This document shows positions 1 through 36,785 of a DNA stretch of 36,785 nucleotides, piece by piece; within the stretch, counting starts at the first letter, position 1; the number at the start of each line of letters is the position of its first letter. The notes below the pieces were generated by a model, which worked only from the letters and a program-made list of their open reading frames with translations, had not been told where the DNA came from and searched no databases. The stretch is from Candidatus Thioglobus autotrophicus (GTDB lineage: Bacteria > Pseudomonadota > Gammaproteobacteria > PS1 > Pseudothioglobaceae). Where the stretch lies: positions 1-36,785 of the forward strand of contig JAKUUR010000016.1 in the NCBI GenBank assembly GCA_022448455.1. Direction: 5' to 3'. The translations under genes and the position numbers were made by a program.

Positions 1-887
1 AGCAACAGCAAAACTGCTAAGCGATTTATCAATACGTCTTGTGAGACCTGCTAATACTTTTCCTGGCCCTAATTCAAACAATTTTTCTACGCCTAATTGT
101 TGCATTTTTTGTACCGAAGAAGTCCAAAGTACTGGCTTGCATAACTGTTCAACTAATTTCAATTTTATCTCATTAGCATCTTCAGCGTAAGAGGCATCAA
201 CATTATGCAAAACCCTTGCCTCACCCATCTTACAATTCACTGCATCGACTGAATATGAAAATTCTTGCGCAGCATTATTCATAAGTGAGCAATGAGATGG
301 AACACTAACTGGTAGCAATAGTGCACGTTTTGCCCCTGCTTCTTTCATAGATTTACAAGCCTTATTAACAGCCTCATTTTCTCCGGCAATCACTACCTGA
401 CCTGGTGAGTTAAAGTTAACTGCCTCAACCACACCTGAAATACTAGATTTAGCGCAAATTTCAATCACTTTTTCATCATCAAGCCCAAGTATAGCTGCCA
501 TTGCACCAGTACCACTGGAACCGCTGATTGCATTAATTCTGCCCTTTTTCTAACTAATTTAACTGCTTCAAAATAATGCAATGATTTAGCTGCCACCAAA
601 GCCGTATATTCTCCAAGACTGTGTCCTGCCATACAAATAGGCGACAAATCAACCTCATTTGAGAGAATCTTGTAGGTTGCATATCCTGCTGCCAGCATTG
701 CAGGCTGAGTGTTTTCAGTCTGATTGAGCGCTTCTTCATCTTCCTGAGTGAGTTTCCATAAATCTAAATCGAGAGCATCACTAGCTTCACTGAAGATGTC
801 TTTAACAATAGAAAAATTGTTGGACAAATCAGACAGCATGCCAAGGGACTGAGAGCCTTGGCCAGGAAAAACAATTGCGTATTTCAT
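1..887 (-). pseudogene. fabD: Malonyl-CoA:ACP transacylase, frameshifted and cut at window edge
   Basis: FabD moves the malonyl group from CoA to acyl carrier protein, feeding fatty acid synthesis in the cytoplasm. The first part, from 887, has the family start (IVFPGQGSQSLGM) and the nucleophile elbow GHSLGEY with Ser90. After the residues AVPV the frame is lost near 512-513, and this frame stops at 465. The expected continuation GTGAMAAILGL, the second active-site segment (PSHCSLM) and the late motif ELGPGKVLAGL all read without a stop in the neighbouring frame down to base 1. One missing G in a GGG run on the coding strand (seen as GG at 513-512) explains it exactly. The last few residues lie beyond the window. 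Since fabD is normally essential, an indel error in the sequence is as likely as a true mutation. The gene follows the rplU-rpmA terminator, so it probably has its own promoter. Confidence 0.85.
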
Positions 888-925
888 ATAAGTGTAATTC
901 TAAATGAGATTATTTTATTACAATA

Positions 926-949
926 AAAAAGCGCCAGAAGGCGCTTTTT
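926..949 (-). terminator. Intrinsic terminator after rpmA
   Basis: Stem gcgcc (931-935) pairs with ggcgc (940-944) around the 4-base loop agaa, extended by five A:T pairs. Read on the minus strand the stem is followed by a run of six T. It lies between the stop of rpmA and the start of fabD, so it should end the rplU-rpmA transcript. Confidence 0.85.
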
Positions 950-970
950 CAATTAATTCAAAGTCATTAA

Positions 971-1228
971 CTAAGCCGTTTCAATAGAAACATACTGGCG
1001 ATTAAACTTGCCTTTCTTTTCAAATTGAACTTTGCCATCAGCTACTGCAAACAAGGTATCGTCTTTGCCTTTGCGAACATTGGTACCTGGATGAAATTTA
1101 GTACCTCTTTGGCGAACTAAAATATTGCCTGCCAATACAGCTTGACCACCAAAACGTTTTACACCAAGTCTTTTGGAGACTGAATCTCTACCGTTATTAG
1201 TACTACCGCCTGCTTTTTTATGTGCCAT
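971..1228 (-). CDS. rpmA: Large ribosomal subunit protein bL27
   Basis: bL27 sits in the large ribosomal subunit, with its N-terminal arm reaching toward the peptidyl transferase centre. The 85-residue product has the usual length and the family start [16 protein letters not shown], followed by [11 protein letters not shown] and the [10 protein letters not shown] segment. No N-terminal leader of the Firmicutes type is present. It lies 10 bases after rplU on the same strand, the standard rplU-rpmA operon, and is followed by a clear terminator. Identification is certain at family level. Confidence 0.98.
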
Positions 1229-1238
1229 GGAATACTCC

Positions 1239-1550
1239 TTATACCTTAATTTTACCGATTTGTATTTCTGTAAACAACTGGCGATGCCCTTGCTGCTTCA
1301 TGGAATGTTTACGACGTTTAAACTTCAAAATATTTACTTTTTTACCTTTACCTTGAGAAATTACCTTTGCTTCAACAGTGGCTTTCTCAACAAGTGGTGA
1401 GCCTACTTGAACATTGTCACCATCTGCGATCATCAATACCTCGTTAAAGGTGACCTTCTTACCAGGCTCCAATTCAAGCTTCTCGATTTTTAATGTCTCA
1501 CCTTCAGAAACCCTGTACTGCTTTCCGCCTGTTTTAAAAACTGCGTACAT
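1239..1550 (-). CDS. rplU: Large ribosomal subunit protein bL21
   Basis: bL21 binds 23S rRNA in the large subunit. The 103-residue product is full length, begins [18 protein letters not shown] and carries the C-terminal basic block [16 protein letters not shown] that is typical of the family. The start at 1550 is preceded on the coding strand by AGGA about 8 bases upstream. It is the first gene of the rplU-rpmA pair. A TATAAT box on the minus strand (1585-1590) lies about 35 bases upstream of the start and is the likely promoter. Confidence 0.98.
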
Positions 1551-1584
1551 AACAAATCCTAAATTGTTTGCTAAAAAGGGTGAA

Positions 1585-1613
1585 ATTATACTCGAACGTT
1601 GATCTTTATGAAA
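1585..1613 (-). promoter_or_regulatory. Likely rplU-rpmA promoter
   Basis: On the minus strand a perfect TATAAT (complement of 1585-1590) is preceded at 17 bases by TTTCAT, a weak -35. It gives a leader of roughly 28 bases before rplU, containing the AGGA ribosome site. A second TATAAT on the plus strand at 1634-1639, facing ppiB, makes this a compact divergent promoter region. Confidence 0.5.
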
Positions 1614-1633
1614 GTACTGTTAATGAAATAAGT

Positions 1634-1639
1634 TATAAT
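1634..1639 (+). promoter_or_regulatory. -10 box for ppiB
   Basis: A perfect TATAAT lies 30 bases upstream of the chosen ppiB start. I see no good -35 partner at 16-18 bases, so only the -10 element is claimed. Confidence 0.4.
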
Positions 1640-1669
1640 TCTCACTTTTTACTTAACCGACAAAAAACC

Positions 1670-2158
1670 ATGGTAATTCTTGAGACAAATATGGGTGAAA
1701 TTCACATCAATGTTGATGCAGATAAAGCGCCAATTACAGCAAAAAATTTCATTGATTATGTAGAAGATGGCTTTTTTAAAGGTACTATTTTCCACCGCGT
1801 CATTCCTAACTTCATGATTCAAGGTGGTGGTATGACAGAAGATATGCAACAAAAGCCAACCAAAGCTTCAATTGAAAATGAAGCTAAGAATGGTTTAAAG
1901 AATAATAAATATAGCGTTGCAATGGCAAGAACTACAGCTCCTCATTCTGCAAGCTCTCAGTTTTTTATTAACATTGCTGATAACCAATTTTTGGATTTTC
2001 CTGGTCAAGATGGATGGGGTTATTGCGTCTTTGGTGAGGTTGTAACTGGTCAAGATGTAGTTGATAAAATACAGTCAGTTGAAACCCTAAATTTAGGTGG
2101 CCACGCTAATGTTCCAGCCAGCCCAATTATTGTTACTAAAGCTTTTATTCAAGATTAA
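1670..2158 (+). CDS. ppiB: Peptidyl-prolyl cis-trans isomerase, cyclophilin type
   Basis: Cyclophilins speed cis-trans isomerisation of X-Pro bonds during folding. No signal peptide is seen, so this is the cytoplasmic PpiB type. The frame is open from 1568, but residues before MVILETNMGEI do not look like cyclophilin and the upstream part holds the TATAAT box. The ATG at 1670 gives 162 residues, close to the E. coli length. Family motifs are visible in order: FHRVIPNFMIQGGG (catalytic Arg in FHR), MARTTAPHSASSQFFIN and WGYCVFGEVVTGQDVVDKI. lpxH follows 30 bases downstream on the same strand, an arrangement also found in other gammaproteobacteria. Confidence 0.95.
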   Translation: MVILETNMGEIHINVDADKAPITAKNFIDYVEDGFFKGTIFHRVIPNFMIQGGGMTEDMQQKPTKASIENEAKNGLKNNKYSVAMARTTAPHSASSQFFINIADNQFLDFPGQDGWGYCVFGEVVTGQDVVDKIQSVETLNLGGHANVPASPIIVTKAFIQD

Positions 2159-2164
2159 ATCTCT

Positions 2165-2181
2165 GGCACTATTATAGTGCC
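2165..2181 (+). other. Small perfect hairpin between ppiB and lpxH
   Basis: The sequence ggcacta-tta-tagtgcc is a perfect 7-bp inverted repeat with a 3-base loop. It follows the ppiB stop closely and has no T run after it, so it is not a classical terminator. It could protect the ppiB mRNA end or slow readthrough into lpxH. It also covers the alternative GTG start of lpxH at 2177, which favours the ATG at 2189. Confidence 0.5.
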
Positions 2182-2188
2182 AACAAAT

Positions 2189-2896
2189 ATGCAACAAACA
2201 TTAATTATTGCTGACCTTCACCTCACACAAGTAGAGAATGATAAGGTTGAATTGTTTGATCAATTCTGCACAGAGCATGCTGCAAAGGTCGACCAATTAT
2301 TCATTTTAGGAGACTTGTTTAATACATGGATTGGCGACGATATCTCACTTAGCACCTACCAATCTATAGCAACTATACTAAATAAATTAACAAAGACAAC
2401 TCAAGTTTTTGTGATGGCTGGTAATCGCGATTTTTTACTATCAAATTCCTTTGAAAAGGAAACTGCTTGTAAACTCATTAAAGAACCTCATTTAATTAAT
2501 CATAATGAAAAAAACTATCTCCTTATACACGGCGACAGCCTTTGTACCGATGATGTTGATTATCAAAAATTGAAGAAAGTTCTGAGAAATCCAATTATTC
2601 AGTTTATCTTCCTTCACTTACCCAAAAATCTGCGGCTCAAATTAACGGGTCAGTTACGTAAAAAAAGTATTGAAGCACAAAGCTATAAATCAGAAAAGAT
2701 TATGGATGTCAATCAATCAGCTGTTGATGAATTAATGACAAACTACTCTGATACAGACCTAATTCATGGACATACCCATAGACAAAATACTCATAAAATG
2801 GAGCGATATACTCGATACGTTTTAGGTGACTGGAAAAACAATCAAGGTAACGCCATTAAACTGGGTGAGAGCTTAGAGTGGCTTGAAATCAATTGA
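2189..2896 (+). CDS. lpxH: UDP-2,3-diacylglucosamine diphosphatase
   Basis: LpxH cleaves UDP-2,3-diacylglucosamine to lipid X and UMP, a step of lipid A synthesis at the inner membrane face. The calcineurin-like metallophosphatase motifs are all visible: LIIADLHL, LGDLFNTWIGDD, AGNRDFLL, LIHGDSLCTDD and HGHTHR, plus the LpxH-specific IMDVNQ segment. The ATG at 2189 gives 235 residues, near the E. coli length of 240; an in-frame GTG at 2177 sits inside a hairpin and is less likely. The last 24 bases overlap tail-to-tail with the RNB-family gene on the other strand. Confidence 0.96.
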   Translation: MQQTLIIADLHLTQVENDKVELFDQFCTEHAAKVDQLFILGDLFNTWIGDDISLSTYQSIATILNKLTKTTQVFVMAGNRDFLLSNSFEKETACKLIKEPHLINHNEKNYLLIHGDSLCTDDVDYQKLKKVLRNPIIQFIFLHLPKNLRLKLTGQLRKKSIEAQSYKSEKIMDVNQSAVDELMTNYSDTDLIHGHTHRQNTHKMERYTRYVLGDWKNNQGNAIKLGESLEWLEIN

Positions 2897-4684
2897 TCTA
2901 TTCTCAAGATTTATCGATACTGCTCTCAATTCAATTTCATCTTCAAGTTGAGCTTTTGATTTAAGTTTTAGTTGCGTAATCATTGCAATCTCTGGAATTA
3001 GTAGTGTTGCTTTATTGCCATTAAGATCAACAATAATTCCCTTCCCACGCCAATTATTGTTTTGTTTTAAGAATAAGCATTTAAAATGCTCAATACTTTG
3101 TCTAGTTGCCTTATTGACTCTAGAGATAACAGCATTAACTTGAGTAATTCTTTGCTTAATTTGAGTATCGTCTAGGGTCGTCTGATTATTAATAAATCTC
3201 ACTAATTGTTGTTGCGTAAGTAAATCTAGATAACGTCTAATCGGGCTAGTCACACGAACATAGCATGACAACCCAAGTCCAGCATGCAATGAAGCTTTTG
3301 GAGTGATTTTTGATTGTTTGAAACAACGAGTTGCTTGAAAAGCTTGTGCTGCTGTTAAGTTTTCCTTATTTTGTATAATGTCTTCACTAAAACTACCCAC
3401 CTCCTGTGTCAGGAAAGGCATTGAAATCTCATGCTCATTTGCATACTGCGCGATTACACGACCAGCAATCACCATCATTTCTGCAACCAGTTCACGACTT
3501 TCACTATCAGTTTGAATTTGGATATCAACTTTTTTATTTTTGATCTTGACATCAACATTTGGCAAATCTAATTTTATTGCTCCGTTGTTATTTCTAAAGG
3601 CTTTATGAGATTTGGTAAGATTATTTAATTTGGATAAAACTTTATCTTCTTTCAAAGCTTTATCAGCTTCCTCATAACTCATTTTCACAACCTTAATTTC
3701 ACTCTGCAAAATTTTTATATCACTTATTTGACAATCAATCATCTTAAAACCAACTGAAAGAGCACTCGATTTTTCACTCTCTCCAAGTGAACATAGAGAA
3801 GATAGATTAGGAGGCAACATGTGAATGGTCTGATCAGGCAGGTACAAATTTGATGCTCGCTTTTGCGCATAACCATCTAACTCACTGTCAATATCAACCT
3901 GAGTGGCAACATCGGCAATATGAATCCATACTTTCTCACCATCAAAGCTTATTGCATCATCTGCGTCACTGGAATCACTATTATCTATAGCAAAACTTTT
4001 TAAGTAAGTTAGGTCTTCTCTAGTTAACTCTTTCACATCCAAAGTTAATTCTTCATCTGGGTAAATTTTGTGACGCTCAAGGTAGGGATTAACTAAGTCA
4101 GACCAATGTCCAATTTTTAACAGTAATTGGTGAGCTCTTTCTGGAGTATTGTCTATCGACAATGCACTCAACACTTTTGTATGCCTGGATTGATTGAGTG
4201 CAACCTTTTCTATTTCACTTAACCAAAAAGAATCTCGCTCATCAACTATTTTGTTTTGAAGATTATCAACACATCTCTGAAGACTTTCAATCTCTAAACT
4301 CTTTACTTGCCTTTGTTTTTCTATGACTTTTATTTGCTCAGTTGAACGCAAAATTAATATATCTTTATTCCAAAAAAAATAAAGACCGTCATCTGCTAAT
4401 AAATTAGTACACCAGGCATTTTGACTGGAATAGTCATCAAAAAGCCACTCAGTAAGCTCCTTTAATGACAAAGACTCCGCTTGAAGATCTTCTAAAACGC
4501 TCATATCCGCCACAGGACATTGATCATTCACACTGGCAAAGTTTGGGTGAATATAACGAAAATCTTTCTCTCGAACCTTACGGCTACTACCATCAGAAAA
4601 ACTTAAGTCATATTTGTGCGTGGTAACGGCGCTAATCTTTGCTGGTTTGCCTTTGTAAGCAACTAATGTACCAACTTTGAACAA
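2873..4684 (-). CDS. RNB-domain (RNase II family) 3'-5' exoribonuclease
   Basis: RNase II family enzymes degrade RNA from the 3' end. The RNB domain is clear: the metal-binding signature I-D-(5 residues)-D-x-D-D places aspartates at 234, 240, 242 and 243, followed by VWIHIADVATQV and YLPDQTIHMLPPNLSS. The family arginine motif appears as VRVTSPIRRYLDL near the C-terminal side. At 603 residues it is shorter than E. coli RNase II (644), and its N-terminus (GTLVAYKGKPAKISAV) looks like a small SH3-like barrel rather than cold-shock domains. This resembles the RNase II-like forms of Deinococcus and cyanobacteria, so I give no rnb or rnr symbol. It probably ends a PP0621-yciB-exonuclease transcript, with a 55-base gap after yciB. 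Confidence 0.9.
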   Translation of the reverse strand: MFKVGTLVAYKGKPAKISAVTTHKYDLSFSDGSSRKVREKDFRYIHPNFASVNDQCPVADMSVLEDLQAESLSLKELTEWLFDDYSSQNAWCTNLLADDGLYFFWNKDILILRSTEQIKVIEKQRQVKSLEIESLQRCVDNLQNKIVDERDSFWLSEIEKVALNQSRHTKVLSALSIDNTPERAHQLLLKIGHWSDLVNPYLERHKIYPDEELTLDVKELTREDLTYLKSFAIDNSDSSDADDAISFDGEKVWIHIADVATQVDIDSELDGYAQKRASNLYLPDQTIHMLPPNLSSLCSLGESEKSSALSVGFKMIDCQISDIKILQSEIKVVKMSYEEADKALKEDKVLSKLNNLTKSHKAFRNNNGAIKLDLPNVDVKIKNKKVDIQIQTDSESRELVAEMMVIAGRVIAQYANEHEISMPFLTQEVGSFSEDIIQNKENLTAAQAFQATRCFKQSKITPKASLHAGLGLSCYVRVTSPIRRYLDLLTQQQLVRFINNQTTLDDTQIKQRITQVNAVISRVNKATRQSIEHFKCLFLKQNNNWRGKGIIVDLNGNKATLLIPEIAMITQLKLKSKAQLEDEIELRAVSINLENRSIDFKPL

Positions 4685-4739
4685 GTTTCACTCCAAATCT
4701 AAAAATACTTTGTAATTATCAGCACTTTGTACATTCAGA

Positions 4740-5399
4740 TCAAACTCCAGAATCTCTTTCTTTAATATTTTTACTTAAAATAACAACTGTAATTACTATC
4801 AAAAGGAGTGTTAAACCCAAAGTGCCAAATAATTTAAAATTGACCCATGCCTCTTCCGTTTGTTGAGCTGACAAACAAAGACTTTCCAAAATAGTTTTGC
4901 TACAATCAAGTTTACTAAGGTCTATTTTGGGATCAACCGGTATAGCACTGTCAAAAAACCTCTGTCTAGCTGAGAGCGCTGTATTTACAAAATATGCATT
5001 AATGACTGCAATACCAATAAAGCCGAAGCCCCAGAACCAAGTTAATCGTTGCCAAGTTTCTCTTGGCAATTGAAGTTCCTTACCAAGCATTCTTTCAAGA
5101 AGTGTTTTACTCCCAATCCAATTACTTCCAATCAATGCAAGTGCAAATATTACATACAGAACACTTACTTTCCACATCACAAATGCAGGGTCTCTTAAAG
5201 CAATACTAATTCCACCAAATATCACCAACAAGGCAAAAGTAAGAACCTGTGAGTTTACAAACTTACCAGTTGTGTATCGGGAATACACCATCTGTACAAA
5301 GGTTGCTGCAATCATTGCGTAAATTGCCGCATAAAGACCATAGAATTTATACACCAAGAAGAAAAGGACAATAGGTCCAAAATCAAAAAGAAATTTCAT
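4740..5399 (-). CDS. yciB: Inner membrane protein YciB / septation protein A family, with extra loop
   Basis: YciB is a polytopic inner membrane protein linked to cell envelope synthesis and septation. The start MKFLFDFGPIVLFFLVYKFYG and the later WVNFKLFGTLGLT segment are family hallmarks; about five hydrophobic helices are visible (near 9-37, 53-68, 77-95, 121-138 and 188-208). At 219 residues it is about 40 longer than the usual ~180. The excess is a soluble stretch at about 139-182, between the last two helices, and contains Cys166 and Cys175. It lies 7 bases after the PP0621-like gene and is likely co-transcribed with it. Confidence 0.93.
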   Translation of the reverse strand: MKFLFDFGPIVLFFLVYKFYGLYAAIYAMIAATFVQMVYSRYTTGKFVNSQVLTFALLVIFGGISIALRDPAFVMWKVSVLYVIFALALIGSNWIGSKTLLERMLGKELQLPRETWQRLTWFWGFGFIGIAVINAYFVNTALSARQRFFDSAIPVDPKIDLSKLDCSKTILESLCLSAQQTEEAWVNFKLFGTLGLTLLLIVITVVILSKNIKERDSGV

Positions 5400-5406
5400 G
5401 ACTGAT

Positions 5407-5622
5407 CTACTCCGAATGCTCTTTAGAGCAGTATGTTTTACCGTTTTTTATAATCGCTTCTGACTCAGGTATGTGTGTATCACAAACCACACAAGCGACC
5501 ATTTTTTGCCCAGAACCAGAGCTAATTTTATTGCTTTCTGTTGGATTTATAATTTTTTTGAAAAGGGTAAATCCGATCCAACCAAGCAACATCACTAATA
5601 TTAATTTAATCAATAAAACCAC
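5407..5622 (-). CDS. PP0621-family small membrane protein with a zinc-ribbon-like tail
   Basis: A 71-residue protein with one N-terminal membrane helix (about 3-22), a short linker and a C-terminal segment MVACVVCDTHIPESEAIIKNG followed by YCSKEH. The CxxC plus C-x3-H arrangement suggests a metal-binding knuckle, as in the PP0621 family of proteobacteria, whose job is unknown. The start is uncertain: the frame opens with GTG at 5622, but AGAGG directly abuts that codon. A TTG three codons on, at 5613, has this AGAGG at a good 8-base spacing. It is followed by yciB after 7 bases. Confidence 0.85.
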   Translation of the reverse strand: MVLLIKLILVMLLGWIGFTLFKKIINPTESNKISSGSGQKMVACVVCDTHIPESEAIIKNGKTYCSKEHSE

Positions 5623-5757
5623 CTCTAAAAGTTGTTATGGGAAATACATAAATTTTACATAAATAATAGAACTATCTCTAACAAAGCTGTCGTTTAAGTT
5701 GTTTTCAATATTGATAATAGAGCTAGACAATATGCGAAAAAATATTAATTGATAGTA

Positions 5758-5763
5758 TATAAT
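5758..5763 (+). promoter_or_regulatory. -10 box for tRNA-Leu
   Basis: TATAAT at 5758-5763 lies 23 bases upstream of the mature tRNA 5' end, which leaves a short leader for RNase P processing. No convincing -35 is present at 16-18 bases. Confidence 0.5.
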
Positions 5764-5786
5764 TTCTGGTTCTTGACGTCCCCTAA

Positions 5787-5874
5787 GCCCGGGTGGTGAA
5801 ATTGGTAGACACACAGGACTTAAAATCCTGCGGCTTTAACGGCCGTGCCGGTTCGATTCCGGCCCCGGGCACCA
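5787..5874 (+). tRNA. tRNA-Leu (anticodon UAA)
   Basis: The acceptor arms gcccggg (5787-5793) and cccgggc (5864-5870) pair fully, followed by discriminator A and an encoded CCA. The anticodon stem cagga/tcctg encloses the loop cttaaaa, with the anticodon TAA at 5821-5823. A long variable arm (cggctttaacggccg region) is typical of class II tRNA-Leu. The T arm gccgg-ttcgatt-ccggc is intact. The gene was the probable integration site of the downstream selO insert, because its last 16 bases recur at 8029-8044. Confidence 0.98.
5859..5874 (+). repeat. Left attachment-like repeat (tRNA-Leu 3' end)
   Basis: The 16 bases ccggccccgggcacca end the tRNA gene and occur again, identical, at 8029-8044 in the same orientation. 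Flanking bases differ on both sides. Direct duplication of a tRNA 3' end is the usual mark left by tyrosine-recombinase integration. Confidence 0.8.
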
Positions 5875-5889
5875 CATTACTTATCTCAT

Positions 5890-5913
5890 AGACTTCTTCG
5901 GAAGTCTTTTTTT
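5890..5913 (+). terminator. Intrinsic terminator after tRNA-Leu
   Basis: Stem agacttc (5890-5896) and gaagtct (5901-5907) closes a ttcg tetraloop and is followed by six T. It is placed to end the tRNA-Leu transcript before selO. Confidence 0.9.
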
Positions 5914-5986
5914 GTCCAAAAAAAAAGACTTTTTAGCTATGTGGCATCCCCTAGATACAATAATTTTGTTGATATAAAATAACTGT

Positions 5987-7717
5987 ATGATAAATAAACT
6001 ATCCCAGGAAGTCTTTCCAACAATCGAAACACTCGACGATCTCGCAAAGTTAGTTGACTATTCGCTCATTGATACTCTCAATTGCGACCCTGATGCTAAA
6101 GAAAACGGAGTCGATCACGAGCCGAGACAAGTTTTCACTGGTCACTATGTCCCCGTCAATCCCACGCCAATAAAAGACCCCGAGTACGTCACGCATAGTA
6201 AAAACTTTTTTCGCGATCTTGATTTTTCAGACAAACTGGCGCAATCAAACGATTTTGTTCGTATGTTTTCTGGTGACACTTCACATGTTCCAAATCCGAT
6301 GCGCACAGCTGGATGGGCGACTGGATATGCGCTTTCTATCTTTGGCACCGAATACTATCAGCAATGCCCATTCCAAACTGGCAACGGATATGGCGATGGT
6401 CGCGCAGTTTCTGTAGTTGAGGCTGTCATCAACGGTCGACGCTGGGAAATGCAGCTAAAAGGTGGCGGTCGAACACCGTATTGCCGCGGTGCAGATGGTC
6501 GTGCCGTCCTGCGCTCGAGCGTCCGCGAGTTCCTAGCTCAGGAGTATATGCATGCACTCGGAGTTCCAACGTCTCGATCTCTAAGTTTGTACGTTTCGAA
6601 AACAGAGAAAGTCAATCGACCATGGTATTCAGAGGGTTCGCGCTCGATGGATCCTGATGTACTTGTATCAGAGGCAGTCGCCATCTCGACGCGCGTTGCA
6701 CCGTCGTTCATTCGAGTTGGACAACTCGAACTCTTCAGTCGCCGTGCCCGCAAGAATGAACATCCAAAAGCGATGGAAGAGCTCGAGATGATTGTGTTGC
6801 ACTTGATCGATCGTGAGTACGCTAACGTCATCGACAAAAAACTAAACACTGCCGAAAAAGTGGTGTTGCTCGCACGCGAGTTCCGCGGCCGCCTTACGTC
6901 GCTTGTAGCCAACTGGATCCGCGTCGGCTACTGTCAGGGAAATTTTAATAGTGACAATTGCGCGGTTGGTGGTTTTACACTCGATTACGGCCCATTCGGA
7001 TTCTGTGATGAGTTCAACCCGCAGTACCAGCCTTGGTCGGGTGGCGGAAATCACTTCTCTTTTCTGAACCAACCAGAGGCAGCCGAACGCAACTTCGACA
7101 CGTTTTGCAAGGCATTGCAGCCCTTGCTTACATCGCATCAGAGCTATCTACAACAGTTAGACGAAATTCGAAATGGCTTTTCAAAAGTAATGCAAACACA
7201 AATGGAAAAGATGTGGACTGCCAAACTTGGACTTAGTACTTTTGATGCGGCGCTGTTCAATGAACTAGTAACGCTCATGGTACAAACTCCTGTTGATTAC
7301 ACCATCTTCTTCCGTGAGCTTTCGATGGTACCTGACGACATTGTTCCACTCAAAAAAAGCTTCTACGAGAGTCCAACGTCGGAAGGAATGGACAAGCGCT
7401 GGTCTGAGTGGCTTATAAAATGGAAGCTACTCAGCGACAGCTCGACCAACGTGAATACTACTGCGCCCCACTCTTGTAAAGAGCTCTCTAAGCAGATGAG
7501 ACTCGTCAACCCAAAATACAGTTTGCGAGAGTGGTTCGTTATGCCTGCGTATCAGCAAGCAACCGAGAGGAACTACTCTCTAGTTCGAGAATTGCAAGAT
7601 ATCATAACACAACCTTACGCAGAGCAGTCTAAGGACGTGGAAGAGAAATACTACAGATTAAAACCATCTGAACTCTTTGATATTGGTGGATTATCGCAAT
7701 ATAGTTGCTCATCTTGA
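5987..7717 (+). CDS. selO: SelO-family protein adenylyltransferase (YdiU/UPF0061), algal-like form
   Basis: SelO proteins have a protein-kinase fold with a flipped ATP and transfer AMP to Ser, Thr or Tyr of target proteins; in known cases they act in redox stress. Visible residues: Lys158 in WEMQLKGGG, the REF motif in [11 protein letters not shown], Asp323-Asn324 in NFNSDN (catalytic base and metal ligand) and Asp333 in LDYGPFGF. The C-terminus ends SCSS with Cys574 at the place of the selenocysteine of human SelO. The wording of many motifs ([33 protein letters not shown], the [10 protein letters not shown] segment) matches my memory of algal and protist SelO better than the usual bacterial form. 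Base composition is unlike the neighbours, and it is the only gene of the tRNA-bounded insert. The ATG at 5987 is supported by family-like sequence from residue ~45 on. Confidence 0.92.
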
Positions 7718-8028
7718 TTTCTCTAAAAACAGATTGGAAAGATTTGGTGGGACACTGGCATGTTAGTGGCCTGATATTCATCAAAAAATAGTCATAGAGC
7801 AAAACTTTCAAGTGGCATAAGCATTAAATAATTAGTTTATATTTAATACAAATAAATTAATTGATCGATTAGCACAACGAAATCAAACATGATTGTGTTA
7901 TGATTATCGTAAATTAGACATTGCCAAAAAAGATAAAAAAGAAACAATCTGTACCTAACCCCGTACCCAATTTTTTTAAAACAAATATTTTTATATATAA
8001 ATCAGTTAGTTATAAAACTTAGTAGGTG
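7718..8028. other. A+T-rich non-coding tail of the island
   Basis: From the selO stop to the second att-like repeat I see no supported gene. Short frames here lack ribosome sites and family resemblance. The one notable element is a pair of GTACC words at 7951-7967. The stretch may hold old recombination or regulatory sites of the lost element. Confidence 0.5.
7951..7968. repeat. Paired GTACC words near the right att-like repeat
   Basis: GTACC occurs at 7951-7955 and 7963-7967, 12 bases apart, within the only G+C-containing block of this A+T-rich tail. From memory, spaced GTAC words occur beside the attachment sites of P4-type integrase islands, so these could be arm-type binding sites. This is an inference from position and wording. 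Confidence 0.35.
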
Positions 8029-8044
8029 CCGGCCCCGGGCACCA
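8029..8044 (+). repeat. Right attachment-like repeat (copy of tRNA-Leu 3' end)
   Basis: The 16 bases ccggccccgggcacca are identical to 5859-5874 and in the same orientation. Here there is no tRNA body upstream, so this is a stranded 3' end. With the preceding ggtg the copy can also fold (ggtgcc against ggcacc). Confidence 0.8.
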
Positions 8045-8053
8045 AATCGACTT

Positions 8054-9475
8054 CTATAACACTTTCCCAGGATTCATGATATTGTTTGGATCAATGGTTT
8101 TTTTAATCTCTCTCATGAGTTTTAATTCAACATGTGATTTGTACTTTTTAAGTTCTTGTTTTTTTGCTAATCCAACACCGTGTTCAGCACTGAAACTACC
8201 ATCTAATTTTGCAGTAATATCATTAATATTGGTTTTGATTTCAGTCTTTTTATCCAAAAAATTATCAGTGTCACCGTCTTCAGGCTCGAACAAGTAATAA
8301 TGGATATTGCCATCGCCGATATGGCCAAATGCAAACACTCTCCCGAGTTCGCAAAATTCGTTACAAAATCTTGTCGCCTTAGTAATAAACTCAGGCACTA
8401 GAGACACAGGTACGGATACATCAAAAGTGATAAAAGCCCCAAGGCGCCTCAAAACCTCACTTAATGTCTCACGCAAACGCCAAAGCTGTGCCGCTTGAGT
8501 TTCGCTGCTAGCGATAACTGCGTCTATGGCAATGCCATCTACAAATGCAGCTTCCAGCACACTTTCTAATAGAGACTGAAGGTTCGCATCCTGACGACTA
8601 GATGAGAGTTCTACCAGTGCATAATGTTGATATTTTTGACTAAAAACATCTTCTAGATCCGTTTGCTCAATAAGAGTTTCAATACAAGCTCTATCCATGT
8701 ATTCAAAAGCAGTAATATTATCTCCACTTAATTCTCGCAGTTTAGCTAAGAGCTTTGTCGTTGACGCTAAATCCGACATTGCTACAAGTGATGTGGCTTT
8801 ATCAACAGGCAAAGGAAATAGCTTTAACACAGCTTTAGTAATAATACCCAGTGTGCCTTCAGCACCAAGAAAGAGTTGTTTCAAATCATAGCCAGTATTA
8901 TCTTTTCTTAAGCGTCGCAATCCGCTCATAATAGTACCATCGGGCAATACTACCTCTAAGCCCAACACCAGTTCTTTCGCATTACCATAACGTAATACCG
9001 CCGTACCTCCAGCATTAGTTGATAGATTGCCCCCAATTTGACAAGAACCTTCAGCAGCTAGGCTAAGAGGAAACATGCGACCGACATCTCTCGCAGCGTT
9101 TTGAACTTCAGATAAAATACAGCCGGCTTCAAGCGTCATGGTGTAATTAATTGGATCAATATCTATGATTTTGTTCATTCGCTCCAAGGAAATAACAACT
9201 TCTAAACCAGATTTACTGGGGACACTGCCACCAACTAAGCCAGTATTACCACCTTGCGGAACAATACCAATACAAGCTTCATTACATAAGGTTACGATGG
9301 CTGAAACCATTTCGCTATTAAGTGGTTTTAATATCAGTGGCGACAAGCCATGGAATAAACCACGTGCATCATTAACATAGGAGTTCATATGCGAAGTGTC
9401 TTCAATATAGTTTCGGACTCCTACAATCGCTTTAAGTCGGTCAATAATTTCAACAGGATGGCTTGAGGTAGTCAT
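8054..9475 (-). CDS. FAD-binding oxidoreductase, D-2-hydroxyglutarate / D-lactate / glycolate dehydrogenase type
   Basis: This family (GlcD/D2HGDH, COG0277) oxidises D-2-hydroxyacids with FAD. The 473-residue protein has the PCMH FAD-binding domain with GIVPQGGNTGLVGGSVP (pyrophosphate loop), then EGSCQIGGNLSTNAGG and LFLGAEGTLGIIT. The C-terminal FAD-oxidase domain shows FGHIGDGNIHYYL, whose histidines bind metal in D2HGDH enzymes, and ends SAEHGVGL...IMNPGKVL. It is a single-polypeptide form; no GlcE or GlcF partner lies nearby. The exact substrate cannot be settled from sequence; 2-hydroxyglutarate, lactate and glycolate are all possible. It stands alone on the minus strand, beside the right end of the selO insert. 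Confidence 0.9.
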   Translation of the reverse strand: MTTSSHPVEIIDRLKAIVGVRNYIEDTSHMNSYVNDARGLFHGLSPLILKPLNSEMVSAIVTLCNEACIGIVPQGGNTGLVGGSVPSKSGLEVVISLERMNKIIDIDPINYTMTLEAGCILSEVQNAARDVGRMFPLSLAAEGSCQIGGNLSTNAGGTAVLRYGNAKELVLGLEVVLPDGTIMSGLRRLRKDNTGYDLKQLFLGAEGTLGIITKAVLKLFPLPVDKATSLVAMSDLASTTKLLAKLRELSGDNITAFEYMDRACIETLIEQTDLEDVFSQKYQHYALVELSSSRQDANLQSLLESVLEAAFVDGIAIDAVIASSETQAAQLWRLRETLSEVLRRLGAFITFDVSVPVSLVPEFITKATRFCNEFCELGRVFAFGHIGDGNIHYYLFEPEDGDTDNFLDKKTEIKTNINDITAKLDGSFSAEHGVGLAKKQELKKYKSHVELKLMREIKKTIDPNNIMNPGKVL

Positions 9476-9514
9476 TTAAGTAGGTATTTTTCTTCTGGCA
9501 GACAATTTAGAACT

Positions 9515-9542
9515 AGTATACCTATAAAGGATAAAAGTCCAA
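9515..9542 (-). promoter_or_regulatory. Possible promoter of the FAD dehydrogenase gene
   Basis: On the minus strand TATACT (complement of 9515-9520) is preceded at 16 bases by TTGGAC (complement of 9537-9542). The match is good at -10 and only partial at -35. The leader would be about 30 bases. Confidence 0.35.
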
Positions 9543-9649
9543 ATTTCGTTTGATGTGTGAGGGAGAGTTAGTTAATATAATTCAACTCGAGTTATTAGAA
9601 AAAAACGAAAAAAAAATTAACCTTAAAAAAAATAAGTGTAGTATTTGTA

Positions 9650-9676
9650 ATTGTTAACAATAAAAAAAAAGTTAAC
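9650..9676. promoter_or_regulatory. Possible operator: paired GTTAAC palindromes upstream of the permease
   Basis: attgttaacaat (9650-9661) is a perfect 12-bp palindrome. A second GTTAAC lies at 9671-9676, inside aaagttaacaaacttt, which is itself an inverted repeat. The pair sits about 90-110 bases before the permease start, where a regulator could bind. The region is very A+T-rich, so chance is not excluded. The rest of the 287-base gap holds only A/T runs and the strong ribosome site of the permease. Confidence 0.35.
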
Positions 9677-9762
9677 AAACTTTATGTATTTTTTTTTATA
9701 CAAAATAATAAAGTTAGGAGAGAAAGTTATTTATTTATCAATAAATCAAAAGGAGAAAAATT

Positions 9763-11136
9763 ATGAGCGATTCAGAATTAATTTATGAGCTCGAGGCAGA
9801 TCCACCAGCTGCTGAAAAGTTCTTTGCCGCACTGCAACATGTGTTGGCAAGTTTTGTCGGTATCATCACACCGACATTAATTATTGGTGGCGTACTTGGG
9901 TTGGGTGATCATGTGCCTTACCTCATCAGTATGGCATTGATGGTTTCTGGAGTCGGTACGATTATCCAAGCGAAAAAGCCAATGAACATTGGAGCTGGTA
10001 TGATCTGTATTCAAGGCACGAGCTTTGCTTTTTTAAGCTCCGTTCTGGCAGCCGGTTTTATTGCTAAAGCACAAGGTGGTGGCCCAGAGGAAATACTCGC
10101 TATGATTATGGGTGTATGTTTCTTGGGAGCCTTCATTGAAATTGGTCTGAGTCAAGTTTTACCTCAACTAAAAAGACTCATTACGCCTTTAGTTACTGGC
10201 ACAGTAATTACTATTATCGGTGTTAGTTTAATTAAAGTTGGAATGACTGATTTAGCTGGCGGACAGTGGTTGCTAGATAATAAACCGGAATTTTGGGGTT
10301 CTTTATCTAATCTAGGTCTTGGCTTCTTGGTACTGATTTCTATTATTATTTTGAATCGTTCAAGTAATCAATGGCTTCGCTTGTCCTCGATTGTTCTTGG
10401 CTTAGTGATAGGCTTCATTGTTGCACTAATGATGGGTAAAGTGAACACTAGTGCAATATTTGCGGTGCAAGAGGTGATTAGTGTCCCTATACCTTTTAGG
10501 TATGGCTTCAACTTTGATATTATTGCCTTCATTCCGATAGCTTTAATTTATGTCATTACTGCCATTGAATCATCTGGCGATATTACTGCTAACTGTATGA
10601 TATCGAAGCAAGATGTCAAAGGAGAGAGCTACATTAATCGGATTAAAAATGGTGTACTTGGTGACGGTGTTAATTCAGCAATAGCTGCTGTGTTTAATAC
10701 TTTCCCTAACACCACTTTTAGCCAAAATAACGGTGTCATTCAACTCACTGGTATTGCTAGTCGTCATGTGGGTGTTTGGGTTGGTATTATTCTTATACTA
10801 ATGGGTTTGTTTCCTCATATAGGTTCTCTACTGAGAGCTATGCCTAATCCGGTATTGGGTGGTGCAACTATCGTTATGTTTGGTACCGTCGCTATTGCAG
10901 GTATAAAGATTCTTGCTACTGTGAATATGAATCGTCGAAACATGCTTATATTAGCTGTTTCCTTTGGTATGGGCATAGGTGTTCTGTTGGTTCCTCAATT
11001 TGCAGGTGCCTTGGCAAATAATATTGGCGGTACATTTGGTAAGCTCATGGGTAGTATCTTTAGTTCTGCGATTACTACTGGCGGTCTTACGGTTCTTATT
11101 TTGAGCGCTATTATGGGTGAAAAAGTAGAAGACTAA
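9763..11136 (+). CDS. NCS2-family purine (xanthine/urate/uracil) permease
   Basis: A polytopic inner membrane carrier of the nucleobase:cation symporter-2 family, 457 residues with 12-14 hydrophobic segments. Family motifs known from the E. coli xanthine permeases are present: His26 in LQHVLASF, IQGTSFAFL, AIESSGDITAN (glutamate of TM8) and SQNNGVIQLTGIASRHVG (the NCS2 signature). These resemble the XanQ/XanP/UacT branch more than UraA, so xanthine or urate is the likeliest substrate, but this is inference. A strong aaggag ribosome site precedes the ATG. It heads a plus-strand run of uptake genes, though a 216-base gap with its own promoter-like box separates it from the ABC importer. Confidence 0.92.
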   Translation: MSDSELIYELEADPPAAEKFFAALQHVLASFVGIITPTLIIGGVLGLGDHVPYLISMALMVSGVGTIIQAKKPMNIGAGMICIQGTSFAFLSSVLAAGFIAKAQGGGPEEILAMIMGVCFLGAFIEIGLSQVLPQLKRLITPLVTGTVITIIGVSLIKVGMTDLAGGQWLLDNKPEFWGSLSNLGLGFLVLISIIILNRSSNQWLRLSSIVLGLVIGFIVALMMGKVNTSAIFAVQEVISVPIPFRYGFNFDIIAFIPIALIYVITAIESSGDITANCMISKQDVKGESYINRIKNGVLGDGVNSAIAAVFNTFPNTTFSQNNGVIQLTGIASRHVGVWVGIILILMGLFPHIGSLLRAMPNPVLGGATIVMFGTVAIAGIKILATVNMNRRNMLILAVSFGMGIGVLLVPQFAGALANNIGGTFGKLMGSIFSSAITTGGLTVLILSAIMGEKVED

Positions 11137-11156
11137 AATATTCTTTATAAAAAAAA

Positions 11157-11179
11157 GGGGGTAGCTTATTGTTACCCCC
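11157..11179 (+). terminator. G+C hairpin after the purine permease
   Basis: gggggta (11157-11163) pairs perfectly with taccccc (11173-11179) around a 9-base loop. It follows a run of A but has no T run on the plus strand, so it is not a standard terminator in the direction of the permease. It may act as an mRNA end stabiliser or weak terminator. Confidence 0.4.
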
Positions 11180-11322
11180 GATATTGCTAAATATATATTT
11201 TCAAAATATTATTATTTATTTTTTTTCAGAAGTCCTTTCGTATATTTGATATATAGAAACTGGTTCAATTTCTTCTCGACGCCTCTAGTCTAAGAAAACA
11301 AACTAACAAACTAAAAAGTAAC

Positions 11323-11328
11323 TATAAT
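11323..11328 (+). promoter_or_regulatory. -10 box for the polyamine-type ABC operon
   Basis: TATAAT at 11323-11328 lies 24 bases upstream of the ATPase ATG. No clear -35 hexamer stands 16-18 bases upstream, which may mean that an activator is needed. Confidence 0.45.
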
Positions 11329-11352
11329 AGTTTTCTTTGAGATTTTAAAGAT

Positions 11353-12441
11353 ATGCCTGAAACAGAACCTGTAGTACAGTTTGAAAACGTACAAAAAAGT
11401 TATGACGGTGAAATTCTTGTTGTTAAAGATTTCAACTTAGATGTTGCTGCTGGTGAATTTGTAACAATGCTAGGGCCATCTGGCTCTGGCAAAACTACTT
11501 GCTTAATGATGCTGGCTGGATTTGAGCCCGTAACCAACGGCAATATTAACTTAAAAGGCAAACCCATAAACAATGTACCACCGCACAAACGTGGTATTGG
11601 AATGGTTTTTCAAAACTATGCCCTCTTCCCTCACATGACTGTTGCAGAGAACTTAGCTTTCCCTCTGGAAGTTCGCAAAATAGGAAAATCTGAAAGAGAA
11701 GAGAAAGTTAAACAGATACTAGATATGGTTCAACTAGGAGGGTTTGGTAATAGGCGACCTATGCAATTATCAGGAGGCCAACAACAACGTGTTGCAGTAG
11801 CTCGATCTCTTATTTTTGACCCTGACCTAGTTCTGATGGACGAGCCTTTAGGGGCGCTTGATAAAAACCTGCGTGAACAGATGCAATATGAAATCAAACA
11901 TCTTCACGAAAATCTCGGTTTAACAGTAATCTATGTCACCCATGATCAAACTGAAGCGCTTACCATGTCTAATCGTATTGCTGTTTTTGATGATGGTATT
12001 GTCCAACAATGTTCTACACCAGAAATCCTTTATGAAAGACCTGAGAATGCCTTTGTAGCGAATTTTATCGGTGAAAACAACCGTTTAATGGGTACCGTAG
12101 AAGCAATCAATGGTGACCAAGTAACCGTTAAAACAGATTCTGGCGATATCGTAGTAGCAACTAAAATCAATGTCAACAGTGTCGGCGATCGCGCCACATT
12201 GTCACTTCGCCCAGAACGCATTTTTGTTTCACCGACGAAGGGCAGAACACCAAACACTTATTCAGCCAAGGTAGAGGAGTTAATCTACCACGGCGACCAT
12301 ATTCGCACACGCTTCAGTGTGTGTGGACACGACGATTTTATCGTCAAAATTCCAAATTCAATCGATAACGTAAGCCTTCAAGAAGGCAAGCAAGTTAATA
12401 TCGGTTGGATGCCGGAAGATTGTCTGGCTCTTGATGGATAG
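11353..12441 (+). CDS. potA: Polyamine-type ABC importer, ATP-binding protein
   Basis: The ATPase that powers import of spermidine/putrescine-like substrates. Motifs in order: Walker A GPSGSGKTT (near residue 44), Q-loop in MVFQNYALFPHMTV, signature LSGGQQQR, Walker B LVLMDEPLGALD and switch histidine in VTHDQTEA. A C-terminal TOBE-like domain follows the FIGENNRL segment, as in PotA. The 362-residue length is close to E. coli PotA (378). It is the first gene of a four-gene importer operon; the binding-protein gene follows after 32 bases. The ligand is assigned by family and could be another cationic amine. Confidence 0.9.
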   Translation: MPETEPVVQFENVQKSYDGEILVVKDFNLDVAAGEFVTMLGPSGSGKTTCLMMLAGFEPVTNGNINLKGKPINNVPPHKRGIGMVFQNYALFPHMTVAENLAFPLEVRKIGKSEREEKVKQILDMVQLGGFGNRRPMQLSGGQQQRVAVARSLIFDPDLVLMDEPLGALDKNLREQMQYEIKHLHENLGLTVIYVTHDQTEALTMSNRIAVFDDGIVQQCSTPEILYERPENAFVANFIGENNRLMGTVEAINGDQVTVKTDSGDIVVATKINVNSVGDRATLSLRPERIFVSPTKGRTPNTYSAKVEELIYHGDHIRTRFSVCGHDDFIVKIPNSIDNVSLQEGKQVNIGWMPEDCLALDG

Positions 12442-12473
12442 AGCTCTGGCATTTTTTACTTTAGGAGAAAAAT

Positions 12474-13571
12474 ATGAAAAAAGTAATAACAAAAACTCTG
12501 ATTGCAGGAGCTATATCAGCAGCGATGTTGGCTGGCGCAGCGCAAGCAGCTGTAACTTTGGTTTCTTGGGGTGGTGGCTACTCTGCATCGCAACAAAAAG
12601 CCTACATTGATACCTATTCCTCTGGTGAGGTAAATATGATTAGTTACAATGGTGGTTTAGGTGAGGTTCGTGCTCAAGTTGAGTCAGGTAACGTTCTATG
12701 GGATATCGTCGACGTTCTTCCATCTCAAGCTCGTACGGGTTGTGATGAAGGTCTATTTGAAGAACTAGATCGTAGTTTATTCCTTCCTGCACCCGATGGC
12801 ACACCGATGGATGAGGACCTCTTGGTTGATGTACCAAATGATTGTGTAGTTCCGCAAATTTGGTGGTCATACGTTCCATTCCACCTAGGTTCTACCTTCA
12901 AAGGTGAGCAACCTTCTACTATTAATGACTTCTTTGACTTAGAGAAATTCCCAGGAAAGCGTGGTATTCACACTTGGGGAAACGGTATAGTTGAGATGGC
13001 ATTATATGCATCTGGCGTAGCTATTCCTGATATTTATGATGTATTAGATACTCAAGAAGGACAAGATATGGTTTTTGCTAAACTAGATACTATCAAAGAT
13101 GATGTAGTATTTTGGTCTTCAGGTGCAAAACCACTAGATCTAGTCAATTCAGGTGAGGTTTCTATGTCACTAGCATATAACGGCCGTATCGGTGGTGCTG
13201 TTCTAGCTGACGGCGCTGACTATGTTACTGTCTGGGACGGACAAGTTCTTGAAGAGGAATGGTTAGTTCTTGTGACTGGAGCTCCAAACAGAGCTGCAGC
13301 TATTCACTTCTTAATCCATGCTTCTGCCACTGAGCAACAAGCAGGTCAAGCTCGTTGGATCAACTATGCTCCTATGCGTCCATCTGCTCTTCCAATTATG
13401 GAAGCAGGTGAGCCGTGGTTCAATCCAGGTCTTGCAACAGAAGCGAATATCATGGAGCATATGCCTACTACGGATGAGCATATGAAAGGTGGTATCCTTG
13501 CGGATCCTGATTGGTGGGCAGATAATGGTCAAGCGGTAAATGATCGTTATGCAGCTTGGATGGCTAAGTAA
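12474..13571 (+). CDS. potD: Periplasmic polyamine-type binding protein (PotD/PotF-like)
   Basis: The extracytoplasmic receptor of the importer. A signal peptide covers residues 1-25, with cleavage expected after AQA. The mature part starts VTLVSWGGGYSASQQKAYI, the usual opening of this family, and later has IWWSYVPFHLG and SMSLAYNGRIGG, typical of the second lobe. It lacks a lipobox, so it is soluble. Two cysteines (in TGCDEGL and NDCVVP) could form a periplasmic disulphide. A good ribosome site (taggagaaaa) precedes the ATG. A terminator-like hairpin directly after it probably raises its level over the permeases. The polyamine ligand is inferred from family and neighbours. Confidence 0.88.
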   Translation: MKKVITKTLIAGAISAAMLAGAAQAAVTLVSWGGGYSASQQKAYIDTYSSGEVNMISYNGGLGEVRAQVESGNVLWDIVDVLPSQARTGCDEGLFEELDRSLFLPAPDGTPMDEDLLVDVPNDCVVPQIWWSYVPFHLGSTFKGEQPSTINDFFDLEKFPGKRGIHTWGNGIVEMALYASGVAIPDIYDVLDTQEGQDMVFAKLDTIKDDVVFWSSGAKPLDLVNSGEVSMSLAYNGRIGGAVLADGADYVTVWDGQVLEEEWLVLVTGAPNRAAAIHFLIHASATEQQAGQARWINYAPMRPSALPIMEAGEPWFNPGLATEANIMEHMPTTDEHMKGGILADPDWWADNGQAVNDRYAAWMAK

Positions 13572-13616
13572 TAGTCTGACCAATAGACTGGTTTGATTGT
13601 TTAAGCTAGTCTAATA

Positions 13617-13648
13617 AAACAGGTCGGTTTCACTACCGGCCTGTTTTT
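13617..13648 (+). terminator. Intra-operon terminator after the binding protein
   Basis: acaggtcggt (13619-13628) pairs with accggcctgt (13635-13644), ten pairs including one G:U, around a 6-base loop, then five T. It sits between the binding-protein gene and the permease genes. It probably works as a partial terminator, giving many copies of binding protein per transporter. Confidence 0.85.
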
Positions 13649-13700
13649 ATTCTTAGAACTCCTACTGGAATATGTAGGTAGGTAATTTAATAATTATTTT

Positions 13701-15095
13701 ATGAGTAATACTTCTACAATTAATTCTCAAGGACCATTACTAACAAACGATGGTGTCCCCCTTAAAGAAAGCCTTCGTAAATCTCTACGTCGAACAAAGA
13801 TTCGCTCTTTTCTACTGATATTAGTCCCACTCTTATTCGTATTATTATTATTTGTTACTCCAATTGCTCAACTTCTTTCAAGAAGTGTTGATGATATCAA
13901 AATCAATGAGGCGTTTCCACTGACATTTGCTCAGTACGAAGTATGGGAAGATAAGTCCATACTTCCTAGTGAAGAAATGTTTGCTGCAGTGATTAATGAT
14001 ATTAGAATCACTCACAAAATAGAAAACAGTGAAGGTAGAAATATTGGTAAAAATTTACTCGGCAGATCCGGAACTCGAATGACTTATGAGTATTCAGGCT
14101 GGCGGAGTTTATTATTAAAGACAGTCAAAGAAGCTATAAAGGTAGATAAAAAATCAAAAGAAGAAATCAAGCCCTATAAATGGGATGCCCCTTATAAAGA
14201 GAGGATGATCAAAAGAGATAAGCGCTGGGGCAAGGTTGAATTTTGGCAATCACTAGGCGCTATGAAAGACCCCTACACGATGGGCTATTATCTTAATGCA
14301 GTCGATCTAAGATATGACGCCAATAAGAACATTATTCAGAAAGTAGAGTATTTAAGAGTTTATAAAACCATATGGATGAGAACCCTTCAGGTTAGCTTGA
14401 TGGTTACCATTTTTTGCTTAATACTTGCCTATCCTGTTTCATATTTACTGGCAACGTTGCCAATGAGAATCTCAAACATACTGATGATCTGTGTCTTGAT
14501 GCCATTCTGGACATCACTTCTGGTACGAATTGTAGCCTGGATGATTATGCTGCAACAACATGGCGTTATTAACGATACCTTGGTGACTATTCTGCCGTGT
14601 TTCGAAGGAATGGTCAATCTACCATTTTTTGGAGCAACAAATATCGATCTTTGTTTCGGTGATGAGGATCGAATACCGATGATGTATAACTTTACTGGCA
14701 CGATTATTGTGATGACACAAATCCTATTGCCGTTTATGATTTTGCCAATCTATAGTGTTATGAGGGGTATACCACCAAGTTATATGAAGGCCGCTCAGAA
14801 CCTTGGAGCTACTCCTACATGGGCCTTTATTCGTGTCTATATGCCGCAATCTGTACCCGGTATTGGTGCTGGATGCATATTAGTATTTATTGTAGCCATT
14901 GGTTATTACATCACACCAGAGCTTGTTGGTGGAAAAGACGGACTAATGATTGGTAACTTTGTTGCGCGTGAAATGCAACAAACATTGAATTGGGGGCTTG
15001 CTGCTGCTATGGGCACCATGTTATTATTTGCAGTATTAGCGCTCTACTGGGTGTACGACAAGTTTATTGGCATTGATAATTTAAAAATGGGTTAA
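13701..15095 (+). CDS. potB: Polyamine-type ABC importer, permease 1 (PotB-like, long periplasmic loop)
   Basis: A membrane subunit of the importer. One helix near 37-58 is followed by a hydrophilic stretch of about 165 residues (61-225). The core permease begins near TLQVSLMVTIFCLILAYPVSY and carries the ATPase-contact EAA loop MKAAQNLGATPTWAFIRVYMPQ. At 464 residues it is much longer than E. coli PotB (~280); the excess lies in the first external loop. Similar long-loop permeases occur in other marine and alphaproteobacterial polyamine systems, as far as I recall. It begins 129 bases after the binding-protein gene, beyond the terminator, and is 3 bases from permease 2. Confidence 0.88.
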   Translation: MSNTSTINSQGPLLTNDGVPLKESLRKSLRRTKIRSFLLILVPLLFVLLLFVTPIAQLLSRSVDDIKINEAFPLTFAQYEVWEDKSILPSEEMFAAVINDIRITHKIENSEGRNIGKNLLGRSGTRMTYEYSGWRSLLLKTVKEAIKVDKKSKEEIKPYKWDAPYKERMIKRDKRWGKVEFWQSLGAMKDPYTMGYYLNAVDLRYDANKNIIQKVEYLRVYKTIWMRTLQVSLMVTIFCLILAYPVSYLLATLPMRISNILMICVLMPFWTSLLVRIVAWMIMLQQHGVINDTLVTILPCFEGMVNLPFFGATNIDLCFGDEDRIPMMYNFTGTIIVMTQILLPFMILPIYSVMRGIPPSYMKAAQNLGATPTWAFIRVYMPQSVPGIGAGCILVFIVAIGYYITPELVGGKDGLMIGNFVAREMQQTLNWGLAAAMGTMLLFAVLALYWVYDKFIGIDNLKMG

Positions 15096-15098
15096 AAA

Positions 15099-16004
15099 AT
15101 GAGATTTCCTTCTTATACAACACCTCGAGAGAAACTTTGGCACTATTCTTATAGGACATTTTGTGGCCTTGTATTGTTTTTCTTAGTTGCACCACTCATT
15201 GTTGTTATTCCACTATCATTTACTAATTCAGTTTTCCTACAATTTGTCCCTGAAATGAAAATCTTTAGCTTTGAGACTTGGTCTTTTAACTTTGATGGTT
15301 ATGGAACTCGCTGGTACAAAGAAATGCTTGGTATCTGTGATGACAATACAGGAACAACTGTGTGTACAGACAGATGGATGATTGGCATCAAAAATAGTGC
15401 CATCATCGCTGTTTTTGCAACTTTCTTTGCAAGTGTCTTAGGGACTCTCGCAGCGCTTGGTTTATCAAATAAACATATGCCATTTAATCGTTTAATAATG
15501 GCGCTCATGATTTCTCCAATGATTGTGCCTCTTATCATTACTGCAGCCGGAATGTTTTTCTTTTTTGCCAAAGTAAACCTTGTTGCAACGTTACCAGGAT
15601 TAATTATTGCACATACTATCTTAGGAATACCTTTTGTTGTTATAACTGTAACAGCATCTTTAGCAGGATTTGATAACAACTTGATGCGAGCAGCCGCAAA
15701 TCTAGGTGGTAAACCGATTAGGAATTTTTTCAAAATACAGGCTCCACTTATAGCTCCAGGTGTAATATCAGGAGCTCTTTTTGCATTTATCATCTCATTT
15801 GATGAGGTGGTGATTGTCCTCTTTTTAGGTGGACCTGAACAGTACACGCTTCCAAGACAGATGTGGTCTGGAATCCGTAATGAAATCAGCCCAACAATAC
15901 TTGCTGCTGCAACCATTCTGGTTATTTTCTCCATTTTATTGCTTACCACACTTGAAATGCTTCGCCGTCGGTCTGAGCGAATCCGTGGGGTCAGTCCAAA
16001 CTAG
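15099..16004 (+). CDS. potC: Polyamine-type ABC importer, permease 2 (PotC-like)
   Basis: The second membrane subunit, 301 residues with about six helices. The binding-protein-dependent permease signature is seen as MRAAANLGGKPIRNFFKIQAPLIAPG, followed by FIISFDEVVIVLFLGG, characteristic of PotC. Compared with E. coli PotC (264) it has a somewhat longer first external loop containing two cysteines (ICDDNTGTTVC). It starts 3 bases after permease 1, so the two are translationally linked. The gap to ridA is 135 bases with a new -10 box. Confidence 0.9.
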   Translation: MRFPSYTTPREKLWHYSYRTFCGLVLFFLVAPLIVVIPLSFTNSVFLQFVPEMKIFSFETWSFNFDGYGTRWYKEMLGICDDNTGTTVCTDRWMIGIKNSAIIAVFATFFASVLGTLAALGLSNKHMPFNRLIMALMISPMIVPLIITAAGMFFFFAKVNLVATLPGLIIAHTILGIPFVVITVTASLAGFDNNLMRAAANLGGKPIRNFFKIQAPLIAPGVISGALFAFIISFDEVVIVLFLGGPEQYTLPRQMWSGIRNEISPTILAAATILVIFSILLLTTLEMLRRRSERIRGVSPN

Positions 16005-16102
16005 ATTTTTCCTGTTCCTTTTTATAAAATTACTTCTAGATAATATATGGTCTCGTCCATCAATAACTATTAAAGAGTTCTATAAAAAACAATCATCCAG
16101 AA

Positions 16103-16108
16103 TATAAT
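16103..16108 (+). promoter_or_regulatory. -10 box for ridA-recG
   Basis: TATAAT at 16103-16108 lies 31 bases before the ridA ATG. The -35 region is weak. No ribosome site is seen in the short A+T-rich leader. Confidence 0.4.
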
Positions 16109-16139
16109 AAAATCTATTTTATAAATTCAATTTATTATT

Positions 16140-16547
16140 ATGAAAAAACGCATTATTTCGACTGAGAAAGCTCCTGCAGCTGTTGGCACATATTCACAAG
16201 CTGTTGCTGTAACAGGTGGCACTTCAATTTACCTTTCAGGGCAGATTCCTTTAGTCCCGGAAACCATGGAGGTCGTTGAAGGTGACATTGAAACACAAAT
16301 TCACCAAGTATTTAAAAACCTAACAGCTGTCTGCCAAGAAGCTGGAGGCGACTTAAGTAATATCGTTAAACTTAATATCTTTTTGACAGACCTTAATAAC
16401 TTTGCCATTCTCAATGAAATTATGTCAACCTACTTTGACCAACCCTATCCTGCTCGTGCAGCAATCGGGGTAAATGAACTTCCAAAAGGAGTTAGCGTTG
16501 AAATGGATGGTGTCATGGTAATCAATTCTGATCAATATAGTTACTAA
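16140..16547 (+). CDS. ridA: RidA family enamine/imine deaminase
   Basis: RidA hydrolyses reactive enamines such as 2-aminoacrylate, protecting PLP enzymes. The 135-residue protein has the YjgF signature: [20 protein letters not shown], the catalytic Arg106 in YPARAAIGV, and a late glutamate (Glu121) that holds the water. The cysteine that follows the arginine in E. coli RidA is an alanine here, which is common in the family. It lies after the importer operon and 4 bases before recG, so it is probably co-transcribed with recG, but it may also serve the amine-uptake cluster. Confidence 0.95.
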
Positions 16548-16551
16548 TACT

Positions 16552-18618
16552 ATGCCATCGCTCTCTGATCCAGTTATTTCAATTAGCGGATTGGGTAAGA
16601 AAACTTCAGATAGATTAAATCAGATTGGGATTTATTCTCTAGAGCATTTTCTCTTTCATCTACCAAATAGATACCAAGACAAAACCTACATCGCCCCACT
16701 CTCTTCAGCCAAGGTGGGTGATGAAGCCTTGCTTGAGCTATCAATAGATAGAATAGAAGAGGCACCCACAAGACAACGACAATTACTATGCTACCTATCT
16801 GATGACAAGAATCACAAAATCTTGTTGCGTTTTTTTCATATTAATCAGTACCAAAAGCAAGCCTTTGTTCGTGGCGAACTTATTCAGTGCTTCGGTGAAA
16901 TAAAGATTGGCCGACAAGGGCTAGAGATGTACCACCCTGAATATCGCTTGATTTCACAAAAACAAACCCCTTTACTGGAAAAAACACTGACCCCAATTTA
17001 TCCCCTTTGTGCAGGTGTCACTCAGGCCAAAATGAAGCAGTGGGTAAATACAGCACTTGAAATACTTAAAAACACAGTGATCGATGACTACTTTGAAAAA
17101 ATAACAAAGAACACTATGCCAAGTTTCAAAGATTCTTTGTTTTTACTGCACCACCCTGAAAAAGGTGAAGATTTATCCAAAATTGAGAACTTTGAGCATA
17201 TTGCGCAACAAAGATTGATTATCGAAGAGCTCTCCGCACAACAGTTAAGTCTTTTGAAAATTAAAGTAGCCAGAAAAACAAACAGGTGTAATATTTTCTC
17301 AATCAATAATTCATTGGCAGAACAACTATTAGACTCACTAGAATTTCAATTGACTAAAGCCCAGTCTCGCTGCATTAAAGAAATAAATCAGGACATCTCC
17401 TCACCGCAACCTATGTTAAGACTGCTTCAAGGTGATGTTGGCTCTGGAAAGACCATTGTTGCAGTATTTGCTCTTCTGCAAGCTGTTTCAAACAATTTTC
17501 AAACAGCTGTCATGGCTCCGACTGAAATTTTGGCACGACAACACCTACAAAGTTTCAGTAATTATCTCAATCATTTAGGCATTAAAGTGGCCTTCCTTTC
17601 AGGCTCTCAAAATACTGAAGAAAGAACAAGTCAAGTACATTTAATCGAATCCGGAGAAGCGCAAGTTGTGATTGGCACACATGCATTATTCCAAGAAAAT
17701 GTGTCCTTTCATAATTTAGCCCTTGTCATTATCGATGAGCAACACAAGTTTGGTGTCCATCAACGCTTATCACTTGTTCAAAAAGCAAATAAAACACCTC
17801 ATCAATTAGTAATGACAGCGACACCTATCCCGCGCTCTTTGACGATGAGTGCGTACGCTGATTTGGATACTTCAGTTATCGATGAATTACCACCTGGTCG
17901 TCAGAAAATTAAAACCGTCGCGTTGAGTAATAATCGTAGAGATGAGTTGATCGAAAAAATTAAGAAAATTTCTAATGAGGGTCGGCAAATATACTGGGTT
18001 TGCACCTTGATTGAGGAGTCAGAAGCGCTACGTGCAGAGTCTGCTGAGAATACTTTTAACTATCTTTCAAGCAACCTTGAAGGCATTCGAGTTGTAATGA
18101 TTCATGGTCGATTAACTAAATCAGAAAAAGAAGACATTATGAAAGATTTTGCAGAAGGTAGAATTGACCTGCTGGTTGCGACTACGGTCATTGAGGTTGG
18201 CGTTAATGTGCCCAATGCAAGTCTGATGATTGTCGAAAATGCAGAAAGATTAGGATTAGCTCAGTTGCACCAATTAAGGGGTCGTGTTGGTAGAGGTGCG
18301 GATAAAAGTGCCTGTATTTTGATGTACCAATCACCTCTAAGTGAGTCTGCAAAGCAAAGACTCAACATTCTTCGTCAAAGTCATGATGGTTTTATGATTG
18401 CCGAAAAAGATCTGGAATTGAGAGGACCAGGTGAAATTTTAGGCACCCAGCAAGCTGGTATTGCTGATATGAAAATTGCCAACATTGTCAGAGATGCCTA
18501 CTTACTCAAACAGGCTGGCTATTATTCATCAAAACTGCTCGAAGCAAACGAGGCCAGCCAAAATGCGCTAATTAGTCGCTGGATTGATGAAGACAAAGTA
18601 GACTATTTCAATGCATAA
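16552..18618 (+). CDS. recG: ATP-dependent DNA helicase RecG
   Basis: RecG remodels stalled replication forks and Holliday junctions. The 688-residue length matches E. coli (693). Order: N-terminal wedge/OB domain (about 1-180), helicase domain 1 with Walker A GDVGSGKT, Walker B box DEQHKFGVHQRL and motif III MTATPIPRSL, then helicase domain 2 with TTVIEVGVNVPNA and LRGRVGRGADKSACIL, and the TRG-type C-terminal region. The DEQH box is followed by Lys where most RecG have Arg. It starts 4 bases after ridA without a strong ribosome site, which suggests coupling. Confidence 0.98.
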   Translation: MPSLSDPVISISGLGKKTSDRLNQIGIYSLEHFLFHLPNRYQDKTYIAPLSSAKVGDEALLELSIDRIEEAPTRQRQLLCYLSDDKNHKILLRFFHINQYQKQAFVRGELIQCFGEIKIGRQGLEMYHPEYRLISQKQTPLLEKTLTPIYPLCAGVTQAKMKQWVNTALEILKNTVIDDYFEKITKNTMPSFKDSLFLLHHPEKGEDLSKIENFEHIAQQRLIIEELSAQQLSLLKIKVARKTNRCNIFSINNSLAEQLLDSLEFQLTKAQSRCIKEINQDISSPQPMLRLLQGDVGSGKTIVAVFALLQAVSNNFQTAVMAPTEILARQHLQSFSNYLNHLGIKVAFLSGSQNTEERTSQVHLIESGEAQVVIGTHALFQENVSFHNLALVIIDEQHKFGVHQRLSLVQKANKTPHQLVMTATPIPRSLTMSAYADLDTSVIDELPPGRQKIKTVALSNNRRDELIEKIKKISNEGRQIYWVCTLIEESEALRAESAENTFNYLSSNLEGIRVVMIHGRLTKSEKEDIMKDFAEGRIDLLVATTVIEVGVNVPNASLMIVENAERLGLAQLHQLRGRVGRGADKSACILMYQSPLSESAKQRLNILRQSHDGFMIAEKDLELRGPGEILGTQQAGIADMKIANIVRDAYLLKQAGYYSSKLLEANEASQNALISRWIDEDKVDYFNA

Positions 18619-18647
18619 ATATTGTTAAATTAAAGTAATTTATCGAA

Positions 18648-18676
18648 TTTACTAGTCTGTCAGACTCTTGTACAAT
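18648..18676 (+). promoter_or_regulatory. Promoter for ubiC-cmoA
   Basis: TTTACT (18648-18653) and TACAAT (18671-18676) are separated by 17 bases. The predicted transcript start near 18683 is only a few bases before the ATG at 18686. This would make the ubiC message leaderless, or nearly so. Confidence 0.5.
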
Positions 18677-19162
18677 ATGCCAGCTATGTTTAATCCAAAC
18701 AAATTTCAGTGGCGACTATTCAGTGTTAATGAAGATATACCTGAGCATGTCCTTGCTTGGCTATTAGATAACCAGTCTTTAACAGCAAAGCTAAGAAATA
18801 AATATAGCGACTTTTGTGTCAATATTATCTCTCAAGAAGAAAATAAGCCTTATGAATGTGAGTTAAATTTGCTTGATAACAACAAAATTCAAACATTTAT
18901 TGTGAGAGAGGTTGAGCTCATTGGTTATGGACAGCCAGTCGTGTTTGCTCGTTCTGTTATTCCAAAAAATACAGACACCGACAACATACTGACAATCGGC
19001 TCAAAACCTTTAGGTGAAATTCTTTTCAATGATCCAACAATTGCTCGTGGCCAATTAGAAGTCGGTAGTTATAATAACACCTGGGCAAGACGTTCTACTT
19101 TTACTATTGCTGACACAAAATTATTGGTGAGTGAAATATTTTTGGAGGAGCTTTATGCGTGA
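18677..19162 (+). CDS. ubiC: Chorismate--pyruvate lyase
   Basis: UbiC converts chorismate to 4-hydroxybenzoate and pyruvate, the entry into ubiquinone. Family positions are visible: LAWLLDNQSLTAKL at the start, IVREVELIGYGQPVVFARSVIP (the substrate arginine in REV), LKPLGEILF-like KPLGEILFNDP, WARRSTF and the final acid in LLVSEIFLEELY. Length of about 160 residues fits E. coli (165). Starts at 18668 (TTG), 18677 and 18686 (ATG) are in frame; the promoter position favours 18686, and none has a ribosome site. The stop overlaps the start of cmoA by 8 bases. ubiA is not adjacent. Confidence 0.88.
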   Translation: MPAMFNPNKFQWRLFSVNEDIPEHVLAWLLDNQSLTAKLRNKYSDFCVNIISQEENKPYECELNLLDNNKIQTFIVREVELIGYGQPVVFARSVIPKNTDTDNILTIGSKPLGEILFNDPTIARGQLEVGSYNNTWARRSTFTIADTKLLVSEIFLEELYA

Positions 19163-19868
19163 CAAGCTGTTCAATAGTAACAGTGACATTTCAGATTTCC
19201 GTTTCGACGAAAGTGTTGTAGCGGTTTTCGATGACATGGTAAAGCGTTCAGTTCCGGGTTATGAAGCGATGATTCAAATGGTGGGCTTGGTAGCTCGAAC
19301 TTACGGCAAAGATCACACCAATTATTACGATCTGGGGTCTTCTACTGGAGCTACAACACTTGCTTTAGCTCTAAACAATAAACACAAAAATAACAAACTC
19401 ATTGCTGTTGACAATTCACCACAGATGGTTAAAAAATGCCAAAGAAACCTATCAGGAAAGGTTGATAATTTTGAAATTGTCTGTGCTGATATTAATGATA
19501 TTTCTATTGAGAATGCGTCAATTGTTGTTCTAAATCTAACCCTGCAATTTGTCGATGTTGAAAAACGCTCTAAATTGATAAAAAAGATCTATGATGGCTT
19601 GATTCCAGGTGGTGTTTTAATAATTAGCGAGAAAATACATTTTAATAACAAAGAAAACCAAAAACAACTTGCAAAACTGCACCTAGACTTCAAAAGAGCA
19701 AATGGCTATAGTGAATTAGAAATAGCCAGTAAACGTCAATCTCTTGAAAATATTCTAGTAACCGAAAGCAAACAAGCCCACCTTGAACGTCTAAAATTCT
19801 GCGGCTTTAAAGAGTCTAGTTGCTACTTTCAGTGCCTCAACTTTGCTTCTTTTTTATCTGTAAAATGA
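19155..19868 (+). CDS. cmoA: Carboxy-S-adenosyl-L-methionine synthase
   Basis: CmoA makes carboxy-SAM from SAM and prephenate; CmoB uses it to modify the wobble uridine of several tRNAs. The start MRDKLFNSNSDISDFRFDESVVAVFDDMV, the SAM loop YDLGSSTGATTLAL (usual form DLGCSLGA) and VLNLTLQFV are family features. The ATG at 19155 has GGAGG at 6 bases; longer in-frame starts upstream lie inside ubiC. The 237-residue length is near E. coli (247). cmoB is not in the window. Overlap with ubiC implies one transcript. Confidence 0.95.
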   Translation: MRDKLFNSNSDISDFRFDESVVAVFDDMVKRSVPGYEAMIQMVGLVARTYGKDHTNYYDLGSSTGATTLALALNNKHKNNKLIAVDNSPQMVKKCQRNLSGKVDNFEIVCADINDISIENASIVVLNLTLQFVDVEKRSKLIKKIYDGLIPGGVLIISEKIHFNNKENQKQLAKLHLDFKRANGYSELEIASKRQSLENILVTESKQAHLERLKFCGFKESSCYFQCLNFASFLSVK

Positions 19869-19906
19869 TTACAGTTTTAAATAAGGCTTAAAAACAAGGT
19901 TTTGTT

Positions 19907-20488
19907 ATGCTTCTAATGATCGATAATTACGATTCATTTACTTATAACTTGGTTCAGTATTTTGGTGAATTGGGGCAAAAGGTTAACGTCTATCGAAATG
20001 ATGAAATTACTGTCAATGAGATTGAAAACCTGAAGCCCAAGTATGTGGTTATATCTCCTGGACCTTGTACACCCAATGAGGCCGGCATATCACTTGAACT
20101 GATTGAGAAGTTAGCTGGCAAAATACCTATCTTAGGAGTATGTCTAGGTTTTCAAGCAATTGCTCAGGCTTTTGGTGGAAACATCATAGGCGCACAAAGA
20201 ATTATGCATGGCAAAGTTTCACCAATACATCATACGGGTAAAGGTGTTTTTACAGGCCTTAAAAATCCATTTAATGCAACTCGTTATCACTCTTTGGTGG
20301 CAGAGCAATCGACTTTGCCTGAATGCCTTGAAGTGACTGCTTGGACTAACAATGATTCCGGAAGTATTGAAGAAATTATGGGTGTGCGACATAAAACTTT
20401 AGCCATTGAAGGCGTGCAATTTCACCCAGAGTCAATTCTCACTGAGCACGGACATCAAATGTTAAATACTTTTTTACAGGACAATTAA
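19907..20488 (+). CDS. pabA: Anthranilate / aminodeoxychorismate synthase glutaminase subunit
   Basis: The class I glutamine amidotransferase subunit that supplies ammonia for anthranilate (TrpG) or aminodeoxychorismate (PabA). Visible: [18 protein letters not shown], oxyanion loop [11 protein letters not shown], nucleophile elbow [22 protein letters not shown] and the His-Glu pair in [13 protein letters not shown]. The 193-residue length fits. The family cannot be split by sequence alone, and no trpE, pabB or trpDC is next to it. The protein may serve both enzymes, as in many small genomes. Confidence 0.93.
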
Positions 20489-20490
20489 CC

Positions 20491-20907
20491 ATGATTGAAT
20501 TTATTGAATTTTTACAAGGCGAGCTTTTACTTACAGGTACACTTTTGGCGCTCATTGTATTGCTTATGGTTAATATTTATGGTGAAAAATTTAAAAAGTA
20601 TGAAGCGGTTGATACTAACGGAGCGATATCATTAATGGATGACGACGACCTTATCATCTTAGATGTGCGCGAAGAAAAAGAGCGCTCTTCTGGCTTTATT
20701 AAATCTGATATCCATATTCCCATGGCGCAAGTTAAAACTAAACTTGATTCATTAGATAAATCGAAAAAAATACTTACCTATTGTAGAACTGGTTCTCGCT
20801 CTAATCGCATAGCTGAACTCCTCTGTAGGAATCAATTTCAAAATGTTTATTGTCTAAAAGGTGGCTTTGATGCCTGGCAAAAAGCTGGCCTTCCGATTAC
20901 AAAATAG
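20491..20907 (+). CDS. Membrane-anchored rhodanese-like protein (YibN type)
   Basis: A 138-residue protein with one N-terminal membrane helix (about 14-29) and a single rhodanese domain. The active-site loop YCRTGSRSNR holds the sulphur-carrying cysteine, and the fold markers LDVREEKE and LKGGFDAWQKAGLP are present. Such proteins transfer sulphane sulphur or protect against cyanide, but the partner is unknown here. It starts 2 bases after pabA/trpG and is followed by gpsA 5 bases later. In enterobacteria a yibN-like gene also lies near gpsA, which supports the call. Confidence 0.92.
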   Translation: MIEFIEFLQGELLLTGTLLALIVLLMVNIYGEKFKKYEAVDTNGAISLMDDDDLIILDVREEKERSSGFIKSDIHIPMAQVKTKLDSLDKSKKILTYCRTGSRSNRIAELLCRNQFQNVYCLKGGFDAWQKAGLPITK

Positions 20908-20912
20908 TGATC

Positions 20913-21890
20913 ATGCAAAAATCTCTTACTATCATTGGAGCTGGAGCTTGGGGAAGCGCTCTAGCAATTATTCTCAGTGACAAATTTGATGAAATATTTC
21001 TCATCGACAGAGATAAAGAAATTATTAAAAAGCTTGGAAAGCAACATCCAGTTCTAAGTAGGCCTTTTACAAAAAATATTACACTGAACCACGATATTAG
21101 TTCAGTTGCAAAATCTGAAGGTATTCTAATAGCAACACCTAGTTATGCATTTAGTGATATCTTAGAAAATATTAAACCGCATTTAAATGGCCATCATCAT
21201 ATTGCTTGGGCCACAAAGGGTTTTGATCCCCATAACGAATGCTTTTTTCACGAAACTTTTAACAAAATTTTACCAACTTACAAGGCCTGCATAATTTCAG
21301 GACCAACTTTTGCTACAGAAATTGTCGAAAAGAAACCAGCCGCAATTGTTGTCGCCTCTAAAGATAAAAAAACTCGAGATTTTTGGGCTAGCACAATACA
21401 AACCAATACATTAAGAGCTTATACAAATACTGACATCATTGGCGTTCAAGTTGGTGGCTCTGTAAAAAACATCCTAGCAATTGCAGCAGGTATTGCAAAT
21501 GGACTTGGTTTTGGTGCAAATACCCAGGCAGCCCTTATTACAAGGGGTTTAGCGGAAATGACCCGACTAGGAGTAGCCTTAGGTGCAGAAAAAATTACCT
21601 TCCAAGGCTTGTCTGGAATGGGTGACTTAGTGCTCACATGTTCTGATGACTTATCTAGGAACCGCCGTTTTGGCAAGGAGTTGGCTAATAATAATTCAAC
21701 TGATAAAGCGTTAAGTAATATCGGTGCCACTGTTGAAGGTTTGAATGTCTTAAGACTAGTTATTGAGATTGCAAAGAAACACCAAATTGAGATGCCTATC
21801 TGTGAACAGGTCTTAGCAGTGGTGGAAGGAAGCAAAACACCTACTGATGCGGTCAATGAACTCTTACTTAGAAAACCAAACCAAGAATAG
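20913..21890 (+). CDS. gpsA: NAD(P)H-dependent glycerol-3-phosphate dehydrogenase
   Basis: GpsA reduces dihydroxyacetone phosphate to sn-glycerol 3-phosphate for phospholipid synthesis. The Rossmann loop IIGAGAWGSALA at the N-terminus, the substrate region SGPTFATEI, catalytic lysine in GGSVKNILAIAAGI and the SGMGDLVLTCSDDLSRNRRFG motif are all present. The ATG at 20913 gives 325 residues; a GTG two codons earlier touches the preceding stop and is less likely. It is the last gene of a tight pabA-rhodanese-gpsA unit. Confidence 0.97.
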   Translation: MQKSLTIIGAGAWGSALAIILSDKFDEIFLIDRDKEIIKKLGKQHPVLSRPFTKNITLNHDISSVAKSEGILIATPSYAFSDILENIKPHLNGHHHIAWATKGFDPHNECFFHETFNKILPTYKACIISGPTFATEIVEKKPAAIVVASKDKKTRDFWASTIQTNTLRAYTNTDIIGVQVGGSVKNILAIAAGIANGLGFGANTQAALITRGLAEMTRLGVALGAEKITFQGLSGMGDLVLTCSDDLSRNRRFGKELANNNSTDKALSNIGATVEGLNVLRLVIEIAKKHQIEMPICEQVLAVVEGSKTPTDAVNELLLRKPNQE

Positions 21891-21930
21891 CCTTTCCTTA
21901 ATAATTACCCTTTAGGAACCCCTTCAAGAT

Positions 21931-23700
21931 ATGAGTCTAACCGATAGAAAAACTACTAATACAGTAAAAAATCAAAAACAAGATCTGCGCCTATTACTCC
22001 ATTTAGCACCCTTCATAAAGCCCTATAAAAAAGTTACCTCAATTGCTGGTATTGCACTTATCTTAAGCTCAATAGCATTCCTATTGTTAGGGCAGGGAAT
22101 CAAATTATTTATTGACGAAGGATTATATGCTCTCGATAGTAAAGCAATGCTCACTATCTTGCTTGTTTTACTCATTATGGTTGTAAGTACTTTTGTTCGT
22201 TTCTATTTTGTTTCATGGATTGGAGAAAGAGTTAGTAATGATGTTCGCCTTGCTGTCTTTAAACATTTGCTGACACTTCATCCACATTACTTTGAGCTCA
22301 ATCGAAGTGGTGAAATTAATGCACGCTTGACAACAGATACCACATTACTTCAGTCGATTTTTGGCTTTTCAATATCTATGGCTCTTAGTAGCGCTCTTTT
22401 ATTTTTGGGCGGACTAACGATGATGCTTATTACCAACTTAAAATTAGCTCTTATAGTTCTTATTAGTGTTCCTGTGATACTACTTCCAATGCTAATTTAT
22501 GGGCGTCGCTTAAGATCCCTCTCAAGGAAAAGTCAAGACAGGGTTGCTGACATTGGAACCTATGCTGGCGAAATAGTTCAAAACATTAAAGTGGTGCAAA
22601 GTTTTACGCGTGAAGCCGAAGAATCAAAAGCATTTAGTATCGAAGTTGAAAAGGCATTTATTGCAGCCAAAAAACGCATCATGCAAAGTTCTCTATTAAT
22701 AGTTGCAGCAATGATTCTAGTTTTTACAGGTCTGGGAGCTATGATATGGAATGGCGGCAGAGATGTTACATCTGGAATCATAAGTGCTGGTGAACTTGCT
22801 GCTTTTGTTTTTTATGCAATCATGGTTGCAAGATCTGTAGCTGTTATTTCTGAGATTTATGGACAACTTCAGCGTGCTGCTGGCGCCACTGAGCGCCTAA
22901 TTGAGTTATTAACTGAAAAATCTCAAATTATTGCTCCAATTGATCCAAAACAGTTAACTAAGGGGCCTTTATCTTTAAGTTTTAAAAATGTGAGTTTTAG
23001 TTATCCTTCGAGGCCTGAACAATTCGCTTTAGAAGATGTTAGCTTTAATATCAACGCAGGTGAAACTGTTGCCATTGTTGGACTTTCAGGTGCAGGAAAG
23101 ACAACTATATTTGAGTTATTGCAAAGGTTTTATGACCCCAACAAAGGAAGTATAGAAGTTGATGATATTAATCTTGTTGAACTTGACCCAAAAGATTTTC
23201 GTTCAAGTATAGGACATGTACCACAACAACCTACATTATTTTCAGCTGATGTCACTCATAATATTGGATATGGCGATCCTATGGCAAATGAGAATGAAAT
23301 CAAACAAGCCGCAAATAAAGCATATGCATTAGAATTTATAGATCGACTTCCTGATGGTTTTGAAAGCTATTTAGGTGAACAAGGTGTTCGCTTATCAGGA
23401 GGACAACGACAACGCATTGCCATTGCAAGAGCGATGCTTAAAGACCCATCTATTCTTTTATTAGATGAAGCTACTAGCGCCCTTGACGCTAGCAGTGAGC
23501 AAAAAGTTCAAGCCGCTTTAAAGGAATTAATGCAGGGAAGAACCACACTAATCATAGCACACCGACTTGCAACTATTATGCATGCAGATCGTATTTTACT
23601 AATCGATCAGGGGCGCTTAATTGCACAAGGCAGTCACCAAGATTTATTAGCAAGCTCAGAGCTATACAAAGGACTATGCGAATTACAGTTTAATCACTAA
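21931..23700 (+). CDS. ABC exporter, MsbA-like (transmembrane domain fused to ATPase)
   Basis: A type IV ABC half-transporter of 589 residues that should work as a homodimer in the inner membrane. The N-terminal half has six hydrophobic helices (to about 320). The ATPase half has Walker A GLSGAGKTT, signature LSGGQRQRIAIARAM, Walker B ILLLDEATSALD and switch histidine in IIAHRLATI. MsbA flips lipid A across the membrane, and length and layout agree, but many multidrug or lipid exporters look alike. No lpxK, the usual msbA partner, is beside it, so I leave the symbol empty. It starts 40 bases after gpsA. Confidence 0.88.
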   Translation: MSLTDRKTTNTVKNQKQDLRLLLHLAPFIKPYKKVTSIAGIALILSSIAFLLLGQGIKLFIDEGLYALDSKAMLTILLVLLIMVVSTFVRFYFVSWIGERVSNDVRLAVFKHLLTLHPHYFELNRSGEINARLTTDTTLLQSIFGFSISMALSSALLFLGGLTMMLITNLKLALIVLISVPVILLPMLIYGRRLRSLSRKSQDRVADIGTYAGEIVQNIKVVQSFTREAEESKAFSIEVEKAFIAAKKRIMQSSLLIVAAMILVFTGLGAMIWNGGRDVTSGIISAGELAAFVFYAIMVARSVAVISEIYGQLQRAAGATERLIELLTEKSQIIAPIDPKQLTKGPLSLSFKNVSFSYPSRPEQFALEDVSFNINAGETVAIVGLSGAGKTTIFELLQRFYDPNKGSIEVDDINLVELDPKDFRSSIGHVPQQPTLFSADVTHNIGYGDPMANENEIKQAANKAYALEFIDRLPDGFESYLGEQGVRLSGGQRQRIAIARAMLKDPSILLLDEATSALDASSEQKVQAALKELMQGRTTLIIAHRLATIMHADRILLIDQGRLIAQGSHQDLLASSELYKGLCELQFNH

Positions 23701-23841
23701 TATATTGATTTATAGCAGTAATTAATTGGTCTAAAATAATGATCAATAAAAGTGTTATTATTATTTTTAAAAATAGAAAGATAAAACTTTTTTTTTACAG
23801 GATAATAGGCAGAAATTTTTCATAGATAAATTGATTATTTG

Positions 23842-24567
23842 ATGGTCAATAAATATAGAAATCTCTCTCACAATTTAAACAAACTTTTCCTTTTAATTGT
23901 TCTGGCATCTGTCAGCACTCTAGTCTCTTCAGCCTCTTTATCACCTTTTAAGCCTAGCTTTAGCTCTATTGAAAATACTGACGTTCGAAAAGAGGTTTTT
24001 TTTAATTACTTACTGCCAGCGATTTATCAAAAAAATGCAGAGATAATTGCACTCAGAAAATCTATATTAAATAACGAATTAAACGCCTTTGAGCTAGACG
24101 AATTAGCAACAAAGTATCGTCTCAAAAAGCCTACAACAATAGAGGATCTATTAACTGTAATTGATATTTTACCGCCATCACTAGTTCTTGCTCAAGCTGC
24201 CAACGAGTCGAATTGGGGAAGGTCACGTTTTGCTGAGGACTTTAATAATTACTTTGGTATTTGGTGTTTCTCTAAAGGTTGCGGTACCGTTCCTAAACAA
24301 AGAGATGCAAATGCTAATCATGAGGTAGCAAATTTTAATTCCCTAAAAGCTTGCATTGATTACTATGTTCTCACTATCAATAGAAATTATGCCTACCAAA
24401 ACCTTCGCCTGATAAGAAAAGTGCATCGTGATGAATTAAAACCTATTACAGGAATTGCACTTGCTGAAGGTCTGACTAATTATGCCTATCCAGGTGATGA
24501 ATATATTAGCTCAATCCAGTCTGTTATACGATATAACCAATTAGAGCGATATGATCAGTTGAATTGA
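23842..24567 (+). CDS. Bax-like glucosaminidase-domain protein
   Basis: An exported peptidoglycan hydrolase of the GH73/Bax family. A membrane-anchoring or signal segment lies at about 14-32 (LFLLIVLASVSTLVSSASA-like). The catalytic domain shows LAQAANESNWGRSRFAEDFNNYFGIWCF with the general-acid glutamate in NESNWG, then the later FNSLKACIDYYVLTINRN and EGLTNYAYPGDEYISSIQSVI segments, as in E. coli Bax. The frame opens at a TTG directly before the ATG at 23842, which I take as the start. It ends in a shared terminator facing rpsI. Confidence 0.88.
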   Translation: MVNKYRNLSHNLNKLFLLIVLASVSTLVSSASLSPFKPSFSSIENTDVRKEVFFNYLLPAIYQKNAEIIALRKSILNNELNAFELDELATKYRLKKPTTIEDLLTVIDILPPSLVLAQAANESNWGRSRFAEDFNNYFGIWCFSKGCGTVPKQRDANANHEVANFNSLKACIDYYVLTINRNYAYQNLRLIRKVHRDELKPITGIALAEGLTNYAYPGDEYISSIQSVIRYNQLERYDQLN

Positions 24568-24586
24568 TACCCGAACTCTTACAAAT

Positions 24587-24612
24587 AAAAAACCCACAAG
24601 TGGGTTTTTTTT
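24587..24612. terminator. Bidirectional terminator between the bax-like gene and rpsI
   Basis: aaccca (24591-24596) and tgggtt (24601-24606) pair around caag, flanked by an A run on the left and a T run on the right. It can end both the plus-strand bax-like gene and the minus-strand rplM-rpsI transcript. Confidence 0.88.
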
Positions 24613-24633
24613 GTAAATGGGCTTTGTAGAATA

Positions 24634-25029
24634 TTAACGTTTTGAGTATTGCTCACTCTTACGAGCTTTCTTTTTACCTACTTTCTTACGTTCAACAATA
24701 CGAGCGTCACGAGTTACTAGACCAGCTTTACGTAAATCAGGACGAGTAGCTTCATCATAAGCCATTATGGCGCGAGTAACACCTAATCTTATTGCACCCG
24801 CTTGTCCTGTGTCGCCACCACCTGTAACGATAATATTAAAATCAAATTTATTGTGCATCTCAACAACATCTAAAGGTTGGTTTACAATCATTGAAGAAGT
24901 CTCTCGACCGAAATACTCATCCATTGGCTTTTTGTTAACTGTAAAAACGCCTTTACCCTTAGTCATGTAGACACGAGCGACTGATGTTTTTCTTCTTCCA
25001 GTTGCGTAATAAACTTTTTTAACTGCCAT
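24634..25029 (-). CDS. rpsI: Small ribosomal subunit protein uS9
   Basis: uS9 belongs to the head of the small subunit, with its C-terminal tail near the P-site tRNA. The 131-residue product starts [18 protein letters not shown] and ends with the diagnostic basic tail [31 protein letters not shown] and [15 protein letters not shown] are also characteristic. It follows rplM by 10 bases, the standard operon, and ends before a bidirectional terminator. Confidence 0.98.
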
Positions 25030-25039
25030 ACTCTATGCC

Positions 25040-25468
25040 TTAAATATCTAGTAGCTGTGGTTGTTGTGCTGCATGGGTGTGTTCACTCCCTGCAAAAACT
25101 TTCATTTTTCTCGCCATTTCTCTGCCTAGTGGACCTTTTGGCAACATACCTTTTACTGCCTTTTGAATAACCTCTTCAGGTTTCTTCTTAATCAAATCCT
25201 TAAAGGGTACTGATTTCAAGTTTCCAATATAACCTGTGTGATGGTGATACATTTTGTCGTTAAACTTATTTCCAGTAACGGTAATTTTAGCAGCATTAAC
25301 TATGACGATATAATCACCAGTATCAACATGTGGTGTGTATTCGGCTTTATGCTTTCCACGAAGACGCGATGCAACTTCTGTTGCTAAACGACCCAAGGTT
25401 TTGCCATTGGCATCAACCAAAAACCAGTCTCTTTTGACTTCTTTGGCTTTCGCGCTAAATGTTTTCAT
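25040..25468 (-). CDS. rplM: Large ribosomal subunit protein uL13
   Basis: uL13 is an early-assembly protein of the large subunit. The ATG at 25468 gives [29 protein letters not shown] and 142 residues, exactly the E. coli length. The six codons in front (from a GTG) are not part of the family and include the ribosome site. [15 protein letters not shown] and [18 protein letters not shown] are diagnostic. First gene of rplM-rpsI. Confidence 0.98.
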
Positions 25469-25505
25469 AACTCTTTTCTCTATCACGCTTCAGAACAATC
25501 GGACT

Positions 25506-25535
25506 ATTATAATCACTTTTTTTTCTTGATGTAAG
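25506..25535 (-). promoter_or_regulatory. Promoter for rplM-rpsI
   Basis: On the minus strand CTTACA (complement of 25530-25535) and a perfect TATAAT (complement of 25506-25511) are 18 bases apart. The start of transcription would be near 25499, giving a leader of about 30 bases. Confidence 0.6.
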
Positions 25536-25595
25536 TTTTCACAAAGCGAAAATTCAATTTATTGTCATGTCACTGCATTAAAGAATTGGCCATTT

Positions 25596-27185
25596 TCATT
25601 GTGCAATAATGTCCATGTCTTGCTGATAGACTTCGGTCTCGATATTCATGAATCCGAGAAGAGTGTGAAACAAGTTATCGTGTGATAGTGGTACCTCAAT
25701 TTTTTCTTTTATCGAATCTATGTCAAGTGACCGAGAAAAGCCTTCATTAAACCACATCATAGCAGCCACCCTTTTCTGTTCATCAGGTGCAATAAGGTAT
25801 GGCATACCATGTAGATAGATTCCATTTTCACCCAAAGACTCACCATGATCACTAACATAAAACATTGCAGATTCATCAACTTTGGTGTTATTTTCCAATA
25901 CAGTAATCAGCTTTGACAATACATAATCTGTGTAGACAATTGTATTGTCATAAGCGTTATTAATTTCCTCATCGTTACACTCATTCAATTGATTGGTTTG
26001 ACAGGCGGGCAAAAAGACTTCAAAAGAATCTGGATACCTTTTGTAATAAGCCGGTCCATGACTACCCATCGTATGTAAAACAACCAACATATCTTTCTCG
26101 GGGTTAGTATCAATAAAATCTTGAAGACCAATAAACATACCTTCATCACGACACTCATCATCACATATCGGGTTAACACCTGCTAATCTATAATCTTCAA
26201 AAGTAATACGATCTGCTACACCTTTTGAATCGGAATTATTATCAAGCCATAAAACTTCAACCCCAGAATGGCTAACAATATCGAGCACATTACTCATGTT
26301 TTTCCCTTTTGAATGGCTGTAATTAGATCGACTTAACGATGAAAACATGCAGGGCACAGACCATGACGTATCCGTGCCACAGGATGTCATGTTTTGGAAT
26401 GATACAACCTCCTCTTTTTCTAACAAAGGGTTAGTTTGACGTTTATAACCGTTAAGTGAAAAACGATCTACCCTTGCAGTTTCCCCGAGTACTAGAACTA
26501 GTAAACGTTGTTTATTTTCTTTTTTATTAATCTTAGCATCCAAACCAATTTGTGAAAAAGGTGTAATGGAGGTATTAAATTTAGTACCAACATACTTTGT
26601 CATGGAATACAAATAATAGGTTGGAATAATGTACATCTTCAAATCGGGATTTTCTCTCGCAAAAGATGATAATGGTTTGTAAAAACTCATAATCAGTAAA
26701 ACAAAAATAAACATCATAATCACAAAAGCTTTAATTCTCTGCCAGAGCTGATTCTTTAATGATAACTTTGTTATGGTTGTCGTCCAAACAAAATATGAAG
26801 GCAGTAAGCCAAAGAACAACAAATAGATAAAAGATTTAAAGCTAACCAAATCTAATAATTCAGTGGTATTGGTTTCAAACGTATTAGCTATCATATTATG
26901 ATCAAAAACAATGCCAAAGTTGTTAGTTGAGTAGCTAACAATAGAAGAAATCATTAATAAAATGATTAAAATAGGCTTTATTGTGTGACGGTAACAAAGC
27001 AACAACAACAAGGCTGACAAAAATACAAACAGCAAAATTAATAAGGAACCAACAAACAGCCAATTCTCAGAAAGAGGATAGACAAGTATGGTTTTTTCTA
27101 GGAATGTAAAATTCCCTGTTAAGGTTAGAAATGCCGCTACAATTAAAGTTAAACGGACTTGCGTCATTTTTATTAAAAACATCAT
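25596..27185 (-). CDS. eptA: Lipid A phosphoethanolamine transferase, EptA/MCR family
   Basis: These inner membrane enzymes move phosphoethanolamine from phosphatidylethanolamine to lipid A on the periplasmic side, lowering surface charge. About five helices span residues 8-168, followed by a sulphatase-fold domain. Visible catalytic elements: Glu235 in LGETARVDRF, nucleophile Thr273 in SCGTDTSWSVPCMF, the DNNSDSKGV loop, TMGSHGPAYYKRYP, and the zinc ligands in VSDHGESLGENGIYLHGMP. Three cysteine pairs at the places of the family disulphides are present. Length of 529 residues is usual. Starts at codons 1, 2 or 7 are all possible, and none has a clear ribosome site. It is divergent from tatD, with 39 bases between the starts. 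Confidence 0.92.
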   Translation of the reverse strand: MMFLIKMTQVRLTLIVAAFLTLTGNFTFLEKTILVYPLSENWLFVGSLLILLFVFLSALLLLLCYRHTIKPILIILLMISSIVSYSTNNFGIVFDHNMIANTFETNTTELLDLVSFKSFIYLLFFGLLPSYFVWTTTITKLSLKNQLWQRIKAFVIMMFIFVLLIMSFYKPLSSFARENPDLKMYIIPTYYLYSMTKYVGTKFNTSITPFSQIGLDAKINKKENKQRLLVLVLGETARVDRFSLNGYKRQTNPLLEKEEVVSFQNMTSCGTDTSWSVPCMFSSLSRSNYSHSKGKNMSNVLDIVSHSGVEVLWLDNNSDSKGVADRITFEDYRLAGVNPICDDECRDEGMFIGLQDFIDTNPEKDMLVVLHTMGSHGPAYYKRYPDSFEVFLPACQTNQLNECNDEEINNAYDNTIVYTDYVLSKLITVLENNTKVDESAMFYVSDHGESLGENGIYLHGMPYLIAPDEQKRVAAMMWFNEGFSRSLDIDSIKEKIEVPLSHDNLFHTLLGFMNIETEVYQQDMDIIAQ

Positions 27186-27189
27186 TGCG

Positions 27190-27217
27190 TTGAAAAAGCT
27201 AAAAAGATAATTATAAA
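27190..27217. promoter_or_regulatory. Overlapping divergent promoter elements between eptA and tatD
   Basis: On the plus strand TTGAAA (27190-27195) and TATAAA (27212-27217) are 16 bases apart and face tatD. On the minus strand TATAAT (complement of 27210-27215) faces eptA. The two -10 boxes share bases, so only one can be used at a time. The tatD transcript would begin at or next to its ATG. Confidence 0.4.
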
Positions 27218-27224
27218 GGAACCA

Positions 27225-27920
27225 ATGATAAATTCACACATTCACTTAGACTTCGATTTAGTCAAATCACCATCCAAAACAACAACAGGAGTTGTCGTCC
27301 CATCAACGGGAAAAGAAAATTGGGATAATGTTATTAATTTCTGCTCTAGTGATAACAATCGTCACTTTGCACTAGGTATTCACCCCTGGTTTATTGATGA
27401 CCATCAAATGTTAGATCTGCACTCACTCGAGGTTCGCATTGAAGATGAAAAACCAGTTGCAGTTGGAGAGTGTGGCCTCGACTACATCAAGGTAAAAGAT
27501 AGAAATAAGCAACGATATTTTTTTGATGAACAAGTTGCATTGGCAACACGCTTTGACCTACCATTAATAATTCACTCAGTGCAAGCAACTGAAGATGTGA
27601 CCGACTTGCTTAAATCATATTCAAAATCTCGTGGTGTTATTCATGCATACTCTGGAAGCCTTCAAGAAGCTGAAATATTAATGAAACTGGGTTTTTTATT
27701 TGGCTTCAGTCATAATTTGTCTAACCCTCATGCCTACAAATTACATGACATAGTGAAATTCTTACCTCTAGAGTCTATCCTTATTGAAACTGATGATCAT
27801 AATAATCCTGATGAATTAATTCAGATTGCAGAACGAGTTGCCAGAATCAAAAAAATAACTGTTGAGCAAGTCATCAAACAGTGTGACCAAAATGCGTGCA
27901 AACTTTTTAATTTAGATTAA
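27225..27920 (+). CDS. TatD family metal-dependent hydrolase (deoxyribonuclease-like)
   Basis: TatD proteins are TIM-barrel metal hydrolases with 3'-5' exonuclease activity on nucleic acids. Metal-site motifs: SHIHLD (HxH), GIHPWF, VAVGECGLDY (bridging Glu), LIIHS, VIHAYSGS and ILIETDDH (usually LLETDAP). At 231 residues it is shorter than the usual ~260, in line with the compact TatD-like branch. AAGGA lies 4 bases before the ATG. Immediately after the stop comes an ssrA-like fragment. The exact substrate is unknown. Confidence 0.9.
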   Translation: MINSHIHLDFDLVKSPSKTTTGVVVPSTGKENWDNVINFCSSDNNRHFALGIHPWFIDDHQMLDLHSLEVRIEDEKPVAVGECGLDYIKVKDRNKQRYFFDEQVALATRFDLPLIIHSVQATEDVTDLLKSYSKSRGVIHAYSGSLQEAEILMKLGFLFGFSHNLSNPHAYKLHDIVKFLPLESILIETDDHNNPDELIQIAERVARIKKITVEQVIKQCDQNACKLFNLD

Positions 27921-27968
27921 TGTCTGGAAGTTTTCGGACGGGGGTTCAACTCCTAATATATCCAACAA
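27921..27968 (+). pseudogene. Fragment resembling the 3' end of ssrA (tmRNA)
   Basis: Just after the tatD stop, ggaagttttcggacggggg followed by ttcaactcc closely resembles the T arm region of bacterial tmRNA (in E. coli ggaatttcggacgcggg, then ttcaactcc, from memory). The 3' strand of the T stem and the acceptor tail are degenerate (taatatatccaaca instead of a pairing strand and ccacca). No tmRNA body is upstream, since tatD is intact. The 3' end of ssrA is a common integration site, so this may be a leftover attachment copy. Confidence 0.55.
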
Positions 27969-28259
27969 CATTTGTTCTAACACTATCTCATAATAACCCA
28001 ATCGTATGTCAAATGACTACAAAATAAAGGGCTTTATCAAAAACACACTCTTGTATTTCCTCACTACCTATTTTGACATCTCATTTAAATGAGAGTAGAT
28101 TTATGAGTAGATTATTGTATTTTCTACTTAATTACAATAATCTACTCACATTATGCTTAAAGAAAATAATATTTTTAAACTGATGATGGCATCACACATT
28201 ATCCAAAATATATTAAAATCTTAGTTTGTAAATTAGAAAATCAATTACCAGGAATTAAC
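27969..28259. other. Non-coding spacer with palindromes
   Basis: I see no gene in this A+T-rich stretch between the ssrA-like fragment and the thioredoxin-fold gene. It holds one 16-bp palindrome and one 15-bp-arm inverted repeat (listed separately). A partial ribosome site (caggaatta) precedes the next gene. Confidence 0.6.
28079..28147. repeat. Palindrome plus long inverted repeat built on GAGTAGATT
   Basis: TCTCATTTAAATGAGA (28079-28094) is a perfect 16-bp palindrome. It runs into gagtagattattgta (28105-28119), which pairs perfectly with tacaataatctactc (28133-28147) across a 13-base loop. GAGTAGATT occurs directly at 28093-28101 and 28105-28113 and inverted at 28139-28147; TCTACT also occurs in the loop. 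No T run follows, so it is not a usual terminator. It could be a protein-binding array or a remnant of a mobile element end. Confidence 0.75.
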
Positions 28260-28811
28260 ATGGTTAGAACTGAAACGCCAATCTGTGATTTTAATCAAGC
28301 CGCCATTGACTTTAATTTGAAAGGTGTTGATGGTAATTATTACAGTCTTGATAGCTTAAAAGGCCAAAATGGTTTACTGGTAATGTTTATTTGCAATCAC
28401 TGCCCCTATGTCAAATCTGTTATTCATAGAATTATCCGTGACACAAGTGAACTTAAAGGTTTAGGAGTAAATAGTGTTGCAATAATGTCAAACGACCCCA
28501 GTGAAAATGAGGAAGATTCATTCGAAAATATGCAAAAAATTTCAATAGAAATGAATTTTCCTTTTCCATATCTTATCGATGAAACTCAAGAAATTGCAAA
28601 ATCCTATGGTGCAGTTTGTACACCAGACTTCTTTGGCTATAACAAGGACTTGGGCCTGCAATATCGAGGAAGACTTGATGAGTCACGAAAAGAATCAGTT
28701 CAAGATGCAAGGCGTGACCTCTTTGAAGCAATGAAAGGCATTGCTCTTACGGGAGTTGGTCCTAAAGATCAAATTCCTTCAATGGGTTGCTCAATTAAGT
28801 GGTTTGATTAA
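28260..28811 (+). CDS. Thioredoxin-fold / AhpC-TSA type protein
   Basis: A 183-residue soluble protein with the redoxin fold. The strand-loop LLVMFICNHCPYVKSV carries CxxC-type cysteines (CNHC) at the peroxiredoxin/thioredoxin active-site place. The later IDETQEIAKSYGAVCTPDFF contains the cis-Pro loop (CTPDFF), and the tail SMGCSIKW is shared with a widespread bacterial group often named thioredoxin family protein. Its partner and substrate are unknown. It stands alone, 291 bases after the ssrA-like fragment and 100 bases before deaD. Confidence 0.88.
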   Translation: MVRTETPICDFNQAAIDFNLKGVDGNYYSLDSLKGQNGLLVMFICNHCPYVKSVIHRIIRDTSELKGLGVNSVAIMSNDPSENEEDSFENMQKISIEMNFPFPYLIDETQEIAKSYGAVCTPDFFGYNKDLGLQYRGRLDESRKESVQDARRDLFEAMKGIALTGVGPKDQIPSMGCSIKWFD

Positions 28812-28876
28812 TTAGGTCTTTTGTATTTGTTTGTAACGATAATAATCTGACTTACATGTTCAATATTATTTAAAGG

Positions 28877-28882
28877 TATAAT
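28877..28882 (+). promoter_or_regulatory. -10 box for deaD
   Basis: A perfect TATAAT at 28877-28882 lies 29 bases before the deaD ATG. No -35 of good quality stands at 16-18 bases, and the short leader (ttccctcagca before ATG) has no ribosome site. Confidence 0.45.
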
Positions 28883-28911
28883 GCTCACCTTTTGATCTCC
28901 TTCCCTCAGCA

Positions 28912-30690
28912 ATGTCTGATAATGAATCAAGCGTACATTTTAATAGCTTTGGCCTTTCTGATGCCCTTTTAAAGGTACTTGAAGAGGTAGGGTATGAAGT
29001 CCCTACTGCCATTCAAGAGCAATGCATCACTCACCTACTTAATGGTCATGATGTTATAGGTCAGGCACAAACTGGTACCGGTAAAACAGCTGCCTTTGCT
29101 CTTCCTTTGATTGATAGAATCGATCTTAATAATAATCAAGTTCAACTTTTAGTTTTGGTCCCTACTAGGGAGCTTGCTATTCAAGTTTCAGAAGCTATTC
29201 AAACCTATGCTAGACATCTCAAAGGATTTCATGTATTGCCTATATATGGAGGACAATCTTATGATGTTCAATTAAGGCCATTAAAAAGAGGAGTCCACGC
29301 TGTTGTAGGAACTCCTGGAAGAGTAATGGATCACCTAAAAAGAGGCACACTTAAGCTAAATTCACTTAAAGCACTTGTTCTTGACGAGGCTGATGAAATG
29401 TTGAAAATGGGCTTTATTGATGACGTTAAATGGGTAATGGAAAAACTTCCAAAAGAGCGTCAAATTGCTCTTTTTTCAGCCACAATACCGGATGTAATCA
29501 GAAGGGTTGCTGAAAAATTCTTAAATAGCCCTAAGGTAGTCAAAGTAAAAACAAAGACTGCTACTGCGCAAACAATCAGCCAAAGATATTGGCTAGTTGG
29601 TGGCGTTCACAAGCTAGATGCGCTTACTCGAATTTTGGAGGTCGAGTCATTTGATGCCTTACTTATTTTTGTTAGAACAAAGACTGCAACTATAGATTTA
29701 GCTGAAAAATTATCTGCCAGAGGATTTACAGCTGAAGCAATTAATGGTGATATCGCTCAAAACCAAAGAGAACGAATTATTACACAACTCAAAAATGGAA
29801 AAATTGACATATTAATTGCAACAGATGTAGCCGCACGTGGCTTAGATGTGGATCGCATTTCTCATGTTGTAAATTATGATATACCCCAAGATCCAGAATC
29901 TTATGTTCATAGAATTGGAAGAACAGGTAGAGCAGGAAGAGAAGGAAAAGCAATACTTTTCGTTGCACCTCGTGAAAGACGGATGCTCAAAACAATTGAA
30001 AAAATAACGCGCCAACCAATTGATCCAATGCAATTGCCTTCTGCCAAAATCATTAATGAACAAAGAGTTAATAACTTTAAACAAAGAATCACGGATACTC
30101 TACACAATCAAGAGTTGGCTATCTTTGAAGAGCTGATTCTAGATTACCAAAAAGGACATGAGATTGACGCTTTTAAAATTGCTTCAGCATTGGCATTAAT
30201 GGCCCAAGGTACAGAACCATTACTCCTTAATGAAAAAGAGATAAACCAAACATCATTTGATGAAAAGAATAAAAACAAAATTTCTGTTTCTATCCATGCA
30301 GACACCTTAAAAGACCACCCAAAAATACTAATGCGTAGGTATAAAGTAGCAGTTGGTCATAAAGATAAAATCAAACCTGGTAATGTATTAGGTGCAATTG
30401 CAAATGAAGCTGAAATTAGTAGTGAGTTTGTTGGTGCAATTCAGATTTTTCAGGATTTCACTACCGTCGACTTACCGGATGAAATGCCAAAAGAGACACT
30501 TCAAATCTTAAAAAATATTAGAGTTTTTGATAAAAAACTTAATATAGAAGAGCTTAACGACAGCAACAATATTACCTCTCCTCGTGAAAAAAATCATAAT
30601 TTTAAAAGACAACCCTCAAAACGAAAGGGAAACGTTAAAACTCGCCGTAATAGAAATCGAAATTTCTCTCGTAGCAAGACTATACGCTAA
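28912..30690 (+). CDS. deaD: DEAD-box ATP-dependent RNA helicase, DeaD/CsdA
   Basis: DeaD unwinds RNA in ribosome assembly and mRNA decay, especially in the cold. Motifs in order: Q motif (FGLSDALLKVL...PTAIQEQCI), Walker A AQTGTGKT, PTRELA, VLDEADEML, SAT, the domain 2 motif DVAARGLDVD and HRIGRTGRAGR. A DbpA-like RNA-binding domain follows at about 460-540 (VGHKDKIKPGNVLGAIANEAEISS). The C-terminal tail is rich in Arg, Lys and Asn. The 592-residue length fits CsdA (629). csp lies downstream, matching a shared cold role. Confidence 0.97.
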   Translation: MSDNESSVHFNSFGLSDALLKVLEEVGYEVPTAIQEQCITHLLNGHDVIGQAQTGTGKTAAFALPLIDRIDLNNNQVQLLVLVPTRELAIQVSEAIQTYARHLKGFHVLPIYGGQSYDVQLRPLKRGVHAVVGTPGRVMDHLKRGTLKLNSLKALVLDEADEMLKMGFIDDVKWVMEKLPKERQIALFSATIPDVIRRVAEKFLNSPKVVKVKTKTATAQTISQRYWLVGGVHKLDALTRILEVESFDALLIFVRTKTATIDLAEKLSARGFTAEAINGDIAQNQRERIITQLKNGKIDILIATDVAARGLDVDRISHVVNYDIPQDPESYVHRIGRTGRAGREGKAILFVAPRERRMLKTIEKITRQPIDPMQLPSAKIINEQRVNNFKQRITDTLHNQELAIFEELILDYQKGHEIDAFKIASALALMAQGTEPLLLNEKEINQTSFDEKNKNKISVSIHADTLKDHPKILMRRYKVAVGHKDKIKPGNVLGAIANEAEISSEFVGAIQIFQDFTTVDLPDEMPKETLQILKNIRVFDKKLNIEELNDSNNITSPREKNHNFKRQPSKRKGNVKTRRNRNRNFSRSKTIR

Positions 30691-30873
30691 ATTGGTTGAT
30701 TTTAGATTAACATCAAATACACATACTTGACTAAATATTTAGGTTAAAATTGCCGCTGCTGGTTAAAATACAGCTGATTTTAGTGTTGTGTTGTTGATTC
30801 ATAGTAGGTCGGTTTCACAGTAAATTAGGTTAGTTGCATCTTTTCCATGTTTTGTTTTTTTTTAGGAGACTAC
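30691..30873 (+). promoter_or_regulatory. Long leader region of csp
   Basis: The 183 bases between deaD and csp hold no gene. TTGACT at 30727-30732 and TAAAAT boxes at 30745 and 30764 are promoter-like but wrongly spaced, so I do not fix a start. A long untranslated leader is typical of cold-shock genes, where it controls translation by temperature. Here that is inference. Confidence 0.3.
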
Positions 30874-31080
30874 ATGTCTACAACAACAGGTCGCGTCAAA
30901 TGGTTTGACGCAAAAAAAGGTTTTGGTTTTATTGAACAAGAAAGTGGTGATGATGTTTTTGTTCACTTCAGAGCTATCCAAGGAGATGGATACAAATCTC
31001 TAGAAGAGGGTCAGGAAGTAGAATTCGAACTTGAAGATGGCGCGAAAGGACCACAAGCTGCCAACGTAGTTGCAAAATAA
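30874..31080 (+). CDS. Cold-shock domain protein (CspA family)
   Basis: A 68-residue RNA chaperone made of one cold-shock domain. RNP1 is seen as KGFGFIEQ and RNP2 as DVFVHFRAI, in the order [15 protein letters not shown]...DDVFVHF. The frame opens at 30847, but the ATG at 30874 has aggag at 5 bases and gives the normal length. HFRAI with Arg and Gln-Gly-Asp-Gly is the form of the CspD/E-like marine proteins. A terminator follows directly. Confidence 0.97.
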
Positions 31081-31098
31081 TTTTAGAATTTTTTAGTT

Positions 31099-31125
31099 AA
31101 AAACCCAGCAATAAGCTGGGTTTTT
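31099..31125 (+). terminator. Intrinsic terminator after csp
   Basis: aaacccagc (31101-31109) pairs with gctgggttt (31115-31123) around aataa, followed by T. An A run on the left makes it symmetric. Confidence 0.9.
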
Positions 31126-31392
31126 AAATCAATTTTCAAAAAGCAAGTGTAGAGCCGTAAGATCTATAGACACTCATGGTTTGGCCACTTGAGAAATCAA
31201 ATAACTTATTTTTGATGGGATGTTACGGGTGGCTATATGCACCTTTTTTACATCTTTTTTTTGAGTTGTAAAAAAATCATTAGTATTTAATATTCATACA
31301 GTTCCAGAAAGTTCTCGTAAAATTATGGGTAGGTAGATCATAATCTGATACAGGAACTCAATATATAATTACTAATAAAGTCATAAGAAATT
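31126..31392. other. Non-coding gap before sbcB
   Basis: No gene is supported here. A possible hairpin (atcaaa against tttgat near 31196-31218), then ggtg/cacc followed by a run of T near 31246-31251, could be the end of a small RNA. TATAAT at 31364-31369 is the likely -10 box of sbcB. Confidence 0.4.
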
Positions 31393-32802
31393 ATGAAAAC
31401 ATTCTATTGGTATGACTACGAAACTTTTGGATTGTCACCAAAGATTCATAGAATTGCTCAATTCGCTGGTATTAGAACAGATGAAAATCTCAATATTCTG
31501 GATGAGCATATGTTCTATTGTAAACCAACAAATGACTCTCTACCCTCCCCAGAAGCATGTGCAGTTACGGGAATAACGCCTCAACATTGTGAAAAAAAAG
31601 GATTAATTGAGCATGAGTTTATTAAAAAGATAAACAAGGAATTTTCAAAGCCTAACACTTGTATAGTTGGCTACAACTCCATAGCATTCGACGATGAGTT
31701 TACACGTCATACCTTGTTTAGAAATTTTTTAGACCCCTATGCCTGGCATTGGAAAAATGGCAATACAAGATGGGACATTCTTAATGTTTCGCGTTTTTGC
31801 TATGCACTTAAAAAAGACAGCAGTTTAAGCTGGGTAGTAGACGATATCAATAAGCCTATTTTTAAGCTCGATAGATTGGCACCAGCTAATGGTATTGAGC
31901 ACTCTAACGCTCACGATGCGATGGCTGATGTATGCGCAACAATCGGCATTGCTAAAATCATTAAAGATAGTCAACCTCGGTTATTTGACTATGCACTTAG
32001 TTTACGTGACAAGAATGAGGTTAGTAAAAAAATTGAACTTTTCTCTCCGTTGCTCCATACTTCAGGAATTTATCCTGCTAAATTTTCTTGCACTCGCCTT
32101 ACTGCTGCTCTCGCATACCATCCAGAATATAATGATCGTGCAATTGTTTTTGATCTCGAACAGGACCCGAGTTTGCTTGTGGAGTTTGATACAGATGAAT
32201 TAAAAAAACTTCTTTTCACTAAGAAATTACCAAAGGGTGTAGAACGTCTGCAGATTAAAGAACTAATATTTAATAAAAGCCCGATGTTTGTACCAAATGT
32301 CTACAAACTCGAGCCTAAAATTATTGAACAACTTCAAATTGATATGGATAAGTGTATGCAGCATTTAGAGTACATTAAAGATAACCGAGTGCATATAGAA
32401 GAAAAAATTCAATCCATTTATAAAAAAGATTCTGATAGAGAACTAAGTATAGATGTTGACCAATCTCTTTATGACAATTTTATTAGCAATCAAGATAGAA
32501 AGATTTGCACTGAAATTCAACATCTTTCTTTAGATCAAATGAGCTCCTTTAAACCTAACTTTGAAGATAGAAAATTGTCAAAGTTATTTCTAAACTTTAA
32601 GGCTAGAAACTATCCAGAAACTTTGACAGAAGATGAGCAAGAGGACTGGTTTGAAATTGTTCAGTCTCGGGTTCAAAATGGCAAGAATGGTTATCTCTCT
32701 TTTGAACATTTCGAAAAGAGCCTCAACAAGTTAAAAGAAGTTAACCCAAAAAAATCTCATCTTTGGCAAGAGTTGGAAGAATACGCTAATAAATTGCTTT
32801 AA
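31393..32802 (+). CDS. sbcB: Exodeoxyribonuclease I
   Basis: ExoI degrades single-stranded DNA from the 3' end and acts in repair and recombination. The DEDD exonuclease residues are visible: Asp8 and Glu10 in WYDYETFG, the aspartate in NSIAFDDEFTRHTLFRN, and HDAMADV near the end of the nuclease domain. RNFLDPYAWHWKNGNTRWDI and SFKPNFEDRKLSKLFLNFKARNYPETL in the C-terminal part are ExoI-specific. Length of 469 residues fits E. coli (475). It stands alone, with a short leader lacking a clear ribosome site. Confidence 0.96.
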   Translation: MKTFYWYDYETFGLSPKIHRIAQFAGIRTDENLNILDEHMFYCKPTNDSLPSPEACAVTGITPQHCEKKGLIEHEFIKKINKEFSKPNTCIVGYNSIAFDDEFTRHTLFRNFLDPYAWHWKNGNTRWDILNVSRFCYALKKDSSLSWVVDDINKPIFKLDRLAPANGIEHSNAHDAMADVCATIGIAKIIKDSQPRLFDYALSLRDKNEVSKKIELFSPLLHTSGIYPAKFSCTRLTAALAYHPEYNDRAIVFDLEQDPSLLVEFDTDELKKLLFTKKLPKGVERLQIKELIFNKSPMFVPNVYKLEPKIIEQLQIDMDKCMQHLEYIKDNRVHIEEKIQSIYKKDSDRELSIDVDQSLYDNFISNQDRKICTEIQHLSLDQMSSFKPNFEDRKLSKLFLNFKARNYPETLTEDEQEDWFEIVQSRVQNGKNGYLSFEHFEKSLNKLKEVNPKKSHLWQELEEYANKLL

Positions 32803-32818
32803 AGAGGTCACACTACTA

Positions 32819-32847
32819 TTGAAAAACATGCAAACATTAAGTATAAT
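32819..32847 (+). promoter_or_regulatory. Strong sigma-70 type promoter for nth
   Basis: TTGAAA (32819-32824), a 17-base spacer and a perfect TATAAT (32842-32847). Transcription should begin near 32854, giving a leader of about 27 bases with aaaagg before the ATG. It is the best promoter match in the window. Confidence 0.75.
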
Positions 32848-32880
32848 ATTCGCGCATAATTGCAATCAAAAAAGGTATAA

Positions 32881-33513
32881 ATGAACGCAGAAACTCGAAG
32901 TGAAATGTTTGGCAGGCTGCTTACGCAAATTCCAAATCCAACCACTGAGCTAAACCACTCAACATCGTTTGAACTTCTGGTGGCAGTAACTCTTTCAGCT
33001 CAGGCTACAGACAAAAGCGTTAACCAGGTGACTGGTATTCTTTTTCCTCTCGCCAATACACCTAAATCTATCTATGAATTAGGTGAGAATAAGCTTCGTG
33101 ACACCATTAAATCAATTGGCTTATTTAACTCAAAAGCCAAGCATATTATACAAACTTGCCGAATTTTAATCGACAAATACAACTCTCAGGTCCCAGAAAC
33201 GCGAAAAGAGCTTGAGGCACTTCCTGGTGTTGGTCGAAAGACAGCTAACGTAGTTCTAAATACCGCTTTTGGGCAACCTACTATTGCTGTAGATACGCAC
33301 ATCTATCGAGTCGCGAATCGTACTGCCATTGCCTCTGGAAAAACAGTGCTTGAAGTTGAGAAAAAGTTAATTAAATTTATCCCAGATGAATTTAAAGTTC
33401 CGGCACATCATTTAATGATTCTTCATGGAAGATACGTCTGTAAAGCTCGCTCTCCGCATTGTCCAGATTGTACTTTGCTTGACTTGTGTGAATACGAAGA
33501 GAAAAACATATAG
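32881..33513 (+). CDS. nth: Endonuclease III
   Basis: Nth is a bifunctional DNA glycosylase/AP lyase that removes oxidised pyrimidines. The helix-hairpin-helix LPGVGRKTANVV carries catalytic Lys120, and Asp138 lies in AVDTHIYRV. The [4Fe-4S] ligands Cys187, Cys194, Cys197 and Cys203 have the C-x6-C-x2-C-x5-C spacing and the same numbering as in E. coli, whose length (211) also matches. It heads a unit with the DUF1841 gene (17-base gap) and the fructosamine-kinase gene. Confidence 0.98.
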   Translation: MNAETRSEMFGRLLTQIPNPTTELNHSTSFELLVAVTLSAQATDKSVNQVTGILFPLANTPKSIYELGENKLRDTIKSIGLFNSKAKHIIQTCRILIDKYNSQVPETRKELEALPGVGRKTANVVLNTAFGQPTIAVDTHIYRVANRTAIASGKTVLEVEKKLIKFIPDEFKVPAHHLMILHGRYVCKARSPHCPDCTLLDLCEYEEKNI

Positions 33514-33530
33514 CGATATGACCACTCACT

Positions 33531-33950
33531 GTGTTTTCTCAAGATAGAAAAAAGCAGAGAGAGTTCTTAGCTAAGTCGTGGCAAAAATACACCAGTAATA
33601 AACCTTTAGAGCCACTGGAAAAACAGCTGGTATCAATCATAGAAATTCATCCAGAATATCATGATCTTATTGGTAATATTGACTCTGAGTACTTTCCTGA
33701 GCAAGGTGAGGTTAATCCATTTCTTCACATTAACTTACATTTGGCACTAAGAGATCAATTATCTATTAATCAGCCCAAGGGTGTAAGAGAAGTCCATCAA
33801 AAGCTTATCAATCATTACAAAGATCCACATGTAGTAGAGCATTTAATGATGGAATGTATTGCAGAAATGATATATATATCACAGAAAAATAATACAACTA
33901 TAGATCAAGAAAGTTATTTAAACTGCATTACAAGTCTAACCACTAAGTAA
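33531..33950 (+). CDS. DUF1841 family protein
   Basis: A 139-residue soluble protein of unknown function. The start FSQDRKKQREFLAKSWQKY, then EIHPEYHDLI and FLHINLHLALRDQL...PKGVREVHQKL, match what I know of the proteobacterial DUF1841 family. The histidine-rich middle (HINLHLALRD, VREVHQKL, VEHLMMECI) might bind metal. It starts with GTG, without a strong ribosome site, 17 bases after nth. In other proteobacteria it is often next to nth, which supports the call. No function is proposed. Confidence 0.9.
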   Translation: MFSQDRKKQREFLAKSWQKYTSNKPLEPLEKQLVSIIEIHPEYHDLIGNIDSEYFPEQGEVNPFLHINLHLALRDQLSINQPKGVREVHQKLINHYKDPHVVEHLMMECIAEMIYISQKNNTTIDQESYLNCITSLTTK

Positions 33951-33952
33951 TA

Positions 33953-34795
33953 ATGAGTATTGAGCAACATATAGAATCCCACCTTGGTTGCAAAGTCAGT
34001 GATAAAAAAATAATCTCTACTGGTGAAACTTCCTCTTTTAAGATATTAACAAGCACTGGCTTAAGTATTTTTGCAAAATATCAAGACATTGAAAATAATA
34101 ATTTAATTAACCAAGCAAGTGAGCTTGTTTTATTAAGCGAAAGTATGAACACACCAAAAGTACTTGGATTTTCAAAGAACTGCTTGCTACTCGAATGGAT
34201 AGAAACAAGTCGCAACAGTAACCATCAAGCAGAAATTGGAAAAGTTCTGGCAAATCTTCATAAGCATACTAATCAATACTTTGGATTCGATTATGACAAT
34301 ACAATAGGTGAAATGCCGCAATATAATGCAGCAAACCAATCAATAACCTCCTGGAGTTATTTTTTCTGGGAATACAGACTATTTTTTCAAATTAAATATG
34401 CCTTAAAAAATAACTTAATTAGCAGCAAGGAATATAAAAAATTACTTTTAATCAAGTCAAAACTCGAAAATCTCTTGACTATTTCAATAAAACCTTCACT
34501 ATTACATGGAGACTTTTGGTCTGGAAATGTAATAATTGGTCGAAATAGTCCAGTATTTATAGATACATCTTGCTATTATGGCCATAGTGAAGCAGATTTA
34601 GCTTTAACATATATGTTTGGAGGCTTTAGCAATGATTTTTACAGATCATATGAAGTTTATAGTCCATTAGAGTCAGGATATGAACAAAGAAAACAAATTT
34701 ATATGCTCTACCATTATCTTAATCACCTAAATATATTTGGCCGCTCATACCATCCAGGTGTATTAAGTTGTACTAACCAAATATTAGATTCCTAA
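33953..34795 (+). CDS. Fructosamine kinase family protein
   Basis: Members phosphorylate ketosamines on glycated proteins or small molecules, which then fall apart (deglycation). The APH-like kinase motifs are present: SLLHGDFWSGNVII (catalytic loop, HGDxW) and VFIDTSCYYGHSEADLALTYMFGGF (metal-binding Asp, then YYGH.EADLA). Between the two Asp elements the usual DPAV is DTSC, a small change. The 280-residue length fits E. coli YniA. The start is 2 bases after the DUF1841 stop, so translation is coupled. Its end is 2 bases from the end of hisH on the other strand. The substrate is unknown. Confidence 0.92.
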   Translation: MSIEQHIESHLGCKVSDKKIISTGETSSFKILTSTGLSIFAKYQDIENNNLINQASELVLLSESMNTPKVLGFSKNCLLLEWIETSRNSNHQAEIGKVLANLHKHTNQYFGFDYDNTIGEMPQYNAANQSITSWSYFFWEYRLFFQIKYALKNNLISSKEYKKLLLIKSKLENLLTISIKPSLLHGDFWSGNVIIGRNSPVFIDTSCYYGHSEADLALTYMFGGFSNDFYRSYEVYSPLESGYEQRKQIYMLYHYLNHLNIFGRSYHPGVLSCTNQILDS

Positions 34796-34797
34796 GA

Positions 34798-35412
34798 TTA
34801 AGCCCAATTGGTAAAGTTTTTTAGCAACTGGAGTCCATCATTTTGTGATTTTTCAGGATGGAACTGTACTGCAAACAATTTATCTTTAGCGATAGCAGAA
34901 GTAAAGTTTTCACCATAATTTGTAGTACCAGTCACACAACTAGAATCAATTTCTTTAACAAAATAGCTGTGTACGCTATAAAATCTAGAATTATCATCAA
35001 TATTATTCCAAAGTGGGTGATTTCTTATCTGTCTAACTTCATTCCAGCCCATATGTGGTATTTTAAGTTCATTATTTTTAAACTTTAACACCTCTCCTGG
35101 TATTATTGATAAGCCATCAGTACCATTATTTTCTTCACTATGATCAAATAATAGCTGTAATCCTAAGCAAATTCCGAGAAAAGGTTTTTCTTTAGATGCA
35201 ACTTTAATAACTTCGATTAAATTATTTTCTTGAAGTGCCTCCATGCAGGCTCCCATTGCGCCTTGTCCTGGGAATACCACACGATCAGAGTCGTTAATTA
35301 TTTGTGAATCATTTGTAAGAACACAGTGGTCATTTGGCGCAACAAACTCGAGCGCCTTCTGTACGGAACGGACATTGCCCATACCATAATCAACAATTGC
35401 AATTGTTTGCAC
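34798..35412 (-). CDS. hisH: Imidazole glycerol phosphate synthase, glutaminase subunit
   Basis: HisH releases ammonia from glutamine for HisF in histidine synthesis. Features: IAIVDYGMGNVRSVQKAL at the start, FPGQGAMGACMEAL, nucleophile loop GICLGLQLLFD, NELKIPHMGWNEV and the His-Glu pair in VQFHPEKSQNDG. The start is GTG at 35412 with aagg at 7 bases. The 204-residue length is normal. It follows hisB by 27 bases on the same strand. hisA and hisF are not in the window on this side. Confidence 0.97.
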   Translation of the reverse strand: MQTIAIVDYGMGNVRSVQKALEFVAPNDHCVLTNDSQIINDSDRVVFPGQGAMGACMEALQENNLIEVIKVASKEKPFLGICLGLQLLFDHSEENNGTDGLSIIPGEVLKFKNNELKIPHMGWNEVRQIRNHPLWNNIDDNSRFYSVHSYFVKEIDSSCVTGTTNYGENFTSAIAKDKLFAVQFHPEKSQNDGLQLLKNFTNWA

Positions 35413-35439
35413 GTTGCCTTATCCTTATTTTAATTTCAA

Positions 35440-36021
35440 TTAAAGCGAGCCTTTAGTTGAAGGAATGACATCTAACTGCCGATCGTCAGGCGTAACTGCC
35501 ATTCGAAGAGCTCTCCCGAATGCCTTAAAAACTGTTTCTGCTTGGTGATGTGAGTTGACACCCTTTAAATTGTCAATATGAAGGGTGACTAATGCGTGAT
35601 TAACAAAACCTTGGAAAAATTCTTTAATTAAATCTACGTCAAATGTACCCACTCTATCCCTAGTGAAATTGACATCTAAATCAAGTCCTGGTCGTCCTGA
35701 TAAATCAATAACAACTCTTGATAAAGCTTCGTCGAGTGGTACATATGAATGACCATAACGCGTTAAACCTTTTTTATCACCAACGGCTTGAAAGAAAGCC
35801 TGTCCGATAGTGATGCCAATATCTTCAACTGTGTGATGGTCATCTATTTCAGTATCACCATCACATTTAATGGTTAAATCCATCAAACCATGTCTTGCAA
35901 TCTGGTCTAGCATATGATCTAAAAAGGGCACTCCAGTATCTATATTAGCGATACCACTACCATATAGCTCCAAGCTAACTTTTACGTTAGTCTCATTGGT
36001 TTTTCGCTCTTTTGTAATCAT
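35440..36021 (-). CDS. hisB: Imidazoleglycerol-phosphate dehydratase (monofunctional)
   Basis: HisB dehydrates imidazole glycerol phosphate to imidazole acetol phosphate, using two manganese ions. The duplicated metal motifs are visible: [42 protein letters not shown] and [19 protein letters not shown]. The 193-residue product lacks the histidinol phosphatase half found in E. coli HisB, as in most proteobacteria outside the enterobacteria. It lies between asd and hisH, 14 bases after asd. Confidence 0.98.
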
Positions 36022-36035
36022 AGGCGAATTTTAGC

Positions 36036-36785
36036 TTAAGCTAAATAGTCTTTGACGAGTATTTCAGCTATTTGAATTGTATTAAGAGCTGCACCTTTCC
36101 TAATATTATCTGACACCACCCACAAATTAAGACCTCTTTCATGACTGATATCTTCTCGAATACGGCTCACAAAGGTAGCATCTTTGTTTGTTGCCTCTGT
36201 AAAAGGGGTAGCATAGCCTCCATCACTTCTATCATCCATGACTGTTACACCGTCTGCTTTTTCAAGTAAGTCACGAGCATCTTTGGCAGTAATTTTTCGC
36301 TTTGTTTCGATATGCACAGCTTCAGAGTGGCCATATACAACAGGAATTCTAACTGCAGTAGGATTAACAAGAAGGTTTTCATCTTCAAAAATCTTCTGAG
36401 TCTCCCAAACCATTTTCATTTCCTCTCCTGTATAACCATTCTCTTGAAACGTATCTATATGAGGGATAGCATTAAAAGCTATTTGCTTAGTATAGACTTC
36501 TACTTCAACATCCTTGCCATTTAATAAGTTAGCAGTTTGGTTTGTTAGCTCAGTAATAGCCTCCTTTCCACTGCCAGAAACTGCTTGATAGGTTGCTACA
36601 TTAATTCTATCTATTCCAACAGCATCATATATTGGCTTTAAAGCTACCACCATCTGTATTGTAGAGCAGTTTGGATTAGCGATAATGTTGCGATTAGTGT
36701 AATCAGCAATAGCGTGAGGATTTACCTCTGGCACAACTAGAGGCACATCTTCGTCACGACGAAAATGCGATGTATTGTCAATAAC
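36036..36785 (-). CDS. asd: Aspartate-semialdehyde dehydrogenase, N-terminus beyond window
   Basis: Asd reduces aspartyl phosphate to the semialdehyde, feeding lysine, threonine, methionine and diaminopimelate synthesis. The frame is open to the window edge; an internal ATG at 36746 is not the start, because IDNTSHFRRDEDVPLVVPEV upstream is family sequence. The catalytic cysteine lies in IIANPNCSTIQM, and later VATYQAVSGSG, IAFNAIPHID, RIPVVYGHSEAVHIE and LNLWVVSDNIRKGAALN are typical. The cysteine distinguishes it from the inactive Usg paralogue. It is upstream of hisB and probably shares its transcript. Confidence 0.97.
   Translation of the reverse strand, partial: VIDNTSHFRRDEDVPLVVPEVNPHAIADYTNRNIIANPNCSTIQMVVALKPIYDAVGIDRINVATYQAVSGSGKEAITELTNQTANLLNGKDVEVEVYTKQIAFNAIPHIDTFQENGYTGEEMKMVWETQKIFEDENLLVNPTAVRIPVVYGHSEAVHIETKRKITAKDARDLLEKADGVTVMDDRSDGGYATPFTEATNKDATFVSRIREDISHERGLNLWVVSDNIRKGAALNTIQIAEILVKDYLA

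Follow-up and report, generated by a model that had tools for sequence, protein, structure and literature searches.

Gene content of the locus

The DNA analysed here, referred to as the window, is a stretch of 36,785 nucleotides from Candidatus Thioglobus autotrophicus and represents an entire contig (C8) of its genome (G000; 1,706,790 bases in 70 contigs, 95% complete). The genus of this genome is denoted g1, while g3 and g6 are other genera of the same family. In the window, a tRNA-Leu(UAA) gene is followed by selO, a short segment designated X, a second copy of the last 16 bases of the tRNA, and a gene encoding an FAD-linked oxidase, termed FAD dehydrogenase below (Table 1). The only open reading frames (ORFs) of at least 100 aa between the two copies are selO and an antisense ORF of 124 aa that lies within it; selO had been predicted to be the sole gene of the insert (5859–8044), and it is indeed the only long one. 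The 311 bases between selO and the second 16-mer contain no ORF of 100 aa, and an integrase gene is absent from the insert.

Table 1. Features of the tRNA-Leu(UAA) and selO locus, in window coordinates.
Feature	Position	Strand	Evidence
tRNA-Leu(UAA), proposed target, regenerated	5787..5874	+	ARAGORN; Rfam tRNA 60.8 bits
Left 16-base repeat copy, attL-like, tRNA 3′-end	5859..5874	+	Exact match
Segment colinear with g6 tRNA-Leu–selO–spacer locus (G103, G097)	5875..7798	+	DNA identity
Terminator-like hairpin after tRNA	5890..5907	+	1 found versus 2.3 expected by chance
selO, 576 aa, full length	5987..7717	+	ORF; Pfam SelO PF02696
X, 230 bases, 24.8% G+C	7799..8028		No relative found
Right 16-base repeat copy, attR-like, putative displaced recipient tRNA tail	8029..8044	+	Exact match; adjoins FAD dehydrogenase
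FAD-linked oxidase (PF01565/PF02913), proposed old right neighbour of the tRNA	8054..9475	-	Pfam; 92.8% DNA identity to G017, 70.7% to G028

The selO product matches the profile PF02696 at 232.9 bits (cut-off 22.8) from profile position 18 to 463 of 466, an assignment to the SelO family that covers most of the profile, and it matches PDB entry 6eac with an E-value of 2.7e-47. SelO is a protein AMPylase (protein adenylyltransferase) family, and 6eac is one of its members. Another SelO, 38% identical to that of the window, is encoded on contig C21 of the same genome. Judged by its sequence, the cargo is a second, intact SelO of this family and thus a putative AMPylase. The gene appears to be under purifying selection, with dN of 0.030 and dS of 0.171 between G000 and the g6 genome G103. 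Hairpins of the same kind as the one downstream of the tRNA are also found in the corresponding spacers of G103, G101, G094, G093, and G086.

The original prediction put selO blocks at about 57% G+C. This figure is reached by the richest 200 bases (58%; richest 100 bases, 64%), but the gene as a whole has 47.6% G+C and its 500-base blocks do not exceed 51.8%. The composition check proposed at the time did set selO apart, with a third-position G+C of 0.484 versus 0.23–0.36 in the nine neighbouring genes computed. High G+C is nonetheless weak evidence because this type of selO is G+C-rich in most hosts examined: in a scan of public genomes, from which the best 80 of 501 loci were kept, selO had a higher G+C than its flank in 69 of the 80. 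G+C was rejected as proof of recent transfer, even though the third positions of selO stand out here. The idea that selO generally travels with tRNA genes also found no support in these loci (best 80 of 501), in eight of which a tRNA lies no more than 3 kb from selO; among the tRNAs listed for them, only a tRNA-Cys (L190) has its last 15 bases duplicated within the locus. Within the same best 80 of 501, SelO of this type is 69–82% identical across records of Gamma- and Betaproteobacteria, Campylobacterota-type genera, and Planctomycetes, which suggests frequent transfer or some misbinned contigs. An IMG/VR contig (L199, 305–4201) carries a full SelO (PF02696; 73% identical to that of the window) together with phage-like genes and an adjoining ORF that looks tyrosine-integrase-like by eye, perhaps another integrase beside selO.

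Insertion at the 3′-end of tRNA-Leu

The 16-mer CCGGCCCCGGGCACCA occurs as two exact copies on the same strand, at the repeat positions given in Table 1. As originally described, the copies have the same orientation and different flanks, which diverge directly after CCA (CATTACTTAT versus AATCGACTTC) and leave an exact block of 16 bases. With up to three mismatches allowed, these are still the only two sites in the window, where a mean of 0.03 is expected by chance and none of 100 shuffled sequences had two. A 16-mer found at many places in the genome had been named as an observation that would speak against an insertion; exact matches are restricted to these two sites in 1.7 Mb (all 70 contigs), and the reversed pattern, used as a control, gave none. 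A longer ancestral repeat interrupted by an 11-base deletion (GTGCCGG before CCCCGGGCACCA) was considered and dropped, as it gains just about three matching bases.

Empty sites are present in four other members of g1, in which the distance from tRNA-Leu to the FAD-dehydrogenase stop codon is 10 (G028), 9 (G025), 10 (G014), and 7 (G003) bases, as computed from match coordinates on the assumption that the stop codon directly follows the match (the gene of G003 being split over two hits). The right 16-mer of G000 lies 9 bases from this stop. A search with a pattern containing one N found the tRNA tail to be single-copy in each of the four whole genomes. The unique duplication of the 16-mer and the empty sites within g1 make it well supported that the selO-bearing segment is an insertion at the 3′-end of tRNA-Leu, in agreement with the original prediction. 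The empty sites come from less closely related members of g1, since G015, G008, and G027 have no FAD gene beside the tRNA; these three are among the nearest to G000 by flanking genes, which weighs against our preferred explanation. The tRNA-Leu of G015 is 100% identical to that of G000 (query positions 2–95).

A survey of tRNA-Leu in the family covered 48 loci, of which 46 were readable (all except G096 and G100), 18 from g1 and 28 from outside it; for G025, G003, and G014 it covered 1500 bases downstream of the tRNA. Within the stretch examined, selO follows tRNA-Leu in only one of the 18 g1 loci, that of G000. The FAD gene follows it in four of 18 (four of 17 excluding G000), and the remaining 13 of 17 have different neighbours: a permease in eight of the 18 (G027, G022, G024, G023, G010, G006, G004, and G011), potA in two (G015 and G016), and other DNA in G008, G019, and G026. 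The same selO at this site in all relatives, which had likewise been raised as a potential objection, is not seen inside the genus, but it is partly true across the family, in g3 and g6.

Beyond the insert, the interval from tRNA-Leu to ridA (window positions 8054–16547) differs gene by gene within g1 (FAD dehydrogenase, permease, polyamine-type transporter), and in G088, G072, G063, G035, and G031, which belong to other genera, ridA follows tRNA-Leu immediately. By these gene orders, the interval is an insertion hot spot. Genome G060, of the same family, has six copies of the tRNA-Leu 16-mer (contigs C12, C42, C60, C92, and C162), none of them more than about 240 bases from a contig end, perhaps reflecting multiple insertions or a repeated element. 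The 16-mer is also present in at least 120 viral-contig stretches.

Origin of the selO segment

The segment downstream of the tRNA shares 92.9% DNA identity with G103 over 5850–7798 and 96.7% with G097 over 5753–6416, while the flanking proteins of G000 and G103 are 63% (ispA), 73% (ridA), and 68% (recG) identical. Homology to G103 extends as far as 7798, a position in the selO–ridA spacer. The chromosomal order of the donor type is tRNA-Leu, selO, spacer, ridA, and recG. SelO of this type (E ≤ 1e-100) is encoded in 16 of 83 family genomes, G000 included, comprising three of g1 (G000, G019, and G001), nine of g3, and four of g6; a selO fragment at a contig end of G097 (g6) is additional to these 16. 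Among the 28 loci outside g1, selO starts 98–371 bases past tRNA-Leu in nine (G101, G094, G093, G086, G095, G089, G099, G033, and G097), follows an integrase gene in G103, and lies 11.9 kb from tRNA-Leu in G091. Of the eleven contigs concerned, seven continue, with ridA and recG next, and four end; several other loci outside g1 have little DNA past the tRNA (none in G030, 112 bases in G073). The insert was originally viewed as a one-gene element without an integrase. The lack of an integrase still holds, but the insert is not self-contained, as 5875–7798 is colinear with a chromosomal locus of g3 and g6.

In the recG tree (25 of 26 rows, G074 having given none), G000 groups with G015 and G008 (100/99) within the g1 clade (100/100). 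The selO tree (21 of 21 rows) places G000 together with G019 and G103 (100/98). The two phylogenies disagree, in line with a foreign selO, and a foreign, g6-type origin of 5875–7798 is well supported by these sequence comparisons. Genera g3 and g6 are intermixed in the selO tree (four changes each), and with midpoint rooting six rows from other bacteria form a single clade (100/99) among them. From this mixing and the position of the other bacteria, selO has moved more than once, and its long-term residence in g3 and g6 is therefore not implied. The variable arm of the tRNA in the window is of the recipient (g1) type and the spacer of the donor (g6) type, which places the left breakpoint in roughly the 3′-terminal 30 bases of the tRNA.

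Compared in blocks of 144 bases, the selO genes of G000 and G019 show 82–94% identity over 5987–6706, 98% in the block that follows, and 99–100% from 6851 onwards, and the 5′ part of the G000 gene is closer to G103 than to G019. This pattern could reflect either very recent recombination between lineages, giving a mosaic gene, or a chimera in one of the assemblies. The near-identical part (G019 L033, 2333–4159, versus window 6851–7743) spans 864 coding bases, and recG sets G019 and G000 far apart within the genus despite the near-identity of selO. G019 has a further partial selO copy on C16. The selO copies of G019 and G001 lie elsewhere, with no adjoining tRNA of this kind in the stretches read, and that of G001 continues through the spacer into about the first 48 bases of ridA, which points to export from a selO–ridA locus by another route. 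These copies indicate that selO also moves by other routes.

Integrases at tRNA-Leu in related genomes

In G103, the gene order is tRNA-Leu, a tyrosine integrase (PF00589 and DUF6538), repeats, a tRNA tail, 101 bases, selO, and ridA, with an integrase element of 1.5 kb occupying the tRNA. The repeats between the integrase gene and the tail could be arm sites. The tail beside selO has a 19-base match to the native tRNA of G101 and matches the element-side tRNA of G103 itself exactly over 8 bases only, which weighs against our preferred explanation. The single-contig genome G085 has an integrase 58% identical to that of G103, starting about 80 bases past the same tRNA, and ridA was not found in the 15.7 kb downstream of it. 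In G099 and G026, a second, altered copy of tRNA-Leu lies just downstream of the intact tRNA. We read these features of G085, G099, and G026 as probable further footprints of insertion at tRNA-Leu. Given the two integrases and the tRNA copies, this tRNA appears to be targeted repeatedly. The altered copies of G099 (L230) and G026 (L112, near 8045–8173) resemble each other across two genera. Long inverted repeats that include the 3′-end of the tRNA enclose the integrase in both G085 (L378, 4264–5890; 345 bases, 100%) and G103 (L220, 5278–6633; 108 bases, 85%), an arrangement that we consider unusual for a tyrosine-integrase element. In G000 itself, no relative of the G103 integrase was detected at E ≤ 1e-15; its five PF00589 matches are all on other contigs, and two of them look Xer-like by score.

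Segment X is possibly the recombinase arm region of an element. Comparison with family genomes (up to nine candidates scored per genome) gave spacer matches up to 7798 and otherwise short AT-rich matches only, while among 274 genomes of the class (up to two candidates scored per genome) it was found in G000 alone. Matches to phage records were short and weak (six records). A six-frame reading and a comparison with the loci examined showed no recognisable gene remnant by eye and no match, and a repeat-like motif of X had one match in a scan of viral contigs, in an apparent phage tail gene (by eye). No likeness was seen between X and the sequence to the left of the tail in G103, which weighs against the arm reading.

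Proposed mechanism and alternatives

We propose, with a probability of roughly 60%, that an ancestor of this lineage acquired selO on a small circular DNA, which a tyrosine recombinase integrated at the 3′-end of its tRNA-Leu(UAA) gene. The parts of this proposal that can be read from the sequences are the site of insertion, the duplication of 16 bases, the existence of empty sites, and the g6-type origin of 5875–7798. The donor would have had an order like that of G103, namely tRNA-Leu, integrase element, tRNA tail, selO, and ridA. The right arm of the element (X) would then have looped out together with the tail, selO, and a portion of the selO–ridA spacer, a single illegitimate join (7798/7799 in the window) closing the circle. 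Flanking host DNA leaves in a comparable way when phage lambda is excised faultily. The tRNA tail of the circle would serve as its attachment site, and a recombinase from the parent element would place the circle in the recipient tRNA-Leu. This model predicts the observed order of regenerated tRNA, donor flank with selO, join, X, displaced 16-base tail, and old neighbour. No integrase is left here and X matches nothing in the comparisons made, so the enzyme and the circle are steps that we infer, as is the part played by X. The mosaic or chimeric pattern of selO, the mixing of g3 and g6 in the selO tree, and the selO copies of G019 and G001 also weigh against the model.

Donor DNA could instead have entered by transformation or transduction, with a left crossover by homologous recombination in the shared tRNA and a right illegitimate join that happened to fall at a tRNA tail; the tail could also, for example, have come later on an incoming fragment of tRNA tail, FAD gene, and permease anchored in the permease. 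In favour of this course, the tRNA-Leu gene is 92–97% identical to those of six members of other genera (G029, G030, G031, G033, G035, and G036), the selO copies of G019 and G001 show that the gene also arrives without this tRNA, and the FAD gene is itself patchy within the genus. We nevertheless regard this course of events as unlikely: a second tail ending at CCA and adjoining the FAD flank, as in the four empty sites, is expected under the circle model and unforeseen by homologous recombination plus chance, and a similar tail lies beside the integrase in G103.

The retention of both att-like ends with the integrase gone would also suit a larger integrative or mobilisable island in tRNA-Leu that has decayed to selO and X (a CIME-like remnant), the more so as the same tRNA is occupied by the 1.5-kb integrase element in G103 and by an integrase in G085. 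Such decay is quite improbable, however, as the left part of the insert tracks the donor chromosome from the end of the tRNA into the selO–ridA spacer rather than consisting of element DNA, and the six frames of X hold nothing recognisable as the remains of a gene. An error of assembly or binning, in which the left junction fuses the recipient tRNA with a donor contig through the roughly 30 bases common to tRNA-Leu 3′-ends, might be suspected because the assembly consists of 70 contigs, one of which makes up the entire window, and the 3′ part of selO is 99–100% identical to that of G019. We consider it very improbable, since X is continuous with selO and exact identity between the right junction and the tRNA end extends over just 16 bases. 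Sixteen bases are too short for usual assembly overlaps.

The circle model raises the tentative, and at present rather doubtful, possibility that integrase elements residing in tRNA genes routinely pick up the host gene adjoining their attachment site and pass it on to the corresponding tRNA of other genera, the neighbours of a tRNA then moving as a site-matched set. Such events should leave a signature in which donor flank lies next to the tRNA, an element arm lies beyond it, and a tRNA tail closes the insert; the order observed here fits this signature if X is an element arm. Integrase-less tRNA islands are often hard to trace; here the donor type, the locus, the left breakpoint, the internal join, and the right end are all readable, and G103 provides a genome from the donor side in which an integrase neighbours the same gene. 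If the model is true, genes beside tRNA targets would have a simple route for spreading between genera, in addition to cargo within islands, and its signature could be searched for at scale.

Comparison with known systems

In literature on tRNA islands of Thioglobus/SUP05, SelO transfer, and faulty island excision, this locus was not found in the titles or abstract openings listed, and we make no claim that it is unpublished. According to the outline of the Islander principle, tRNA-integrated genomic islands are bounded by a regenerated tRNA and a displaced 3′ fragment, and an integrase is required (PMC4383910). The present insert resembles them in its regenerated tRNA, displaced identical 3′ fragment, and foreign cargo, and an empty site is known; it differs in having no integrase, in its length of 2.2 kb, and in a cargo that is the donor chromosomal flank of the same tRNA (PMC4383910). 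Cis-mobilizable elements (CIMEs), as characterised in PMC5704250, have att-like ends on both sides and no genes for integration or transfer. Both properties are found here, but the left part is host-type DNA, and X, with no match in the family, class, and phage comparisons, gave no sign of descent from an ICE or IME.

The locus also resembles the islands with repeated tRNA ends described for the additive flexible island behind tRNA-Lys of Methylophilaceae, in which repeats of varying number precede islands, whereas one unit lies at tRNA-Leu here and its donor type is known to genus level (PMC10872708). Tycheposons, as presented in the same source, share the tRNA border and the carriage of cargo genes in aquatic bacteria, but have a tyrosine recombinase and a size of 4–200 kb, neither of which applies to this insert of about 2.2 kb (PMC10872708). 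By sequence, the cargo belongs to the same family as the SelO protein adenylyltransferases (PF02696; PDB 6eac). For the marine siphovirus P-SS2, aberrant excision, or specialised transduction, has been put forward as a way of acquiring genes at a tRNA-related site (PMC2784084). Although phage genes are absent here and the mechanism is inferred, the likeness, which extends to phage lambda, is that host DNA beside the attachment site leaves with the element. Small as it is, the locus clearly illustrates a known route of gene movement.
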